From NCBI GenBank assembly GCA_947476925.1, contig CANJSF010000003.1:1-64000 (forward strand): a stretch of DNA of 64,000 nt. The letters are read 5' to 3'. Shown piece by piece: positions 1-64,000 of the stretch. The stretch's first letter is position 1. Every line of letters begins with the position of its first letter. The notes beneath the pieces were generated by a model that was not told where the DNA came from, ran no database searches, and saw only the letters and a program-made list of their open reading frames with translations. Origin of the DNA: Rhodospirillaceae bacterium (GTDB lineage Bacteria > Pseudomonadota > Alphaproteobacteria > Rhodospirillales > Rhodospirillaceae). The translations under genes were made by a program, and so were the position numbers.

Positions 1-1916
1 CTATTGGTTTGCTGTCGGGAATTTTACAGGTCATTTACGGGACGGTTGGCCTTGGTCGTCTGATCAAGTACATGCCTTATCCAGTGGTCAGTGGTTACCT
101 ATCTGGTGTTGGGCTGACCATTATTGGCAGCCAAGTTCCGCGACTGCTCGGCGTTCCCAGTGATTTACATTTCTGGTCGTCATTGCTCACACCAACGGCT
201 TGGCAGTGGCAAGGCATTGTGGTGGGGCTGGTGACAGCGCTCGTTATGGTTGGCGCGCCAAAACTCACAACCCGTGTTCCAGCTGTTATTCTTGCTCTCG
301 GGGCCGGAGTGTTGACCTATTTTGGTCTTGGCCTCGGTGATGCGGCGCTGCTTACGGTCGAAGGTAATCGCCTGATTGTCGGCCCCATGGGCGGCACGAG
401 TGGAATTGGCTCTGGCTTCGTCGACGCATTTTCGGCCCGCGTCAGCGCAATAAAAACGCTCGATTTCAAGCAATTGACGTCTTTGCTGATGCCTGCGCTG
501 ACCCTTTCGGTCCTGCTCTCGATTGATACTCTGAAGACCTGCGTCGTTTTAGATGCCATGACCCGAACACGGCATAACCCGAACCGCGAGTTGATTGGAC
601 AGGGATTCGGAAACCTAGCAGCAGGGTTTGTCGGTGGCATTCCTGGTGCGGGCACTATGGGTGCAACGCTCGTCAATATTTCAAGTGGGGCCGAGACCAG
701 GCTCTCTGGCACGATTGAAGGCCTATTGGCGCTCATCGCGTTTGTTTTACTCAGTCGCATAATCGCTTGGGTGCCGATCGGCGCGCTGGCCGCAATCCTG
801 ATCGTCATTGGCGTCCGAATGATTGATCGTCATAGTTTCGCACTGGTCAAATCGCGGCATACAAGACTCGACTTTTTCGTCATCGTGGCGGTTGTCATTG
901 TCGCGCTATTCGTTGGTCTAATCCCGGCTTCGGCCACAGGTATCGTTCTGGCCGTCTTCTTGTTCATTCGTGAACAACTGAGTAGTTCCGTCATTCGGCG
1001 CAAGACATACGGGAATTCGAACTTTTCGCTGCGGACACGCCCGCAGCAAGAGATGGAAATTCTTGAGGCACAAGGCGACCAGACTGTGATCCTGGAATTG
1101 CAGGGAAGCCTGTTCTTTGGTACCGCCGATCAGCTTTACTCGATCTTGGAACCCGAAATCGAAAAACGAAAATACATCGTGCTTGATATGCGTCGCGTAC
1201 AAGCCATTGATTTCACTGCCGCTCATTTGCTCGATCAAGTGCGTATCTCGATGAACGAAAAGAACGGGTTCCTCGTCTATAGCCAGTTGCCGACCAAACT
1301 CCCGTCGGGTCAAGACATGCAACAGTACATCAATCAAACAGGGCTGGCTCCCTACAAAAGTGCAGCCCGTGTGTTTGACGATATTGATGACGCGAAGGGT
1401 TGGATAGAAAACCGTATCCTGAAGGCGGCAGCAGGCACTTTAAAAGAAACGCCGATTAAAGACGCGCCAGAAACACCTTTAGAGCTTCATGAGATCGATC
1501 TTTTCAAAGAGCGCAAGCAAGAAACGCTTTTGGCGCTTGATGCAATTCTGGAAAAGGTCAGCTACACCGCCGGAGCAAGAATATTTGCGCACGGCGAGGC
1601 GTGCAATAAGTTGTTCTTCGTTCGCAGAGGCTTGGTTCGCCTGGTGCTGCCAATTGATGGCGCACATTCTCGCCACCTTTACACCTGCGGCCGTGGCGCG
1701 TTTTTCGGAGAGCAGACGTTCCTCGAAGGCGACGATAGTTTGACAGATGCGTACGCCCAGACTGACGTCGAACTATTTACAATCTCGCGTACCACCTTTG
1801 ACGCCTTTGCTGAGCATCACAAAAAGGCAGCACTCAACCTTTTTGGCGGGTTAGCCAGCGTTCTTACGGGCAGGCTGCGTTATCTCACGCGCGCATTGGC
1901 TGATCTGGAGTCCTAA
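1..1916 (+). CDS. SulP-family anion transporter with STAS and cyclic-nucleotide-binding domains (5' end outside window)
   Basis: This is an inner-membrane SulP/SLC26-type anion permease. The reading frame is already open at base 3 (I-G-L-L-S-G), so the N-terminus lies before the window. The visible part has about eight hydrophobic segments up to roughly residue 320, with the SulP-like stretch 'GNLAAGFVGGIPGAGTMGAT'. A STAS domain follows (about residues 345-460, 'VILELQGSLFFGTADQLY' and 'YIVLDMRRVQAIDFTAAH'). The last 120 residues form a cyclic-nucleotide-binding fold ('GARIFAHGEACNKLFFVRRG', 'GRGAFFGEQTFLEGD'). SulP-STAS-cNMP fusions are known. The substrate (sulfate, bicarbonate or a dicarboxylate) cannot be read from sequence, and whether the C-terminal domain binds cAMP is inference. 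Confidence 0.9.
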   Translation, partial: IGLLSGILQVIYGTVGLGRLIKYMPYPVVSGYLSGVGLTIIGSQVPRLLGVPSDLHFWSSLLTPTAWQWQGIVVGLVTALVMVGAPKLTTRVPAVILALGAGVLTYFGLGLGDAALLTVEGNRLIVGPMGGTSGIGSGFVDAFSARVSAIKTLDFKQLTSLLMPALTLSVLLSIDTLKTCVVLDAMTRTRHNPNRELIGQGFGNLAAGFVGGIPGAGTMGATLVNISSGAETRLSGTIEGLLALIAFVLLSRIIAWVPIGALAAILIVIGVRMIDRHSFALVKSRHTRLDFFVIVAVVIVALFVGLIPASATGIVLAVFLFIREQLSSSVIRRKTYGNSNFSLRTRPQQEMEILEAQGDQTVILELQGSLFFGTADQLYSILEPEIEKRKYIVLDMRRVQAIDFTAAHLLDQVRISMNEKNGFLVYSQLPTKLPSGQDMQQYINQTGLAPYKSAARVFDDIDDAKGWIENRILKAAAGTLKETPIKDAPETPLELHEIDLFKERKQETLLALDAILEKVSYTAGARIFAHGEACNKLFFVRRGLVRLVLPIDGAHSRHLYTCGRGAFFGEQTFLEGDDSLTDAYAQTDVELFTISRTTFDAFAEHHKKAALNLFGGLASVLTGRLRYLTRALADLES

Positions 1917-1920
1917 CAGG

Positions 1921-2169
1921 TCAATGTTGCTCGTCGATCTTCGCCTTGTGCGCAGCGATGAGCAGTGACGCATCGGTCTCGGCGCTACTATCATGTCGTA
2001 CGCCTTGAGCATCTAAAGTGGCCTTAAGTTCTGCACAGATATCGAGAACCTCAGACTTCTTCAGCAGTCCTTTGGCAATTAGTTTATGGGAAAGAGCCTC
2101 AACAAGCGCGAGCGCGGCGACGCCGTGGGCGATGGGATTTGCTGAGTGCATGACGATCACCGTAACCAT
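1921..2169 (-). CDS. Small hypothetical protein downstream of universal stress protein
   Basis: I do not recognise a family. The product is about 82 residues, soluble and helical, with a small-residue-rich N-terminal half ('AHGVAALALVEALSHKLIAKG') and a charged C-terminus. It lies 55 bases after the universal stress protein gene on the same strand and probably shares its transcript. The start is uncertain. ATG at 2169 is used here. ATG at 2151 has a better ribosome-binding site (GGTGA, five bases upstream) and would give 76 residues. A TTG at 2196 would extend it. Confidence 0.55.
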   Translation of the reverse strand: MVTVIVMHSANPIAHGVAALALVEALSHKLIAKGLLKKSEVLDICAELKATLDAQGVRHDSSAETDASLLIAAHKAKIDEQH

Positions 2170-2224
2170 GTTGAAATAGCAATCTAACCTAAGCAATCTC
2201 GCGACAATCTATCCGAGGATCGCA

Positions 2225-3076
2225 TTAGTGGGCCAAGAGGACCGGCATCTCAGATTTCGTGATCATGTGCGCGGTGACGCCGCCAAAAACCATCTCGCGC
2301 AGGCGGCTATGCGTATAGGCCCCCATCACCAGAAGGCCCGCGCCAGCAGCCTTGGCCTCGCGCATCAAAACCTGAGCGGTGGCTTTGGGTTGGTCGGCAA
2401 CTGTTTTAACGGAGGCTTTCACGCCATGCCAACCCAAGTAATTCACCGCTTCCTCAACGGCAACGCCGCCAACCGGCAGTTCTCCGACTTGAATCAATGT
2501 GACTGCGCCGCCCGGCACATGTACATCAACGGCACGCTCAAGCGCGTCGGCAGCCTCAAGGCTTCCATTCCACGCAACGGCGATACCGGCTCCCATTGCA
2601 CTATGCTGGGGTGGGACGAGTAGCACCGGCCGGCGTACGGCAAAAATAGCGGTTTCGAGCACATCGACGTCAGCAAGACCTGTTTCGCTAGGTCGCCGTG
2701 CAATAACCAAATCAGACATGCGACCAAGCTGTGAAATGACATTTCCGCCGAAGGGCGCGCTGTCGACCCAAGCGACCGATGCACCCCCGTGGGCGGGCCG
2801 GTCAGCAATCATAACTTTGGTTGCTGCGACAGCGGTATCGAAGCACCGACGAGCCCGGGATTGCGCCTGGGTTCGTGCCGCTTCCATTGCTTTCATTGTT
2901 TCGACGTATGCAAGCCCCGTGACATCCGCACTGTCGATGTAGGGCGTCGGCCCGACGGTTGTCTCGGTCACCGTGACATGCGCTTGTAGCCGCTGTGCTA
3001 ATGTCAGCGCACACATAACGGTTTCCGTTGCTTCACTGTAGCCGGTCAACGGAACTAAGATACGTTTGATCGACAC
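2225..3076 (-). CDS. Tandem-domain universal stress protein (UspA family)
   Basis: A cytoplasmic stress protein of 283 residues made of two Usp folds. The first is about residues 1-150, opening 'IKRILVPLTGYSEATETV'. The second is about 155-283 and carries the nucleotide-binding signature 'LLVMGAYTHSRLREMVFGG'. Tandem Usps of this size are usually linked to hypoxia or stationary-phase survival. Translation begins at GTG 3076, supported by a strong AGGAGGA five bases upstream. An FNR/CRP-like palindrome lies about 64 bases before the start, consistent with oxygen or NO control. The small gene at 1921-2169 probably follows in the same operon. Confidence 0.9.
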   Translation of the reverse strand: MSIKRILVPLTGYSEATETVMCALTLAQRLQAHVTVTETTVGPTPYIDSADVTGLAYVETMKAMEAARTQAQSRARRCFDTAVAATKVMIADRPAHGGASVAWVDSAPFGGNVISQLGRMSDLVIARRPSETGLADVDVLETAIFAVRRPVLLVPPQHSAMGAGIAVAWNGSLEAADALERAVDVHVPGGAVTLIQVGELPVGGVAVEEAVNYLGWHGVKASVKTVADQPKATAQVLMREAKAAGAGLLVMGAYTHSRLREMVFGGVTAHMITKSEMPVLLAH

Positions 3077-3139
3077 GGGAGTCCTCCTGGGGATGCCAAA
3101 GTAGTCCCATGACGCTATTGGCGTTGGGGGCTCCTCGCC

Positions 3140-3153
3140 TTGATACGGATCAT
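3140..3153 (-). promoter_or_regulatory. FNR/Dnr-like binding site upstream of universal stress protein gene
   Basis: The sequence TTGATACGGATCAT matches the FNR/FixK/Dnr consensus TTGAT-N4-ATCAA at nine of ten specified bases. It lies 64 bases upstream of the GTG start of the Usp gene, and no other gene starts in this gap. Usp genes are common FNR/FixK targets. Binding is inferred from sequence only. Confidence 0.5.
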
Positions 3154-3249
3154 TTCCAGGGAATTTATCATTTTTTGATCAGGGCGAACCTTCGTAGCAA
3201 GTCCGTGCGGAGGCGAACTTTTTGGGCATGCCCCTCGCTCGTTTCCTTC

Positions 3250-4107
3250 TCAGGGAAATCTGATCCGGCGCATTTGAGCCGCAGGTTTCCACTCGCGCGC
3301 TGCAGTCTGGGCAGCGCTGATCTGGGCGGGGCTAAGCTCAGCGGCCACTTTATCCCGGCGCGCTAGAGCGTAGTTTCGTTGTTTGACTTCAAAGGGCTGA
3401 TAATAACGTGATGCCAGGTCATACCAGATGTACGCTTGGATGTTATCATGAGGTACGCCTTGGCCTTTGGTATACAGCTGGGCTAGGTTTTCCTGAGCTT
3501 CGGCATAGCCTTGTTCGGCGGCCTTACGATACCAATCGGCAGCGGCCACAACGTTCTGTGTTACTGCCCGACCTTTCTCATGCATTTGGCCAAGCTTGTT
3601 TTGTGCCTCTGGGTAGTTTTTTTCCGCAGCTTTCGTAAACCAGTAGAGGGCTTTGGGAAGATCAAGTGGCACCCCCCGGTTGCTTTCATACATCATACCC
3701 AAGTTTGCTTGAGCGCCCGGATCGCCACTCTCTGCAGCTTTGCGGTACCAACTCGCTGCCTCAGCAAAGTCTTTAGCGATGCCAAGACCTGTGAAGTACA
3801 TCGCGCCAATACTGAATTGCGCCTCGGCCGAGCCTCGATCGGCGGCTTTGCGAAACCATGCCAAAGCCTGTTGGAAATCCTGCGCGACGCCTAGACCCTT
3901 CGCGTACATCGTGCCGATTGCGTATTGCGCAGCGGGCTCCCCATCATTTGCCGCAACTCTATAGAGTCCGATCGCTGCTGCGTAGTCGCCGTTCTGATAT
4001 GCCGTTTGTGCGTCGTTCATGGGTTCTGCAGCAACGCCAACCGGAATCGACGCGCCAATAGTAGCAGCGAGGAGGCCTCTTGCGATCACAGCGGTTAAAT
4101 TATTCAT
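3250..4107 (-). CDS. Exported Sel1-repeat (SLR) protein
   Basis: A periplasmic protein of 285 residues. An N-terminal signal peptide ('NLTAVIARGLLAATIGASIP', cleavage near 'GVAAEP') precedes about six Sel1-like repeats of 36 residues, e.g. 'AQYAIGTMYAKGLGV' and 'AEAQFSIGAMYFTGLGI'. Sel1 repeats form an alpha-solenoid for protein-protein contact and have no catalysis of their own. The start at 4107 is chosen because GGGGGAC lies just upstream and it opens directly into the signal peptide. An ATG-less extension to 4137 is possible but less likely. It sits downstream of the NO-signalling regulators on the same strand but 340 bases away, so a shared role is speculative. Confidence 0.85.
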   Translation of the reverse strand: MNNLTAVIARGLLAATIGASIPVGVAAEPMNDAQTAYQNGDYAAAIGLYRVAANDGEPAAQYAIGTMYAKGLGVAQDFQQALAWFRKAADRGSAEAQFSIGAMYFTGLGIAKDFAEAASWYRKAAESGDPGAQANLGMMYESNRGVPLDLPKALYWFTKAAEKNYPEAQNKLGQMHEKGRAVTQNVVAAADWYRKAAEQGYAEAQENLAQLYTKGQGVPHDNIQAYIWYDLASRYYQPFEVKQRNYALARRDKVAAELSPAQISAAQTAAREWKPAAQMRRIRFP

Positions 4108-4450
4108 CTCGTCCCCCAATATGGTGCTCTGGTTCACGCCGCTCGCGCGGTCCCTTCCAAAAGTTGCCCACGCCCCTTCCCTTGTCGTAACGGGTGATTT
4201 TTCTAAATCGTTGTGACTCCATTTGCGATGGAAACTCTGCGAACGAGATTAACCCCCTCATCAAATGAAGAAATTGTCACAGGTCATGGCCTTGACTTAT
4301 TTGCCGGGCGCATCGCCGCAGCATTTAAACGCGCCAAACCCAGCGCTCGCATCACTGATCGAGCCGCGTATCAGAATCCTAGGCCAGTCGTGCTGGCGAG
4401 CATTGAGTTCGGTGTCTCAATCCCATTTCGAACGCATGCGTTACGCAAGA
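4108..4450. other. Intergenic region without a convincing gene
   Basis: These 343 bases separate the Sel1 gene from the response regulator ending at 4451. Short rightward open frames exist (from 4213 and 4265), but they have no ribosome-binding site, run into the antisense of the regulator gene and show no recognisable domain. The region probably holds the Sel1 promoter. I see no clear terminator hairpin. Confidence 0.6.
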
Positions 4451-5671
4451 TTAGGCCGCCAAAGGCACCTGACGCTCAATTTCGATAGGCTCTTGTATCG
4501 CTTCAAGTTGGCGGAGATTTCGAAGGCGTTCAATTTGCGCCGCCGTTATCCGAACGCCGTCGGAAAGCAGGAGCTTGCCCGATTGTAACTTAATCGGAGT
4601 CAGCAAAAGGTCGGCCGGCAGAAGACTGTCCAGCATGACCTTGACCCGCGATTTCACACTGGCAGCGATCGTCGCCTCAGATAGGCCAGGCCCAATGCCC
4701 CACAATTTTTTTGCTGCGTTCAAGATCCGCAGATCATACAACTCGCTTCGTGCCAGAAGTTTTGCCACGGCGCTATCCGTTGGAACTTCGGTGGTTGTTT
4801 CAGCCGCTAGATCTTTCAAAACCCTTAGGGCTCTGGCCAGCACTGGAATACGTACGCCGCTTGGCCCACTTTCCGCAGCGCTACTCGCAGTATAGCTGCA
4901 ATCTTGCATTGAAATGGCTTCGGCAACGCTTTCAAGGCGCGGAATATGCATGAGCAACCTGCGAGCGGAGGCTGGCGCGCGGGAAATCATGGCTGCTTCT
5001 TTTTTCGAAATTTGTTTTGGAGAAACTCGCGCCTTTTCCAACAATTCGCCTGGAACAGCAACCAGACCTAGTGGATAGAGCATTGTCGCCATTTCCAGCT
5101 CCCATCCGCCGTTCAGCCCAATAGCCGCCGCAAGGGGTTGGGCCCACGCACGCGCACGATTAGACTTATCAAACTCGACGGGAACAACCAGCGACAATAC
5201 ATCGACCAATGCGCGCACACTGCCCGTCAACGTTTGTTGTAGAAGCGTTTTTTCCGCCACGACCAATTGGTGTTGCCGCAAAGCGTCGATGAGAGCCTGG
5301 CGAAGAACTGGCTCGGGGCATGGCTTCGTCAAGAATCTAGAAATTTTCCCGCGATTGATCGCGTCAACGGCTGTCTCTTGGTCGGAATTTCCCGTCAGCA
5401 TGATCCGAACTGTATCGGGGCTGCGACGCTCAAACTCTGCCAGAGTATCTACGCCACTCATTCCAGGCATGCGCATATCGCATACAACGACGGCCGGGCG
5501 ATGCGTCTCCAACATTTGAAGCGCGTTTTCGCCACCGAGTGCCGGTATCAAATTGAATTCTTTCCGAAGCTGGCGATGAATGGCCGCTAAGACATTCTTC
5601 TCATCGTCGACAAATAAAACCTTCTCCGGCGAAAGAACTCCTTCGGGTGGGCGTGCATCGCTCTCACTCAT
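4451..5671 (-). CDS. Response regulator with degenerate HD-GYP-like output domain (HnoD-like)
   Basis: A cytoplasmic two-component regulator of 406 residues. The receiver domain (about 15-135) keeps the acidic pair 'VDDE', the phospho-acceptor Asp65 in 'VVVCDMRMPG' and the conserved Lys in 'FLTKPC'. The second half follows the layout of an RpfG-type HD-GYP phosphodiesterase but lacks every diagnostic residue. The HD doublet is replaced by 'MLYPLGLVAVP', there is no HHE and no GYP. It therefore should not hydrolyse c-di-GMP. Such a degenerate HD-GYP regulator is HnoD of the Shewanella H-NOX network. ATG 5671 overlaps the upstream stop (ATGAGTGA, 8 bases), indicating translational coupling with the HDOD regulator. 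Confidence 0.85.
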   Translation of the reverse strand: MSESDARPPEGVLSPEKVLFVDDEKNVLAAIHRQLRKEFNLIPALGGENALQMLETHRPAVVVCDMRMPGMSGVDTLAEFERRSPDTVRIMLTGNSDQETAVDAINRGKISRFLTKPCPEPVLRQALIDALRQHQLVVAEKTLLQQTLTGSVRALVDVLSLVVPVEFDKSNRARAWAQPLAAAIGLNGGWELEMATMLYPLGLVAVPGELLEKARVSPKQISKKEAAMISRAPASARRLLMHIPRLESVAEAISMQDCSYTASSAAESGPSGVRIPVLARALRVLKDLAAETTTEVPTDSAVAKLLARSELYDLRILNAAKKLWGIGPGLSEATIAASVKSRVKVMLDSLLPADLLLTPIKLQSGKLLLSDGVRITAAQIERLRNLRQLEAIQEPIEIERQVPLAA

Positions 5672-6899
5672 TTGGCCATTCCTTACTAATTGTTTCCAAT
5701 ATCTTCTGCCATTCTGGAAGGCGTTGGCTGAGCCCATGCGCGCTCAGATATTCAGTGTCCCAATCACTTGATTTTTGCCCGGCTCTTCCCCCCTTCCCGT
5801 AGGCCTGACGGGTCAGATTCTGTGCCGCGTTAACCGCCGTCAGAACTTCGAGAGGGGCTTTTGTATAAATGCTTGGTTGATGATGGAATGCAACAGTCTC
5901 AGTAATCACATCAGAAAAGCCCCAGAGCCCTAGCAGGTATGCTCCGAGCTGCGCGTGGTTTGCTCCGAAAGCTTGTGTTTCAGCGTCCAACAAATCTAAC
6001 TGACGATTGTCAACTTGCGCCATCATATCCGAAAATTTGGCCGCATCATGAGCAATCAGGATCAGGGTACCAACATGCGACAGCAGGCCGGCACAAAAGG
6101 CTTGATCCACAATATCAGCACTCCATCCCTGATGTCGCGCAATGGCCTGCGCCAAGACGCCAATCGAAAGACTATTTTGGGACAGACGCTCAATGGTTAA
6201 CTGCGCTGACGGTCCAAGGTGTTTGAATTGATCAAACACGCCCGCAAGGAGAACGGCTGCGCGCACGTTGTCAAACCCAAGAAACATGACAGCCTGTCGA
6301 GCCGTCCGACATTTCTGTGGAAGACTGAAGTAGGCCGAATTTGTCAACTTCATCAGCTGCGCACTGACGCTGATGTCTTGTTCAATCTTCGCAGAGAGAC
6401 TTTCGGCTGATCCGTGCTCCGCGGTCAGCTCGGCGAGAATCTCAGCGTAAATCTTAGGTAAGGTTGGAAGATGTGAGAGGCTCGCAACCGCCTCCTTCAC
6501 CTTTTGGTCTTGGATATGGGCTCGGAGTGTCAGTGCGTTCTCGATTGAAGTGACGAGCACGGCCTCGGAACTCGGCTTGGCTAGATACCTGTGTGAGGGC
6601 CCGATCGTTTTCAGAATAGCTTCACGCTCTGCAAATCCAGACAGGACAATTCGAATCGAGCCGGGGTATTTTTTTTGCACAATTCCTAACAACTCAGAGC
6701 CATCCATACCCGGCATTTTCATGTCGGTGACGATGACGTCGGCAGGCTGTTGCGCCAACATATTAAGGGCCTCTTGGCCACCCAGTGCGAAACGTAAATC
6801 CCATGTATTGCGACGCGACCGCAGCATACGACCCAAGCCGCGCAAGACGTTCTCTTCGTCCTCGACAAACAGGATAGTGGGTTTCGATTCAATGTTCAT
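5664..6899 (-). CDS. Response regulator with HDOD output domain
   Basis: A 411-residue signalling protein. The N-terminal receiver has 'FVEDEE', phospho-acceptor Asp59 in 'VIVTDMKMPGMDG' and Lys in 'YLAKPS'. From about residue 140 an HDOD domain follows ('LSHLPTLPKIYAEILAEL', 'AQLMKLTNSAYFSLPQ', 'CRTARQAVMFLGFDNVR', 'ETVAFHHQPS'). HDOD is related to HD-GYP but is generally a non-enzymatic signalling module. ATG 6899 is chosen over upstream codons because it opens directly into the receiver fold. The gene is first of a two-gene operon with the degenerate HD-GYP regulator and is divergent from the HTH regulator at 7025. Confidence 0.9.
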   Translation of the reverse strand: MNIESKPTILFVEDEENVLRGLGRMLRSRRNTWDLRFALGGQEALNMLAQQPADVIVTDMKMPGMDGSELLGIVQKKYPGSIRIVLSGFAEREAILKTIGPSHRYLAKPSSEAVLVTSIENALTLRAHIQDQKVKEAVASLSHLPTLPKIYAEILAELTAEHGSAESLSAKIEQDISVSAQLMKLTNSAYFSLPQKCRTARQAVMFLGFDNVRAAVLLAGVFDQFKHLGPSAQLTIERLSQNSLSIGVLAQAIARHQGWSADIVDQAFCAGLLSHVGTLILIAHDAAKFSDMMAQVDNRQLDLLDAETQAFGANHAQLGAYLLGLWGFSDVITETVAFHHQPSIYTKAPLEVLTAVNAAQNLTRQAYGKGGRAGQKSSDWDTEYLSAHGLSQRLPEWQKILETISKEWPNE

Positions 6900-6966
6900 A
6901 TGGCATACCAAACAAGTTGAGGTCTTCGACCGGCGGAGTATGTTGCGCGAAGTTATCGGCAAGCAG

Positions 6967-6983
6967 TATCCCCAAATTAGGGG
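6967..6983. promoter_or_regulatory. Candidate shared operator (copy A) between divergent response regulators
   Basis: The sequence TATCCCCAAATTAGGGG contains a near-perfect 14-base palindrome, CCCCAAATTAGGGG, with one mismatched pair. It lies 42 bases before the start of the HTH regulator and 68 bases before the HDOD regulator. The first 11 bases recur exactly, inverted, at 10239-10249, and a close version occurs at 10039-10054. Regulatory function is inferred from this recurrence. Confidence 0.45.
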
Positions 6984-7024
6984 TTCCGGCGCTGCCAGCT
7001 AAATATTTGAGATATAAGGATAAT

Positions 7025-8065
7025 ATGCCCTCTCGAGTGCTCTTTGTCGACGACGAACCTCGGGTTCTCAGTGGCCTAAAGCGGTCATTGAGGGGCTACG
7101 CCCAGGCCTGGGACATGCATTTTGCCCAGAGTCCGGTTGCTGCACTGCAAGAATTCCTGGCTGAACCGTTTGATGTTGTCGTGTCGGACCTCGCAATGCT
7201 CGACATGGATGGCCTGAGCATGATTATGGAGATGCGTAAGGCAAAAACCGATACCGCGTTCATCATGCTCACGGGGACAGCCGATTTGCGGAAGGCCGTC
7301 GACGCCATTAATCAGGCTGAAGTGTTCCGGTTTTTCACCAAACCATGCAATTCGGCTTTACTCGCTGAAGGCGTAAATGCCGCGATCCGCGACGTGCTCG
7401 CTCGGAGGAAAGTAGTCAACGACAACCCGAGCGAACGGCCCGACATAAATGGTTTGAGTGAGGCGATTGGCCTGGCTGCCCTCAATAGGTTGGCGATTGG
7501 GGCGTTCGTCGTTGATGCCAATGCACGAGTGCTCCTGACGAATCTGTCCGCTGGCCAAATTTTAGCGACTCAGGATGGCATATTTCTAGGCGCCGATAAC
7601 GTCTGCCGGTTGAGCGTAAAGTCTGACACTGACCGCTTGCATCATTTGATTGAACGGGCGACGTCGCAAGTCCAGCAAGCTGATGACGATGACGAAACAA
7701 GCGGCATGCCAATTGTTCGGCCATCGCTCAAGCGCTCATATAGCGCGCTTGCTGTCCCACTCAGTTTACCGCTTGATCAAAAAACCGATAGCCATGGCCC
7801 GCTGGCGGTTATTTTTGTAACTGATCCTGAAAAGCAACCACTCCCATCGCCGGAAACGATGGCTCGGCTGTTCGGGCTAAGCCCGGCAGAATCACGATTA
7901 GCGCATGCGCTTGCTGAAGGCCTACGAGTTGAAGAAGCTGCCGAAAAGTGTGGCATTACCCTCAGTACGGCACGGACATACTTAAAACAGGCGTTCGTTA
8001 AAACGAATACAGGTCGTCAGTCCGAGCTTGTGAAATTAGTCATGACATCTCCCGCGTTAATCTGA
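7025..8065 (+). CDS. Response regulator with LuxR-type helix-turn-helix output
   Basis: A 346-residue transcriptional regulator. The receiver (about 1-125) shows 'LFVDDEPRV', phospho-acceptor Asp55 in 'VVVSDLAMLDMDG' and Lys in 'FFTKPC'. The middle (about 155-265) resembles the PAS-like segment found before LuxR HTH domains ('IGAFVVDANARVLLTNLSAG'). The C-terminal 60 residues are a LuxR-type HTH ('LFGLSPAESRLAHALAEG', 'AAEKCGITLSTARTYLKQAF'). ATG 7025 is preceded by ATAAGGATA, a usable ribosome-binding site. It is convergent with the H-NOX-linked kinase (21 bases between stops) and is the only DNA-binding output in the locus, comparable in role to HnoC. Confidence 0.9.
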   Translation: MPSRVLFVDDEPRVLSGLKRSLRGYAQAWDMHFAQSPVAALQEFLAEPFDVVVSDLAMLDMDGLSMIMEMRKAKTDTAFIMLTGTADLRKAVDAINQAEVFRFFTKPCNSALLAEGVNAAIRDVLARRKVVNDNPSERPDINGLSEAIGLAALNRLAIGAFVVDANARVLLTNLSAGQILATQDGIFLGADNVCRLSVKSDTDRLHHLIERATSQVQQADDDDETSGMPIVRPSLKRSYSALAVPLSLPLDQKTDSHGPLAVIFVTDPEKQPLPSPETMARLFGLSPAESRLAHALAEGLRVEEAAEKCGITLSTARTYLKQAFVKTNTGRQSELVKLVMTSPALI

Positions 8066-8086
8066 TGTCGACTTTCATCCCAATTG

Positions 8087-9430
8087 TTACTTGGACTGCC
8101 AACTCGCGCCGGTACCGTCAAGCGGCAGACGCAGTATAAAAGTACTGCCCTCCCCCAATTGCGATTCAACGTCGATGTTCCCGCCATGAGAGTTGCATAT
8201 AATCGAATGCGCGAGGGCCAGCCCCTGCCCGGTTCCTCGACCTGGCGTCTTTGTTGTAAAAAACAAATCAAAAATGCGTTTTAGATTTGCCGGCTCAATT
8301 CCACTGCCGTTGTCTTGAATGCGGCACTCGACCCCATTTTCGATAGCGTGCGTCGATATTACAATTTTGCCCAATTTACCTGCGTACTTTCGATCCTCGA
8401 TTGCATGGGTTGCGTTCACAATGAGGTTCAAAATCACCTGCGTGAGTTCGCCCGCATTTGACATGATCGGCGGAAGGTTTGGCGCAAGCTCAAGATTTAG
8501 TTCGGCGACATATTTCCACTGATTCTTCGTCACCAATACTGTCGTATGTATGATCTGGTTGAGATCATTGGCCTCTTTGGTGGCGCTGGCGGGATGGGAG
8601 AAGCGCTTAATTGCAAGCACAATCTCTGCGATGCGTTCAAGTCCATCAATCGATTGTGTAATTGCTTGGGGCACTTCGGCGTCGAGATACTCAAGATCAA
8701 ATTTATCCACGACACGTTTTGCCACGTCCGGCGTGACACACACCTTCAAGTCCTGGACTGCGGCAACGAGATCGGTGAACGCCTTTTGCAGAAACCTTGT
8801 GTTGTCGGTCACAAATTGAATGGGCGTGTTTAACTCGTGCGCTATGCCCCCCGCCATTGTGCCGAGGGATTCGAATTTCTGAGACTGTTGAAGTTCTGCC
8901 TCGAGTTTTCGTTGGCGCATCTCAGCCTCGACACGAGCGCTGATGTCACGCACCATCCATACAACTTGATCGGCATCAATCCGCGTTGCTGTTATTTCGC
9001 AAGGAATCTCGACGTTGTCCTTGGTTCGTGCCGTCGAAACATAGGGCAGATGAGAGCTAAATAGTTCTTCTTTCTTTGATGCAGAAAGGTTTTCAATAAA
9101 TGGCAAGAACTCAGCCAACAATCTGCCTATTGCAGAACTTGTCGTTAGGCCAAATTTTTGACAAGCCATCGCATTCACATCGAGGATCGTGTTGTCACGG
9201 GCGGTGACAAATACGCCGTTCGGCATGCTTTCGAGGATCGCGCGTGTGCGATCTGCCGATTCTCTCACTTGAGCAAATGCATGCTTAAGCTGCTCGTGAG
9301 ACTCAAATAACTGACTGCTTTTTTCTTCAAGTTGGCGTTCCGCCTCCTTGCGCGCCGCGCGCTCACGCTCTGCGCGCTTTGCCAGGCGCTCGACTTCGGT
9401 AAGTTGATTTGCGTTCGCGATCACGATCAA
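8087..9430 (-). CDS. Cytoplasmic PAS-containing histidine kinase linked to H-NOX
   Basis: A soluble sensor kinase of 447 residues with no membrane segment. Order: an N-terminal coiled coil rich in Glu/Arg (about 10-60), a PAS domain (about 62-165, 'ILESMPNGVFVTARDN'), a dimerisation/phosphotransfer domain with His198 in 'GTMAGGIAHELNTPIQF', and an ATPase domain with N-box 'VILNLIVNATHAIED', G1 'IQDNGSGI' and G2 'GRGTGQGLALAHSI'. It starts 8 bases after the H-NOX stop, so the two are co-transcribed. In characterised systems H-NOX binds the kinase and NO-bound H-NOX inhibits autophosphorylation. The start codon is TTG 9430; GTG 9424 is an alternative. Confidence 0.92.
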   Translation of the reverse strand: MIVIANANQLTEVERLAKRAERERAARKEAERQLEEKSSQLFESHEQLKHAFAQVRESADRTRAILESMPNGVFVTARDNTILDVNAMACQKFGLTTSSAIGRLLAEFLPFIENLSASKKEELFSSHLPYVSTARTKDNVEIPCEITATRIDADQVVWMVRDISARVEAEMRQRKLEAELQQSQKFESLGTMAGGIAHELNTPIQFVTDNTRFLQKAFTDLVAAVQDLKVCVTPDVAKRVVDKFDLEYLDAEVPQAITQSIDGLERIAEIVLAIKRFSHPASATKEANDLNQIIHTTVLVTKNQWKYVAELNLELAPNLPPIMSNAGELTQVILNLIVNATHAIEDRKYAGKLGKIVISTHAIENGVECRIQDNGSGIEPANLKRIFDLFFTTKTPGRGTGQGLALAHSIICNSHGGNIDVESQLGEGSTFILRLPLDGTGASWQSK

Positions 9431-9438
9431 TCGGCTTT

Positions 9439-9978
9439 TTAATGCGTTCTCGTAAGTTCGAATTTGACGACTTTGCCACCCGCCTCGTCTTTACGCTCAA
9501 TTTTAATGGGCTCCCCAAAGTGCGTAAAACAACCCAGCATAAGGCCTTCGGCAAAGTCTCCAAGGCAGCGCGGTGAGCGATAAATCATCGACATCCGATC
9601 AGGCGAGACGGCGGTTGTTTCAAAGCTAGGCAGTTCGGCTTCGGGATATAATTTACGAACCTCGACATGAACGATCTGATCAATCGTTGATAAGAATCCG
9701 AAGCTATCTGTGACCTTCTCGAAGAATACGGGGTAGCCGTCAAAAAACCTCCTAAATAAATATTCTCCATAGGCCCGCAGCAGGTCTGGCACTTTGGCTT
9801 GCGATCGCTTGCTCAGTTCAATGACCAGCCGGCCCAACTCAGCATGCGGATAAGTACCAACCGAAGTGTATGCGCCGTGATTGGGCAATTCTGCCGATTC
9901 AATAATATCGTCAAGCATTTCTGGACTGAACTTCTGCTCGACCATTTCAAAGAACTCGGTAAACACAATACCCTTTAT
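9439..9978 (-). CDS. H-NOX haem-based nitric oxide sensor, probably with a non-AUG (AUA) start
   Basis: A cytoplasmic gas sensor of about 179 residues. It keeps the proximal haem ligand His in 'IVHVEVRKLYPEAELPSF' (His100 counted from GTG 9966) and the haem-propionate motif Tyr-x-Ser-x-Arg as 'YRSPR' (129-133). It also has the family's 'GAYTSVGTYPHAEL' and 'DLLRAYGEYLF'. No distal-pocket Tyr that would suggest O2 binding stands out. The first standard start is GTG 9966, but upstream codons read I-K-G-I-V-F-T-E-F, matching the family N-terminus M-K-G-I-I-F. The Met position is ATA at 9976-9978, behind an AGAGGTGAG Shine-Dalgarno. The histidine kinase follows in the same operon. Confidence 0.92.
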   Translation of the reverse strand: MKGIVFTEFFEMVEQKFSPEMLDDIIESAELPNHGAYTSVGTYPHAELGRLVIELSKRSQAKVPDLLRAYGEYLFRRFFDGYPVFFEKVTDSFGFLSTIDQIVHVEVRKLYPEAELPSFETTAVSPDRMSMIYRSPRCLGDFAEGLMLGCFTHFGEPIKIERKDEAGGKVVKFELTRTH

Positions 9979-10038
9979 AATCTCACCTCTGATAATTGCG
10001 ACGGTAAAAAAATACTAAAAACTTCGATGCATCAACGG

Positions 10039-10054
10039 TATCCCCAATTGGTGG
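10039..10054. promoter_or_regulatory. Candidate shared operator (copy B) in front of H-NOX operon
   Basis: TATCCCCAATTGGTGG lies 61 bases upstream of the ATA start of the H-NOX gene. Its core CCCCAATTGGTG is a near-palindrome, and the same 12 bases recur inverted at 10312-10323. It also matches the first nine bases of copy A at 6967. Regulatory function is inferred. Confidence 0.42.
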
Positions 10055-10238
10055 TAAAGCGGCCATTACGCCATCCGCATTCAGCCCTCAATTGTATGTG
10101 ATCTGCTGGCCGATGCGCTTGCCGAGGTCTTGTCGTGCTGATTTTTCGCCGCAGAGCCCTTCCAATATATAAATTATGAGATTTATCAATGGTTTAAACG
10201 CATTCAAAGAAAAAGCACAGAATTGCTGCCATGTCTCT

Positions 10239-10249
10239 ATTTGGGGATA
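10239..10249. promoter_or_regulatory. Candidate shared operator half-site (copy C) in front of membrane kinase
   Basis: ATTTGGGGATA is the exact reverse complement of the first 11 bases of copy A (TATCCCCAAAT at 6967-6977). It lies 81 bases upstream of the start of the membrane histidine kinase gene. A second related element, CACCAATTGGGG at 10312-10323, lies right before that start and may instead serve as its ribosome-binding region. Confidence 0.38.
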
Positions 10250-10329
10250 TGGCCCAAGACAGATTCCGGCCATTCTCGAAGCCTAATCACGGTCGCTCAG
10301 TTTTAAAAGCGCACCAATTGGGGCTTCGC

Positions 10330-12324
10330 ATGTCTATCAAGTTTAAGCTAATCGCAGCATTGAGTGTTCTTGCGCTCATTATATCGGCGAACTCGGCGTT
10401 TATTTGGTTAACCGCACGGGACCAAAATTTGCGCCTCAGCGATGGTCGAGCTCGTTATGTGGCGACTGCTGGGCAGGCTGCCAACCTTGTTGTCCTCATC
10501 AAAGACATGGAATTATTGATGGTTGAGGTGCAGCAGTATTTATCAGATGTCTCGGCAACGCGTGCGCGCGATGGTCTCGATACAGGATTCAAGAATGCAC
10601 AATATAACGCCGATCAATTTGCATTGCGTGCAATCGGCGCCCGCTCAGTTGCGAAAGAACTTGGCCGTGTGGATATCGTAGAGGCCATCGATCAAGCGCA
10701 AGCGCTGTTTAAGCCTTATTATTTCCTCGGCAAAGAAATGGCTCAGGCCTACATCGACGGTGGTACGGACGCGGGAAATTCCCGCATGATCGAGTTTGAC
10801 GCCGCCGCCGACGACTTGCGGATTGTCATGGATACTTTGAAGTGGCTGACGGGATCAAAGCTGAGCGACACAATTGATGGGGCGGGCCAAGACGTCGACA
10901 TTATCGCTGCAAATTCGCAGCGACTTGTTTACCTGGTCGCGGCTTTGGCCCTGCTATCGTTGGGCACCATCGCTTTGGTTTCATTCATGGTTTACAGCAA
11001 TATTCTGCGACCGCTTTACGGTATGACGAAGGTCTTAAAGTCGCTGGCCACGAATGAAGCCGACGTCAACATTCCAGTCGTGAATCGGGGTGATGAAATC
11101 GGCGATACGGCTCAGGCATTGCAAATTTTTAAAGAAAGCCAATCGGCGCGACGTTCATCAGACGCCATTCAAAACATACTCAATCGAATGCCGATTGGCG
11201 TTTTTTCGGGCTCGCCGGATGGCGTGATCGATTTCGGAAATTCTTACGCACGCACGATGTTCAATGTTGGACGCATTGAAATCCACGGCATGCCCATCGC
11301 CGACTTCCTACCGGCTTTAGCGGGCGCGGAAGACTTAGAAATGGCCGTGCTAGATGAGCTGGAAAAAAATTCGTTTATTACGGCTCGACGTTATGGGGGA
11401 TCAGAGTTTAAGAGCGATGTCCAAATCGCATCGGTTGATGATCAGGGTCGGTTACTCTGGGTGATTCGCGATGTCACCAAGAAGATACAAGCTGACGAAA
11501 AGCGAGCCGAACTCGAAGGCGAACTGCGGAATGCCCAAAAGCTAGAATCTTTAGGCACGATGGCCGGTGGTATTGCACACGAGCTCAATACACCGATTCA
11601 ATTTATTACGGACAATACCAATTTCCTGAAAACGGCATTTGGCGATCAAGCGCATGCGATCGCTGACTTTCGTAGTCTTGTTTCGGCTGCCGATGCCGAC
11701 AACATCTCTTCAAAGTATGATGTTGAATATCTTGAAACGGAAGCGCCGCAGGCGCTTGACCAGTCACTCGAGGGGCTGGCGCGTGTTTCTGAAATCGTCT
11801 TGGCGGTGAAGCGATTCTTGCACCCCAGCAGCGCCGGTTTTACAGCCAACAATCTCAACGACATTGTGAAGACAACAGTCACCGTCTCGCGCAATCAATG
11901 GAAGTACATCGCTGAACTTGAATTAGATCTCGACCCCAATTTGCCCACCGTGAAGTCGAATGCCGGTGAATTGAATCAAGTCCTGATTAATCTCATTGTA
12001 AATGCGGCCCATGCCATTGAAGACAAGAAGCAACCCAGTGAAAAAGGCCTTATTAAGGTATCAACACGCACTGTTGAGGGCGGAGTAGAATGTTGGGTGA
12101 GCGACAATGGAACCGGCATAAAGCCGGAGATCGCAAATAAGATATTCGACTTGTTCTTTACGACGAAGCAGCCGGGACGCGGGACAGGTCAGGGCCTTTC
12201 CGTTGCCCACTCTATTGTGACCCGGACACACCAAGGCAAGATATGGGTGGAATCAGAAATTGGCAAAGGCACAACGTTCAAGGTGATGCTGCCGCTGGCG
12301 CCTGCAACCGCATCTGTCGTGTGA
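10330..12324 (+). CDS. Membrane-bound sensor histidine kinase (periplasmic sensor, HAMP, PAS, HisKA, HATPase)
   Basis: An inner-membrane kinase of 664 residues. Transmembrane segments lie at about 5-28 and 200-223. Between them is a ~170-residue helical periplasmic domain. A HAMP linker (about 224-277, 'NILRPLYGMTKVLKSLA'), a PAS-like domain (about 280-385), the phosphotransfer site His417 in 'GTMAGGIAHELNTPIQF', and an ATPase domain ('NQVLINLIVNAAHAIED', 'GRGTGQGLSVAHSI') follow. From HisKA onward it is strikingly similar to the H-NOX-linked kinase, suggesting duplication and shared response regulators. ATG 10330 is chosen because it opens directly into the first membrane segment. No dedicated regulator is adjacent. 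Confidence 0.92.
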   Translation: MSIKFKLIAALSVLALIISANSAFIWLTARDQNLRLSDGRARYVATAGQAANLVVLIKDMELLMVEVQQYLSDVSATRARDGLDTGFKNAQYNADQFALRAIGARSVAKELGRVDIVEAIDQAQALFKPYYFLGKEMAQAYIDGGTDAGNSRMIEFDAAADDLRIVMDTLKWLTGSKLSDTIDGAGQDVDIIAANSQRLVYLVAALALLSLGTIALVSFMVYSNILRPLYGMTKVLKSLATNEADVNIPVVNRGDEIGDTAQALQIFKESQSARRSSDAIQNILNRMPIGVFSGSPDGVIDFGNSYARTMFNVGRIEIHGMPIADFLPALAGAEDLEMAVLDELEKNSFITARRYGGSEFKSDVQIASVDDQGRLLWVIRDVTKKIQADEKRAELEGELRNAQKLESLGTMAGGIAHELNTPIQFITDNTNFLKTAFGDQAHAIADFRSLVSAADADNISSKYDVEYLETEAPQALDQSLEGLARVSEIVLAVKRFLHPSSAGFTANNLNDIVKTTVTVSRNQWKYIAELELDLDPNLPTVKSNAGELNQVLINLIVNAAHAIEDKKQPSEKGLIKVSTRTVEGGVECWVSDNGTGIKPEIANKIFDLFFTTKQPGRGTGQGLSVAHSIVTRTHQGKIWVESEIGKGTTFKVMLPLAPATASVV

Positions 12325-12327
12325 TTT

Positions 12328-13275
12328 TTAATTGCGCCGTGTGACGGCGTCAGTCGCATCAGCTTTCACGTCCCTCACCACCCGAAACCCCAACCGATAC
12401 ATGCGCTGCGTTTGAGGAAATGTGACGCGGGCGGCGGAGCGCAGCAGGAACAGGCTGCCATCCCACGTTCCTCCGCGCATGACCGGGTCGCAACCGGGTG
12501 TGTCATGCCATGCCGCAGATGTGCCAGGCGCACCATCGTAGGTGTCATGGATGCAGTCGCCGGTCCATTCCCACACGTTGCCCATCATATCGTACAAGCC
12601 GAACGCGTTTGGTTTAAATGACCCAACAGGCGCAGTGAAGACGAAGCCGTCGTTACAGCTTAGCGCAGGCCAGTCATTAAAATGGGCTTTCATCGCGTCA
12701 TCGGCAACATTGCCATAAGCGCACGCGATAGCAGTGTCGTCGCCCCAGTACCGCGCGGTTGCGCTGCCGGCGCGGGCGGCGTACTCCCACTCGGCTTCGC
12801 TGGGAATGCGATAGGTGTGGCCCGAACGTTGCGACAGCCACGCCGCATATTTTTGCGCGTCACTCCAGTCGACACACACGACCGGGTCGTCATCAGTTTG
12901 GGCAAAGCCGGGATTGCGCCAGTCGCGTTCAGGCGCGCGCTCCCATTTATTATTGCCCCAAAATAAGCAATTCGCCTGAATCGTCGTGCCTGTATCGGCC
13001 ACAAATGCTGCAAATTCTGCACGCGTGACCTCGGTTCTGCCCATCGCAAACGGATGTGGGATGACAACCTGGTGCTGAGGGTACTCACGCGCGGCCATGC
13101 GCGCGGGCACCTTCTCTCGGTTTGTTTCAGCTTCGGTTGATCCCATGAGAAACTGACCCGCAGGTATCAACACCATCGCGGGGCATTTGGCGCAATCTTG
13201 GATTGGCGCGCGCGTCACAGCCGTGGAACAGCTACTGAGGCCTATGAGCAGCAAAAGCAATGCAAAGCGGCGCAT
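12328..13275 (-). CDS. Lipoprotein with formylglycine-generating-enzyme (SUMF1) fold, without catalytic cysteines
   Basis: A 315-residue predicted lipoprotein. The signal peptide ends in a lipobox 'IGLSSC' (Cys16 if started at ATG 13275). The body is an FGE-sulfatase/SUMF1 domain, marked by 'MVLIPAGQFLMGS', 'ALAMGRTEVTR'-like spacing, 'RIPSEAEWEYAARAG', 'GLYDMMGNVWEWT' and 'RLGFRVVRD'. True formylglycine-generating enzymes carry two catalytic Cys after the RGGSW motif. Here the stretch is 'RGGTWDGSLFLLRSAARV' with none, so sulfatase activation is unlikely and a binding or structural role is more plausible. It begins 5 bases after the TPR gene stop, so the two are an operon. It is convergent with the membrane kinase. 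Confidence 0.88.
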   Translation of the reverse strand: MRRFALLLLLIGLSSCSTAVTRAPIQDCAKCPAMVLIPAGQFLMGSTEAETNREKVPARMAAREYPQHQVVIPHPFAMGRTEVTRAEFAAFVADTGTTIQANCLFWGNNKWERAPERDWRNPGFAQTDDDPVVCVDWSDAQKYAAWLSQRSGHTYRIPSEAEWEYAARAGSATARYWGDDTAIACAYGNVADDAMKAHFNDWPALSCNDGFVFTAPVGSFKPNAFGLYDMMGNVWEWTGDCIHDTYDGAPGTSAAWHDTPGCDPVMRGGTWDGSLFLLRSAARVTFPQTQRMYRLGFRVVRDVKADATDAVTRRN

Positions 13276-13280
13276 ATGTC

Positions 13281-14984
13281 TTAGCGGGCCATCGCTGCCA
13301 GGTCCTGCGCTACGCTCGCGACGACCCCGCCCCAATCACCAGGCGTTGTTTGGTGAAATAGTTTCATGCTGGGATACCAAGGGGAGTCGGTGCGGTCAGT
13401 CAGCCAGCGCCAGCATCCGTCGAAACGGCTGAGAACCCACACCGGAATGCCAAGGCCGCCTGCCAAGTGGGCAACAGCCGTATCGCAGGTGATCACGAGA
13501 TCAAGGCACGAGGTCAGTGCCGCCGTATCAGCGAAATCAGAAAGGCTTGAGGTATAATCAAGTAGGGCCGGGCCACCCCAACGCGTAGCATTTAACTGTG
13601 CAAGCTGTGCTGCGGGGCTACCTTTTTGTAAACTGACAAAAGTAACGCCAGGAATCTTGCCTAAGGGTTCAAAGGCGCTCAGGGGGAGTGAGCGTTTCTT
13701 ATCAATCGCTGCTGCAGCAGGCATGTTTGGGCGCGGGCTTCCCGCCCACACGAGGCCAACGCGAAGACCATGAGTGCTCGCGAGCCTCCTTTTCCAATTC
13801 TCCGCCAGCGACGAATCTGGTTTTAAATAAACGGCGCTTGGGATCGTTTCGACAGTGAGTCCCAAAACGAATGGCAGGCTCATCAGCGGGCAGAAATAGT
13901 CATGCACCGGTCGCGCCTCGTCCTCGGCGATCACAGAACTCACGCCGTCGAGATTGGCAAGCAGTCGTCGCAAAGGACGCGGGACTTCCAGAACCACACG
14001 CGCACCGCGTGCAGCAACCAAGCTGGCTAAGCGAGAGAACTGAATTGTATCGCCTAACCCCTGCTCGGCCTTCAGCAGGATCGTTTTACCGGCGATGTCT
14101 TGATCGCCCCGCCATTGCGGCGCTGTAGCGCTTTCAAGAATGGGAGCTAACTCCGGGGTTTTGAGTCGCCATTCGTAGGTCCGCCAACCTTTGGCAAATT
14201 CGCCCGTTGCCAGCTGGCTCATGGCCAGATTGACGTGTGCTCCGGCAAAATCTGGCTGGGCCAGAATTGCTTTTTGAAAGTCTGAAATCGCCGCCGTGAA
14301 CTTTTTGAGATGCCGCTGCGCATCGCCGCGATTGTTCAGCACGTCAGGATGGTTGGGCACAATGGTCAGCGCCTGATCGAATGAGGCCAATGCGTCAGCG
14401 TGCCGGCCCAACTCGCATAGAGCATTTGCGCGATTAAAGTGCGCTTCAAATGACGCAGGATAAATGGCTAAGGCTTTTTCATAACAGGTCAATGCTGCAT
14501 CGTGCGCTCCGCTCTGAGCGTTCAAGAGACCGCATAACACCAGGGCTTCGGCATAATTCGGATTCTGCGACAACGCTGTGTTGATTGACCCCATCGCTTC
14601 GGGTGCACGACCCAAGCCAACCAAAGCCTTGGCGCGATTATAGTGCGCTTCCGGTTGCAACGGCTTTAGGGCGATGGCGCGGTCAAAATCCGAAAGCGCG
14701 GCACTATAATTGAGCAGGGCAACCTGACCTGCACCGCGATTGCTAAAGGCGGCGGGCTGTCGTTGATCGATCGCCAAGGCTTGGCCAATAAATTCAACGG
14801 CGGCTTTGGGGTCGCCTTGTTGAAGATGGGCAACCCCGAGCAAATGCAGCGCGTCAAAATGCCGCGGCTCTTGCTTTAAAAGCTGGGAATATAGGCTTTT
14901 GGCAGCATCTATCGCGCCCTGCTGATGCAGACCGAAAGCCTGCTTGAAGATTTCGTTTGAATTTCGCGGTTGGTCTTGGGGCAT
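13281..14984 (-). CDS. TPR-repeat protein with C-terminal glycosyltransferase-like domain
   Basis: A cytoplasmic protein of 567 residues. Around residues 10-290 are about eight tetratricopeptide repeats, e.g. 'FDALHLLGVAHLQQGDPKAA' and 'EAHFNRANALCELGRHADAL'. The C-terminal half resembles the GT9/GT41-like domain often fused to TPRs ('GKTILLKAEQGLGDTIQFSR', 'VGLVWAGSPRPNM', 'VITCDTAVAHLAGGLGIPVW'). Such proteins are annotated as O-GlcNAc-transferase-like or ADP-heptose-transferase-like, but donor and acceptor are unknown. It forms an operon with the FGE-fold lipoprotein downstream. Confidence 0.87.
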   Translation of the reverse strand: MPQDQPRNSNEIFKQAFGLHQQGAIDAAKSLYSQLLKQEPRHFDALHLLGVAHLQQGDPKAAVEFIGQALAIDQRQPAAFSNRGAGQVALLNYSAALSDFDRAIALKPLQPEAHYNRAKALVGLGRAPEAMGSINTALSQNPNYAEALVLCGLLNAQSGAHDAALTCYEKALAIYPASFEAHFNRANALCELGRHADALASFDQALTIVPNHPDVLNNRGDAQRHLKKFTAAISDFQKAILAQPDFAGAHVNLAMSQLATGEFAKGWRTYEWRLKTPELAPILESATAPQWRGDQDIAGKTILLKAEQGLGDTIQFSRLASLVAARGARVVLEVPRPLRRLLANLDGVSSVIAEDEARPVHDYFCPLMSLPFVLGLTVETIPSAVYLKPDSSLAENWKRRLASTHGLRVGLVWAGSPRPNMPAAAAIDKKRSLPLSAFEPLGKIPGVTFVSLQKGSPAAQLAQLNATRWGGPALLDYTSSLSDFADTAALTSCLDLVITCDTAVAHLAGGLGIPVWVLSRFDGCWRWLTDRTDSPWYPSMKLFHQTTPGDWGGVVASVAQDLAAMAR

Positions 14985-15024
14985 TGCATTCTCTGGAAAA
15001 TATGCGGCCCTTATAGCCGAAGGA

Positions 15025-15573
15025 TTACGGCGGGGCCAATTCCAACTTCGCCCAATCTTTGGCAGCCCAATCGCGGGTGACGAATTCTTCGTCGATCAGC
15101 GTGCGCATTACGGTTTTGCCGCCCAGCGCATACTGCGTCATACGGGTGCGAAATCTGCCGCAATCGCTGACCTGCACCAATTCATAGCAGGTCGTCCCGG
15201 CCTTGAGTTGCGGTGTATCGACGGTTACGTCCATGTACATCAAACAAATGCGCCCGTGCGGATCGGTGCGGTCATCAATCGACCAGCCCTTCACGCCCCG
15301 GTCGCTGCCGAAGTTAAGCCGCTCGCCGTCAAAAGTTCCCGTCGACTCAATCACCTGCAGCTTGCCGTCGGCAAAGCGGTAGATGTTGGTTTAGCTATAA
15401 ATCTCGGGGCCTGGCCTGTCGCGCAGCAGGCGAAACACCACACGCGAGCGGTGCGCACTCATGAATTTGCCTTCAGCATCATAGCGGCGATACATACCCT
15501 CCCACACGCCCTCGGATTTCGACATCACAGGGAGGACGCGCAAAAATGCAGCCGCATCGGTGGGCAGGCTCAT
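15025..15573 (-). pseudogene. Hypothetical gene interrupted by an in-frame TAA
   Basis: Two open segments in the same frame (15391-15573, 60 residues, and 15025-15390 after the stop) read as one protein of about 182 residues split only by TAA at 15391-15393. The junction reads '...PGPEIYS*TNIYRFADGK...', with no frameshift. A CAA-to-TAA transition would explain it. Composition and hydrophobicity are consistent with one beta-rich protein across the stop. I do not recognise the family. The ATG at 15573 follows the solute-binding protein stop by two bases, so it belongs to the DUF1838/solute-binding operon. Readthrough or a sequencing error remain possible. Confidence 0.7.
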
Positions 15574-15575
15574 GA

Positions 15576-17066
15576 CTAATGCTTTTCCGCTTTGAGTGAG
15601 ATGTCGTGATAGGCCGTGTAGCCAAACGGCGAGCGATAGGTGGCAACACGCGGGCCAAGGCCATCGAAACGTGTGACCTCGTACAAATAGATTCCAATGG
15701 GGTCTTCGTAGGTTATACGCATCAGTTCGCGTGTCAGGCTTTCGCGCTTGGCGCGGTCAAAATCGCTTGTGATGCGTTTGATCAGGTCAGTTTGCGCCGC
15801 GTCGCAAATCCAGGGCTTCAACCACAAACACGAGTGATACTGGAAACCCACCATCGGATCTAACGCGGGCAATGACCCATAGTTCATCCCAAAGGCCTCG
15901 CCCGTCCAGTTCCCGCTATAAAGGCCCTGGTTATAGCGCGCGAAGGGCACGGCATTGATGGTCAAGTCGACGCCCACCTTCATCAGGTCGGCTTTTACTG
16001 CTTGCCACAGCGAGGCGTCAGTGGAGTTCACCAGCATCACATCGGCGCTAAACGCAAAACCCTTGGCAAACCCGGCGGCGGCCAACAGCGCGCGCGCCTT
16101 GTCAGGGTCGTAAGGGTAGGCTTTCAAAGTTGGATCATGGCCGAAAGCGGGGCTTGGCCCGGGTTGGCTGGCCACCTTTGCTTTGCCGGCAAAGATCGTA
16201 TCGACAATGGCTTGTCGGTTGACGGCGTAGGTCATGGCCTGGCGCACGCGTTTGTCGGAGAACGGCGTTTGTTTGACCAAAATGAATGACAACCCCATCA
16301 CGCCGCTTTGCGGATAAGTGTGAACGCGGCCGCCAAATTCCTCCAGCGCGCTGATGTCTTCCGGCCCCATGTTCAAAGCAACATCGAGCGCGCCTGCTTG
16401 GAGGCCCGCAAGGCGTGCGGACGTTTCAGGCACCGCCCTAATCGTCAGCGTCGGCACTTTCGGTTTGCGCCACGCATAGGGGTTGGCGGTCAGGTCAACT
16501 TGCTGATTGGCCCAACTTTTCACGATGTAAGGCCCAGTGCCGATGGGCTGTTTGGCAAACCCCTCGGGCCCTAGCCTTGCCCAGGATTCCGGCTCAATCA
16601 TTTTGAGTGCGGCAAAACGCGCAGGCAGCATGAGATCGGAAGTATGGGTGCGTACTTCCACCGTCAACGCATCAAGCGCTTTGACGCTTTCAATGTTGCG
16701 CACCTCACGCACCATCGACCAGGCCTTGGCTTGCTCGGTGCTCAGGATCGCGTAAACCGCTTCGACTGTTTTTGCGCTAAAGGCCGCCCCATTGGCAAAC
16801 TTTACATCGGGGCGCAGCTTAAAAATCCAGGTGAGGTTGTCTTTGGCCTCCCACGAGAGTGCGAGCGCCGGCTTAAGCGTGCTGTCTTCGCTCAACTCGG
16901 CCAATCCATCGAAGATGGAGCCGTGAAAGTCGATACCGGGAAAGCCGCCGGTCGTATAGGGATTGCCCATGCCCGCAGGCAACGCGCTCACGCCGACGGT
17001 AACTTTGTCTGCAGCACTTGCGACAGACGTCAGAACCATGAGTACGGCGAGGACCTTCGCGAACAT
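15576..17066 (-). CDS. ABC-transporter solute-binding protein, peptide/nickel family 5
   Basis: A periplasmic binding protein of 496 residues for a dipeptide/oligopeptide/nickel-type ABC importer. A signal peptide ('FAKVLAVLMVLTSVASAA') is followed by the SBP_bac_5 fold: 'ALSWEAKDNLTWIFKLRPDV', 'FANGAAFSAKTVEAVYA', 'GTGPYIVKSW', 'VRQAMTYAVNRQAIVDTIF'. No permease or ATPase gene is next to it, so the partner transporter lies elsewhere or the protein works alone. ATG 17066 is chosen because it begins the signal peptide and lies two bases after the upstream DUF1838 stop. The three genes DUF1838, binding protein and broken gene are packed as one leftward operon. Confidence 0.92.
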   Translation of the reverse strand: MFAKVLAVLMVLTSVASAADKVTVGVSALPAGMGNPYTTGGFPGIDFHGSIFDGLAELSEDSTLKPALALSWEAKDNLTWIFKLRPDVKFANGAAFSAKTVEAVYAILSTEQAKAWSMVREVRNIESVKALDALTVEVRTHTSDLMLPARFAALKMIEPESWARLGPEGFAKQPIGTGPYIVKSWANQQVDLTANPYAWRKPKVPTLTIRAVPETSARLAGLQAGALDVALNMGPEDISALEEFGGRVHTYPQSGVMGLSFILVKQTPFSDKRVRQAMTYAVNRQAIVDTIFAGKAKVASQPGPSPAFGHDPTLKAYPYDPDKARALLAAAGFAKGFAFSADVMLVNSTDASLWQAVKADLMKVGVDLTINAVPFARYNQGLYSGNWTGEAFGMNYGSLPALDPMVGFQYHSCLWLKPWICDAAQTDLIKRITSDFDRAKRESLTRELMRITYEDPIGIYLYEVTRFDGLGPRVATYRSPFGYTAYHDISLKAEKH

Positions 17067-17068
17067 TG

Positions 17069-17884
17069 CTAGATTTTTCCTGCCGCGCGCAGATCGCGCA
17101 TTTGTTTTACGGTCGAATACGCTGTTGCCTTCAAGCCCCACGGGTCGGCCAGAAAACCCGGATGCACATGTTCGATGCGTGCTGCTATGGAGCTTGGCAA
17201 CTCGCCAACTTTTTCGAACTTAGTCCCCTGCCCGATCCAGACCATATGGCCCGATGATTTGCCCATCATCATCCACAAGGTCCAGGGCGTGTCGGCGATG
17301 AAGTCCATGCTCGCCCGCACGAAAGGAATAGACGTGTCGCAAATGGCATTCTTACTGGCGCGGTAGCTGGCCACATCGGCCGACTTTCGTACTTTACCCG
17401 CATAAGCCTCGGGAAATTCTTCTTCCGAAATACCCGAGCCAAAATCATTGGCGCGTGATTCCGTGGCCCACACATCAACGCCGTCGTCTTCAAAGGTCGG
17501 CGAGACGCGGCCGACAATAGTTTCGGGGTTGGCGGCCATTGCCACGCCTGCCGACGACAAATGAAAGCTCCATTTGGGCGAGACGTAACCGATTGCGATG
17601 TTGGTTTTGCCCGTGTAGGGGTTTTTCACTTCGCCTATGGGCTGCTTGGTCACAAGGTCGGTGTAGTGGTTGGACTCACGCTGCGAGAATTTGTAAACCC
17701 CGTCCTGTGGTGGGTCGTAACGAACGCACAAAACCGAGGTAAACCCGCAGATGGGTTTGAGCACCTCACCCTCGGCCCGGCCAAAGAGAGTGCCCTCGAA
17801 CCATTGCCAGACTTCACCATCTTCGCGGCCGCGCAAGCGCACCAAGGCCCGCAAACGGTCGCCGGGGAGATCTAAGTTCAGCAT
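17069..17884 (-). CDS. DUF1838 family protein (without signal peptide)
   Basis: A 271-residue member of the DUF1838 family of unknown function. It aligns with the three other copies in this window: 'LRGREDGEVWQWFEGTLFGR' at the N-terminus, 'EVKNPYTGKTNIAIGY' in the middle, and 'TPWTLWMMMGKSSGHM' followed by 'ARIEHVHPGFLADPW' near the end. Unlike the copies at 35053, 53667 and 60158, no secretion signal is evident from ATG 17884, which starts at the family core. In-frame upstream ATGs (17983, 18043) would add a non-hydrophobic leader and overlap the divergent gene. It heads the operon with the solute-binding protein. Confidence 0.8.
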   Translation of the reverse strand: MLNLDLPGDRLRALVRLRGREDGEVWQWFEGTLFGRAEGEVLKPICGFTSVLCVRYDPPQDGVYKFSQRESNHYTDLVTKQPIGEVKNPYTGKTNIAIGYVSPKWSFHLSSAGVAMAANPETIVGRVSPTFEDDGVDVWATESRANDFGSGISEEEFPEAYAGKVRKSADVASYRASKNAICDTSIPFVRASMDFIADTPWTLWMMMGKSSGHMVWIGQGTKFEKVGELPSSIAARIEHVHPGFLADPWGLKATAYSTVKQMRDLRAAGKI

Positions 17885-18041
17885 CCTATGCCCACTCAAT
17901 GCTAGGTTTAGGTCAGGAAGCCCCTGGATCGACCTTAAGTCAATTGTGTTTTCAGCGCGTCTATGTTGATAGAATGAGCCCATCCAGACTCGCCCGCACC
18001 GAAGGTATGGGTTTATGATGGTCCGAGCGGAGTGCCCCTTC

Positions 18042-18701
18042 ATGCAAATTGACGTCGTTTTCGATACCGTCTGTCCGTGGTGCTATGTTGGCAAGCGCCG
18101 GTTTGAGCGCGCCCTAAAAATGCGCCCCAACATCAAACCGCAGTTGCGTTATCGTTCTTTCTTGCTGAACCCAGACCTGCCGCCGCAAGGTGTAGATCGG
18201 CGTGAGTACTTGGAACGAAAGTTTGGCGGAAGCGCGCAATACGAGCGTATTGTGGAAGCGTTGGTCTTTACGGGCAAAGGCGAAGGCATCAATTTTGCCC
18301 TGGACAAAATTAAGCGCACGCCTAACTCGGCCAACTCGCATCGCCTCATCCGTTTGGCGCGCACCATGAACCGGCAAACCGAAGCCGTTGACGCGCTGTT
18401 TAGCGCCTACTTCGAACGTGGGCTTGATATCGGTAACGTCGAGGTGCTGGTCAGACTCGCCGAGGAAATTGGGCTTGAGCGCGGCATGGCCTATGCGCAC
18501 CTGTCGACCGAAACCGACCTCAATGCGGTGTATACCGAAAACGCGCGGATGCATCGGCTCGGCATCACCGGTGTGCCCTGCTACATCTTCAACGAAGGCC
18601 GTGCCATCGCCGGAGCTCAAGAACCCGAAATTTTGGTGCGCATGTTTGATATGGCTTTGGCAGAATCGGCTGGCCGAACTGAGATGCAGTCAATGGCGTA
18701 A
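18042..18701 (+). CDS. DsbA/FrnE-like thioredoxin-fold oxidoreductase
   Basis: A cytoplasmic protein of 219 residues with the FrnE/2-hydroxychromene-2-carboxylate isomerase fold. The active site 'CPWCYVGKRRFERAL' lies near the N-terminus (CxxC at about residues 11-14). The cis-Pro loop is 'GITGVPCYIFNEGRAIAGAQ' at about 180. The helical insertion carries 'TPNSANSHRLIRLA', typical of FrnE. Members act as disulfide or glutathione-linked oxidoreductases under oxidative stress; the substrate here is unknown. ATG 18042 begins directly at the fold, and upstream ATGs only add an atypical leader. It is divergent from the DUF1838 gene. Confidence 0.88.
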   Translation: MQIDVVFDTVCPWCYVGKRRFERALKMRPNIKPQLRYRSFLLNPDLPPQGVDRREYLERKFGGSAQYERIVEALVFTGKGEGINFALDKIKRTPNSANSHRLIRLARTMNRQTEAVDALFSAYFERGLDIGNVEVLVRLAEEIGLERGMAYAHLSTETDLNAVYTENARMHRLGITGVPCYIFNEGRAIAGAQEPEILVRMFDMALAESAGRTEMQSMA

Positions 18702-18864
18702 GCCGCCGTTCGCGAGATATTTTCGCAAGACGCTAAAATAGCGCGTTAAATCAATAGGTTAGATTTATACATTAAAAGTAGCTTTTTAAGGTTTTAGTAG
18801 GAAATCAGCGTCATTTTCTTCGGCAACACCGAACACAAAAACAGTTCGGACCGAGGAGAGAGCG

Positions 18865-19152
18865 ATGACCGATTTCAGCGGCGACGACGCCACCGAGTAT
18901 TGCGAGAAAACCTTCAAGACACGGATGTCTTTGGAGACGTTCCAAAAGCTCGCGCTTCGCACATGCCGCAGTCAACACTGGGTGAATATAGAAGCCCGTG
19001 ATCGGTCCGAGGTTCCCTTTACAATCATCGCCTCGGCCATTTTCTCAACCATCGAAGATCGCGACCGTTTCGTGATTGCCATGCGGTTTGCTGAAGACCA
19101 GCGCACGATCAGCGGCAAATCTGCCAGCGGAAAACAACTCGCAACCGCTTAA
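18865..19152 (+). CDS. Small conserved-looking hypothetical protein
   Basis: The product is 95 residues, soluble, of mixed alpha/beta character, without a signal peptide or metal motif, and I do not recognise a family. It has a strong ribosome-binding site (AGGAGAGAG seven bases before ATG 18865), so it is very likely translated. The upstream gap is AT-rich with a short CGCTAAAATAGCG hairpin near 18730 and could hold its promoter. Its stop shares the TTAA palindrome with the stop of the convergent mfd gene. Confidence 0.75.
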   Translation: MTDFSGDDATEYCEKTFKTRMSLETFQKLALRTCRSQHWVNIEARDRSEVPFTIIASAIFSTIEDRDRFVIAMRFAEDQRTISGKSASGKQLATA

Positions 19153-22100
19153 GCCGCCAGCTTTGCGATCTGGCCCAGCAACGCCTGCAGCCCCTTGATG
19201 CGTTCTTGGGGCGTTTCCCAGGGGCGTATAAACACAATTTTCTGATCGGGCCGCAGTTTTGCGGTGCCTGAACTGCGACCGATAAAATCCACCAACCCGC
19301 CTGGGTTTGGGAAGACGTTGTTGCGCAAACTCACTGTGGCACCTTTGGGACCTGCATCGACTTTTTCGATATTGGCAATGCGGCACAGCACTTTGATGCT
19401 GACGATATCAAGTAAGTTTTCCACTTCAGCCGGAAGATCACCAAAGCGGTCTATCAATTCGGCGGCAAACGCATCAATCTCGGCGCGATCACCTAACGTG
19501 GCGATGCGTCGATACAACGACATACGCGCGCCAAGATCTTTCACATAAGTATCGGGAATTAGCACGGCGGCGCCGGTATTGATTTGTGGTGACCACTCTT
19601 GTGATTGCGTTGCGGCTATTTCGTCTGCGGCCCCTGCCCGTGCGGCCGCCACGGCTTCTTCCAACAGGTGTTGGTATAGCTCCACCCCAACCTCCTTGAT
19701 GTGGCCCGATTGTTCATCGCCCAGCAAATTACCTGCACCGCGAATATCCAGGTCGTGGCTGGCCAAGGCAAAACCAGCGCCCAGGCTGTCGAGTGTTTGC
19801 ATGACGTCCAGGCGTTTCATTGCTGCGGGCGTTGGTTTGCGCTCGGACGGCAGTGTCAGGTAGGCGTAGCCGCGCGACTTGGCGCGGCCCACTCGACCTC
19901 GTAGTTGGTAAAGTTGCGACAAACCAAACATATCTGCGCGGTGAATGATGATGGTGTTAACCTGGGGCATATCGAGGCCGGACTCGATAATGTTGGTCGA
20001 CAGCAGAACGTCGAATTTGCCGTCGGCAAAGGCATTCATGACGTCTTCCAACTGGGTGGGCGACATTTGACCGTGCGCCACAGCAGTTGAGATTTCAGGT
20101 ATCAGTGATTTCAGCCGCTCGATCACGCCGTCAATATCGGCCAATCGCGGCACGACATAGAATGTTTGCCCCCCACGAAAGCGCTCGCGCAAAATCGCTT
20201 CGCGGATGACCACACCGTCAAACGGCAGCACAAACGTCCGCACCGCCAAGCGATCCACAGGCGGGGTTGCGATAATCGTCATATCACGCACGCCGGTCAG
20301 CGCCATTTGCAGTGTGCGCGGAATGGGCGTTGCCGAGAGTGTGAGCACATGAACTTCCGCGCGCAGTTGTTTCAGGCGCTCTTTGTGGATAACGCCAAAG
20401 TGCTGCTCTTCGTCGATGATTAGTAGGCCTAAGTTTTTTAGGCTGATGCCTTGCGCCAACAGCGCGTGCGTTCCAACCACAATATCAACCGTGCCATCGG
20501 CCATCCCGGCTTTCACTTTCTCGGCATCCTTCGGTGTCACAAGCCGCGAGAGCTGTGCGACGCGCACGGGAAACCCAGCAAAGCGTTCCGTGAAGGTTTT
20601 AAAGTGCTGGCGAGCCAGTAATGTTGTGGGCACAACGACTGCAACTTGCATACCAGTCAGCGCTGCCGTAAACGCCGCGCGCAAGGCCACTTCAGTTTTG
20701 CCAAAGCCGACATCGCCGCAGATCAGGCGGTCCATGGGCTTGCCTTTGCCCAAATCTTCGATGCAATCGGATATCGCACGCAGTTGATCATCGGTCTCCG
20801 CATACGGGAAGCGCGCACAAAATTCGTCGTATAAGCCTTCGGCGGGAATGAAGGCGGGCGCGTCTTTCAACTGGCGCTGAGCGGCAATGTTGATCAACTG
20901 CTCGGCCATATCACGGATGCGTTCTTTCAGTTTCGCTTTGCGGGCCTGCCATGCCGCACCGCCAAGTCGATCAAGCTGAACGCCCGTGGTTTCCGAGCCA
21001 AAGCGTGACAGCACCTCGATGTTCTCAACCGGCACAAACAATTTGTCGTTGCCTTGATAGATAATGCGCAAACAGTCGTGTCGCGCTCCGCCAACCATGA
21101 GTGTTTCAAGGCTCTCGTAACGCCCAATTCCGTGCTCGATGTGCACGACCAGATCCATTTCGCTGAGCTGCGAGGCTTCGGCCAAGAAGACATCGGCCTT
21201 GCGGCGCTTGCGGCCCGAGCGCACGAGTCGATCCCCCAACAGATCTTGCTCGGTGATCAGCGCGATTTCAGTTGTGACAAAGCCGCGCTCGAGGACAACG
21301 CAAACGGCGGCAATTGTGCCTTTCGGGGCATGTTGCGCATCGGCCCAGGTGTCGGCATCGACGAATGAGCTAAAGGTATGTTCTTTCAGCACGCCTTTGA
21401 GGCGCGCCCGGCTGCCGGAACTGGTGCAGGCCAGCACCACGCGGCGGCCTGCGGCCTGCTCGGTGCGAATGTGCGCCAAAAAAGCCTCGTAGACGTTTTC
21501 ATTGGGTCGCGCACGAACATCGGCGAAATCGTGGCCTGGCCGTCCGCCGGCGTCATCTTCCGTGCCGAGATCAGTGGGGGCAAACGCGCGAAACGCGCTA
21601 ACGGCGCGGCCGGCCAATAACTTCAACCACTCATCAGATTCGACATACAGTGAGCCCGGCGGAATGGGGTTGTAAATCATACCGCCGTCGTGATCAGCGC
21701 CTTTGGCCTGTGCAACCGTGACAGCGCGTCGAGCTTGGTAGTAATCGCGGATCATTTCCAATCGCGAAGTCACGGACTCTTCGATGTCGTGATCCAGCGA
21801 CACGCTTGACGTTGGCAGGTAGTCAAGCAAAGTCGAGAGGCCGTCGTGGAAAAGTGGCAGCCAGTGTTCCATGCCCAAGAAGCGGCGCCCTGCCCCCACC
21901 GACTCATACAGCGCGTCATTGGTGCCGACTGCGCCGAACATTTCGCGGTAGCGACTGCGGAATCGATTGATCGATTCTGTCGACAGTACGATCTCGCTCA
22001 TGGGCATCAGCGCGGTTTTCTCGCACGGCGTTGTCGTGCGCTGGCTGACCGGGTCGAAGTACCTTAGGCCCTCGACTTCATCGCCGAATAAGTCGATGCG

Positions 22101-22640
22101 CACGGGCTCGGGTAAACCTGGCGGGAAAATATCAACCAGCCCACCGCGCACGGCAAACTCACCAGGCTCCATCACCTGCTCGGCACGCACGTACCCGTTT
22201 GCCGCCAAATATTCGGTGTAGTCCTCGACTTTAAAGCGCGTGCCTTTGGCAATGATGCGCGTTGTGCCCATCAGCTTTTCGGCTTGAGGCACCCGTTGCA
22301 AAACCGCGCTGACAGTGGTGATCACCAGCCTGGTCTGTCCGGGCGCAATGGGTTCGGTGAGCCTGCATAAGGCGTCCACACGTCGCGCGACGACGGCCGC
22401 ATTGGGCGAGACGCGATCGTACGGCAAGCAATCCCACCCTGGAATGGTCACGATTTCGATGTCTGGCGCAAAATACGCCACTGCCTCGGCCAGCGCGTTC
22501 AGCCGCCCCTCGTCACGCGCCACGTGCAGTGTGCCATCGCGCAACGCACGCCGGGCGCGATCAACCAACACCAAGGCATCGTAGCCATCGGGAACGCCCG
22601 CCAATATGCGCACGCGGGCTTGGGCGAGAAAGTGCTCCAT
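19149..22640 (-). CDS. mfd: Transcription-repair coupling factor Mfd
   Basis: An ATP-dependent DNA translocase of 1163 residues that displaces stalled RNA polymerase at lesions and recruits UvrA. Domains in order: UvrB-like N-terminal module (about 15-350), the CarD/Tudor-like RNA polymerase-interacting domain (about 490-590, 'MDLVVHIEHGIGRYESLE'), a RecG-like helicase motor with Walker A 'ICGDVGFGKTEVALRAAF', DEEQ box 'LLIIDEEQHFGVIHKE' and motif VI 'QLYQLRGRVGRAKSRGYAYL', and the C-terminal TRCF domain. Length matches the family. It is followed upstream by sdhE and divergent recG, an arrangement common in alphaproteobacteria. uvrA lies about 25 kb away. Confidence 0.98.
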   Translation of the reverse strand: MEHFLAQARVRILAGVPDGYDALVLVDRARRALRDGTLHVARDEGRLNALAEAVAYFAPDIEIVTIPGWDCLPYDRVSPNAAVVARRVDALCRLTEPIAPGQTRLVITTVSAVLQRVPQAEKLMGTTRIIAKGTRFKVEDYTEYLAANGYVRAEQVMEPGEFAVRGGLVDIFPPGLPEPVRIDLFGDEVEGLRYFDPVSQRTTTPCEKTALMPMSEIVLSTESINRFRSRYREMFGAVGTNDALYESVGAGRRFLGMEHWLPLFHDGLSTLLDYLPTSSVSLDHDIEESVTSRLEMIRDYYQARRAVTVAQAKGADHDGGMIYNPIPPGSLYVESDEWLKLLAGRAVSAFRAFAPTDLGTEDDAGGRPGHDFADVRARPNENVYEAFLAHIRTEQAAGRRVVLACTSSGSRARLKGVLKEHTFSSFVDADTWADAQHAPKGTIAAVCVVLERGFVTTEIALITEQDLLGDRLVRSGRKRRKADVFLAEASQLSEMDLVVHIEHGIGRYESLETLMVGGARHDCLRIIYQGNDKLFVPVENIEVLSRFGSETTGVQLDRLGGAAWQARKAKLKERIRDMAEQLINIAAQRQLKDAPAFIPAEGLYDEFCARFPYAETDDQLRAISDCIEDLGKGKPMDRLICGDVGFGKTEVALRAAFTAALTGMQVAVVVPTTLLARQHFKTFTERFAGFPVRVAQLSRLVTPKDAEKVKAGMADGTVDIVVGTHALLAQGISLKNLGLLIIDEEQHFGVIHKERLKQLRAEVHVLTLSATPIPRTLQMALTGVRDMTIIATPPVDRLAVRTFVLPFDGVVIREAILRERFRGGQTFYVVPRLADIDGVIERLKSLIPEISTAVAHGQMSPTQLEDVMNAFADGKFDVLLSTNIIESGLDMPQVNTIIIHRADMFGLSQLYQLRGRVGRAKSRGYAYLTLPSERKPTPAAMKRLDVMQTLDSLGAGFALASHDLDIRGAGNLLGDEQSGHIKEVGVELYQHLLEEAVAAARAGAADEIAATQSQEWSPQINTGAAVLIPDTYVKDLGARMSLYRRIATLGDRAEIDAFAAELIDRFGDLPAEVENLLDIVSIKVLCRIANIEKVDAGPKGATVSLRNNVFPNPGGLVDFIGRSSGTAKLRPDQKIVFIRPWETPQERIKGLQALLGQIAKLAA

Positions 22641-22645
22641 GCCCG

Positions 22646-22906
22646 TTAGCCCTTCGCCCGGCCGTATGCGACCAGTTCATCTAGTAAGGCTGATCGCACT
22701 TCGTTGGGCACTGTTGCTTTTTTGATGATCCAATCCATCAAGTCGGCATCCAGGAGGTCGAGCACGCGGTCGGCGTCGTCCAAGTCGGACGGCATCAATG
22801 ATGGGGTCCGGGCATCGAAAAATCCGCCGACAATCACGTCAGATTCCTTTGTTCCCCGGTGATGGGCCCGGTAAAGAATGCGCTTTTTGCGTGTTTCGAC
22901 GTCCAT
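22646..22906 (-). CDS. sdhE: Succinate dehydrogenase flavinylation factor SdhE (DUF339)
   Basis: A small helical protein of 86 residues that promotes covalent FAD attachment to SdhA (and FrdA). The hallmark RGxxE-type motif appears as 'RAHHRGTKESDVIVGGFF' near the N-terminus, followed by 'DRVLDLLDADLMDWI' and a C-terminal helical region. ATG 22906 gives the usual family length. The frame is open to 22981, but that extension has no family counterpart and overlaps the recG promoter side. It ends five bases before mfd starts, so mfd and sdhE are co-transcribed. Confidence 0.88.
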   Translation of the reverse strand: MDVETRKKRILYRAHHRGTKESDVIVGGFFDARTPSLMPSDLDDADRVLDLLDADLMDWIIKKATVPNEVRSALLDELVAYGRAKG

Positions 22907-23014
22907 GACCCAAGCCGCAAACAGACTCCTCCCCGGATCGGCCCGCATGGCCGCCAGGAACGCCGCGGTGTATATAGGCACCAGCCCTGTCTGTCATTAG
23001 GTTTGCGTATAGCT

Positions 23015-25132
23015 ATGGCCACCGCCAAAGGCTCTCTTCGCCCCGAAGTTTTGAACCCGCTGTTCGCCAAGGTGACGGCGCTGCGGGGCATTGGCCCGCG
23101 CTTGGCGAAAGTGGTGGAAAAACTGGTCGGCGAAAAAATCGTCGGCCTGTTGTGGCATTTGCCTGCGGGGCTGATCGACCGGCGTTTTTCGCCCAAAGTC
23201 GGCGATGCGCCGCCTAATGAAGTTGTGACCCTTCAAGTGGAGGTGCTGGCCCACAGCCCGCCGCCGCCCGGCAACCGCCGTGTCCCTTACCGCGTAACCT
23301 GCGGCGATGACACCGGTCGCATCGTGTTGGTGTTTTTCCACGCTAAAGGGGACTACCTGGAAAACGCGCTTCCGATTGGTGAGACACGGGTTATCTCGGG
23401 CAAACTCGAATTGTTCGACGGCCGCCGCCAAATGACGCATCCCGATCATATCGTGTCGATCAATGACATTGCCTTGGTACAGCGCGTCGAACCGGTTTAT
23501 CCCCTCACTGCGGGGTTGTCGGCCAAGGTTTTAGACAAAGCCATACATGGCGCGTTGGAACGCGCACCGGCTCTGCCCGAGTGGCTTGATCCAGAGTTCA
23601 AAAAGCAACGCCAGTGGCCCGATTGGCGCAGCGCGCTGACGACAGCGCACGCGCCAACCGATGAGGCCGGATTGTCGCCGCTACGTCCTGACCGATCACG
23701 ATTGGCGTATGATGAACTGTTATCTAATCAGTTAGCATTGTCGCTGGTGCGGATGAAAACCCGCAAGCGGCGAGGTCGCGCGCTGAGCGGAGATGGCAAA
23801 CTGCAAGCCAAAGTACTTGCCGCCCTGCCCTACAAACTCACCGCAGCACAAACGCGAACATTGGCCGAAATTGCCGCGGATATGGGTAGCGAAACCCGCA
23901 TGTTGCGTCTGTTGCAAGGCGACGTTGGCAGCGGCAAAACTGTAGTTGCTTTGTTGGCTATGCTAATCGCAGTGGAATCCGGCAGCCAAGCCGCGCTGAT
24001 GGCACCAACTGAACTCTTAGCCCACCAGCATTTTGAGAACTTGCAACCCCTGGCGGCAATGGCGGGTGTGCGCCTTGAAATTCTGACCGGTCGCGTCAAA
24101 GGTGCCGCGCGCGCCGCGACTATGGAGGGCTTAGCCACAGGAACCATTCCGTTGGTCGTGGGCACGCATGCGTTGGTGCAAAAAGAGTTGGAGTTCGCCG
24201 ATCTGGCCTTTGCTGTGATTGACGAGCAACATCGGTTTGGCGTCGCGCAGCGATTGGAGCTGGCGGAAAAAGGCCGTGGTACCGACATGCTGGTGATGAC
24301 TGCCACGCCCATTCCGCGCACGCTGGCGCTGACAGCATACGGCGACATGGATTCCTCGCGGCTGGATGAAAAACCACCAGGCCGCAAACCCGTCGATACG
24401 CGCACGGTGAATCTCGAACGCCTCGACGAAACGATGGAGGCCATGGGCCGTGCCATTCAAAAAGGCGCTAAGGTTTATTGGGTGTGCCCGCTGATTGAAG
24501 AGTCTGAACTTATCGATCTCGCCGCTGCGGAAGACCGCTATGCTGCACTCAAGGCGCGCTTTGGCAACGACGTCGGCCTGATTCATGGCCGCATGAAGCC
24601 GGCTGAACGCGATACAGTGATGGAGGCCTTTGCCTCGAAAACGAATGGCGGGCCAAAGATACTTGTGGCGACAACGGTGATTGAAGTGGGCGTCGACGTG
24701 CCAGATGCCACGATCATGGTCATCGAACATGCTGAGCGGTTTGGACTGTCGCAACTTCATCAGTTGCGCGGGCGCGTGGGCCGCGGCGGAAAAGAAGGCA
24801 CATGCTTGTTGCTCTATGCCCCGCCGCTGGGTGCAACAGCAAAGGCGCGGCTGTCGATTTTGCGCGACACCGAGGACGGTTTCCTCATCGCCGAGGAAGA
24901 TTTACGATTACGAGGAAGCGGTGAAATGCTGGGAACCCGACAAAGCGGCTTGCCCGTATTTAAGCTCGCCAATCTCAGTTTGCATGCCGACTTCGTGCCC
25001 ATCGCGCGTGACGATGCTCAATTGATCATCGCCCGCGATGCCGAACTGCAAACCCCACGCGGCCAAGCATTGCGCACTCTACTGTATTTATTCGAGCAAG
25101 ATGATGCGATTAGGACCTTGCGGTCCGGCTAA
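23015..25132 (+). CDS. recG: ATP-dependent DNA helicase RecG
   Basis: A branch-migration helicase of 705 residues that regresses stalled forks and processes Holliday junctions. It starts with the wedge/OB domain ('ALRGIGPRLAKVVEKLVG', 'LLWHLPAGLIDRRF'). The motor carries Walker A 'LLQGDVGSGKTVVALLAM', 'MAPTELLAHQHF', DEQH box 'AVIDEQHRFGVAQR', motif III 'TATPIPRTLAL' and motif VI 'QLHQLRGRVGRGG'. ATG 23015 is preferred over upstream codons, as it is the usual alphaproteobacterial N-terminus. It is divergent from sdhE-mfd. The stop overlaps that of the convergent DUF502 gene (CTAA). Confidence 0.97.
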   Translation: MATAKGSLRPEVLNPLFAKVTALRGIGPRLAKVVEKLVGEKIVGLLWHLPAGLIDRRFSPKVGDAPPNEVVTLQVEVLAHSPPPPGNRRVPYRVTCGDDTGRIVLVFFHAKGDYLENALPIGETRVISGKLELFDGRRQMTHPDHIVSINDIALVQRVEPVYPLTAGLSAKVLDKAIHGALERAPALPEWLDPEFKKQRQWPDWRSALTTAHAPTDEAGLSPLRPDRSRLAYDELLSNQLALSLVRMKTRKRRGRALSGDGKLQAKVLAALPYKLTAAQTRTLAEIAADMGSETRMLRLLQGDVGSGKTVVALLAMLIAVESGSQAALMAPTELLAHQHFENLQPLAAMAGVRLEILTGRVKGAARAATMEGLATGTIPLVVGTHALVQKELEFADLAFAVIDEQHRFGVAQRLELAEKGRGTDMLVMTATPIPRTLALTAYGDMDSSRLDEKPPGRKPVDTRTVNLERLDETMEAMGRAIQKGAKVYWVCPLIEESELIDLAAAEDRYAALKARFGNDVGLIHGRMKPAERDTVMEAFASKTNGGPKILVATTVIEVGVDVPDATIMVIEHAERFGLSQLHQLRGRVGRGGKEGTCLLLYAPPLGATAKARLSILRDTEDGFLIAEEDLRLRGSGEMLGTRQSGLPVFKLANLSLHADFVPIARDDAQLIIARDAELQTPRGQALRTLLYLFEQDDAIRTLRSG

Positions 25133-25827
25133 GGCGGGCCCTCTTCCTCGGGCGCTTTGACCTTCGGGAGCGCGGCTTTATAGGGCGGCGTGACAATCCC
25201 TCCCGACACGATCATCTTCATGCAGTCTTCGACCGACATATCCAAATGAATCATTTGCTCGCGTGGTAGGAATACCAAGTATCCCGAGGTTGGGTTGGGT
25301 GTGGTGGGCAAGTAAACGTTATAAAGCGCTTGGCCGGTTTTCTCGCGCACTTCGCCGTAGGCCTCGCCGATGACGAGCCCTAATGTCCACATCTCGCGGC
25401 GGGGATATTCCACCAGCACCACTTCGTTGAACGACGTTCCCGTACTGCCCAGCACCGATTCAAATATTTGTTTCACTGCTGAATAGATGCTGCTGACGAT
25501 GGGCATGCGCGCCACAATGCGCTCGCCCCAGCGCACCAGCACACGCCCTAAAAAATTGGCCGTGAGAAAGCCGATCAGGGTGAGCGCGGCCAGCAACATA
25601 ATCAGGCCCACGCCTGGAACATCGACGGGTAAATAGGTGTTGGGGTTGTAGGCGTGCGGCAGCAAGCCCGCGACGGTTTCGTCCACCCACGAAATCACGG
25701 CCCAGGACACGTACAACGTCACGCCAATGGGCGCCGTAATCAGCACCCCGGCAAAGAAATAGTTGCGCAGCCGCGCAGCGAAGGAACGGCGCAGCGAGAG
25801 TTTAATTTCAGGAGGTGCGTTCGTCAT
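25129..25827 (-). CDS. DUF502 family inner-membrane protein
   Basis: A membrane protein of 232 residues with two N-terminal transmembrane segments (about 17-40, 'YFFAGVLITAPIGVTLYVSW', and 70-95, 'GVGLIMLLAALTLIGFLTAN'). They are followed by a conserved soluble part including 'RMPIVSSIYSAVKQIFESVL', 'VVLVEYPRREMWTLGLVIGE' and 'LPTTPNPTSGYLVFLPREQM', all DUF502 hallmarks. Function is unknown; in plants the related COV1 proteins affect vascular patterning. It is convergent with recG with a four-base overlap, an arrangement often seen in alphaproteobacteria. Confidence 0.9.
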   Translation of the reverse strand: MTNAPPEIKLSLRRSFAARLRNYFFAGVLITAPIGVTLYVSWAVISWVDETVAGLLPHAYNPNTYLPVDVPGVGLIMLLAALTLIGFLTANFLGRVLVRWGERIVARMPIVSSIYSAVKQIFESVLGSTGTSFNEVVLVEYPRREMWTLGLVIGEAYGEVREKTGQALYNVYLPTTPNPTSGYLVFLPREQMIHLDMSVEDCMKMIVSGGIVTPPYKAALPKVKAPEEEGPP

Positions 25828-25904
25828 TGCCGACTTTATACCTTAAAGTCTGATGTTCGTCGAACTGAGAACGAATGCGCCAGGGTTACCATCGATACCC
25901 CTTC

Positions 25905-26426
25905 ATGAAGATGGGAGGTCTCATCAAGGCGCTGCTCGCGTTTGCGTTGGGCGCATTTGCATTCGTATCGACTGCGCAAGCGCGCTATATTGCCCCAATG
26001 TCACAGGGTGTATACGCTTCTCAACCTACCGTCGGCGTCGGTGTGGTGATCGTCAAAGGCAGCGAGGTCTTAATGATCCGGCGTGGCCAGCCGCCGCGCC
26101 AGGGCGAATGGAGCATTCCTGGTGGCACCCAGGAACTGGGCGAGACCGTGCGCGAAACGGCCGTGCGTGAAATTTTGGAAGAAACCGGCCTGTCCATTGC
26201 CAATTTGAAACTCATCGATGTGGTTGACGCCTTCGGCAAACACCCCGACGGAAGTTTGCGCACGCAATGGGTACTTGTGGATTTTCGGGCCGATTGGGTT
26301 GCGGGCGAGCCTGTGGCCGGGAGTGACGCCGCTCATGCCGAGTGGATGTCCCTGGAACGCATTACCGCTTTGGAATTGTGGCCTGAAACATTACGCATTA
26401 TCGAAACCGCGCTAAAGATGGGCTAA
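25905..26426 (+). CDS. Nudix hydrolase with a signal-peptide-like N-terminus
   Basis: A Nudix-fold pyrophosphohydrolase with a complete Nudix box 'GTQELGETVRETAVREILEE' (G-x5-E-x7-REUxEExGU) and an ADP-ribose-pyrophosphatase-like opening 'TVGVGVVIVKGSEVLMIRRG'. From ATG 25905 the first 27 residues read as a classical signal peptide ('LIKALLAFALGAFAFVSTAQA'). From ATG 25998 ('MSQGVYASQPTVG') the protein would be an ordinary cytosolic Nudix of about 142 residues. Neither start has a good ribosome-binding site. The 2Fe-2S gene follows after eight bases, so an operon is likely. Substrate is unknown. Confidence 0.85.
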   Translation: MKMGGLIKALLAFALGAFAFVSTAQARYIAPMSQGVYASQPTVGVGVVIVKGSEVLMIRRGQPPRQGEWSIPGGTQELGETVRETAVREILEETGLSIANLKLIDVVDAFGKHPDGSLRTQWVLVDFRADWVAGEPVAGSDAAHAEWMSLERITALELWPETLRIIETALKMG

Positions 26427-26434
26427 GGTCAGAC

Positions 26435-26782
26435 ATGTTTGAAGTTGATTACGTTCCTGCCGTTCAGCCGCTGTTTAACGTGCGGCTGTGCATTAATCGG
26501 CGTCTCAATACCGACAACCTGCCCAACTGCGCCGGTCGCGGGTCGCGCGAGCTTGCCGATCGACTGGAAAAGCAGATCATTGCCGAGGGGTTGCCGACCA
26601 AAGTGATTCGCGGTCCGTGCATGAACAACTGCGCGATTGGACCGAACATCAAAATTCAAGCCGGCGACATGCTGAATCTTAACAGCGACGTGAGCGATGA
26701 ACGACTAGAGGCGGTGATGGTGTCGATCCGGGCGGAGGTCAAAAAGCGTCAAACAGCGGCTGGGGCCGACGTCGCTCCATGA
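26435..26782 (+). CDS. Thioredoxin-like [2Fe-2S] ferredoxin-fold protein
   Basis: A small cytoplasmic protein of 115 residues. It carries the four-cysteine pattern of thioredoxin-like 2Fe-2S proteins: two cysteines 12 residues apart in 'LCINRRLNTDNLPNCAGRGS' and a C-x3-C in 'GPCMNNCAIGPN'. The fold matches that of NuoE-type and Shethna-type ferredoxins ('SRELADRLEKQIIAEGLPTK', then a beta strand into the second cysteine pair). Electron partners are not apparent. It sits between the Nudix gene and a tiny membrane protein whose ATG overlaps its stop, so the three likely form one transcript. Confidence 0.85.
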   Translation: MFEVDYVPAVQPLFNVRLCINRRLNTDNLPNCAGRGSRELADRLEKQIIAEGLPTKVIRGPCMNNCAIGPNIKIQAGDMLNLNSDVSDERLEAVMVSIRAEVKKRQTAAGADVAP

Positions 26783-26937
26783 TGGAATTGTTCGTCACGG
26801 TTGGCGTGCTGTTGGCACTCATTGTTGGCGTGGCGCTGATTTTGCCGTGCGAGGCCTGCCGCCTGCGTCGCGAGCGCATGAAGCGTGCCTATGCGGCGTG
26901 GCAAGCAGCCAAAGCCGAAAAAGAAAAACTTAGTTAA
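26779..26937 (+). CDS. Tiny single-pass membrane protein (52 residues)
   Basis: A 52-codon frame starts at ATG 26779 inside the stop of the 2Fe-2S gene (CCATGATGG, four-base overlap), a classic translational-coupling arrangement. The product has one N-terminal membrane helix ('LFVTVGVLLALIVGVALILP') followed directly by a cysteine pair in 'PCEACRLRRERMKRAY' and a basic, Lys/Ala-rich cytoplasmic tail. The family is unknown. The CxxC just under the membrane next to a 2Fe-2S partner makes a redox or anchoring role possible, but that is inference. Its end overlaps the convergent gene by eight bases. Confidence 0.6.
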   Translation: MMELFVTVGVLLALIVGVALILPCEACRLRRERMKRAYAAWQAAKAEKEKLS

Positions 26938-27133
26938 GCGCTTTCTCTACAAAGCTGATCACGGGCGCCAAGCTTGTGAGCGCTGTTGCTTTGATTACCG
27001 GCCATTGTGCATAGGGCCAAATAAAAGCATTCACCATACCTTTGCCCATCGGCACTTTTTCAAAGAGATCTTTCACAAAGAATAGAATCCCCGTGATGCA
27101 ATACAGAGCCTGAATTAAAGCAAGCCTTCCCAT
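26930..27133 (-). CDS. Small hydrophobic protein of unknown function
   Basis: The product is 67 residues with two probable membrane-associated segments, 'LALIQALYCITGILFFVKDL' and 'AFIWPYAQWPVIKATALTSL'. I recognise no family. ATG 27133 has GGGGGAC four bases upstream, a good ribosome-binding site. A TTG at 27145 is in frame but unsupported. It is convergent with the 52-residue protein and stands alone on its strand. Confidence 0.6.
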   Translation of the reverse strand: MGRLALIQALYCITGILFFVKDLFEKVPMGKGMVNAFIWPYAQWPVIKATALTSLAPVISFVEKALN

Positions 27134-27212
27134 GTGGTCCCCCAACCCGCGATCGAGATAGCAACCTTGCCGTGGGCGCAGGAAAAAATCTAGAGCCTGC
27201 CTGATTCACGGC

Positions 27213-28274
27213 TTACGATTTTGCCTCCGGTTTCTTCGTGAGTTCGGCCATGCGCTTTTTCAAGGGGGCGACTTCATAAGCCGGCACCTCAAAAACCCAG
27301 CCTTCGCCGCGCGCGGTCAGTTCGGCCATCGCCTTGACCCAATCCGTTGCGCCTTCAGCCGGTGGTGTTGCGGGCGCAGTAGCTTCGCCGCGCACCTTGA
27401 TCCAGCTTTTACCGTCAACCTCGGCGTAGTCGATCAACACCTTAAATCCATCGAAGCCCTCAAACTCGGCCTTGATGGTTTTATTGGCAGGCATGGCAAC
27501 GTCTGATGCTTTGCGGACGTCATCGAGCAGCAAAATCGCCAAAACTCGGCCAAGCTCGTCGGCGACAAAATCGGTGGCCGGTTCACGACCAGCCGGGATG
27601 CCTTGAATTTTGAAACTGGCGTCCTCGGGCTTTTCCTTGGCGACCACAACACGCTCGCCATCGGGTTGGCGTACCGTAACGCGCTTGATCTGCTTGTCTT
27701 TAATGTCGGCCACATCGCGCTTCAACCAGTCGCGCGCTTTGTCCCCGGGGTTTAGCTCACCTAAGGCCAGCCATGTCTGCGCGTCGCCAGGAATGCGGAT
27801 GTACGTGCCGCCTTCTTTGCTGCCAAGTGTGAACTTGCGCTTGCCAATCACGACGTCGGCGATGGTTTTGCCCTCTTTGTCGAGCAGCGTGACTTGTTTG
27901 GCGCGACCGTCTTTGGCGTCGGGTTCGTTCAAGTCCAGCCGGTCGTAACGGTTTTCAAGTTTCGTTTTGGCTTCCAACTTAGCCATGCGCGCTAAGCGCA
28001 ACACCAATTCGTTGACCTTTTTGTCGTCGGACAAATAGTTGCCGCGTTCACGGAAACGCCAGTTTTGTCCATCCCAGTCAATCGTGTAAGTGCCATCTTT
28101 GCTGCGAACAACCACCGTTTTGAGGCGGTTTACATCGGTGACGAGTTTGGGAAATACCAAAGTGCCACCGGCATCGGCACTTTCGTAGGAAGGTTGGGAA
28201 CCCACAACGACAATGGCCAAACCAACAGCCAGTACAGTTGCGGCGCACAGGGCGAGAAACGATTTCATGGTCAT
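27213..28274 (-). CDS. DUF4340 protein of a Gld-type ABC exporter operon
   Basis: A 353-residue protein with an N-terminal membrane anchor/signal ('FLALCAATVLAVGLAIVVVG') and a long, beta-rich, Lys/Glu-rich extracytoplasmic part typical of DUF4340 ('YTIDWDGQNWRFRERGNYL', 'LNPGDKARDWLKRDVADIKD'). DUF4340 proteins commonly end operons encoding GldA/F/G-like ABC exporters, as here, and are assumed to be their periplasmic partner. Start ATG 28274 has GGGGGAG eight bases upstream. It is last in the leftward four-gene operon from 31937. Confidence 0.88.
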   Translation of the reverse strand: MTMKSFLALCAATVLAVGLAIVVVGSQPSYESADAGGTLVFPKLVTDVNRLKTVVVRSKDGTYTIDWDGQNWRFRERGNYLSDDKKVNELVLRLARMAKLEAKTKLENRYDRLDLNEPDAKDGRAKQVTLLDKEGKTIADVVIGKRKFTLGSKEGGTYIRIPGDAQTWLALGELNPGDKARDWLKRDVADIKDKQIKRVTVRQPDGERVVVAKEKPEDASFKIQGIPAGREPATDFVADELGRVLAILLLDDVRKASDVAMPANKTIKAEFEGFDGFKVLIDYAEVDGKSWIKVRGEATAPATPPAEGATDWVKAMAELTARGEGWVFEVPAYEVAPLKKRMAELTKKPEAKS

Positions 28275-28291
28275 GGTTCTGTCTCCCCCCT

Positions 28292-30202
28292 TTAAGTCTC
28301 AACCGCGCGAATTTTGCGCCGGTTGTGTCGCACGATGGCCAAACCAATCAAGATAAGCCCAAATACAATTGGAACGCCTGCGATGTTGATGAACTTCACA
28401 AAACCTTCGATGGTTTCGATGTCCTGGCGCAGGGCGCGTTGCACCTCGCGTAACTCGCCGCGCGTGGCGATAATTTCTCCACGATAATTCTCGATGGTTT
28501 TGGTGTCTTCCTCACTCAGCATGGCCTCAGCCGCTCCTGGACCTTGCTGCTTCAATTGAACGTCACCAATTTTCTTTTGCAATTCGTCAAGGCGTGTCAG
28601 CAGCGCCTGCTCTTTATTACGGAACTGGAGCTCGGCATCTTGGCGAATGCTATCGATCAGTTCGAACGGACGGCTTTGTGCGCCGCGCCCACGAAGGCTT
28701 GATAAGGCGGGCGAGCCGGTCAAGTTTTCCAACGCGTTGACAACAAAACTGGCGTTGTCTGATGTGGGCACCAACACACGTTGGCCCATGAAGTTGCTTT
28801 CCTGAGCCCAGAAACGCTCAGACAACATGTCTGCATCGGCCACCACCACAACCTGAATTGGCTGCGTCGATTGCTTGAGGTGTTCTGCCGCAGGCGCTTT
28901 GGCGGCAGCGCCCTCGGGCCGTTTCGGAGCGCCGTCGGGGAATGCCGACTTCGCCGTACCCGAAATACGCACGGCTAAGTTTTCAGCGCGATTGGCAGGT
29001 TTGAAGTCGCGGAACAAGGCCACAACGTCGGGCATGCCCACAACTTTGTCTGCGGGCACGCGCATCGACTTCAGCCCCGTTTTGATTAACGGCGTCACTG
29101 TGGTGCCTGCATCGGCGATGGTATCAATCACGCCCGAGGTCGCCATCATGATCTGGCCCAAGTCGCCCGTGATGGCATCATTGGCATCGAGATTTTCTTT
29201 GGGCAAGTTCATCCAGGCAACGTAGTCGGACACCACCGGGCGACCGCCCGCTTGCGAATTCACGCGCGTGGCCGCGTCCAAATCGCCCGCAATCAGCCCA
29301 TCGGGAATGCTCACGCCCCAGGCAGCGAGCAATTTCTTGGCCCCTTCCAGCGAGCCGCCGCCTTGCATACCACCCATGGGGTTGGCGCTTTCGGCATTGG
29401 GGTCCACAAATACCAAGGCCTTGCCGCCACGCAGCACAAATTGGTCAATGGCATACTGCGCGCTCTCAGACAGGTTCTCGGGCTGAGCCAGCATCAGAAT
29501 GCTGATGTCTTTGGGAATTTCTTCCAAATTAACATCGAGGTTCGTGACCTCGAAAAGATCCTTGATCCCTTCCATGATCGCCCACGGTGGTGTGGGTTGA
29601 CCGCCCATCCCAAACTGACCTTGCGACATGCCGCCCTCTAGAGGCAGCGATGTCAACATGCCGATTTTTGGCTGGTTGGGGCGCGACAGCGAATAGATCA
29701 ACTTCGTCAGATCGTACTCTAAGAATTTTTCACGCTCGAGGTTGAAAAATGGAATCGTCTTTTGGTCGTCGGTGGAATTCGTCGCCGCTAAACCGAAATA
29801 GCCGACCTCACCGCCCTGCCCCAATGGCACCGCTTGCATGCCAAAACCAACGGCACGGTCTTCGGTGTCCGAGAACGGTTCGGGGTTGAAGTACTCGACC
29901 TTAAGCTTGCCTTTCGCCAGCGCTGAGTATTGTTGAAGCAAATCGCGCACGCGTTGGTAGTACGCGGAATGGCGCGGGCTCGCCTCGCCCAACATCGACG
30001 AGAAGTAAATGCGAACCGTAATCGGCTCTTCAATTCCGGTGAACACCGGTTTGACTTGATCCGACAACGAATAGGCGGCGCCTTGCGTGGCATCGTAGCG
30101 CAATCCCAGCAGCGACGTGTTCGAGACTAAATTCACAGCGACCAGAAGAACCGCAGCGACAGCCACGGCAACAACGGCGAGTTTGGAACGATCTTGCATC
30201 AT
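28292..30202 (-). CDS. GldG-like ABC transporter accessory protein
   Basis: A membrane-anchored protein of 636 residues. Membrane segments lie at the N-terminus ('LAVVAVAVAAVLLVAVNLVS') and C-terminus ('FINIAGVPIVFGLILIGLAI'). Between them is a large periplasmic part of the GldG/ABC_transp_aux type ('VRDLLQQYSALAKGKLKVEY', 'PNQPKIGMLTSLPLEGGMSQ', 'FVLRGGKALVFVDPNAES'). A coiled coil (about 530-600) precedes the last helix. In Bacteroidetes GldG works with GldA and GldF in gliding. In proteobacteria the homologous set is an exporter of unknown substrate. It lies between the permease and DUF4340 genes. Confidence 0.9.
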   Translation of the reverse strand: MMQDRSKLAVVAVAVAAVLLVAVNLVSNTSLLGLRYDATQGAAYSLSDQVKPVFTGIEEPITVRIYFSSMLGEASPRHSAYYQRVRDLLQQYSALAKGKLKVEYFNPEPFSDTEDRAVGFGMQAVPLGQGGEVGYFGLAATNSTDDQKTIPFFNLEREKFLEYDLTKLIYSLSRPNQPKIGMLTSLPLEGGMSQGQFGMGGQPTPPWAIMEGIKDLFEVTNLDVNLEEIPKDISILMLAQPENLSESAQYAIDQFVLRGGKALVFVDPNAESANPMGGMQGGGSLEGAKKLLAAWGVSIPDGLIAGDLDAATRVNSQAGGRPVVSDYVAWMNLPKENLDANDAITGDLGQIMMATSGVIDTIADAGTTVTPLIKTGLKSMRVPADKVVGMPDVVALFRDFKPANRAENLAVRISGTAKSAFPDGAPKRPEGAAAKAPAAEHLKQSTQPIQVVVVADADMLSERFWAQESNFMGQRVLVPTSDNASFVVNALENLTGSPALSSLRGRGAQSRPFELIDSIRQDAELQFRNKEQALLTRLDELQKKIGDVQLKQQGPGAAEAMLSEEDTKTIENYRGEIIATRGELREVQRALRQDIETIEGFVKFINIAGVPIVFGLILIGLAIVRHNRRKIRAVET

Positions 30203-30214
30203 GATGGTGCTCCC

Positions 30215-30949
30215 TTACGCCGCTTTTTTGGTTTCAACAGCAACGACCGTGGCAAAGAGCCAAAAGCCGATCAACGAGAGGAAATAAATAAAGTCCCGAA
30301 TGTCGATGATGCCGCGGCTGAGCGCTTCAAAGCGCGTGAGAAAGCTGAACGACGCGATGGTGGTCACAACCGCATCGGGCGCCCACAACCGGAAGAAGTT
30401 CAGCACCAAATCCAATCCGCTCATGGTGAACAAGAAGCACACCACCGAGCCTGCGATAAACGCGATGATTTGATTGCGTGTAAGGGCTGACATGCAAATG
30501 CCAATGGCCAGGAATGCGCCCGCCATTAGGAAACTGCCAATGTAGCTCACAAAAATCACACCGTTGTCGGGCGAGCCCAACACATTCACTGTCAGCCACA
30601 TGGGGAAAGTCAGGGCTAAGGCAATGCCGCAGAAGATCCACGCCGCAACAAACTTGCCCAGCACGGCATCAAAAGTCGTGATGGGAAGAGTGAGGAGTTG
30701 TTCAATCGTTCCTGATTTGCGTTCTTCGGCCCATAACCGCATCGCAACGGCTGGAACCAGCAATAAATACAGCCATGGATGAAAGCTGAAAAAACCTTCA
30801 AGGCTGGCTTGGTTACGATCAAAAAAGCGCCCGATGTAGAATGTAAAGGCACCAGTCATGGCCACAAAGATGGCGATAAACACAAACGCCATAGGTGTTG
30901 CGAAGTACGCGTACAACTCGCGCTTGGCGATGATCCAGGCTTGACGCAT
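30215..30949 (-). CDS. GldF-like ABC exporter permease
   Basis: An inner-membrane permease of 244 residues with six predicted helices of the ABC-2 type, e.g. 'FVFIAIFVAMTGAFTFYIGR', 'PWLYLLLVPAVAMRLWAEE', 'GSFLMAGAFLAIGICMSAL' and 'IIAFIAGSVVCFLFTMSGLD'. The segment 'AMRLWAEERKSGTIEQLLTL' is characteristic of this permease group. It is encoded directly after the ATPase gene (28 bases) and before the GldG-like gene. The substrate is unknown. Confidence 0.93.
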   Translation of the reverse strand: MRQAWIIAKRELYAYFATPMAFVFIAIFVAMTGAFTFYIGRFFDRNQASLEGFFSFHPWLYLLLVPAVAMRLWAEERKSGTIEQLLTLPITTFDAVLGKFVAAWIFCGIALALTFPMWLTVNVLGSPDNGVIFVSYIGSFLMAGAFLAIGICMSALTRNQIIAFIAGSVVCFLFTMSGLDLVLNFFRLWAPDAVVTTIASFSFLTRFEALSRGIIDIRDFIYFLSLIGFWLFATVVAVETKKAA

Positions 30950-30977
30950 GGGTATGTATCCTTAAGTGCAAAAAAGA

Positions 30978-31937
30978 TTAGGCCGCGGATTTGATCGCGC
31001 CGGTCGTAATGAGGCGGAAGACATCATCCAGATCGCCGCGATCTTGGAAGATTTCCGCAACATTAATGCCATTGTTTCGCATCGCCGTCGCCACATCGCT
31101 CAAGATCGGCGCGCTGGTTTTTGGAATAGCGCGCAGTCGCGTCGTATTGTCATCAATCGTCTGCGATTGTGTATACGCGACATTGGTCACGCCACGCAGC
31201 GCGGCGATAGCTGATTCAACCTGGACCGTCGGAATCACAACCGCGACGGCATGATAATCGGGCAGCTTTGCCAGCAGTTGGTCGGATGTTCCATCGGCCA
31301 GCAACTTGCCCTGCCCGATGATGACGGCACGTGTGCAAACAGCTGTCACTTCTTCAAGAATGTGAGTGGAAATAATAATGGCTTTGTCGGCCGCCATTTC
31401 TTTGATGAGCGAGCGCACATGATGCTTCTGGTTCGGATCTAACCCGTCTGTGGGTTCGTCGAGAATCAAAACCGGCGGATCGTGCAAAATCGCCTGCGCC
31501 ATGCCAACGCGGCGCTTGTAACCCTTTGACAACACTTCAATCGGGCGGTCGATTACATCCCCCAGCACCACGCGCTCAACAGCGCGCGCGATACGGGTTT
31601 GTGCTTCGGCACCTTCAAGTCCGCGGACAGCGGCGATAAACGTCAGGAACGCACGCACGGTCATGTCTTCGTACGACGGCGAGCCTTCGGGCATGTAGCC
31701 CAAAGCACGCTTCACAGCCGTGGGGTCGCTGGCCACATCATGACCACAGACAGTGGCGGTGCCGCTGGTGGGTGTCAGAAACCCAGCAATCATGCGCATG
31801 GTGGTTGTTTTGCCGGCGCCATTCGGCCCCAAGAAGCCCAGAACCTCGCCCTTGCCGACCGACAAACTAATGCCGTCAACACCAACAAAATTTCCAAAGG
31901 TTTTGACCAGGCGGTCAACCTCAACCATCGCTGTCAT
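30978..31937 (-). CDS. GldA-like ABC exporter ATP-binding protein
   Basis: The ATPase of the exporter, 319 residues. It has Walker A 'GFLGPNGAGKTTTMRMI', a signature loop in the variant form 'VLSKGYKRRVGMAQAILHDP' (LSKGYKRR, as in drug/Nod-factor-type exporters), Walker B 'VLILDEPTDGLDPNQ' and the H-loop 'IIISTHILEEV'. A C-terminal extension of about 90 residues is typical of GldA/CcmA-like ATPases with regulatory tails. It is the first gene of the leftward four-gene operon. Confidence 0.95.
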   Translation of the reverse strand: MTAMVEVDRLVKTFGNFVGVDGISLSVGKGEVLGFLGPNGAGKTTTMRMIAGFLTPTSGTATVCGHDVASDPTAVKRALGYMPEGSPSYEDMTVRAFLTFIAAVRGLEGAEAQTRIARAVERVVLGDVIDRPIEVLSKGYKRRVGMAQAILHDPPVLILDEPTDGLDPNQKHHVRSLIKEMAADKAIIISTHILEEVTAVCTRAVIIGQGKLLADGTSDQLLAKLPDYHAVAVVIPTVQVESAIAALRGVTNVAYTQSQTIDDNTTRLRAIPKTSAPILSDVATAMRNNGINVAEIFQDRGDLDDVFRLITTGAIKSAA

Positions 31938-32100
31938 GCGCTACCCTCACCGTCAGGTTCGTAAATTTTGGACACTCATATAGTGCGTCCGGGCGCCAAT
32001 TCCGGCCCGTATTGCGCGAGACGCTACTTTGCCCAACTGGGGCACGCAAGCCCTGTCAGGCCCTGGAAGCGAGTTGAAAAATTAAAATAAATTCATGTGG

Positions 32101-33825
32101 TTAGGGCTTGCTGGCAGCCCGTGCCGCCGCAGCCCCGTCCAGTTCACCCGAGGTTGGCTTTGCCGACAGTCGGGGGTCATTTATCGATCCGCGCTTAATC
32201 AGGTCGTCGAGCTCTTTCACGACGGTTTCGAGATGAGCCAAGGGCGCGCGTGCTTCTTTGATCAGGGCGGCTGAGGAACTGCGAGCCACATGGCCATTGA
32301 TTGCAACTGCGTGCTCGCGCACCTCGCGGCCGACATCTTCAAGGTTACGGGGCTTAGCGGTAAAAACCTCGGGCACCAGTCGCACGCTATCAATCAGCAT
32401 GTGCATATAGTTATTCACCAGCGGATCGGCGTCGGCCATTTTTTGCACGATCATATCTTTTGCAATCAATGACAGCGTACAGTCTTCCAGAGCGACTGCG
32501 GTGGCACGACGCGGCGTACCGTCGATAATTGCCATCTCGCCGAACAATTCGCCTTTTCGCACACGCGATACCGGCGTGCGCTTGCCGTCGATATCGCGAT
32601 AAATTGCAATCGAGCCCGACGCCAGAATGTATGCCGAGGTCGCCACTTCGCCTTGCTTGAAAACCGTTTGCCCTTTCGCCACGAACATAATCTCGATGGA
32701 CTGATCCTCGAGAGGTTCCACCGGCGCATCGGTGGGCGAGCGATGGATTTCCGCGCCCTTGTCGAATTCGCCACGTTTGTGTTTCAAATAATTTTGTGCC
32801 GCCTCACGCGCTTCTTTTTCCAACTGCAGCGCCGGAACGTGGGGTTTAACCACCAGCATCACGGCGCGCGTCAGCTTTTGGATCATCTTAATGTCGCGCT
32901 CGCTGGGGTTATCGTAGCGCTCGGCGATCTCTTCGACCTGCTTGGCCAACGAGCCACAAACCATGCCCAACTCGCCCTCGTTGATGCGCTCGGCAGTTTT
33001 GGCCGCATCCCGCAAGACTTCCACCAGAACCAAAATCTTATCTTTAATATCGGGCGTAATGTTCTTGGTCTCATACGCGTCAATGATGAGATGACAGACA
33101 AAACCTAATCGGTAGCTGTTGCTGTCAAGCCGTGCGTGCAACACGTCATTGACCGAGCTTTCAACGGCGGCTTTAATTTCTTCTTTCTGAATGTCGTTGC
33201 CATTCGCCTTCTCGAGCATCGTGTTGAGGACTTGAATGCGACGAATGCTCGATGGTCGGTTTTTAGCGCGGCGATCCGGCCCTAAATAATCGCTGGTAAC
33301 AACAAACGCTTGGCGATTAACGGTCACACGCTTCAGCCGCTGCAATAATTGATCTTCCTTCAGCGGCTTGATGATGATGTCGTCGGTGCCCGCTTGCATG
33401 GCTTTTTTAACGGCGGCCACTTGGTCGTTATCGACCAGTGTGGTGATCATGACGAAAGGGTTTTCGCCCAACTTGCTGTGGCGAATATCGCGAACAAAAT
33501 CGAAAACATCAGCAGCGACGTCGGCTCCAAGAACAATCAAATCCGGAGCGGTTTCGTCCATCATTTTACGAATTGTGCCGAGATCCGTTTTGGTTGTGAC
33601 GTTCAAGACACCTAAACGGTTCAGCATGCCTGCCACGTCTTGCGCTTCGCCCTCGTTGCCCATGGCAATGAAGGCGATCACTTTTTCCATGTTCTTCGGG
33701 TCGAGGTCGATGGTGGGAATCGCCGTCTTGCCCACCGGCAGCGGCTTGGCAGCAGGCAGAGGCTTGCCTCCGAGCTGCGCTGCCGCAGCTGGCCCGACTG
33801 TTATTCCGCCGCCTCTTCCACTCAT
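32101..33825 (-). CDS. Receiver-domain protein with C-terminal cyclic-nucleotide-binding domain
   Basis: A cytoplasmic regulator of 574 residues. A low-complexity Gly/Ala/Pro leader (1-35) is followed by a CheY-like receiver (about 45-165) with the acceptor region 'LIVLGADVAADVFDFVRDI' and Lys in 'DIIIKPLKED'. After the 'DYLGPDRRAKNRPSSIRR' linker comes a ~200-residue helical region. Then a cNMP-binding domain follows (about 385-500, 'FVAKGQTVFKQGEVATSAYI', 'KGELFGEMAIIDGTPRRATA') and an Ala-rich tail. The cNMP phosphate cassette is GEMA...PRRA, so real cAMP/cGMP binding is plausible. There is no HTH. ATG 33825 is used; an in-frame non-ATG start at 33873 is less likely. Partners are unknown. 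Confidence 0.85.
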   Translation of the reverse strand: MSGRGGGITVGPAAAAQLGGKPLPAAKPLPVGKTAIPTIDLDPKNMEKVIAFIAMGNEGEAQDVAGMLNRLGVLNVTTKTDLGTIRKMMDETAPDLIVLGADVAADVFDFVRDIRHSKLGENPFVMITTLVDNDQVAAVKKAMQAGTDDIIIKPLKEDQLLQRLKRVTVNRQAFVVTSDYLGPDRRAKNRPSSIRRIQVLNTMLEKANGNDIQKEEIKAAVESSVNDVLHARLDSNSYRLGFVCHLIIDAYETKNITPDIKDKILVLVEVLRDAAKTAERINEGELGMVCGSLAKQVEEIAERYDNPSERDIKMIQKLTRAVMLVVKPHVPALQLEKEAREAAQNYLKHKRGEFDKGAEIHRSPTDAPVEPLEDQSIEIMFVAKGQTVFKQGEVATSAYILASGSIAIYRDIDGKRTPVSRVRKGELFGEMAIIDGTPRRATAVALEDCTLSLIAKDMIVQKMADADPLVNNYMHMLIDSVRLVPEVFTAKPRNLEDVGREVREHAVAINGHVARSSSAALIKEARAPLAHLETVVKELDDLIKRGSINDPRLSAKPTSGELDGAAAARAASKP

Positions 33826-34047
33826 GTCCAACAAACCCGCGCCGTTGTCGGCGCTTGATCTCGATAAGGCCACGTGTGACCGTGGCTCTCCCCGCAGTTG
33901 TTTTTAAGGTCTTATTTCCCTTTGTAAAGCGTACAGCCTTGATATTTCTTAGCAAGTAAAACGAACACCTGCGGTGTTTGACTTGATTGCCGCTCGAAAC
34001 ATTATCACAATTGCTGATTGAAAGAATTTACAACCAAGGAGCGGTAC

Positions 34048-35037
34048 GTGACACTTCAAAGACGTTCCATCGTATTGTCGGCCGCGCTTGCTGCCACAAG
34101 TGCAGGGTTTAGATCAGACATGTCCTTTGCTGCAGATGCTCCGGCAGCCTTCAAACTCAAGCTCGGCCCCTACAGCGTTAAAACTGCCGAAACTGTGACG
34201 ATGCGGGTTGAAGACCAAGCGAAGGATGTGAAACTGCGCGTAACCTGGCCCGATGGTGCCGGCCCCTTCCCGGTCATCGTGTTCTCTCACGGCGCGGCGT
34301 CATCGAAAGATCTCTACACGCGTGTCATCAATCATTGGGCGTCGCATGGCTATGCGGCGATTCAACCCACTCACCTCGATTCTGAATCTCTGGGATTCAA
34401 GATGGGCAGCATCACGCCTGACCAACTTCTGAGCAGTCGCATTGGCGACATGCAGTTTGTGCTGAACAATATGGATGCGATTGCCGATAAGGCCGGCATC
34501 TCCGGCAAACTCGACAAAAATCGAATTGCGGTCTCTGGTCATTCTTTCGGCGGCCAAATAGCACTGATCATGGCTGGCTTGCCCATCACAACGCCGGCGG
34601 GGCCAAAAAGCTACGGCGACAAACGCATAAAGGCCTTGGTGTCGTATAACGGCACAGGTCCCATGGATCGCGTTGCCAACGACAAATGGAGCGATGTGAC
34701 CGTGCCGATATTTGCCGCGTCGGGCACGAACGACCCAGGCGCCACCGGCGATGGCCTGCTGCGGCCATGGCGTTGGCGCATTGGTGCCTATGACTTGGCA
34801 GGCAGCAAAGAAAAATATGCCGTATCGATCGCGATGGGCGATCACTACTACGGCGGTTTGATTTGCCGCGAAGGCGCCGGCGGCAAACCCGACCCCGATG
34901 GATTGTCGTATGTGAACGGCGCATCAACGGCATTTCTCGATGCTTACTTGAACAACGACAAGCCTGCGAAAAAGTTTTTGCGAACGGCCGACTTGCCTGC
35001 TTTGACGAACAATCGTGCATTTTTAGAACGCACCTAA
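34048..35037 (+). CDS. Exported alpha/beta hydrolase (dienelactone-hydrolase/PAF-acetylhydrolase-like)
   Basis: A secreted serine hydrolase of 329 residues. The start is GTG 34048, decided by AAGGAG six bases upstream, and it gives a twin-arginine-like leader ('LQRRSIVLSAALAATSAG'). The fold shows the oxyanion strand 'FPVIVFSHGAASSKDLYT', the nucleophile elbow 'IAVSGHSFGGQIAL' and a probable catalytic His in 'AMGDHYYGGLICRE'. The substrate is likely an ester or lactone but is unknown. It is followed after 15 bases by a DUF1838 gene, and the pair is probably co-transcribed. Confidence 0.88.
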   Translation: MTLQRRSIVLSAALAATSAGFRSDMSFAADAPAAFKLKLGPYSVKTAETVTMRVEDQAKDVKLRVTWPDGAGPFPVIVFSHGAASSKDLYTRVINHWASHGYAAIQPTHLDSESLGFKMGSITPDQLLSSRIGDMQFVLNNMDAIADKAGISGKLDKNRIAVSGHSFGGQIALIMAGLPITTPAGPKSYGDKRIKALVSYNGTGPMDRVANDKWSDVTVPIFAASGTNDPGATGDGLLRPWRWRIGAYDLAGSKEKYAVSIAMGDHYYGGLICREGAGGKPDPDGLSYVNGASTAFLDAYLNNDKPAKKFLRTADLPALTNNRAFLERT

Positions 35038-35052
35038 CTGAAGGATCATCCG

Positions 35053-35904
35053 ATGACCAATTTGATGCGGCGCGATATTTTAGGCGGTACTGCGGCACTG
35101 GCGGCTGGTGCAGTTTTGCCGAACCAAGCCATGGCGGCAGAACCAAATAGCTACATCAAAGACAAAGTGCGCATTTATGGCAGGGCGCGTGGCGCCCCAA
35201 AGGGCCAAATGGGCTTCCAGTGGTACACGGGCAAACTGTGGGGAAAACGCACGCTTGATGCCGCGGTCCAATTTTTCACGGTCCACGGGTTTAGCTTCAA
35301 TCGTATCGAACTGAATGCCGACGGCACGCTGTCGCAAAGCATGGTCGAGGTTGGGTTCTGGTGCGAACCGGGGACATTTAAGCCCGCAGACGAATGGGTG
35401 AACCCCATCAACGGCCTGGCGTGCAAACCGCAACACTATAAATCGCCGCAAAAGTTTGTATTCGATGCGCAAGGCAACGCCATGCGCCCGGCTGGTGCGC
35501 CGCCGGTTGAAATGTTCAGGGGCACCATCACCGACCCCGTGGTGCAAGGCGATACCATGTGGATTGGTGAAGAGCTGATTGTCAAAGCAGCCATTCCGGC
35601 ACCTGCTACACCGCCAGCCGACCCGCTGACAGTGCGCGTGCCCGTGCAAACGTCGACGTCGCTGGTGATGTACACTCTGAACATGAAAGACGTCGCCACG
35701 CCCGACAGCCAATGGATGCCCGCAACCATGAACTACCAAACCAATGGCGGCTGGTATCCGTGGATGCGGATGGGCCAAGAAATGGGCGGGATCATGTTCC
35801 AGCTCACGGGCAAAAAATTGAAGCGCAAGGACGAAATGCCGCTGGCGCTACAGGTGCTGATCAACGAACGCCACCCCGGTTGGTTGGATAATCCGGGGGT
35901 GTAA
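35053..35904 (+). CDS. Divergent exported DUF1838 family protein
   Basis: A 283-residue protein with a Tat-type signal ('LMRRDILGGTAALAAGAVLP'). The mature part follows DUF1838: 'QWYTGKLWGKRTLDAAVQFF' for the first conserved block, 'DEWVNPINGLACKPQHY' for the NPyTG block, and 'GGWYPWMRMGQEMGGIMFQL' with 'VLINERHPGWLDNPG' for the C-terminal block. It is the most divergent of the four copies in the window. Function is unknown. It is encoded directly after the exported alpha/beta hydrolase. Confidence 0.8.
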   Translation: MTNLMRRDILGGTAALAAGAVLPNQAMAAEPNSYIKDKVRIYGRARGAPKGQMGFQWYTGKLWGKRTLDAAVQFFTVHGFSFNRIELNADGTLSQSMVEVGFWCEPGTFKPADEWVNPINGLACKPQHYKSPQKFVFDAQGNAMRPAGAPPVEMFRGTITDPVVQGDTMWIGEELIVKAAIPAPATPPADPLTVRVPVQTSTSLVMYTLNMKDVATPDSQWMPATMNYQTNGGWYPWMRMGQEMGGIMFQLTGKKLKRKDEMPLALQVLINERHPGWLDNPGV

Positions 35905-35942
35905 GGGGCGAGAGTTATTTGCGTTGATGACGTGAGGCCGAC

Positions 35943-36371
35943 TTACGCGATCCGCTTCACAAACCAGTGGCGCGACAAATCACGGTTTGGCCCTAGGCCG
36001 TCGACATGGCCAAACTGGACGTAGCCAAACTTGGGGTAAAACTCCGGCGCCTGGGCCGAGAATGTATCGAGGTAAGCCGTGTGGCAGCCTCGCTGCAGGC
36101 CTTCGGCTTCGGCCATCGCAAGCAACTTTTGCCCCAAGCCCTTGCCCCGCTCGTCCTCGTGCACCCATAGCAGGCGAATAAAAATACCGCCCTGGCCCGA
36201 GTTGCCGGAAATGCCTGCGCGAATGGTGCCTTGGTCGTCGCGAGCAAAGAAGGCAAACTCCTTCCACTCGGTCGGAAAGCCCTTTCCAGCCATGTGGGCC
36301 GTCAGGCCGTCACTCAGCGCCTTCAGGTCTGCCGGTTCAATTTTGTCGGCCTGAGCTAGCTTTAAAGTCAT
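35943..36371 (-). CDS. GNAT-family N-acetyltransferase
   Basis: A cytoplasmic acetyltransferase of 142 residues. Acetyl-CoA motif A is 'LWVHEDERGKGLGQKLLAMA' (R-G-x-G-x-G/A type), followed by 'GCHTAYLDTFSAQAPEFYPK' and 'FGYVQFGHVD', the pattern typical of small histone-acetyltransferase-like GNATs. ATG 36371 is preferred because GAGGGA lies just upstream; ATG 36389 is an in-frame alternative. The acceptor is unknown. Confidence 0.9.
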   Translation of the reverse strand: MTLKLAQADKIEPADLKALSDGLTAHMAGKGFPTEWKEFAFFARDDQGTIRAGISGNSGQGGIFIRLLWVHEDERGKGLGQKLLAMAEAEGLQRGCHTAYLDTFSAQAPEFYPKFGYVQFGHVDGLGPNRDLSRHWFVKRIA

Positions 36372-36521
36372 CAAATCCCTCAACATCACGCGGCGGCAGC
36401 TAATTTCCCGGGAAAACCCTTATTTTGCAACGCCTCACGGCGCTTGACCCGCCCTGCCCCCATCCATATATGTTGGCCCGCGTTTCGGCCCTGCCCCACC
36501 TGCTGCGGGCGCGGCTAAAAG

Positions 36522-36596
36522 GGGCCCGTAGCTCAGCGGTAGAGCATCGCACTTTTAATGCGGTTGTCGATGGTTCGATTCCATCCGGGCTCACCA
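36522..36596 (+). tRNA. tRNA-Lys (anticodon UUU), CCA encoded
   Basis: The 75 bases fold into a complete cloverleaf. The acceptor stem is GGGCCCG/CGGGCTC (one G-U), the D stem GCTC/GAGC, the anticodon stem TCGCA/TGCGG with loop CTTTTAA, and the T arm GATGG-TTCGATT-CCATC. The discriminator is A and CCA is encoded. The anticodon at 34-36 is TTT, so it reads AAA/AAG lysine codons. Confidence 0.97.
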
Positions 36597-36664
36597 TTTT
36601 CCCTATCATCGGGTGAATGGTGGATACTCTCAGCGTGCAATCTCCCGTCGGAGTTCTGAGCTGA

Positions 36665-38590
36665 ATGCCCCCAGTGCTTCGCCTGCCCCGACAACACTTT
36701 TGGCTGCTGTGCGTTGTGCTGTTCGTCGCGGCCGACAGCCTTGGGCGGGTCGCTTTGGCCGTCATGGCCAGCGGCAACGGCACGGCCATATTTCCCAACG
36801 GCATGGCGGTTTTCCCGCTGGGCCTGATCAACGACGCCGCCATCGCAATGGTCTTAGCGCTGCCGTTTTTGTTAGGCTTGCATGTGTTGGCGCGGTTTTG
36901 GCGAACACGGCCAGGCGCAGTGCTGGCTCACCTCATATTTTATGCGCTGCTGATGGTTCCGGTGCTCACCCAAATCGCAGGCGTTATTTTTTGGAACGAG
37001 TTTGACAGCCGTTTCAATTCCATTGCCGTGAATTACCTGATTTTCCCGCGCGAAGTGCTGGGCGTGATTCGGGAATCCTTCGACACCAAGGTCATGATCG
37101 GCATCCCTATTATGGCCGGCGTTTTGTACGTCGCACTCGTCGGCAACTTCAAACGCGCGCTAGCTGCGCCTTTGGAGCCATCTGAAACAAAACGCATTGT
37201 GCCTTGGGCCATTGGCGCACTGGTCATTGCTGGGGCCATCACGTGGGTTGGCCCGCTCCGTGTCAGCGCCAACCGCGAACTCAGCGAGCTTTCGGCCAGC
37301 AGCGCTGAACGCTTTTTGGCCGCAGCCCTGACCAACGATCAAGCTTACGACGGCCTGTACCCCGGCATGGATGAAGCCAAAGCCATTACGCTGGCGCGCG
37401 CTCAAGTGGCCCAAGACAACACGCAGTTTCTGGATGCAGCCGATGTCCGCAGCCTTCGCCGCAGCGTCACGGCAAGCGCACCCGAACGAAAGCTGAACGT
37501 GGTGCTGGTGCTCGAAGAATCATTTGGCAGCGTTTATGTGAATGGCACCGACAATAAGGGCGGCGAAATAATTTCGCCCAACCTTGACCGACTGGCCGCC
37601 GAGGGTTTGGTTTTCACCAACATCTACGCAACCGGAAATCGCACCGTCAACGCGTTGGAAGCAATTTTCACGTCCTTTCCGCCGCTGCCCGGCATTTCAA
37701 CGGCGCGGCGCGCGGGCTCGGCCGGCATGAACTCGCTGCCCGCGACGTTGAAAACCCATGGGTACAACACCGCGTTTTTGTATGGCGGGCGCAAGGCCTT
37801 CGACAACATGGGGACGTTTTGGTCGGGTATTGGCTTTGAAAACGTCTGGGATCAGAACGACATCAAGCGCGCCGACTTCTCCACCATTTGGGGCGTCGCC
37901 GACGAGTACCTGTTTGATGAAGCGATTGTGCGGGGCGACGAATTATCGGCGGCGGGAAAACCATTCTTTCTGTCGATGCTGACGGTGTCAAACCACCGGC
38001 CTTACACCTATCCAACAGGCCGCATCTCGCGCGATCCCAACGAGAAGTATCGCTATAACGCGGCAGCCTATGCCGATTGGGCGTTTGGGCAGTTTATTGA
38101 GAATGCAAAGTCCAAGCCGTGGTTCAAAGACACAATCTTTGTATTCATCGGCGATCACGGTCCGCGCGTATTTGGTGCCGCTAAAGTACCTGTGCCGTCG
38201 TTTCGCGTTCCGCTGCTGATTTATGCGCCCGGCGTTATTGCGCCCGAGCGCAATGACGTTGTGGGCTCCAGCATGGATGTGGCTCCGACGTTGATGGGCT
38301 TGCTGAGTATCACCTACGACAGCCCATTCTTCGGCCTCGATTTGCGGCGTGTGGCGCCAGACCACGGACGGGTCGTGATGCAGCACAACTTTTCCATTGC
38401 GAACGGCAACGGCAGTGATGTGGCGATTATTGCACCGGGCAACAACGTGTATGGTTACACCATGACACCGGGGCCGTTTGAACTGACTCCGTCCGACGCC
38501 CCCAAGGCCGATTTACTCGACCGTGTGATTGCCACCACTCAAACCGCGCACCGCATGTTTTACGCGCGGCAGTATCACCAAAAACCTTAA
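36665..38590 (+). CDS. LTA-synthase-like membrane phosphoglycerol/phosphoethanolamine transferase (sulfatase superfamily)
   Basis: An inner-membrane enzyme of 641 residues. Five N-terminal membrane helices (to about 205) carry a periplasmic alkaline-phosphatase/sulfatase-fold domain. Metal and catalytic elements are visible: 'NVVLVLEESFGSVYVNG' (metal Glu), the predicted nucleophile Thr in 'YATGNRTVNALEAIFTS', and 'DTIFVFIGDHGPR' (Asp-His metal site). LTA-synthase-group enzymes move phosphoglycerol from phosphatidylglycerol to glycans or lipids, e.g. OPG decoration by OpgB. It starts 68 bases after tRNA-Lys and shares its stop region with the convergent MFS gene. Confidence 0.88.
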   Translation: MPPVLRLPRQHFWLLCVVLFVAADSLGRVALAVMASGNGTAIFPNGMAVFPLGLINDAAIAMVLALPFLLGLHVLARFWRTRPGAVLAHLIFYALLMVPVLTQIAGVIFWNEFDSRFNSIAVNYLIFPREVLGVIRESFDTKVMIGIPIMAGVLYVALVGNFKRALAAPLEPSETKRIVPWAIGALVIAGAITWVGPLRVSANRELSELSASSAERFLAAALTNDQAYDGLYPGMDEAKAITLARAQVAQDNTQFLDAADVRSLRRSVTASAPERKLNVVLVLEESFGSVYVNGTDNKGGEIISPNLDRLAAEGLVFTNIYATGNRTVNALEAIFTSFPPLPGISTARRAGSAGMNSLPATLKTHGYNTAFLYGGRKAFDNMGTFWSGIGFENVWDQNDIKRADFSTIWGVADEYLFDEAIVRGDELSAAGKPFFLSMLTVSNHRPYTYPTGRISRDPNEKYRYNAAAYADWAFGQFIENAKSKPWFKDTIFVFIGDHGPRVFGAAKVPVPSFRVPLLIYAPGVIAPERNDVVGSSMDVAPTLMGLLSITYDSPFFGLDLRRVAPDHGRVVMQHNFSIANGNGSDVAIIAPGNNVYGYTMTPGPFELTPSDAPKADLLDRVIATTQTAHRMFYARQYHQKP

Positions 38591-39840
38591 GCCGTCGCCT
38601 TGGTTGGGTATTTGCCCAACAGCAATAGCAAGGCCGAGCTGCCAATAAAGCTGCCTGCCGACAGCAGCAAGATTGTGTTGTACGACCCGGTTGTATCAAA
38701 TCCGTAGCCAAACAATGGCGCGCCGACGCCTGCCGAAATTTTGAAGGTGGCATACAAGATCGCGTAAATAATGCCGTAGCGCCGCTGTCCGAAATATTGG
38801 CTGACCAAAAACGACATCATGTCGAATTCCGCCCCGGCGGCGAGCCCGATCAGAATGGCTGAAAGCATCGCGGCCAGCGTATTGCTTGCGCCGCCCGTTG
38901 CCAAAATCAGGCACGACAATGCGGGCAGACTCAGCAACACGAACCCCACGCCCGGAGCCCAGAAACGGTCGATGAGGTAGCCCGTGCAAATTCGCCCGAC
39001 GATCACCGCCGCCCCAATGAGACCAGCGATTTGTGCCGCTGATGCAGCCGAGTGGCCTTGGTCGGTCAGCATCGGCACCAGATGAGCGATGAGCCCCGCA
39101 ACGCAAGCGCCGATGAAGAAAAAGATAATGTTGAGGAGCCAAAATCGATAGCCCTTGAGGGTACTCGCGAAATCCATGCCAAGGTCTTCGCGGCGGACTT
39201 CGCCTTGCGCTAGCTCTGTCTGTTTGATGTGCGCGCCGGTGCGGTCGTGCAGCAGAAAATAAACAGCGGGCAAGGCAATCACGGCCGGCAGCAGCGCCAA
39301 ACCGATAAAGCCCGCACGCCAACCGTAATCGGCAATAATCCAGGTCACGTAAATCGGGATCAGCATGGCGCTGATGCCAGTGCCCGCAAGCGCCAAGCCT
39401 AGTGCACGACCGCGGCCGATATCGAACCAGTCAATTACCACGCGGGTCCACGTAATTGGCACGGTGCCGACGCCGATAATCGCCGTCATAAACGCCAAGA
39501 CATAAAAGCTCCACAGTGGCCCGGAAAAAAGCCCCAGCGCCACGTAACCCACGGCCGTTCCAATAACGGAAATGATCGCAACCTTACGCACACCTTGGCT
39601 GTCGATGAGCCAGCCCAAAACGGGGGCGGCCACCAAATTGCCGATGGTCATCCACGAGTAGATGCCCTGCACTTCCGCCCGCGACCAACCGTAAGCCTCG
39701 GTCAGCGGCTTGGTGAACGTGCCAATGCTGTAGATGGGAAGCGCCGACAGGCCACAGGCCATGCCGATGGCGGCAACCACGATAATCGTCCAGCCCCGCT
39801 TGAATTCCCCGCCAAGCGTTTCAGTCTGTGTGCCAGCCAT
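38587..39840 (-). CDS. MFS transporter (monocarboxylate/oxalate-formate antiporter-like)
   Basis: A 12-helix major facilitator of 417 residues. Features are 'FTKPLTEAYGWSRAEVQGIY', 'APVLGWLIDSQGVRKVAIIS' (loop 2-3 motif), 'DWFDIGRGRALGLALAGTGI' and 'QYFGQRRYGIIYAILYATFK', all typical of the OFA/MCT subgroup exchanging small organic acids. The substrate cannot be assigned. It is convergent with the LTA-synthase-like gene (stops overlap in TTAA) and stands alone. Confidence 0.92.
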   Translation of the reverse strand: MAGTQTETLGGEFKRGWTIIVVAAIGMACGLSALPIYSIGTFTKPLTEAYGWSRAEVQGIYSWMTIGNLVAAPVLGWLIDSQGVRKVAIISVIGTAVGYVALGLFSGPLWSFYVLAFMTAIIGVGTVPITWTRVVIDWFDIGRGRALGLALAGTGISAMLIPIYVTWIIADYGWRAGFIGLALLPAVIALPAVYFLLHDRTGAHIKQTELAQGEVRREDLGMDFASTLKGYRFWLLNIIFFFIGACVAGLIAHLVPMLTDQGHSAASAAQIAGLIGAAVIVGRICTGYLIDRFWAPGVGFVLLSLPALSCLILATGGASNTLAAMLSAILIGLAAGAEFDMMSFLVSQYFGQRRYGIIYAILYATFKISAGVGAPLFGYGFDTTGSYNTILLLSAGSFIGSSALLLLLGKYPTKATA

Positions 39841-39997
39841 TGATGTTCCCCCACCGCTAGGGGGCCGATCATAGGGTGCGCAGCCAGATCATCAAGCGTC
39901 CATGGTGATGAGCGTTCGCACACGCGCCGGTAACGAAAACCAGCCCAGCCGCCCGCCAAGTCCGTCTTTGTCCACTTTGAGATGGCGGACAAAGAAA

Positions 39998-40027
39998 AAA
40001 GGCCGCCAAACAAGTCAGGCGGCCTTT
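39998..40027 (-). terminator. Rho-independent terminator of the cyclophilin gene
   Basis: A 10-base perfect stem AAAGGCCGCC / GGCGGCCTTT with a 10-base loop. On the minus strand it is followed by TTTCTTTG after further T residues. It lies 25 bases after the cyclophilin stop, so it terminates that gene. Confidence 0.85.
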
Positions 40028-40051
40028 CGCTCAAAACGTTTTCTGTAACGG

Positions 40052-40654
40052 CTATTTCTTTTTGGCCTCGGTTTTAGCTGCATCCGATGCCACTTGCATG
40101 CGAACCATGCGGTCGGGATACGGCACTTTGCCGTTGGCCGCTGGGTTGCCTTTGCGGATTTGGTCGACAAATTCCATGCCGCTGACAACTTCGCCCCAGT
40201 ACGTGTACTGACCGTTCAAGTGCGCACTGTCGGCAAGAACAATAAAGAACTGGCTGTCGGCTGAATTGATGTTTGAGGCACGAGCCATCGACACGGCGCC
40301 GCGCGTATGCTGGCCGGCATTGAACTCGGCTGGGATGTTGGTCCCAGAGCCGCCGGTGCCGTCGCCCTTGGGGTCGCCGGTCTGGGCCATGAAGCCGTCA
40401 ATAACGCGATGAAAAATCAGGCCATCGTAAAAGCCTTGGCGGGTGAGCTCTTTAATGCGCGCCACATGCTTCGGCGCAAGATCAGGGCGCAATTTAATCA
40501 CAACGCGGCCGTACTCGAGATCCATATAAAGAGTGTTTTCCATGTCAAGTTTCTCCTGGGCGTGGGATGGCACGACGCCGCCCAGGCCGACCAGCGCGAC
40601 CAGGGCCACAAAGCTGGCCTTGAGCACACGTGAGAGCCTACGAACAACAGTCAT
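40052..40654 (-). CDS. Peptidyl-prolyl cis-trans isomerase, cyclophilin type (exported)
   Basis: A cyclophilin of 200 residues with an N-terminal signal peptide ('VLKASFVALVALVGLGGVVP', cleavage near 'SHAQ'), so it acts on prolyl bonds in the periplasm. Family motifs are 'FYDGLIFHRVIDGFMAQTGD' (catalytic Arg), 'DSQFFIVLADSAHLNGQYTY' and 'GEVVSGMEFVDQIRKG'. The C-terminus is Lys-rich. ATG 40654 begins the signal peptide; the open frame upstream to 40693 is not needed. A strong terminator follows the stop. Confidence 0.93.
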   Translation of the reverse strand: MTVVRRLSRVLKASFVALVALVGLGGVVPSHAQEKLDMENTLYMDLEYGRVVIKLRPDLAPKHVARIKELTRQGFYDGLIFHRVIDGFMAQTGDPKGDGTGGSGTNIPAEFNAGQHTRGAVSMARASNINSADSQFFIVLADSAHLNGQYTYWGEVVSGMEFVDQIRKGNPAANGKVPYPDRMVRMQVASDAAKTEAKKK

Positions 40655-40865
40655 ACGGGGTCCGCTCCTTGCGGGGGTAAAATGAAGGCGCAAGTCTTAG
40701 CCCGGCGCACGCCATGGCTCAAGAGACGACATCCAATGTGAAAAGATTTCAATGTGCGCGGAACATTTGCTTTTTGTTGTCGACGACACAAGATAGCCAA
40801 AATCAGCACGTAAAAAGAGCAAGTCGAACGATCAGTCTACCGCCCAACCCTTTCGGAGAAACCTC

Positions 40866-41189
40866 ATGATTATGACCACAACGTCCGGCATCGAAGGCAA
40901 ACGCATTGTGAGCTACCTCGGCATCGTTTCGGGCGAGTCCATTATGGGAACAAATATCTTCAAAGATCTGTTTGCCGGCGTGCGCGACATTGTTGGTGGC
41001 CGTTCGGCCGCCTACGAAGAAGAGATCGCCAAGGCCCGGGAGTCCGCGCTGTTTGAAATGCGCGCTCGGGCGCAGGCCGCCGGAGCTGATGCCATCGTCG
41101 GCGTGAATTTAGATACAGAATCAATTGGCGGCGACAGCCGCACGCTGCTGATGGTGAGTGTCAGCGGAACGGCAGTGAAGTTAGGATAA
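40866..41189 (+). CDS. YbjQ/UPF0145 family protein
   Basis: A small cytoplasmic protein of 107 residues of the YbjQ (heavy-metal-binding domain, DUF74) family. Characteristic segments are '[20 protein letters not shown]', '[20 protein letters not shown]' and '[20 protein letters not shown]'. These proteins form pentamers of unclear function. ATG 40866 has GGAG eight bases upstream. The gene is convergent with an exported hydrolase, five bases between stops. Confidence 0.9.
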
Positions 41190-41194
41190 CGCTG

Positions 41195-42118
41195 CTACTT
41201 CGAAACCGACGCTGCAAAGGCCGACAATTCTTTGTTAAAGCGCTCGGACGCTTCATAGAACGTCGAGTGGCCTACACCGTCATAGACCGAGTATTTGGCG
41301 TTCTTCAGCACTTTTTTCAGGCCATCCAATTGCTGCAGGCCAATCACGCCATCTGCACTGCCGTATGTGATCAGCATCGGTAGCGAAGCGATCGTGGGTA
41401 GAACTTTCGTATTGTCGAGGCTGCGCCCGCCGAGGGCTGTACGAACATACGGCAAAAGTAACATGCCGCCTGCGCGCGAGATGCCTTGCCACGTTTCATC
41501 GCCGGGCCCTGCGGTTAAGAACGCAATGCCCTCGCGCGCACCTACTAAGTTTTCTTCGATATTGCCCGAGACTTGTCGTTTTGCCGTTGCCGCACGCTGT
41601 TTGGCGATTTCAGGATCGGCGCCCGGCGGCGGAGCCGGGAATGGCGGCATCACCATGCCGCCGGCTGAGCCGGCCAAGTTCAAACCAAGCACACGCGATG
41701 TTCCGTAATGCTCGATGAAATTGGCCATGACAAAGCCGCCGTAAGACCACCCCACCACGACTGCTTTTTGCAGACCGGTCGCGTCCATCACGGCGGCGAC
41801 GTCATCGGCCCAGATTTTTGAATCTTTGTAGTCTTCAGGCTTCCATGGCTTGCCCGAATTGCCATGCCCACGCAAATCGAACGCAACAAGGTGATAGTCG
41901 CGCGTTAGATCGGCCGATTCCAATTGCTTCTTGAAGCTCATGTGGCTTTGGGCAAAGCCATGCACCAACAAGATCCCCGGCTTCGATTTATCACCCGCTT
42001 CGACAGTGTTGAGCGGCACACCGCCCGCACCAGGGACCATTTTGTAGTCAAGTGCCTGGGTCATGTGAGCCATGGTCATGGTGAAGCATAAACTTGCCAA
42101 GAACGTCGTGCGCGACAT
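41195..42118 (-). CDS. Exported alpha/beta hydrolase
   Basis: A secreted serine hydrolase of 307 residues. A signal peptide ('TTFLASLCFTMTMAHMTQAL') is followed by the oxyanion strand 'GILLVHGFAQSHMSFKKQL', 'AFDLRGHGNSGKPW', the nucleophile Ser in 'AVVVGWSYGGFVMANFI', the acid in 'ITYGSADGVIGLQQ' and the catalytic His in 'YDGVGHSTFYEA'. The triad is complete. The family covers esterases, haloperoxidases and epoxide hydrolases, and the substrate is not evident. It lies 11 bases after coaD and may be the third gene of the gyrA-coaD unit. Confidence 0.9.
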   Translation of the reverse strand: MSRTTFLASLCFTMTMAHMTQALDYKMVPGAGGVPLNTVEAGDKSKPGILLVHGFAQSHMSFKKQLESADLTRDYHLVAFDLRGHGNSGKPWKPEDYKDSKIWADDVAAVMDATGLQKAVVVGWSYGGFVMANFIEHYGTSRVLGLNLAGSAGGMVMPPFPAPPPGADPEIAKQRAATAKRQVSGNIEENLVGAREGIAFLTAGPGDETWQGISRAGGMLLLPYVRTALGGRSLDNTKVLPTIASLPMLITYGSADGVIGLQQLDGLKKVLKNAKYSVYDGVGHSTFYEASERFNKELSAFAASVSK

Positions 42119-42129
42119 GCCAACCCCAC

Positions 42130-42666
42130 CTATTTTTTAAACTTCGCCTTAATCTTATCGTTGACCCCGCGCGGAACGAACGACGACACGTCGCCGCCCA
42201 GCTTGGCGATTTCTTTGACAAAACGCGAAGCAATGAACTGATTGCGCTCAGACGCCATCAGGAACATCGTTTCCACATCGGGATTAAGCCGGGCATTCAT
42301 GCCCGCCATTTGAAATTCGTATTCAAAGTCCGATACCGCGCGCAGGCCGCGGACAATGAATGTGCCCTTCATTTGTTGTACGAAGTGCATCAGCAAATTA
42401 TCGAACGGCACGACCTCGATGGGCACATTCACCGGCAATTTAAGTTTCGATACCTCAGCGCGGCACATATCGACGCGTTCTTTGGTCGTGAACATCGGCC
42501 CCTTCCCCGCATTCACGGCCACCGCGACAATCAACTTATCAATCACCTTCACCGCACGGCCGATGATATCGATGTGACCGTTGGTAATCGGGTCAAAAGT
42601 TCCGGGGTAAACCCCTACGCGGTACAGGCCGTTGGTCGGTATCGGCTTCTTCGGTGCTTTCGCCAT
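42130..42666 (-). CDS. coaD: Phosphopantetheine adenylyltransferase
   Basis: The enzyme transfers AMP from ATP to 4'-phosphopantetheine, the fourth step of coenzyme A synthesis. The product is 178 residues. The nucleotidyltransferase motif is 'GVYPGTFDPITNGHIDIIGR' (TxGH-type), with 'FIVRGLRAVSDFEYEFQMAG' and 'MFLMASERNQFIASRFVKEI' typical of CoaD. A slightly extended N-terminus (about 14 residues) precedes the fold. It follows gyrA after five bases, the usual alphaproteobacterial order. Confidence 0.96.
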   Translation of the reverse strand: MAKAPKKPIPTNGLYRVGVYPGTFDPITNGHIDIIGRAVKVIDKLIVAVAVNAGKGPMFTTKERVDMCRAEVSKLKLPVNVPIEVVPFDNLLMHFVQQMKGTFIVRGLRAVSDFEYEFQMAGMNARLNPDVETMFLMASERNQFIASRFVKEIAKLGGDVSSFVPRGVNDKIKAKFKK

Positions 42667-42671
42667 GGCGC

Positions 42672-45566
42672 TTATGTCTCAACGCTGGGGTCATCAGTCG
42701 GTTCATGATTCGGCTCGCCACTCGCGTCGGCAGCGTGTTCATGGGCTGCCTCGCTGCTATCATCACCCGGCAAGTGCGCCACAGACGTGACCTTCTCTTC
42801 ATCGCCCGTCGAGAACAAGGTCACGCCCTGAGTCGAGCGACCGGCAATGCGGATATCGGTGATGCCCATACGGATCAGGCGGCCCGCATCGGTGATCATC
42901 ATAATCTGATCGGTGTCTTTCACCGGGAAGCTCGCCACAACCTCGCCATTGCGCTTGCTGGTGGCGATGGACGTGATGCCCGAGCCCCCGCGCCCACTGA
43001 CGCGATATTCGTAGGCGGATGTGCGTTTGCCATAGCCTTTGCGCGTGGCTGTTAGGATGAACTCTTCCTGCGTAGCAAAATGCTGGAATTCTTCTTCGGT
43101 CAGAACTTTCGTTGCATCGCCGTTCTCGCCCGCGTCCTCGTCCTTCGTTGGCACTTCTTCGAGATCTTCGCCGCCGCGGAGTTGTTTAGCTTTGCGCAGA
43201 TACGCATTGCGGCTATCGGTGTCGAATTCCACGTGCTTCAGGATTGACATCGAAATCACTTCGTCGCCGTCCGCCAGCTTGATTCCGCGCACGCCCACAG
43301 AGTTACGCCCTGTAAACACACGTACATCTGCAACATGGAAGCGAATACACTTGCCTTGGCGCGTATTCAGCAACACGTCATTGCCCTCATCGCAGGTGTC
43401 GACGCCAATCAGGCGGTCGTCACCGTCGAGTTTCATGGCAATTTTGCCGTTGCGGAAGATGCTGACAAAATCCGAAAGGTCGTTGCGGCGCACCGTGCCG
43501 GTGGTGGTGGCGAACATGACGTTTAGCTGGCCCCAGGTGGTTTCATCCTCGGGCAACGGCATCACGGTGGAAATCGTCTCGCCTTCCTTCAGCGGCAACA
43601 AGTTCACCATGGCTTTGCCGCGACTTTGCGGCGTACCCACCGGTAACTTGTAGACCTTCAATTTGTAGACCATGCCTGCGGTCGAGAAAAACAACACCGG
43701 CGTATGCGTGTTCACCACATACAGCGAGGTGACAAAATCCTCTTCCTTCGTCGCCATACCGGCCCGGCCTTTGCCGCCACGGCGTTGGGCGCGATAGGTG
43801 GACAACGGCACGCGCTTAATCCAGCCCGAATTGGTGACCGTCACCACCATGTCTTCACGTTGAATCAGGTCTTCGATGTCGGTCTCGAATTCCAAGTCTT
43901 CAATGGTGGTGCGGCGCGGTGTGGCGTACTCGGTTTTCATCGCCACCAGCTCTTCGCGCATGATCGAGTAAAGCTTCTCCCGCGAACGTAAAATTTCCAG
44001 GAAATTGACGATCTGCCCGCCGATCTCTTTCAGCTCAGCATGGATTTTATCGCGCTCCAAGCCGGTGAGGCGTTGCAGGCGCAATTCCAAAATCGCCTTG
44101 GCTTGGTTTTCCGAGAGTTTGTATGTACCGCCCAGAACTTTGCGGTCGGGCTCGTCGATCAACTGAACCAAAGGCTCCACATCGCCTGCCGGCCAATCGC
44201 GCGCCATCAATTGTTCGCGCGCAATATTGGGGTCAGGCGCTTTGCGGATCAGCGTAATCACTTCGTCCAGGTTCGCCACGGCAATGGCCAACCCCACCAA
44301 CGTATGGGCGCGACTACGCGCTTGGCCCAGTTCGTAAACGGTGCGGCGGCGAATCACCTCTTCGCGGAACGCAATGAAGGCCGTGAGCATCTCGCGCAGG
44401 ATCATCAACTGCGGACGACCGCCGTTGATTGCCAACATGTTCACACCGAAACTCGATTGCAGCGGCGTGAATTTGTAAAGTTGGTTCAGCACAACTTCGG
44501 CGACGGCGTCGCGTTTGATTTCCACGACCACCCGAACGCCATGGCGGTCGGACTCATCGCGCATCTCGGAGATGCCTTCGATTTTTTTATCGCGCACCAA
44601 CTCGGCGATCTTTTCGATCATCGAGGCTTTGTTCACCTGATACGGAATTTCCGTAACGACAATGGCCTGGCGTTCTTTGGCCAATTCCTCAATCTCGGCG
44701 CGGCCCCGCATGACCACCGAGCCACGGCCGGTCATATAGCCGGCCCGGCAACCCGCATGGCCCAAAATAATGCCGCCCGTGGGAAAGTCGGGCCCCGGCA
44801 CGATGTCCATCAACTTTTCGTTGGTGGTCGTGGGGTCGTCGATCAGCGCGCAGCAGGCGTCGATGACTTCGCCCAAATTGTGCGGCGGAATATTGGTCGC
44901 CATGCCGACGGCAATGCCGCCCGCGCCATTGACCAGCAAATTTGGAAAGCGCGCCGGCAACACCAGCGGCTCGTGCTCGCTTTCGTCATAGTTGGGTTGG
45001 AAGTCGACGGTGTCTTTGTCGATGTCATCAATGAGTGAATGTGCAGGCTTCGCTAAACGCGATTCCGTGTAACGCATGGCCGCCGGTGGGTCGCCATCCA
45101 TCGAGCCAAAGTTACCCTGCCCGTCAATCAGCGGCAGTCGCATCGAGAAATCTTGCGCCATGCGAACCATGGCATCGTAAATGCTTTGGTCGCCGTGCGG
45201 GTGGTATTTACCCATCACGTCGCCGACGATACGCGCGGACTTACGGAACGGCTTGTTGTACTCGTAGCCGCTTTCCTTCATCGAATAGAGAATACGCCGA
45301 TGCACAGGCTTCAAGCCGTCGCGCACGTCGGGCAGCGCGCGGCTCACGATCACGCTCATGGCGTAATCGAGATAGCTGCGCTTCATTTCCTCTTCGATGG
45401 TGATCGGCGTGATGTCGAAATCCGACGGGCCGCTCAGCCCTGGGCCAGGCGGAACGACGGGCGGTTTTTTACCGTTGGTCTCTTCGGGCGGCAGATCGGC
45501 GGTGTCGGTCAACGGAACAAACCCTTCAATGGGGAACAAAAAAGCGACGCGTTTTGACGCAGACAA
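42672..45566 (-). CDS. gyrA: DNA gyrase subunit A
   Basis: The breakage-reunion subunit of gyrase, 964 residues. The catalytic Tyr is in '[12 protein letters not shown]'. The quinolone-resistance region reads '[20 protein letters not shown]', with Gln at the position of E. coli Ser83 and Asp kept at 87. The C-terminal beta-pinwheel carries the GyrA box '[11 protein letters not shown]', and an acidic tail follows. The protein is longer than in E. coli because of a Pro-rich leader and the tail. The start here is TTG 45566. TTG 45509, behind GAAGGG, is a plausible alternative. No ATG precedes the conserved '[12 protein letters not shown]'. A consensus DnaA box lies 116 bases upstream. Confidence 0.96.
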
Positions 45567-45681
45567 AGTTCCGTTCTGGTCCCCTATCGCAGACCAAAAA
45601 GTGTATCAGATGACAAGGGCATGTCACACAACCGATTGAGGTGGCGCACACGGACCTAACTGAGCTTTATAGGTCTTAGGC

Positions 45682-45690
45682 TGTGGATAA
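45682..45690. promoter_or_regulatory. DnaA box between gyrA and ssb
   Basis: TGTGGATAA is the exact reverse complement of the DnaA box TTATCCACA. It lies in the 263-base gap upstream of gyrA, which otherwise shows no gene. A second exact box lies at 46404-46412. DnaA acting on gyrA/ssb transcription is an inference; two isolated boxes are not an origin. Confidence 0.5.
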
Positions 45691-45829
45691 CTTATGGCGT
45701 TAAATCAGCTAGTTAACGAATATCCTTGAAGTATTCTAGAAAACGGAATGAGCCCCTGGGCAGCAGTTCGGGCACCACAAATTGTAGTGTGTCGGCGCTT
45801 TATCAAAATCATCGAGAATCGGGCGTAAT

Positions 45830-46339
45830 TTAGAACGGAATATCGTCATCCATTTCGTCGCCGCCTTTGCGGCCGCCGGCCTTATTGCCGCCGCCGGAAT
45901 CCCAGCCACGGTCAGAACTGCCACGGTCCATCACGGGGTCATCCATGCCCCCGCCGCCACCGGCCATACCGCCGCCGCCGCCACCGCCGCCTTTGCCATC
46001 CAGCATCGTCAGTTCGCCGCCATAGCCCTGCAGCACAACTTCGGTAGAGTATTGGTCTTGGCCTTCTTTGTTCTGCCACTTGCGCGTTTGCAGCGAACCC
46101 GAGACATACACCTTCGAACCTTTTTTGAGGTACTTCTCGGCGATGTCGGCCAAGTTGCCGAAAATCACCACGCGGTGCCATTCGGTCTTTTCTTTGCGCT
46201 CGCCGGTGGCTTTATCGCGCCAATTTTCCGACGTGGCTAACGACAGGTTGGCCACCTTGTTGCCGTTCTGCATGGTGCGCACTTCGGGGTCTTTGCCCAA
46301 GTTGCCAATGAGAATTACTTTATTGACGCTGCCGGCCAT
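45830..46339 (-). CDS. ssb: Single-stranded DNA-binding protein
   Basis: An SSB of 169 residues. The OB-fold (1-110) starts '[20 protein letters not shown]' and includes '[20 protein letters not shown]' and '[20 protein letters not shown]'. A Gly-rich linker with a run of glycines (about 120-150) leads to the acidic protein-interaction tip 'DEMDDDIPF'. ATG 46339 has AGGAG about eight bases upstream. It binds ssDNA as a tetramer and recruits repair and replication proteins. The linker is encoded by repetitive GCC triplets. Confidence 0.98.
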
Positions 46340-46403
46340 GATGAACGCTCCTGAATATGTTGTCGGACCTTACCGACTTCGTTAGGTGCAAAAAAGCGCC
46401 AAG

Positions 46404-46412
46404 TTATCCACA
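46404..46412. promoter_or_regulatory. DnaA box upstream of ssb
   Basis: TTATCCACA matches the DnaA box consensus exactly and lies 65 bases upstream of the ssb start, between ssb and the preceding small gene. It pairs with the exact box at 45682-45690 on the far side of ssb, in opposite orientation. Confidence 0.5.
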
Positions 46413-46424
46413 GTTTTGGGCGGT

Positions 46425-46730
46425 CTATGCGCCCGCCACTTCCTGATCGAGGATCGCGAAAACACGGTCCATATAGGCCTGACGCCAACGCTCGCGTTCT
46501 TCGAGGGCTTTGGCGTCGGGCGCAAAACTTTCAATTTCGGCCGTCAGCACCACGCCCTTTTTGTCAGCAATGCGCTCCATGGTATCGACGCGTTCGCGCA
46601 GCACGGCCACTTCGGTGATCAGCGCCGAGACAATCGACAACAATCGCTCAGCGGCGGGCTCCTCGGGGTAGAACGACGGGCGCTTGCCTTTGGCAACCCG
46701 GCTAATTTTCAATGGTTGTGTTTCGCTCAT
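46425..46730 (-). CDS. Small coiled-coil hypothetical protein
   Basis: The product is 101 residues, soluble and mostly helical with a likely coiled coil ('LITEVAVLRERVDTMERIAD'), a basic 'SRVAKGKRPSFYPE' start and an amphipathic C-terminal helix ('ERERWRQAYMDRVFAILDQE'). I recognise no named family. It starts three bases after the methyltransferase stop, so the two form an operon and may act together. Confidence 0.75.
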   Translation of the reverse strand: MSETQPLKISRVAKGKRPSFYPEEPAAERLLSIVSALITEVAVLRERVDTMERIADKKGVVLTAEIESFAPDAKALEERERWRQAYMDRVFAILDQEVAGA

Positions 46731-46733
46731 GGC

Positions 46734-47927
46734 TTAGGCCTTTGTTCCGGCGAGAATGGTGAACATCAACTGGCCGGGAACCAAGCGTTCTTCGGCCTCG
46801 GGGTCGCCGCTTTCGGCCGGGAGCGCAATCAACAACGGCGTGGCCGTGAGCTTGATGTCGGCAAAACCCGCATCAGCTGCATCCTTGGCCCAATCGCGGT
46901 CGTGCATGGTCATCCAGAACGGTTCGTTGTTATCGTAATTGTCTTCGTTCACGCACACGCGTTGGTACAAGTCGGGGATGAGGTTGATGTTGGGTAAGTC
47001 GGCATGCAGCATCATGCCGTTTGGTTTCAAGACCCGTGCGCATTCGTTGATGATGTTGGGAATCGCCTTCAGCGACGTTTCATGAAACAGAATGTGCGAA
47101 TACACCAAATCAAAACTCGCATCGGGGAACGAGGTTTTTTCGGCATTCATCTGCGCGAAGTTGACCTTGTTTCCGTACGCCGCAGCGCGTGCGGCACCGT
47201 AGCGCAAACACGGCGCGCCGACATCAATGCCGGTCACTTCTGCGTCGGGGAATGCATCGGATAACGCAACAGTGGCGTGGCCCACGCTGCACCCTAAATC
47301 CAAAATGCGCTTGGGTTTGAAGTTGGGGTAATGCTGCTTCAGCCAAAAGATAGACGACTTGGCTTGCGCGTCGAACTTTTTGCCCGGAAACCCACCGTGA
47401 TAAATGAATGCCCCGCGATCGAGGATCGCGCCTTGGGTGATATCATCGGGCAGTCGGTCGGTATGATAGCCACCGGGCATCACATGAATATCACACGCGT
47501 CATTGTACGCGGGCACTTTGACATTTTCGTCCAGCGTCAGCGTGCCGCCTTTGGCGATCAGCTCTTTTGATTTGGCAATCAGGCCCGGCGCTTCACGTTC
47601 CACCGTATCAATCACCGTCGACCACATCATTTCTTGACCGGTGCGGCGCATGGCCGTGACGGTTTGGAAAAAGCCATTTTTGCGCAATTCCTTGCGCGCC
47701 TCGTGGTGATCTTTCAGCGCTCGACCTTGGGCCTTTTCAAAGGCGGGCTTCACCTCTTTTTCGAAAATCGCGCGACCGCCGCCAAAGAACAGCCGGCCCA
47801 CCTTGCCCCGAAACGCTTTGATGGCCTCGGCCCTGGCGCGTTCGTCGTGGGTTTCCTGCGGCAGCATGGCGTGGCGATGCTGTTGGTTCAGCCGCAGCAT
47901 GTCGCGTGCATTGATCGGTTTATTCAT
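46734..47927 (-). CDS. Class I SAM-dependent methyltransferase
   Basis: A methyltransferase of 397 residues. The SAM-binding Rossmann fold is in the C-terminal half: motif I 'RILDLGCSVGHATVALSDAF', acidic end 'AEVTGIDVGAPC', 'SFDLVYSHILFHETS' and 'CARVLKPNGMMLHADLPNI' (UbiE-like). The first ~180 residues are helical and of unknown role. The substrate is not identifiable, and a small coiled-coil partner is encoded directly downstream. It is divergent from uvrA. Confidence 0.88.
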   Translation of the reverse strand: MNKPINARDMLRLNQQHRHAMLPQETHDERARAEAIKAFRGKVGRLFFGGGRAIFEKEVKPAFEKAQGRALKDHHEARKELRKNGFFQTVTAMRRTGQEMMWSTVIDTVEREAPGLIAKSKELIAKGGTLTLDENVKVPAYNDACDIHVMPGGYHTDRLPDDITQGAILDRGAFIYHGGFPGKKFDAQAKSSIFWLKQHYPNFKPKRILDLGCSVGHATVALSDAFPDAEVTGIDVGAPCLRYGAARAAAYGNKVNFAQMNAEKTSFPDASFDLVYSHILFHETSLKAIPNIINECARVLKPNGMMLHADLPNINLIPDLYQRVCVNEDNYDNNEPFWMTMHDRDWAKDAADAGFADIKLTATPLLIALPAESGDPEAEERLVPGQLMFTILAGTKA

Positions 47928-47988
47928 CGTTGCCCCACCTTTTGTCGTCGCTTCACGGTTGCCCTTTTAGGCGGTTCCGTCTATGAGT

Positions 47989-48003
47989 GTACCTGTTTTG
48001 TTC
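47989..48003. promoter_or_regulatory. Candidate LexA (SOS) box upstream of uvrA
   Basis: GTACCTGTTTTGTTC fits the alphaproteobacterial LexA operator GTTC-N7-GTTC with a single mismatch (GTAC for the first GTTC). It lies 31 bases before the uvrA ATG, where a promoter is expected. uvrA is a standard member of alphaproteobacterial SOS regulons. Binding is inferred. Confidence 0.5.
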
Positions 48004-48034
48004 TCGCCACTCCAGCCCCCTGAAATCTATAGAA

Positions 48035-50872
48035 ATGCTCACCGACATCAAGATTCGCGGCGCGCGCGAACATAACCTGAAAAACGTCAACGTCGACCTG
48101 CCCCGCAATAAGCTGGTGGTCATCACCGGGCTTTCGGGATCGGGCAAGAGTTCGCTGGCGTTTGATACGGTCTATGCCGAAGGCCAGCGGCGGTATGTGG
48201 AATCGTTGTCGGCTTATGCGCGTCAGTTTTTGGAACTGATGCAAAAGCCCGATGTGGATTCCATCGAGGGCCTCTCGCCCGCCATTTCCATCGAGCAAAA
48301 AACCACCAGCCGCAATCCGCGCTCCACCGTCGGCACGGTCACCGAGATTAACGACTACATGCGCCTGCTGTGGGCGCGCGTCGGCGTGCCCTACTCGCCC
48401 GCCACGGGCTTGCCCATCGAAGCGCAGACCGTGTCGCAGATGGTCGACCGGATCATGGCCATGGGCGAAGGCACGCGGCTGTATTTGCTGGCGCCCATCG
48501 TGCGCGGCCGTAAGGGCGAATACAAAAAAGAACTGCAAGAGTTGCAGAAAAAAGGCTTTCAGCGCGTGAAGGTCGACGGCACGTTGCACGAAATCGACGC
48601 CGTACCGGTGCTGAATAAAAAAATCAAACACGACATCGAAGTGGTGGTTGATCGCATTGTCGTGCGCGACGGCTTGCAATCGCGCCTCGCAGACTCTCTC
48701 GAAACCGCATTGGGTCTGGCAGACGGCATTGCGTTTGCTGAAAACGCCGACGGCAAGGGCGAAGCGGCGCGCACCGTGTTTTCGGCCAAGTTCGCCTGCC
48801 CGGTTTCGGGCTTTACGATTGATGAAATCGAACCGCGCCTGTTTAGCTTCAACAACCCCTTCGGCGCGTGCCCGACCTGTGATGGTTTGGGCGTGACGTT
48901 GCATTTCGACCCCGACCAAGTGGTGCCCGATGGCAACGCCAGCATTGATGACGGCGCCGTGGCGCCCTGGAGCAGTTCCAACCCGCCCTCGCCCTATTAC
49001 TTGCAAGCGCTGCGCGGCGTGTGCGCGCACTTCAAGGCCGACCCCACAACGCCGTGGAAAAAACTGCCCGCCAAAGTGCGCGACGCCATTTTGAACGGCA
49101 CGGGCGAGGAATCCATTACGATTAAGTTCGATGACGGCACGCGCAAGTACGAAACCAAAAAGCCGTTCGAGGGCGTGCTGAATAACTTGCAACGCCGTTG
49201 GCGCGAGACCGACAGCGCCTGGGTGCGCGAGGAATTAGAGAAATACCAAACCTCGCACCCGTGCGAGGCGTGCAAAGGCTATCGCCTGAAGCCCGAATGC
49301 TTGGCGGTGAAGATCAACAAAAAGCATATCGGCGAAGTGTCGGAACTCAGCATCTCCGATGCCGCCGCGTGGTTCGTTGCGCTCAGCAAGGTTCTCACGC
49401 CCAAGCAAATGGAAATCGGGCGGCGCATTTTGCGCGAAATTGACGACCGCCTGCACTTCCTCAACAACGTCGGGCTGGAATACCTCACGCTGGCGCGCAA
49501 CTCCGGCACGCTGTCGGGCGGCGAAAGCCAGCGCATCCGACTGGCCTCGCAAATTGGCTCAGGGTTGACGGGCGTGTTGTACGTGCTCGACGAGCCATCC
49601 ATCGGCCTGCATCAGCGCGACAACAACCGCCTGCTGGAAACCCTGCGGCGGCTGCGCGATATCGGCAACTCGGTGCTGGTGGTGGAACACGATGAAGACG
49701 CCATTCGCAGCGCCGACTACCTCATCGACATGGGCCCCGGTGCGGGCATTCATGGCGGCACCATTGTGGCCGAGGGCACACCCGCCCAGGTGATGAAAAA
49801 CAAAGACAGCATTACGGCGGCGTACCTGACGGGGCGCAAATTTATTCCCGTTCCCAAAGTGCGTCGCAAAGGCAACGGCAAATCCATTGTCATCAAGGGC
49901 GCGCGCGCCAACAACTTGAAGAACGTGGATGTCAGCTTCCCCATGGGCACGCTCACATGCGTGACCGGCGTATCGGGTGGCGGCAAGTCATCGCTGGTGT
50001 TGGAAACGCTTTATAAAAGCCTGGCCAAAACATTGTACGGCGCGCGCGACCTGCCCGGCCCGCACGATAAAATTGAGGGCATCAATTTCCTCGACAAGGT
50101 TATCGACATCGACCAATCGCCCATTGGCCGCACGCCGCGCAGCAACCCCGTTACCTACACCGGCTGTTTCACGCCCATTCGCGAATGGTTTGCCGAATTG
50201 CCCGAGGCCAAAACGCGCGGCTACCAGCCGGGGCGGTTCAGCTTCAACGTCAAGGGCGGGCGCTGCGAAGCCTGCCAGGGCGACGGCGTGCTGAAAATTG
50301 AAATGCACTTTTTGCCCGATGTGTATGTCACCTGCGATGTGTGCAAAGGCAAACGCTACAACCGCGAAACGTTAGAGGTTCACTTCAAAGGCAAATCCAT
50401 CGCCGATGTGTTGGACATGACGGTGGAAGAAGGCGTGGAATTTTTCAAAGCCATGCCCAGCATTCGCGAAAAGCTCGACCTGCTGAACCAAGTGGGCTTG
50501 GGTTACGTTCACTTGGGCCAACAGGCCACCACGCTGTCGGGCGGCGAAGCGCAGCGCGTAAAGCTGGCCAAGGAACTCAGCAAACGCGCCACGGGCCGCA
50601 CCGTTTATATTCTCGACGAACCCACCACCGGCCTGCACTTCGAAGACGTGCGAAAATTATTAGAAGTGCTGCAAACCCTGGTGGACCAGGGCAACACCAT
50701 CATCGTCATCGAGCATAATTTGGAAGTGATCAAAACCGCCGACTGGATTATCGACATCGGCCCCGAAGGTGGCGCCAAGGGCGGGAAGATTGTGGCGGTG
50801 GGAACACCCGAGCAAGTGGCCAAAGCCAAGGGCAGCTACACGGGCGAGTATTTGAAGGAGCGGTTGGGGTAG
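48035..50872 (+). CDS. uvrA: Excinuclease ABC subunit UvrA
   Basis: The damage-recognition ATPase of nucleotide excision repair, 945 residues. Two ABC modules are visible: Walker A '[18 protein letters not shown]' and '[17 protein letters not shown]', signatures '[18 protein letters not shown]' and '[18 protein letters not shown]', and Walker B '[16 protein letters not shown]' and '[15 protein letters not shown]'. The zinc-binding pairs include 'CEACKGYRL' and 'CEACQGDG...CDVCKGKRY'. ATG 48035 gives the usual '[18 protein letters not shown]' N-terminus. It cooperates with Mfd, encoded elsewhere in the window. Confidence 0.98.
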
Positions 50873-50884
50873 GGAGAAAGCAAG

Positions 50885-52705
50885 ATGAATCGCACTGAAA
50901 CTCTGGCGCTACTTGCAAGTGGTCGAGACAGTTGGAACGACTGGGCCAGAAGAACACACGAAAACCGTGTGAACCTGAGCCAACTTGGGGAAATGTTCAA
51001 CGCCCGCGATAGGCATCAAAACGCTTTGGCTGACTTCTCAACTACAGATGCGCCCCATATATACGATGAGTACCTGGACTTGTCAGGGTTCTTGTTTCCG
51101 GGTCCAGTTAACTTTTCTGGCGCGCAATTAAATCAAGGTGGTAATTTTTCCGATTCATTTTTTAAAGGACAGACTAATTTTAACAATTCAATTTTCTTCG
51201 GAAACTTGAACTTTTCCAGCGCACAGTTTGAGCAATCAGTTAATTTTCAGCAATCGATTTTTGCTACGTACTCACTGTTTTTCGCAAGTGTGAAGTTTGA
51301 CAGCGATGCAAATTTTTTTCAATGCGACTTTCTTGAAAGAGCTACCCCAGACTCTCACTGCGTGAATTTTACGGGCTCAACTTTTTCTACACTAGCGAAT
51401 TTCTCTGAAGCAAGGTTCGATCAGTTAGCTTTCTTTTGTCGAGTAAATTTTCGCGGTCATTGCACCTTTGATCGTTTGAAGAACTCTGAGCCCATCTATT
51501 TTGACGGGAGTATCTTTTCCGACAATGCATTTTTCATTTTCTCTGAGTTTACTAAACTAAGCGCACCGCTAACTGAGTTTGCAAAAATTGCGGACTTCAA
51601 CAATGTATCAATCGCAAGTGATTGCGATTTTACGCGTTCTAGATTTTCGGGGCAGGCAAATTTCGCCGAATCAAAACACATAGGGCCATCACAGTTTTCG
51701 AGCGCAGTCTTTGAAAGGGGCGTCGACTTTCAAGGCGCAAGGTTTGATAAGCTATGTAAGTTTCAGGCGGCATCTTCTAACGGAGTTTTTCTTCTTACGA
51801 ATGCAAGTTTTCACGTAGTCCCAGATTTTACTCAGGCCACCTTTGCAGACCCACCCAGCCTAGATAGAACCTTTATCCCTGCCCCTCCTAAAAACTTGAG
51901 ACGCTTACCCCCAACTCTTCTATCCGATGTGTACACATCAGCAGATCTCGTATCCCGATATCGAGCGCTACGTAGAATCGCGCGCGCTTCATTAGATCAT
52001 GAACGCGAATTGGAGTTTTTTGCCTATGAACTTGAAGCTGCCCGTGCCTTGCACGATATGGCTTACCCTCGACCACAAAATCTCTTCCGTAAACATTATA
52101 CTGGGCCTAACACTTCCAGCAGTAACTGGATCTGGAGAAAGCCAGAACATTATACTCGAGCGGATAGCCTTCCAGTTTGGGCTGGCGCTGCGCGGTTTTG
52201 GTTTGGCCTGCTTTATTCAGGATTCTCAGATTATGGCAGGTCCCTCGCACGCCCAATAATTTTTCTATTTCTTTCTTGGGCGCTATTTTCATTCGCTTAT
52301 TTTGAGATTCATCCGACCGTACGTTCAAATTTTATTGGGTCAAGGGCAACGGCTGATTCGACCATGAGTCAACCTTCTGCTTTAACTTTAAGTCTTCTTT
52401 CAGTCGCAACATCAGAATCAAAATGTATTTCAGGCTCTGGCGACCGTATTGAAGCATCAATGCTCCTTTCGCTCCGTCGAACGCTTATCTTCTTCACTGT
52501 GGATCGGAGCGAAACCGCAAACAAACTTTATATGTGTTTATACGGCGTGATTCAGGGGGCCGATGAATCTGGCATCAACATGAAGCCAGATTCCGATCCC
52601 AATTTACCCGTAAGCGTAAGTTTACTAGGATACTTGCAGGCAATTTTTTCGACAGCTTTCATCTTCTTATTCGGCCTAGCCGCTCGCAATACATTTCGAC
52701 TTTGA
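50885..52705 (+). CDS. Pentapeptide-repeat protein with C-terminal membrane domain
   Basis: A 606-residue protein. After a ~60-residue leader come about 250 residues of pentapeptide-like repeats with Phe at the central position (A(D/N)FxxxxF), e.g. '[20 protein letters not shown]', '[18 protein letters not shown]' and '[10 protein letters not shown]'. Such repeats form a right-handed quadrilateral beta-helix. A helical segment ('[20 protein letters not shown]') follows, then two or three membrane helices ('[20 protein letters not shown]', '[20 protein letters not shown]'). Function is unknown. The gene is clearly more AT-rich than uvrA (12 bases upstream) and the genes to the right, suggesting recent acquisition. 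ATG 50888 is also near GGAG. Confidence 0.82.
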
Positions 52706-52784
52706 CCCGGCTGGAGCAAATTGGACAAGAATTGAGATAAGCGCGAGAAAAGTTTAGAAAGTTTAGGGTTAGAGTGAAAATTGC

Positions 52785-52836
52785 CCCCTCACCCGGCGCG
52801 ATGCGCCGACCTCTCCCCCGAGGGGCGAGGTTGAGT
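52785..52836. repeat. REP-like palindromic intergenic element
   Basis: Two adjacent hairpins occupy the gap between the pentapeptide gene and the toxin gene. The first is CGGCGC-GAT-GCGCCG (52794-52808, perfect). The second is ACCTC-TCCCC with GGGG-C-GAGGT (52809-52831, one bulge). The CCCCTCACCCGGC start and CTCTCCCC core are typical of dispersed intergenic repeats in alphaproteobacteria. Only one copy is present in this window. Confidence 0.6.
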
Positions 52837-52859
52837 TAGTTCCCCGCTGCGTACTTCAC

Positions 52860-53195
52860 TCACAATCCCAAATGCATCCGCAATGCTGCGTCGATCAGCT
52901 CCATCAGCAGCGGTGGTGCAGCGCCAGCCCGACCACCCGCAATGCGTTCTTTGGAGATCGTGCGCACCTGTTGTGCCATGGCTTTGGAGTCTTGGCTGAG
53001 GCCAGAGTCTTTCGCGCTGAGTTTCACCTCGAAGGGATAAACCCGCGTGATCTTTGATGTCAGGGGCACAACAGTTACCGTGTCGGCGGCGCGGTTGTTG
53101 GCGTTGTTACTGACAATCAGCACCGGGCGCTTTTTACGGATTTCGCGACCGATGGTGGGATTTAGGTCGGCAAAATAAATTTCACCACGCCTCAT
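52860..53195 (-). CDS. MazF/PemK-family toxin (endoribonuclease)
   Basis: A 111-residue toxin of the MazF/PemK fold, predicted to cleave mRNA at short sequences. Motifs: 'RRGEIYFADLNPTIGREI' (catalytic Arg region), 'KKRPVLIVSNNANN' and 'VTVVPLTSKITRVYPFEV', then 'KAMAQQVRTISKERI'. ATG 53195 overlaps the antitoxin stop by 14 bases, the usual coupling in such modules. Upstream in-frame ATGs (53207, 53222) lie within the antitoxin gene. Confidence 0.92.
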   Translation of the reverse strand: MRRGEIYFADLNPTIGREIRKKRPVLIVSNNANNRAADTVTVVPLTSKITRVYPFEVKLSAKDSGLSQDSKAMAQQVRTISKERIAGGRAGAAPPLLMELIDAALRMHLGL

Positions 53196-53421
53196 CGGCC
53201 AGGCCATCTGCCGTCGTGGCATCCCACGCCTTGTCGCGCTCGCGGGCCGAGGCGCGGTAGGCCGATTCCAGTTCTTGTTCTTCCAACAGTCGAATAGCGC
53301 GCACGATGACTTCGGAACGCGTCTTCAAGGCGCGCCGTTTGCGGTAGCGCTCTAAAAAGCGCGAGGACGCAGCGGGCAACGATACCGAAATTTTCTCGAC
53401 TTTAATTTTATCAACTTTCAT
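53182..53421 (-). CDS. Ribbon-helix-helix antitoxin of MazEF-type module
   Basis: A 79-residue antitoxin. The N-terminal half is a ribbon-helix-helix DNA-binding domain ('KVEKISVSLPAASSRFLERY', 'RALKTRSEVIVRAIRLLEEQ'). The C-terminal tail ('SARERDKAWDATTADGLADE') is charged and would wrap the toxin. It precedes and overlaps the toxin gene. An inverted repeat lies 14-42 bases upstream of its ATG and is the likely site of self-repression. Confidence 0.9.
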   Translation of the reverse strand: MKVDKIKVEKISVSLPAASSRFLERYRKRRALKTRSEVIVRAIRLLEEQELESAYRASARERDKAWDATTADGLADEAW

Positions 53422-53432
53422 ATCAAACCAAA

Positions 53433-53465
53433 TAGTAGGATGCTGGTATGACCGCTATCCTACCA
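53433..53465. promoter_or_regulatory. Inverted-repeat operator of the toxin-antitoxin operon
   Basis: TAGTAGGAT and ATCCTACCA form a 9-base inverted repeat (one mismatch) with a 15-base spacer, starting 12 bases before the antitoxin ATG. The position and symmetry fit the operator bound by the RHH antitoxin; binding is inferred. Confidence 0.6.
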
Positions 53466-53666
53466 AGCCATGTGCCCGGCGCAAGTGAAATCACCATCGC
53501 CCATGCCGGACGCGGGGCCGCAGGGTTTGGAGCTGCTATCGGCTTTCATCACTTGTCGCGGTCGTTACACTGGATACTCCAATGAAGTCCGAGTATGACT
53601 TGGGAGTGGTCGACCGAAAGCCACGGCCTTAAAGTCCAAAGTTCGCGAAAACCAAAGGACAGTCCC

Positions 53667-54527
53667 ATGCACTTGCAACGTCGCACAGCACTTGGAACAT
53701 TATCGGCCGCGGCACTGGCCGCCGTCGGCCCTGCCGCAGCGGCGGTGATGACATCGAAGGTGCTCGACCCCGTGCGCGATGCCGCGTTGATCAACATCAA
53801 ACTGCGCTACCGGGCCGATAACGGCCCGCTGTTTTGGTGGATGAAGGGCACGAAGTTGGGTCAGGTCAACGCCGCCATGCGCCCGTTGTTTGATATGCAG
53901 GTGGGCACCATCGCCCGCATTGCGCACAAGCCCGATGGCACGTTCGACCTCACCAGCCTTGAAGTCGTGTTCTATACCGATTTGGAAACCGGCGCGCGCT
54001 TGCGGCAATGGAAGAACCCTTACACCGAGGCCACAGTGAATGTGACTCACGGCCCGTTGGGCCCGGAAACAATTGCGTTTAAGGCCGACGCGCGAAAAGT
54101 GGAAGTGCCGCGCGAAGTGGGCGGCGCCATTATTGCGGGCAAGTTTGATAGCCAGGCCAGCGTGGTGGGCGACGACGTGTGGGCGCAAACACAATCGACC
54201 GTCAGCGTGACACAAAAAGATGCGGCGGTTCCGCCGTTTCAGGTGAACGAGTGGTCGACATTTCATGGCCGCGCGGCCGATGTGTTGGCCGCGAACAAGC
54301 CCTTCATTCCCGCCACCTCGCATTTGCAGGAATCAACCAGTTGGTCGAAGTGGATGGGTATGGCTGATCGCCCGGGCAACCTCACGGCACGCTGCATTGG
54401 GGCCAAAGTGAAAACCTATGCCGAGATGCCCGAGAAATGGCGCAGCCTGATGGCCGAAGCCCACCCCGATATCGCCGCCGACCCCATTGGCGCGTTAGAC
54501 AGGCCCGCCGCGCGGCTTGATCGGTAA
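53667..54527 (+). CDS. Exported DUF1838 family protein
   Basis: A 286-residue DUF1838 protein with a Tat signal ('LQRRTALGTLSAAALAAVGP'). Conserved blocks are 'LRYRADNGPLFWWMKGTKLG', 'VVFYTDLETGARLRQWKNPY', 'FHGRAADVLAANKPFIPATS', 'SWSKWMGMADRPGNLTARCI' and 'EMPEKWRSLMAEAHPDIAAD'. Function is unknown; a beta-rich periplasmic enzyme or binding protein is likely. ATG 53667 starts the signal; the frame upstream to 53595 is not conserved. The nitrilase-like gene follows after 97 bases with a nearly identical signal peptide. Confidence 0.88.
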   Translation: MHLQRRTALGTLSAAALAAVGPAAAAVMTSKVLDPVRDAALINIKLRYRADNGPLFWWMKGTKLGQVNAAMRPLFDMQVGTIARIAHKPDGTFDLTSLEVVFYTDLETGARLRQWKNPYTEATVNVTHGPLGPETIAFKADARKVEVPREVGGAIIAGKFDSQASVVGDDVWAQTQSTVSVTQKDAAVPPFQVNEWSTFHGRAADVLAANKPFIPATSHLQESTSWSKWMGMADRPGNLTARCIGAKVKTYAEMPEKWRSLMAEAHPDIAADPIGALDRPAARLDR

Positions 54528-54624
54528 GGCTTCGCTCTGCGGTGTGATTTGAACTGAGGTCTTCCAATCTGCTGCTCAGCCGCTAGGCTGGGTGCAGGCA
54601 CAATTTATGTAGGGGACTTCACAC

Positions 54625-55635
54625 ATGGAACGTCGGACGGCATTGGGAACACTCTCGGCTGCAGCGCTTGCCGCATCGCAAAGCATCATTGGCTCGGCAT
54701 CGGCCCAAGAGGCAACACCCCCCTCGCCCGCGCCCTATCGCGCCGCCGTCATGCGCGTGCCGGTGATTGTGCCGCCCACGCTCGATACCGTTGATGCCAC
54801 GCGCACCAAAAATGCCGAAGCCATGGTGGCGGGCATTGAAAAGGTGATGAAGGGCCCCGGCCCCAAGCCGCGCTTGGTTGTGTTTCCGGTGTTGCAATAC
54901 ACGTCGGCCCGCCGTGCGGTGTCGGGCACGCCCATGTCGATGGTGGCGGTGGATTTGATTTCCGAGCCGCTGGACAAAGGTATTTTCAAGCCGGTCATCG
55001 AGGCGTGCCGTCGGCATAACTGCTATGTCTCCACCAGCACGCAGGAGAAAGTGCCTCAACTGCCCGGCCGGTTTTTCCACACCGGGTTCATCATGGGCCC
55101 CGAAGGGTTGGTGCTGCGCTCGCCCAAGTCGCAGGCCCAAAGCGCGCCGGAAGTGAGCTACCTGCGCGATATGGCCGACGAGTACACCAAAGTGTTCGGC
55201 CCCGATTCCATTTTGCCTGTGGTGCAAACGCCCATCGGCAAGCTGGGCTGCTATGTCGAGGGCGAAGCCGAAGTGTTGGAAGTCTCGCGCCTGCTGGCCT
55301 CGAAAGGGGCCGAGGTGATTGTGCACACCAGCATGGAAGGCGACGACACACCCTGGCAGGCCCTGAAGCAAGCCATTGGTTATCAGTGCCATGTGTATTT
55401 GGTCACCGGCACCACCTCGCGCATTATTCTGCCCAAAGTGCCGGACGGCGAATGGATGGGCGGCAGCTCCACCATCGTCGACCCCATGGGCAAGGTGCTG
55501 GCGCAGATCGGCGGCAAAGACGAAGGTTTTGCGGTGGCCGAGATTGACTTGGCCGCGAACGCGGCGGCTAAGAAAAAGCACGGCCGCAACACCGTGCCCG
55601 CCTGGAACCTTTATACCAAGCTGTACAAAGGCTGA
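54625..55635 (+). CDS. Exported nitrilase-superfamily protein with altered catalytic triad
   Basis: A 336-residue carbon-nitrogen hydrolase fold with a Tat signal ('MERRTALGTLSAAALAAS'). Superfamily enzymes need Glu-Lys-Cys. The Cys is present (Cys209 in 'TPIGKLGCYVEGEAEVLEV') and a Lys is well placed (Lys168 in 'GLVLRSPKSQAQSA'). The Glu of the usual 'FPE' is missing, and the segment reads 'PRLVVFPVLQYTS' (Val89). Activity is therefore doubtful, or the substrate differs. C-terminal strands 'GSSTIVDPMGKVLAQIGGKD' and 'VAEIDL' are normal. It is downstream of a DUF1838 gene on the same strand, with a similar leader. Confidence 0.87.
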   Translation: MERRTALGTLSAAALAASQSIIGSASAQEATPPSPAPYRAAVMRVPVIVPPTLDTVDATRTKNAEAMVAGIEKVMKGPGPKPRLVVFPVLQYTSARRAVSGTPMSMVAVDLISEPLDKGIFKPVIEACRRHNCYVSTSTQEKVPQLPGRFFHTGFIMGPEGLVLRSPKSQAQSAPEVSYLRDMADEYTKVFGPDSILPVVQTPIGKLGCYVEGEAEVLEVSRLLASKGAEVIVHTSMEGDDTPWQALKQAIGYQCHVYLVTGTTSRIILPKVPDGEWMGGSSTIVDPMGKVLAQIGGKDEGFAVAEIDLAANAAAKKKHGRNTVPAWNLYTKLYKG

Positions 55636-55915
55636 GATTTCGCCGCGCTGTTGTGGGCGATGGTGTTTTGCACACCATCCCCACAAGCCCCAAACGCGCT
55701 ATCCATCCTGCGGCTGGTATAGCCTGTAGATTCATTCGAAAACAGGTGTAGCGGCTACGGGCCACCCTTCGCGCGGCATCTTGCGTGGCGGATCGGCCTC
55801 CCTATGTCTGTCGCCGACACGGCCGAATAGCGTTAGGGCCTTCATCAAGTCACTGGATGCGGCAGCCCGGCTGTGGTGAACTGAAGGTATCAAGATTGAA
55901 ACAGGATTTTAAACC
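55636..55915. other. Intergenic region without recognised elements
   Basis: These 280 bases lie between the nitrilase-like and MDR dehydrogenase genes. I see no gene longer than a few codons, no clear terminator and no palindrome worth naming. The region probably contains the promoter of the dehydrogenase gene. Confidence 0.5.
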
Positions 55916-57064
55916 ATGACTGAACACCTCACTCGACGTCACATTTTAGGTTCTGGCGCAGCCCTCGCGGCGCTGTCGGCTTCAAAGCAAGCCGCTGCCG
56001 GCAGTACCATCCGCGTTTATGAAAGCGGCAACTACCAAGACGCCAACGGCGTCACGCTGCGAATGGTCAAACGCCCCGCACCCAAAGCCGGCCCCGGCCA
56101 GGTGGTGATGCGTGTGCGCGCCACGGGCCTCAATGCGCGCGACCGCAGCCTGCTGCGCGGTGTGCGCATTTATGGCGGCGCCGGCGAAGCCCCCACCCGC
56201 GTTCCGTTCGACGACAACGCCGGTGAAGTGCTGTCGATTGGCGAGGGCGTGACTCGCGTTGCTGTTGGTGATCGCGTGATCTGCACGCACTTTCCGCTGT
56301 GGATCGACGGGCCGTGGGACGACGCGACCATGTCGAAGATGGATTTCGGTGTGAATGTCGATGGCTTTTGCGCCGAGCAAGCCGTGGTCCCCGCCGAAGG
56401 TTTGGTGAAAATCCCACCCAGCTTATCGTTCGAAGAAGCCTGCACGTTGCCCAACGCCGGTCTGACCGCGTGGAACGCCGTGGTGCGCGAAGCAAGGCTG
56501 CTGCCCGGCGAAAATGTCCTGACACTGGGCACCGGCGGCGTTTCCGTTTTTTGCATGCAGTGGGCCAAAATGCAGGGCGCGCGCGTGGGCATTACGTCGT
56601 CCAGCGACGAGAAGTTGGCCCGCATGAAAGAGTTGGGCGCAGACTTTACCATCAACTACAAAACCACGCCCAATTGGCACGAAGAAGCGCTGAAGCAGAC
56701 GGACGGCAAAGGGCTTGATGCGGTGTTTAACACCGTGGGCATCGGCGAAATGGATCGCTCCATTCGCGCGAGCGCGTCTAATGGGCGCGTGTTGGTGATC
56801 GGCGCCAACCCCGTTGCGCCTAGCGGCGACAACACACAAGCCGTCGGTTTAAAAGACTTTCCCCGCAATATGATTATGCGCCGGTTGCGCGTTCAGGGCG
56901 TATTGGTTGGGAGCCGACGCATGTTGACCGACGCCGTCAAAGCGATTGAGACCAACAACATCAAGCCGGTGATCGATAAAGTGTTCCCCTTCGACAAGGT
57001 GCTCGACGCCATGAACTACATGGAAAGCGGCGCGAAGGTGGGCAAGATCGTGATTAAAATTTAG
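55916..57064 (+). CDS. Tat-signal-bearing MDR family dehydrogenase/quinone-reductase-like protein
   Basis: A 382-residue medium-chain dehydrogenase/reductase. The N-terminus is a twin-arginine signal ('LTRRHILGSGAALAALSASK'). The GroES-like domain has 'VVMRVRATGLNARDRSLLRG' and 'EVLSIGEGVTRVAVGDRVIC'. The Rossmann NAD(P) site is 'NVLTLGTGGVSVFCMQWAKM'. The structural-zinc Cys cluster is absent, pointing to the zinc-free quinone-oxidoreductase branch. Export of an NAD(P)-dependent enzyme is unusual because the periplasm lacks free cofactor; the folded holoenzyme may be carried by Tat. It stands alone on its strand. Confidence 0.88.
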   Translation: MTEHLTRRHILGSGAALAALSASKQAAAGSTIRVYESGNYQDANGVTLRMVKRPAPKAGPGQVVMRVRATGLNARDRSLLRGVRIYGGAGEAPTRVPFDDNAGEVLSIGEGVTRVAVGDRVICTHFPLWIDGPWDDATMSKMDFGVNVDGFCAEQAVVPAEGLVKIPPSLSFEEACTLPNAGLTAWNAVVREARLLPGENVLTLGTGGVSVFCMQWAKMQGARVGITSSSDEKLARMKELGADFTINYKTTPNWHEEALKQTDGKGLDAVFNTVGIGEMDRSIRASASNGRVLVIGANPVAPSGDNTQAVGLKDFPRNMIMRRLRVQGVLVGSRRMLTDAVKAIETNNIKPVIDKVFPFDKVLDAMNYMESGAKVGKIVIKI

Positions 57065-57081
57065 GGGCAACGCTCAACTTG

Positions 57082-57726
57082 CTATCGCGCGGCGGACTGC
57101 GGACTCCGCTCCAGAGTTTTTGTCAGTCCTAAGGCGATCACAGTTCCCAGCAAGGCGAGGCCGGTATCCTTCTGCGCGTCGAAGGCGTCGCCTTGCGTTC
57201 CCAAAAAGGCCAGCGCGGCCTCTGGGTTGACCATCGTTGCAACGATCCACTCGATCAGTTCGTATATTTCGCTCGATGCCACCATGACAGCGAAACCAAA
57301 GAAAATCGAAACGCCGCGCCGTAGACCTGCGCTGCGCATCAACAATTCGCGGACCGGATAGGCAATGAGCAGGCCAAAACTGAAATGGACGATGCGGTCG
57401 TAGTGGTTGCGTTCAGCGCCCGTGATGCTTTGAAGCCAGACACCCCATGGAACCTCAGAGTACGTATAGTGCGCCCCCACCGTGTGCAGGCTGAAAAAGA
57501 TAGCAATGAGCGTGTACGAAAGCTGCGAGAATGGATGGGTTCGATAGAGCCATATCAACAGCGCAACTCCGCCCGCGAGCAGAACGTTTTCAAGAAGCCA
57601 ATCAAACCGATATTTCGGCCCTATTGCTGCCCAGATCCAAACGGCGCTGCAGAAAACGACTAAGCCTTGTACCAGGCGGTTACTTGCGAAGTCGTTTGTG
57701 ACCCGAGAGGTCGCCGTTGTGATCAT
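57082..57726 (-). CDS. DUF2238 (YjdF-like) inner-membrane protein
   Basis: A membrane protein of 214 residues with about six helices. Diagnostic DUF2238 segments are 'LHTVGAHYTYSEVPWGVW', 'GAERNHYDRIVHFSFGLLIA' and 'SSEIYELIEWIVATMV', with conserved His/Asp/Glu inside the membrane. Function is unknown. ATG 57726 begins the natural N-terminus; the long open frame to 57906 overlaps the MAPEG gene. It lies 23 bases after that gene and is probably co-transcribed. Confidence 0.85.
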   Translation of the reverse strand: MITTATSRVTNDFASNRLVQGLVVFCSAVWIWAAIGPKYRFDWLLENVLLAGGVALLIWLYRTHPFSQLSYTLIAIFFSLHTVGAHYTYSEVPWGVWLQSITGAERNHYDRIVHFSFGLLIAYPVRELLMRSAGLRRGVSIFFGFAVMVASSEIYELIEWIVATMVNPEAALAFLGTQGDAFDAQKDTGLALLGTVIALGLTKTLERSPQSAAR

Positions 57727-57749
57727 TCCATTGATAGTTCCAAAATCGC

Positions 57750-58151
57750 CTAAGACTGAACGACCAGCCACAACCCATACACTGCAAAGCCGATGAGCAG
57801 TGTAAATGTCCCGACCGTTCCAACCGCTCGATACGGGTTTGGAGCGGGGCGATGCATTCCAATGACGTGGCAGATACGAAGCACAGCCATCACAGCTCCG
57901 ATCCATCCCAGAATCATTCTGTTCGTGCCGGCCAATTCCAACAAGCCCATCATGATCAGAAGAAACGGAACATATTCTGAAAAGTTGCCGTGGGCGCGAA
58001 TGCGCTTTTGCAGTTCGGCGTTGCCGCCGTCACCTAAGCTGATCCGGTTCTTAAAACGCATGCGCACGATGCGCAGCAGCAAGATCATGTAAAGCAGTGA
58101 CAACGCCGCAGCTGTGGCCAATGTCGCGCTGAGTAAAATGGGTGCGGTCAT
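57750..58151 (-). CDS. MAPEG family membrane protein
   Basis: A 133-residue membrane protein with four helices of the MAPEG family (membrane-associated proteins in eicosanoid and glutathione metabolism). The marker segment is 'KRIRAHGNFSEYVPFLLIMM', followed by 'HVIGMHRPAPNPYRAVGTVG'. Bacterial MAPEGs can have glutathione transferase or peroxidase activity; activity here is not predicted. ATG 58151 is chosen over a non-ATG start at 58169. Confidence 0.9.
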   Translation of the reverse strand: MTAPILLSATLATAAALSLLYMILLLRIVRMRFKNRISLGDGGNAELQKRIRAHGNFSEYVPFLLIMMGLLELAGTNRMILGWIGAVMAVLRICHVIGMHRPAPNPYRAVGTVGTFTLLIGFAVYGLWLVVQS

Positions 58152-58205
58152 TGCATTCGTGCCCCTCATAAGAAGCCTGAGGGTGACCGATGAGTGAGGA
58201 TCAAA

Positions 58206-58985
58206 TCAAGCCCTATGGCGTACAATAATCGACATAGGCCATACCAAAGCCGTGCATAGAGAAAGTGCCAGGGCCGGCCGCGTCCCTATGATTTCAGGCG
58301 TGAGCGACAGCACCGCAAAGCCGCAGGCTATGCCGATCATCGGCGTAATGGCGCCTGTCAGCGCAGCGCGGGCGCCGGCAATTCCAAAGCGGCGATTGAT
58401 CAAAATAGCCAGGCTGGTCAATGCAATAGGAAACACAGCAGCAATGCCGGTCGCCGATGGACCAATGGCGTCACTGAGCGTGACGACGGTTGCAACAAAT
58501 GCGCCAACCATGGCCGCGCGCAATGGTAATTCGTACCACGCATTGGCAGCAGCGTTCGTGCTGTGGAGTTGCACCGCGCTGGACCTGCCCCATGTTGTCG
58601 CCACGGAGAAGGCAATAACATTGGCCAGCAGTGCCATTGCCCAAGTCCACGGAACATTGCGGATGACAATTGCTGTGCCCAGCCAAATTAACAGTGCAGT
58701 GGGCAGGCTGAGCGCAAGACTCAATCGATCTGAGACCCGCATAAAGGCCACCAGAAATACCCAAGTGGCGGCTCCGCTGGCGAAGCTTAGCAAGGCACTA
58801 TGGGCGATAAACGCAGCATCATGTTGCATGGCCAGCAGCAAATATGCGGGGCCCGCAGACACCGGAATGCTGGCCACCAGCCCGCCCCACTTCGGCCCCA
58901 CCCGCTCGGCCACGACCGAGGCGAGCACCACAACAAACGCAGTCGCTATCGCTTTGAGCGCTAGCGCAAACCAAAAAGCGTCCAC
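58206..58985 (-). CDS. Multi-spanning membrane protein of unknown function
   Basis: The product is 259 residues with about eight hydrophobic segments, e.g. 'AIATAFVVVLASVVAERVGP', 'FASGAATWVFLVAFMRVSD' and 'GIACGFAVLSLTPEIIGTRP'. The 'GPKWGGLVASIPVSAGPAYL' segment suggests a small transporter, and internal similarity of the two halves is possible, but I cannot assign a family. It begins three bases after the D-2-hydroxyacid dehydrogenase stop, so the two are co-transcribed; it could import that enzyme's product or substrate (inference). Confidence 0.75.
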   Translation of the reverse strand: MDAFWFALALKAIATAFVVVLASVVAERVGPKWGGLVASIPVSAGPAYLLLAMQHDAAFIAHSALLSFASGAATWVFLVAFMRVSDRLSLALSLPTALLIWLGTAIVIRNVPWTWAMALLANVIAFSVATTWGRSSAVQLHSTNAAANAWYELPLRAAMVGAFVATVVTLSDAIGPSATGIAAVFPIALTSLAILINRRFGIAGARAALTGAITPMIGIACGFAVLSLTPEIIGTRPALALSLCTALVWPMSIIVRHRA

Positions 58986-58988
58986 CCC

Positions 58989-60134
58989 TTAATAGCCGCG
59001 TTTCACATCAACGACTGACAGCATCTTGTCGCCCGCGACGTAGCGTTTCAGGTTTTCGCGCAACACCACCCAAAAGCGATCCATGCGTTCACCCGAAAAG
59101 CTCGACACATGCGGCGTGATAATCAGGTTGGGCGCTTTCCATAACGGATGATCTTTGGGCAGCGGCTCGGGGTCGGCAACGTCGATAGCCGCCCCCGCAA
59201 TCACCTTCTTCTCAAGGGCTGCAATCAAATCTGGCTGGTTCACCTGTTGCCCTCGACCAACATTAATAAAGAACGCGGTGGGCTTCATCCTGGCAAACAT
59301 CGCCGCGTTGAACAGGTTGTCCGTGCCGGGAGTGAGCGGCGTGGCATTCATCACCACGTCGGCTTTGGAGATGAGGTCAGGTAATTCACTCGAGAGCCCA
59401 ACATAGGAGACATACGATGGCCCTTCGCGACCCGAGTTGCGCGTCGCGATCACATTCATTCCCAACGCCTGGGCGCGTTTGGCAACTTCGGTCCCGATTC
59501 CGCCCAAGCCAACAATCAACATGGTTTTGCCTTGCAGCTCCATGAAGTTTTCGAACGGCAACCCCGTTTGGTTCCACTCCCCCTTGCGCTGCAGGGCATC
59601 GAAGTATGGAAAGTTTCGCGCCAATGCAAAAGTCAGGGCGATCACATGTTCGGCCATCGGCGGCCCATACACACGCTGCATGTTTGTTAACAGCACCTCG
59701 CCCGACGCGATGCGCGGACTATCAAGGCATTCGTTCACGCCCGCCGAGCCCACGTGAACCCACTTGGCTTTTGGAGCCAATGCAACCACCGGCTTGTTGC
59801 ACACGCCGACAAGAGCATCGACGTTTGCTGTGACGAGCTTGAGGGCATCCATCGGCCGCGGGATTGGAATGATATCAACGCCCGGCGCTACTTCGCGCAG
59901 CCACGCGGTGCGTTCTGGGCTATCGGTCAACAAGGCGACCGTCTTGGGCTTGGTCCAACCTTTCATCTCGCGGACTGGCTTATCGCTTTCGCGCAACTGA
60001 AGCTCGGCCAGGATGCGCGCAGAATCTGCGTCTGACAGCCTTGTCGCTACGGGCGGCATCCGGATCGTATCGAGTTGAGCTATCGCCGGGAACGACAATG
60101 CCGACAAGACAATCAAAGCTGGAACCAAACGCAT
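58989..60134 (-). CDS. D-2-hydroxyacid dehydrogenase with signal peptide
   Basis: A 381-residue NAD(P)-dependent D-2-hydroxyacid dehydrogenase. The Rossmann motif is 'MLIVGLGGIGTEVAKRAQAL'. The catalytic Arg is in 'FFINVGRGQQVNQPDLIAAL', the Glu in 'DVADPEPLPKDHPLW' and the His in 'LIITPHVSSFSGERM', so the triad is complete. The first 20 residues ('RLVPALIVLSALSFPAIAQL') are a Sec-type signal peptide, odd for a cytosolic-cofactor enzyme. ATG 60134 has CGGAG about seven bases upstream. It heads an operon with the membrane protein at 58206 and lies downstream of a DUF1838 gene on the same strand. Confidence 0.9.
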   Translation of the reverse strand: MRLVPALIVLSALSFPAIAQLDTIRMPPVATRLSDADSARILAELQLRESDKPVREMKGWTKPKTVALLTDSPERTAWLREVAPGVDIIPIPRPMDALKLVTANVDALVGVCNKPVVALAPKAKWVHVGSAGVNECLDSPRIASGEVLLTNMQRVYGPPMAEHVIALTFALARNFPYFDALQRKGEWNQTGLPFENFMELQGKTMLIVGLGGIGTEVAKRAQALGMNVIATRNSGREGPSYVSYVGLSSELPDLISKADVVMNATPLTPGTDNLFNAAMFARMKPTAFFINVGRGQQVNQPDLIAALEKKVIAGAAIDVADPEPLPKDHPLWKAPNLIITPHVSSFSGERMDRFWVVLRENLKRYVAGDKMLSVVDVKRGY

Positions 60135-60157
60135 CGTTACACTCCGAGTGATAAAAA

Positions 60158-61012
60158 TTATCGTTCAAATTTTGCAGAGGGGCGATCCAATGAGGCGAGC
60201 GGATCTTTAGCCACATCTGGATCAATATCGGCGACGAGTTTACGCCACGCCTCGGGCATCTCGGCGTAAGTCGCGACTTTGCGGCCAACGGCTCGCGATG
60301 TCAGTCCGCCCGGCGCATCACCCATCATCATCCACCGCTGCCAACTGGTCGCTTCTTGTAAATACACAGTCGCCGGCGCAAATGGCATGGCCGCGTTATT
60401 GAGGTCAGCAATGCGCCCGAGGTACGTCGACCAGTCATTGACACGAAAGGGCGCACCTTTTGCGTCGGCCGGCATCACCGCCGCTGTGGAGTCTTGCTTG
60501 ATCCAAATATCGTCGCCAACAATCAGCGGAGGGCCAATCACATTCACAGATTCAAGTTTGGCCCCGCCAATTTCCGTGGGCATCACTTGATCGCCGGATT
60601 TGGTGAAATGGATTGTCGTCGGTCCTACAAGCCCGTGGTTGATGCGCAATGTCTTGCCGTTGTAGGGATTGGTCCACTCGCGCATAAATTCACCGGTCGC
60701 TAGGTCGGTGTAAAACACTAGTTCAAGTGAGGTGACGTCGTAGCCGCCATCAGGCTTATTTTTAGTGCGCATAAATGAACCAACCTGCATGTCGAAGATC
60801 GGTTTAAGTTCAGGCCCAACCTGGCCGTACTTCGTGCCCTTCAGCCACCAGAACACCAGCCCTTCATCGGCGCGGTACCGAAGTTTGCGAAACATCGCCT
60901 TGGCATCCTGGGATTGATCAACCGCCGCGTTGGCAACGCCTGATCCGGCCAGGGCTGCGGCAGAAACCCCACCCAATGCGATTTTCAGCCCCAAACGACG
61001 CGATAGTTCCAT
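60158..61012 (-). CDS. Exported DUF1838 family protein
   Basis: A 284-residue DUF1838 protein. The leader 'MELSRRLGLKIALGGVSAAA' is twin-arginine-like. Conserved blocks are 'FRKLRYRADEGLVFWWLKGT', 'LVFYTDLATGEFMREWTNPY', 'DWSTYLGRIADLNNAAMPFA', 'SWQRWMMMGDAPGGLTSRAV' and 'EAWRKLVADIDPDVAKDPLA'. It is the closest relative of the copy at 53667 in this window. The dehydrogenase gene follows after 23 bases and a TonB-dependent receptor is divergent, suggesting a role in handling an imported compound (inference). ATG 61012 starts the leader. Confidence 0.88.
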   Translation of the reverse strand: MELSRRLGLKIALGGVSAAALAGSGVANAAVDQSQDAKAMFRKLRYRADEGLVFWWLKGTKYGQVGPELKPIFDMQVGSFMRTKNKPDGGYDVTSLELVFYTDLATGEFMREWTNPYNGKTLRINHGLVGPTTIHFTKSGDQVMPTEIGGAKLESVNVIGPPLIVGDDIWIKQDSTAAVMPADAKGAPFRVNDWSTYLGRIADLNNAAMPFAPATVYLQEATSWQRWMMMGDAPGGLTSRAVGRKVATYAEMPEAWRKLVADIDPDVAKDPLASLDRPSAKFER

Positions 61013-61164
61013 TTTATCCCTTCCCCACCAGGCACGAACGTTAACAGGCACCCCCTCCGGATTGCCAGTACCGCGTCCACCATGTTACCGCAGTTCGCTC
61101 GAAGCGTTGACTATAGCCGTACACGAGCCAAGCTTTAGCGAGTTATTAAAAAAGGGGGAAAAAC

Positions 61165-63567
61165 ATGCGTTTTTCAGCAAAGTTACTATCCAGCGTTGCC
61201 GCGATCACGTTGGCGACGACCACAACGGCGGCATTTGCTCAGAATAATCAGTCCGCTCAGGCCCAAACCGGTGGCCTGGAAGAAATTGTCGTCACGGCGC
61301 AGCGCCGCTCGGAAGATCTGCAACGCGTTCCGATTGCTATCTCGGCCTTCTCGTCTGTCGAGCTTGAGCGTCGTCAAGTCACCAAAACCCTGGACCTCGT
61401 CAACTTCGTCCCCAACATGACGGGATCTAACAACACCAGCCTGGGTACTGCGAATACGTACTCTTTGCGGTCTTTGAACAATACAGAGTCGATCCCAACA
61501 TTCGACCCGCCCGTCGGCACCTATGTCGACGACGTGTACATCAGCCGCCAGAACGCCAACAACTTCAGCTTTTTCGACGTTGAGCGCGTAGAAATTTTGC
61601 GCGGACCTCAAGGCACGCTGTTCGGTCGAAACACGACCGGCGGTGCCGTCAACGTTATCATGCGTAAGCCGCAAGAAGAGTTGGGCGGTTTTGGCGAAGT
61701 TGCGTATGGCCGGTATAAGCGCATCGAAGCGCGGGCGTCAGTCGATTTGCCGATCAACGACAAAGTCCTGACCAAGTTCTCTGCCTATTATAACACTGAT
61801 GATGGCTACACGAAAAACCTGACAACGAATGAGCGCATTAATGACGAGGACTCGAAAGGCTATCGCGCGGCCTTGCGTTTGAAATTCAGTGACGACCTGA
61901 TTTGGGATTCGTCGCTCGAATATATCGACACCTCTCTGACGAACATTGCCAACCAATACGACCCAGCCACAGGCGACCGCATTACGCGTTCGGGAATGCG
62001 CAAAGGAAAAACCGGAACTGCATTCCTCAATTTGTTGACCGGAGAAAAGGCAACGTGGGGTTTGCACAATACCGCGAAAATGCTTTCGGCCATTTCGAAC
62101 CTACAAGCGAGCGCCGGCGATTCTTTTAACGTCAACTTCATTACGGGTTTCCGCGCCTTGGGCCAGGAGTTCCTGACCGATCGATTGTTGGTCAACACAT
62201 TCCCGACGGGCGGTGTGGCGAATGCCACGGACGGCGACTACGACCAGTTCACGCAAGAAATAAAGGCCAATGGCACCTTTATGGACGGCAAACTGAAGTA
62301 CGTGGCCGGCGTATTTTACCTGTATGAAGATAACATCACAGATTTTGCCGATAACAATTCGACCAATGCGGTAACCGGAATTACAACTGTTGCTATCGAC
62401 CGAACATTGCGAAACAAAACTGAATCGGCGGCCGGTTACGCTCAGTTTGACTTCAAGCCGGTCGAAGACCTCACCCTCACCGCCGGTATTCGCTACACCG
62501 ACGAAAAGAAAGAGGTCGACTTCCAGCCGAATGTCACCGCTCCTAATCGGCTGCTCCCGAACGGCAACATTGTAGTGCCGTGCACGGCCCCTGTGGGCCA
62601 GCCGCTGTTTAATGCAACCACCGGACTTGCGACGAGCCCCGGGACTTGCAACATCTTCTCGACCCGCGATCTCAAGGCTTTAAATATCCCGACATCGCGG
62701 AAAACCAAGCTCTGGACACCGCGCTTTGCGGTTGACTACCAACTGATGCCAGACGTGATGCTGTTCGCATCGGCAACCAAAGGCTTTAAGTCAGGTGGTT
62801 GGAATGCACGCGGCACCAACGCAGGCACCATTCAGCCCTTTGATCCTGAAATCGTATGGACATACGAAACCGGGTTCCGATCTGATTGGCTCGACAATCG
62901 TCTGCGCGTCAACACGACGGCTTACTATATGGACGTCGCGGCGGTTCAAGTTCCCGCAGCATCGTTCAACCCAGCAACCGGGCAACAAGTGTTCATCACC
63001 GGAAACTTCGCCGATATTCGTAACTACGGTGTCGAAGTTGAAGCGACGGTCGTGCCCACTGACGGCTTAAACTTGACCCTCGGCCTTGGCACTCAGCATT
63101 CGCGCTACGTCAATCCGGCGGCATCAATTGTTGCACAACAAGCAACCTGCCGAGCTTCCGTTGCTGCGGGCGGCGTGGGCGCTGGAACCTGTAACGTTGC
63201 TATTGTCACTCCGAAAGGCGATCTGGCGATCCCAACGCGTGCCCCAGCCGCGACAATTGCTCTGGGCGCAAACTACGCAATCCCCGTCGGCGGCGATTTG
63301 CAAGTCGTTCCCTCGGTCAATGCACGATACACGAAAGGCTTCTGGCTTTCAGGCTCGAACCAAGGCCCAAACCAGGCCAATGGGTTCCAACCTAGCTATT
63401 GGCGCGTGAATGCCGGGGTGGCGTTTGAGAACACGGACAAAAACTGGTCAGTCTCGGCTGAGTGCGATAACTGCCTGGGTGAAACCGTGATCACGGCATT
63501 CTTAGCCCCGGTCGCATTCCTCGACGAACCATCACGCTGGTCGGTGCGGGCGAAATATAAGTTCTAA
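61165..63567 (+). CDS. TonB-dependent outer-membrane receptor
   Basis: An outer-membrane active importer of 800 residues. A signal peptide ('AKLLSSVAAITLATTTTAAF') is followed by a TonB box/plug opening 'GLEEIVVTAQRRSEDLQRVP', the plug motif 'VERVEILRGPQGTLFGRNTT', and a 22-strand barrel ending in the aromatic C-terminus 'RWSVRAKYKF'. This type is common in Sphingomonas/Caulobacter-like bacteria and imports sugars, aromatics or siderophores; the ligand is unknown. GGGGG six bases before ATG 61165 is the ribosome-binding site. It is divergent from a DUF1838 gene and is followed by a strong terminator. Confidence 0.96.
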   Translation: MRFSAKLLSSVAAITLATTTTAAFAQNNQSAQAQTGGLEEIVVTAQRRSEDLQRVPIAISAFSSVELERRQVTKTLDLVNFVPNMTGSNNTSLGTANTYSLRSLNNTESIPTFDPPVGTYVDDVYISRQNANNFSFFDVERVEILRGPQGTLFGRNTTGGAVNVIMRKPQEELGGFGEVAYGRYKRIEARASVDLPINDKVLTKFSAYYNTDDGYTKNLTTNERINDEDSKGYRAALRLKFSDDLIWDSSLEYIDTSLTNIANQYDPATGDRITRSGMRKGKTGTAFLNLLTGEKATWGLHNTAKMLSAISNLQASAGDSFNVNFITGFRALGQEFLTDRLLVNTFPTGGVANATDGDYDQFTQEIKANGTFMDGKLKYVAGVFYLYEDNITDFADNNSTNAVTGITTVAIDRTLRNKTESAAGYAQFDFKPVEDLTLTAGIRYTDEKKEVDFQPNVTAPNRLLPNGNIVVPCTAPVGQPLFNATTGLATSPGTCNIFSTRDLKALNIPTSRKTKLWTPRFAVDYQLMPDVMLFASATKGFKSGGWNARGTNAGTIQPFDPEIVWTYETGFRSDWLDNRLRVNTTAYYMDVAAVQVPAASFNPATGQQVFITGNFADIRNYGVEVEATVVPTDGLNLTLGLGTQHSRYVNPAASIVAQQATCRASVAAGGVGAGTCNVAIVTPKGDLAIPTRAPAATIALGANYAIPVGGDLQVVPSVNARYTKGFWLSGSNQGPNQANGFQPSYWRVNAGVAFENTDKNWSVSAECDNCLGETVITAFLAPVAFLDEPSRWSVRAKYKF

Positions 63568-63591
63568 ATCGAGATCCTATGTCGTTTCACG

Positions 63592-63626
63592 GGGCGCGGT
63601 GGGCAACCACCGCGCCCTTTCTTTTT
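63592..63626 (+). terminator. Rho-independent terminator of the TonB-dependent receptor gene
   Basis: An 11-base perfect stem GGGCGCGGTGG / CCACCGCGCCC with a GCAA tetraloop is followed by TTTCTTTTT. It lies 24 bases after the receptor stop. Confidence 0.93.
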
Positions 63627-63706
63627 GTCGTGGTCGGTATGATGGGTGCGCTTTGTGGGGTATTAGCCTATAGTTAGGTCTAGGCGTATTGGATGAGGGT
63701 GCACTT

Positions 63707-64000
63707 ATGGCCGATATCACAAAACCTGGCGGCGCTGGAGAGTCTGGTAAAGGCGGGCAGTCGACAATGTTGCTCAAAAAAGGCGGCGTTGAGGACGAGG
63801 CCGACGGCGATGTGAAACCGAAGAAAGTCTTAAAGCCGGCGCCAACCAGCGGCCGCAGCTTGGGGCGCGGCATTATTATCGCGGCATTGCTGGTCACCAT
63901 CGCTTGGGGCTTTGCCTCGGTCACGCAGCCGCGCTACGTCATTCAGTCGGTTCAGACGAACGACAACACGTTTATCTATCGCCTCGACCAACGCACCGGG
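63707..64000 (+). CDS. Single-pass membrane protein, 3' end outside window
   Basis: The frame is open from ATG 63707 to the window edge (98 codons). The first ~45 residues are Gly/Lys-rich and hydrophilic ('KPGGAGESGKGGQSTMLLKK'). A membrane helix follows ('GIIIAALLVTIAWGFASVTQ'), then an extracytoplasmic start ('PRYVIQSVQTNDNTFIYRLD'). The family cannot be recognised from this fragment. GGATGAGGG, eleven bases upstream, could act as the ribosome-binding site. Confidence 0.65.
   Translation, partial: MADITKPGGAGESGKGGQSTMLLKKGGVEDEADGDVKPKKVLKPAPTSGRSLGRGIIIAALLVTIAWGFASVTQPRYVIQSVQTNDNTFIYRLDQRTG

Follow-up and report, generated by a model that had tools for sequence, protein, structure and literature searches.

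The H-NOX locus analysed here probably encodes a branched two-component network that resembles the one in Shewanella and is built on a reusable alphaproteobacterial regulator module, with H-NOX as one of several inputs. It looks as if H-NOX feeds a common, self-regulating LuxR-HDOD-(HD/EAL) module that is apparently undescribed. The locus lies in a stretch of 64,000 nucleotides of Rhodospirillaceae DNA (the window). All six genes named in a preliminary description (H-NOX, a cytoplasmic kinase, a membrane kinase and three response regulators) were found at 4451-12324 by Pfam and in the list of open reading frames (Table 1).

Table 1. Features of the H-NOX locus and their positions in the window
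Feature	Position	Strand	Evidence
REC + degenerate HD-GYP response regulator (HnoD/NosR-like)	4451..5671	-	PF00072, PF13487; HD/GYP residues lost
REC + HDOD response regulator	5664..6899	-	PF08668 168.8 bits; alignment
Candidate operator between divergent HDOD-HD and LuxR-type genes	6966..6985		Matrix scans
REC-PAS-LuxR-type HTH response regulator, HnoC role	7025..8065	+	Pfam REC, AlphaFold, Foldseek
Cytoplasmic PAS histidine kinase (HnoK), H-box HELNTP	8087..9430	-	Pfam; core tree
H-NOX haem NO sensor, aligned start ATA	9439..9978	-	PF07700; residues
Candidate operator 5' of H-NOX-HnoK	10038..10057		Matrix scans
Candidate operator 5' of second kinase	10231..10250		Matrix scans
Second membrane-bound histidine kinase: helical sensor, HAMP, PAS, HnoK-type core	10330..12324	+	Pfam; tree

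The five-gene order HNOX-HnoK-LuxR(reversed)-HDOD-HD was also found in locus L032, from another genus of the same family, where the H-NOX is 66% identical to that in the window. Because this order recurs in L032, the genes are not grouped by chance. L051 and L105 possess the same gene set, and L040 a near-complete one. A uniquely assembled locus was ruled out by the order shared with L032. A blastn search of the locus against plasmid records gave no match. The best candidates scored in four other species of the genus included no H-NOX, HDOD or LuxR-type match, a point counted against the module reading. A scan for sigma-70 promoters and terminators gave counts similar to those from shuffles (7 versus 7.7 and 11 versus 9.9).

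The Pfam model for H-NOX (PF07700) matched with 139.7 bits against a cut-off of 25.5. Alignment with relatives revealed that the proximal histidine H103 and the Y-x-S-x-R motif (Y132, S134 and R136), the haem-propionate motif of H-NOX, are kept; both are also present in solved H-NOX chains among the matches listed. Phe141 stands where, by our reading, Thermoanaerobacter H-NOX has its O2-binding Tyr140. The alignment begins at an ATA codon (9978-9976), a position at which the 16 relatives listed carry ATG (14), GTG (1) or a truncated sequence (1), and such a start may reduce the expression of H-NOX or prevent it. HnoK, a soluble kinase adjoining H-NOX, starts 8 nucleotides past the H-NOX stop and contains PAS and HATPase domains by Pfam, in agreement with the cytoplasmic kinase described previously. 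The H-boxes of the kinases and the REC phosphorylation sites of the regulators are intact.

Comparison among loci supports a palindromic candidate operator, TNTCCCC-AWWT-GGGGANA, in three promoter regions of the locus, where a regulator is predicted to bind with a sign that is likewise conjectural. A first matrix, built from 7 sites that all came from relatives and not from the window, ranked 10038-10057 first (18.8 bits), 10231-10250 second (16.0 bits) and 6966-6985 third (12.1 bits) in the 64 kb, with the next-best site at 8.1 bits. The site at 6966 is imperfect, and 1.15 sites of at least 12 bits are expected by chance per 64 kb at any position. A second matrix was made with sites from 24 other loci, again with none from the window; as these were chosen by the first matrix, it is not fully independent. 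It placed 10231-10250 first (21.2 bits), 10038-10057 second and 6966-6985 third (10.5 bits). A flat search of the window for CCCCAATTGGGG with up to 3 mismatches gave 29 matches versus 37.1 expected, which is not above chance, so the signal required the full palindrome and comparison. The operator strings had no match in the papers searched for them.

In leave-one-out scoring, sites of at least 15 bits were found in 9 of 10 LuxR-containing loci versus 2 of 102 other H-NOX loci. The positives in L037, L051 and L205 were matched by 1/100, 1/100 and 2/100 shuffles, respectively. Such a site lay at the start of the LuxR-type gene in 24 of 42 non-training loci (window included) when 0.82 were expected; the site of L204 (9479, 16.6 bits), at the 3' end of its LuxR-type gene, is inside the 9/10 and outside the 24/42. 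The remaining 18 of the 42 were counted against the module reading. None of 8 further loci, excluded as more distant or as second copies, had a site of this strength there, and without this split, which was drawn after the site lists were known, the count is 24 of 50. L206-L210 were set aside as weak matches, and L322-L324 because each is a weaker additional copy in a genome that also has a stronger match, with E-values (6e-68 to 1e-64) like those of some loci that were kept (L318-L321, L325 and L205). L237, in which the LuxR frame is split, was excluded from the site count (best site 12.5 bits), and the genus of L291 and L307 also supplied training sites, from other loci. Counts of the pattern hardly exceeded the control in the genome of the window (6 versus 4) and fell below it in genome G147 (12 versus 26); both were counted as evidence against. 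Some strong sites elsewhere, with no gene start nearby or inside unrelated genes, were seen in L175 and L187-L189 and likewise count against.

In the genome searches, scoring was confined to the best 5, up to 6, 16 or 25 candidates per genome, so that the tallies are lower bounds. H-NOX was found in at least 5 of 73 genomes of the family, and REC-HDOD regulators of the window type in at least 26, of which 21 have no H-NOX. At least 30 of 35 HDOD matches have a kinase of the window type beside them, and the LuxR-type regulator occurs in at least 76 of 317 genomes searched in the order (E <= 1e-50). The survey of H-NOX neighbourhoods that had been proposed located REC-HDOD within 9 kb at 8 of 111 H-NOX loci. 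Other sensors occur with the module: FIST/NosP in L037 (by Pfam) and L039 (by our own profile), a phosphonate-type binding protein with a kinase in L032, L040 and L051, and an MHYT kinase in L237. Survey labels came from small custom profiles and were used only for HDOD, HD, EAL, FIST, LuxR and H-NOX. REC-HDOD and REC-EAL lie within one stretch in L203, L205, L307, L319, L320 and L243.

FixJ/StyR-type regulators bind inverted repeats. Like these NarL/LuxR-type proteins, the LuxR-type regulator, whose gene starts at 7025, has a REC domain and a C-terminal HTH (GerE 17 bits, under the cut-off of 23.5; Sigma70_r4_2 weak). Its best Foldseek matches were REC domains; FixJ and StyR, at full length, came within the best 50 (5xso, 5xt2 and 1yio). 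Unlike them, it appears in its AlphaFold model to carry a PAS-like fold between REC and a five-helix C-terminus (mean pLDDT 76, pTM 0.46). The HD regulator matched PF13487 (HD_5) with 84 bits and the NCBIfam NosR model with 193.7 bits, under its cut-off of 400. Its domain no longer has the HD metal ligands or the GYP motif of an HD-GYP phosphodiesterase, which upholds, as judged by architecture, the earlier assignment as a degenerate HD-GYP regulator. Its ATG at 5671 overlaps the end of the HDOD gene (PF08668, 169 bits) by 8 nucleotides.

The absence of an EAL phosphodiesterase from the locus had been noted before, and neither Pfam nor the list of open reading frames contains an EAL gene, and hence an HnoB, in 4451-12324. 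The suggested search elsewhere in the genome yielded 8 EAL matches. Among these is a REC-EAL on contig C66 (4943 bases), where the gene is cut at the contig end and is unlinked to the locus. An operator scan of C66 found none, the best scores being 6.4 bits with the first matrix (part of the contig) and 4.7 bits with the second (whole contig). These genes leave a real possibility, though not our favoured one, that c-di-GMP is still controlled, with the degenerate HD regulator acting on an EAL or GGDEF enzyme elsewhere, for example the C66 REC-EAL. In the available portions of the papers, Shewanella HnoD acts on another c-di-GMP enzyme (PMC6335343), and degenerate HD-GYP regulators of NosR systems are proposed to act on c-di-GMP enzymes (PMC12570481); against this, C66 carries no operator and its REC-EAL is unlinked to the locus. 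Such control is compatible with the branched network and differs from it in the output.

It was also claimed that HDOD takes the place of the EAL enzyme HnoB in an HnoK/HnoBCD network, which may be c-di-GMP-independent. This is improbable: the locus without an EAL gene, the overlapping HDOD and HD genes and the degenerate HD domain agree with it, but HDOD-kinase pairs occur in the family without H-NOX (see the genome counts above), EAL regulators occur together with HDOD in the six loci listed, and the genome itself encodes EAL genes including the REC-EAL. HDOD as an EAL replacement was rejected on the pairs without H-NOX and on the loci with both regulators. Of the earlier network reading, the Hno-type layout and the missing EAL gene stand and the exchange of HDOD for EAL does not, while independence from c-di-GMP, given the EAL genes of the genome, is a conjecture.

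The second kinase, which has HAMP, PAS and HATPase domains by Pfam, most likely starts at 10330 and not at the listed frame start of 10231, because the operator occupies 10231-10250. Its core, described previously as matching, is 60% identical to that of HnoK, and both cores cluster with HnoKs from the family in a tree that carries no support values. Across its sensor and HAMP it shares 32% identity with an apparent chemoreceptor encoded in the genome of the window, and the sensor was modelled as all-helical (pLDDT 81). That this kinase and H-NOX/HnoK are separate systems and neighbours only is unlikely: it is divergently transcribed with its own sensor, and the second membrane kinase of L032 is a different one, but an operator of that type also precedes it, its core clusters with the family HnoKs, and L032, L040 and L051 likewise have a second membrane kinase.

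Judged from sequence, the two kinases and the HTH and degenerate HD-GYP regulators mirror the HnoK/HnoS-HnoC/HnoD layout, with phosphotransfer predicted. A published precedent is given in the available parts of PMC6335343, where two kinases feed HnoB, HnoC and HnoD in Shewanella. The window shares with the S. oneidensis Hno system described there a kinase adjacent to H-NOX, a further kinase, a regulator that is a transcription factor, and a degenerate HD-GYP regulator. Unlike that system, the locus has an HDOD regulator and no EAL protein HnoB, its second kinase has a chemoreceptor-like sensor, and its transcription factor is PAS-LuxR-type and is likened to HnoC by its proposed role. HnoC feedback on its own locus in S. 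oneidensis is published (accessible text of PMC6335343, PMC8846402 and PMC8738867), and similar feedback is suggested here by the operator. The Burkholderia NosP-NosK-NosR system shares an NO sensor, a soluble kinase and a degenerate HD-GYP regulator with the window; in the available text of PMC12570481 it differs in having a FIST sensor and one regulator, with no HDOD or LuxR-type partner. The genome of the window gave no FIST match at E 0.001, ruling out a NosP partner there. Caulobacter crescentus likewise has an alphaproteobacterial H-NOX adjoining HnoK, the targets of which are called unknown in the accessible part of PMC10746521; added NO left its biofilm unchanged with H-NOX present or absent, a result that was counted against the favoured network. 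The palindromic operator and the module appear to be new here, in a locus related to the described Shewanella network but with other outputs.

In the branched network that we favour, NO binding by H-NOX would change HnoK autophosphorylation, by analogy with the family, and the second kinase, with its chemoreceptor-like sensor and HnoK-type core, would feed a second signal to the same regulators, as the shared core and operator suggest. Both kinases would phosphorylate the three regulators. The PAS-LuxR-type regulator would then bind the palindrome in the three promoter regions and control all four transcription units, with its sign presumed. The HDOD regulator is probably co-translated with the degenerate-HD regulator, and both probably work by protein-protein contact, perhaps mutual, since the HD catalytic residues are lost and we know of no catalysis by HDOD domains. 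H-NOX would be one among interchangeable inputs. A wider proposal seems rather doubtful: that the PAS-LuxR/HDOD/degenerate-HD (or EAL) set with one operator is a general alphaproteobacterial hub with swappable H-NOX, NosP, MHYT or periplasmic sensors, and that the co-translated HDOD-HD pair forms a non-enzymatic, c-di-GMP-independent output.

The module offers a testable rule, in which one DNA site marks it while the sensors that feed it vary and its outputs are HDOD, HD or EAL proteins. It provides a way into the function of HDOD response regulators, yields candidate targets for alphaproteobacterial HnoK, and bears on the convergence of NO and other inputs on a single response.

The six genes of the H-NOX locus were confirmed at the positions first described. 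Their order on the H-NOX strand is H-NOX, HnoK, LuxR-type regulator (reversed), REC-HDOD and REC-HD, with the second kinase divergent from H-NOX. The H-NOX stop lies 8 nt before the HnoK start, and the HDOD gene end and HD gene start share 8 nt. In 9 of 12 HDOD-HD pairs the nearest candidate start is at most 12 nt from the HDOD stop, and in 3 it is 46 to 95 nt away; close spacing or short overlap is common, not universal. Alignment with relatives showed that H103 and Y132-S134-R136 are retained in H-NOX. By our reading, the residue matching the Tyr that binds O2 in the Thermoanaerobacter protein is Phe141 in this H-NOX, suggesting NO and not O2 as the probable ligand. The H-NOX frame has ATA-AAG-GGT where relatives have ATG, with a Shine-Dalgarno-like GAGGTG 5 nt upstream of the ATA; either the ATA is itself a rare start codon, or translation begins at a GTG four codons on, or the ATA reflects early decay or a sequencing error.

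Features and their coordinates
Feature	Record	Position	Strand
SulP-type transporter with STAS and C-terminal cyclic-nucleotide-binding domain	window	9-1916	+
Operator match, 12.1 bits	window	6966	
ATA codon of H-NOX	window	9976-9978	-
Operator match, 18.8 bits	window	10038	
Operator match, 16.0 bits	window	10231	
FGE-sulfatase-type protein	window	12328-13335	-
Operator, 24.5 bits	own genome, C8 (L173)	125353 (5953-5972)	
Split EAL gene	own genome, C16 (L065/L067)	45575-46281	
HNOX-kinase-REC-HDOD-REC-HD	L090	9872-14548	
MHYT-domain kinase	L237 (G048)	7347-9350	

The phosphorylatable Asp, acidic pair, Ser/Thr and Lys were all read in each of the three REC domains from sequences and alignments, and the H-box GGIAHELNTPIQF is common to HnoK and the second kinase. 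The window HD domain has neither HD pair nor GYP motif. Among REC-HD proteins outside loci L289-L328, 11 of 25 alignment rows are degenerate (9 distinct loci including the window; GYP-like residues remain in some) and 14 are intact, with intact HD-GYP rows adjoining H-NOX in L036, L038, L114 and Paenibacillus loci; the HD pair is missing in all 7 additional proteins from genomes of the family. The neighbouring FGE-sulfatase-type protein, used as a query, matched 22 times in the own genome and 8 to 19 times in each of the genus's four other genomes, which looks like an expansion.

The second kinase has a core 60% identical to HnoK that groups with same-family HnoKs in a core tree. Its sensor and HAMP region is 31-32% identical to an own-genome protein that reads as a putative chemoreceptor, and the predicted sensor structure consists of helices throughout, two of them very long. 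The kinase is most likely a chimera that would pass a second signal on to these regulators, a proposed role matching HnoS's place in the Shewanella Hno network (PMC6335343). Other module loci have in its place a phosphonate-type binding protein with a kinase, a kinase paired with NosP, or an MHYT kinase. One such MHYT kinase acts as sensor for a LuxR-HDOD-HD cassette, and a 17.6-bit operator site lies where its frame begins.

H-NOX is sparse, occurring in 5/73 family, 12/297 order and 18/385 class genomes (own genome in each set; order and class sets are overlapping samples). The preliminary description proposed a survey of H-NOX with HDOD. Among 111 H-NOX loci (the window, 30 others and the best 80 among matches listed in a further scan; L070 duplicates L033), REC-HDOD lay within 9 kb in 8: the window, L032, L037, L039, L040, L051, L105 (uncultured Kiloniellaceae) and L090 (Rhodothermaceae-labelled MAG). 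In the same set REC-EAL did so in one (L071), and in four further loci a REC-like match lay behind an EAL protein. In L090 the locus scan found no LuxR-type gene and no operator above 10.7 bits; the cluster reflects either transfer or mis-binning. In L037 and L039, from the same order, H-NOX directly follows a series made up of a FIST (NosP) gene, a kinase gene, REC-HDOD and REC-HD, so that both NO sensors share one cluster and the same regulators. The H-NOX match in L004 (G048:C9) has an in-frame TAG and lacks its N-terminal part in that frame, and L146 lies on a MAG record titled Klebsiella pneumoniae, perhaps mislabelled.

The HDOD regulator family gave 35 matches in 26/73 family genomes (profile of aligned HDOD regulators, E <=1e-30), including all 5 with H-NOX. 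A kinase of the HnoK/second-kinase type adjoins 30 of the 35 (two match lists compared by eye), with a LuxR-type gene between kinase and HDOD in four; 3 of the remaining 5 lie near a contig start. Stretches L241, L242, L244, L245 and L246 carry kinase-HDOD or kinase-HDOD-HD, and L243 adds REC-EAL, all without H-NOX and LuxR. Across 42 LuxR-regulator loci, REC-HDOD occurred in 29, REC-HD in 13, REC-EAL in 7 and H-NOX in the window alone, and none had FIST; therefore the LuxR-type regulator, HDOD and kinase are the commonest partners, and HD, EAL and sensor vary. The earlier proposal that HDOD takes the place of EAL was not borne out, as 5 of the 7 EAL-bearing LuxR loci also have HDOD (L203, L205, L307, L319, L320), with L307 uniting LuxR, HD, HDOD and EAL. 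This coexistence, together with kinase-HDOD loci without H-NOX, argues against HDOD as a stand-in for EAL.

A palindrome, first seen by reading promoters of the window and L032, is perfect in the latter (GTTACCCCCAATTGGGGGTAAC); its consensus is TNTCCCC-AWWT-GGGGANA, with an AT-only centre (AWWT) and weak flanks. With a symmetric 20-position matrix from 7 relatives' sites, window sites excluded, the top three matches in the 64-kb window all fell within locus promoter regions (0.74% of 64 kb), and the next scored 8.1 bits. When own and sister sites of each locus were removed, at least 15 bits was reached in 9/10 LuxR-containing loci (L051: 14.9) versus 2/102 other H-NOX loci (including the best 80 among matches listed), nearly all lacking the regulator in the fetched stretch. 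The decisive test lay outside training: among 42 loci (37 of 40 newly fetched, L203, L204, L205, L236 and the window), 24 had a site of at least 15 bits at the LuxR-type gene start, against 0.82 expected from random stretches of the same loci, and 27 one of at least 12 bits. Eight loci set apart as second copies or weak matches had no 15-bit site there; the 42/8 split was chosen after the site lists were seen, and the pooled count is 24/50. In L241-L246, family loci without the LuxR-type gene, the single site above 15 bits is inside the HDOD gene of L245.

The candidate operator also precedes the binding-protein-kinase operon in L032 and L040 and the LuxR/binding-protein promoter in L037 and L039. 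Genome counts (at most 2 mismatches, both strands) versus a reversed control were 33/10 in G108, 23/9 in G088, 9/4 in G070, 3/1 in G063, 6/4 in the own genome, 1/1 in G647 and 12/26 in G147, and are therefore informative in G108 and G088 only. Among the stretches examined from these two, six (L177, L178, L180, L182, L183, L186) have a site ~50 to 110 bp upstream of a REC gene. In G108, a hemerythrin-domain gene and a binding-protein-kinase pair lie near the L181 site, and a hemerythrin gene is second in line in L176. Downstream of the sites in L179, L184 and L185 are genes for small proteins, hemerythrin-like by eye or without assignment (no Pfam match in those scanned), and the L175 site adjoins no gene start. 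Against a wider regulon, G070 sites outside the locus (L187-L189) are in or near unrelated genes and G147 sites (L190-L192) are weak. The C8 operator stands 133 bp before a gene whose 91-aa product looks membrane-like by eye, and a REC-only protein comes next; the pair is a possible second regulon member.

EAL gave 8 matches in the own genome, 7 over cut-off, two being pieces of one stretch; the C16 gene appears split between two frames, its second piece containing stops. The search for an EAL regulator beyond the locus found one REC-EAL gene, truncated where contig C66 ends; the matrix scan found no operator on that contig. This gene is a possible target, so c-di-GMP independence cannot be claimed.

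In open-licence PubMed Central literature, outside which most subscription papers lie, we found no report of H-NOX or NosP with HDOD and none in which HDOD, nitric oxide, histidine kinase and response regulator are combined, which is weak evidence of novelty, and no mention of four core palindrome strings. HDOD, response regulator, LuxR and histidine kinase come together in one paper, on aspartate-less receivers. The locus probably works like the Shewanella Hno network but has no counterpart of HnoB. Our confidence is good rather than high, because the 42/8 split followed sight of the data; the best explanation, and probably the right one, is a branched two-component network like the Shewanella H-NOX network, built on a reusable regulator module.
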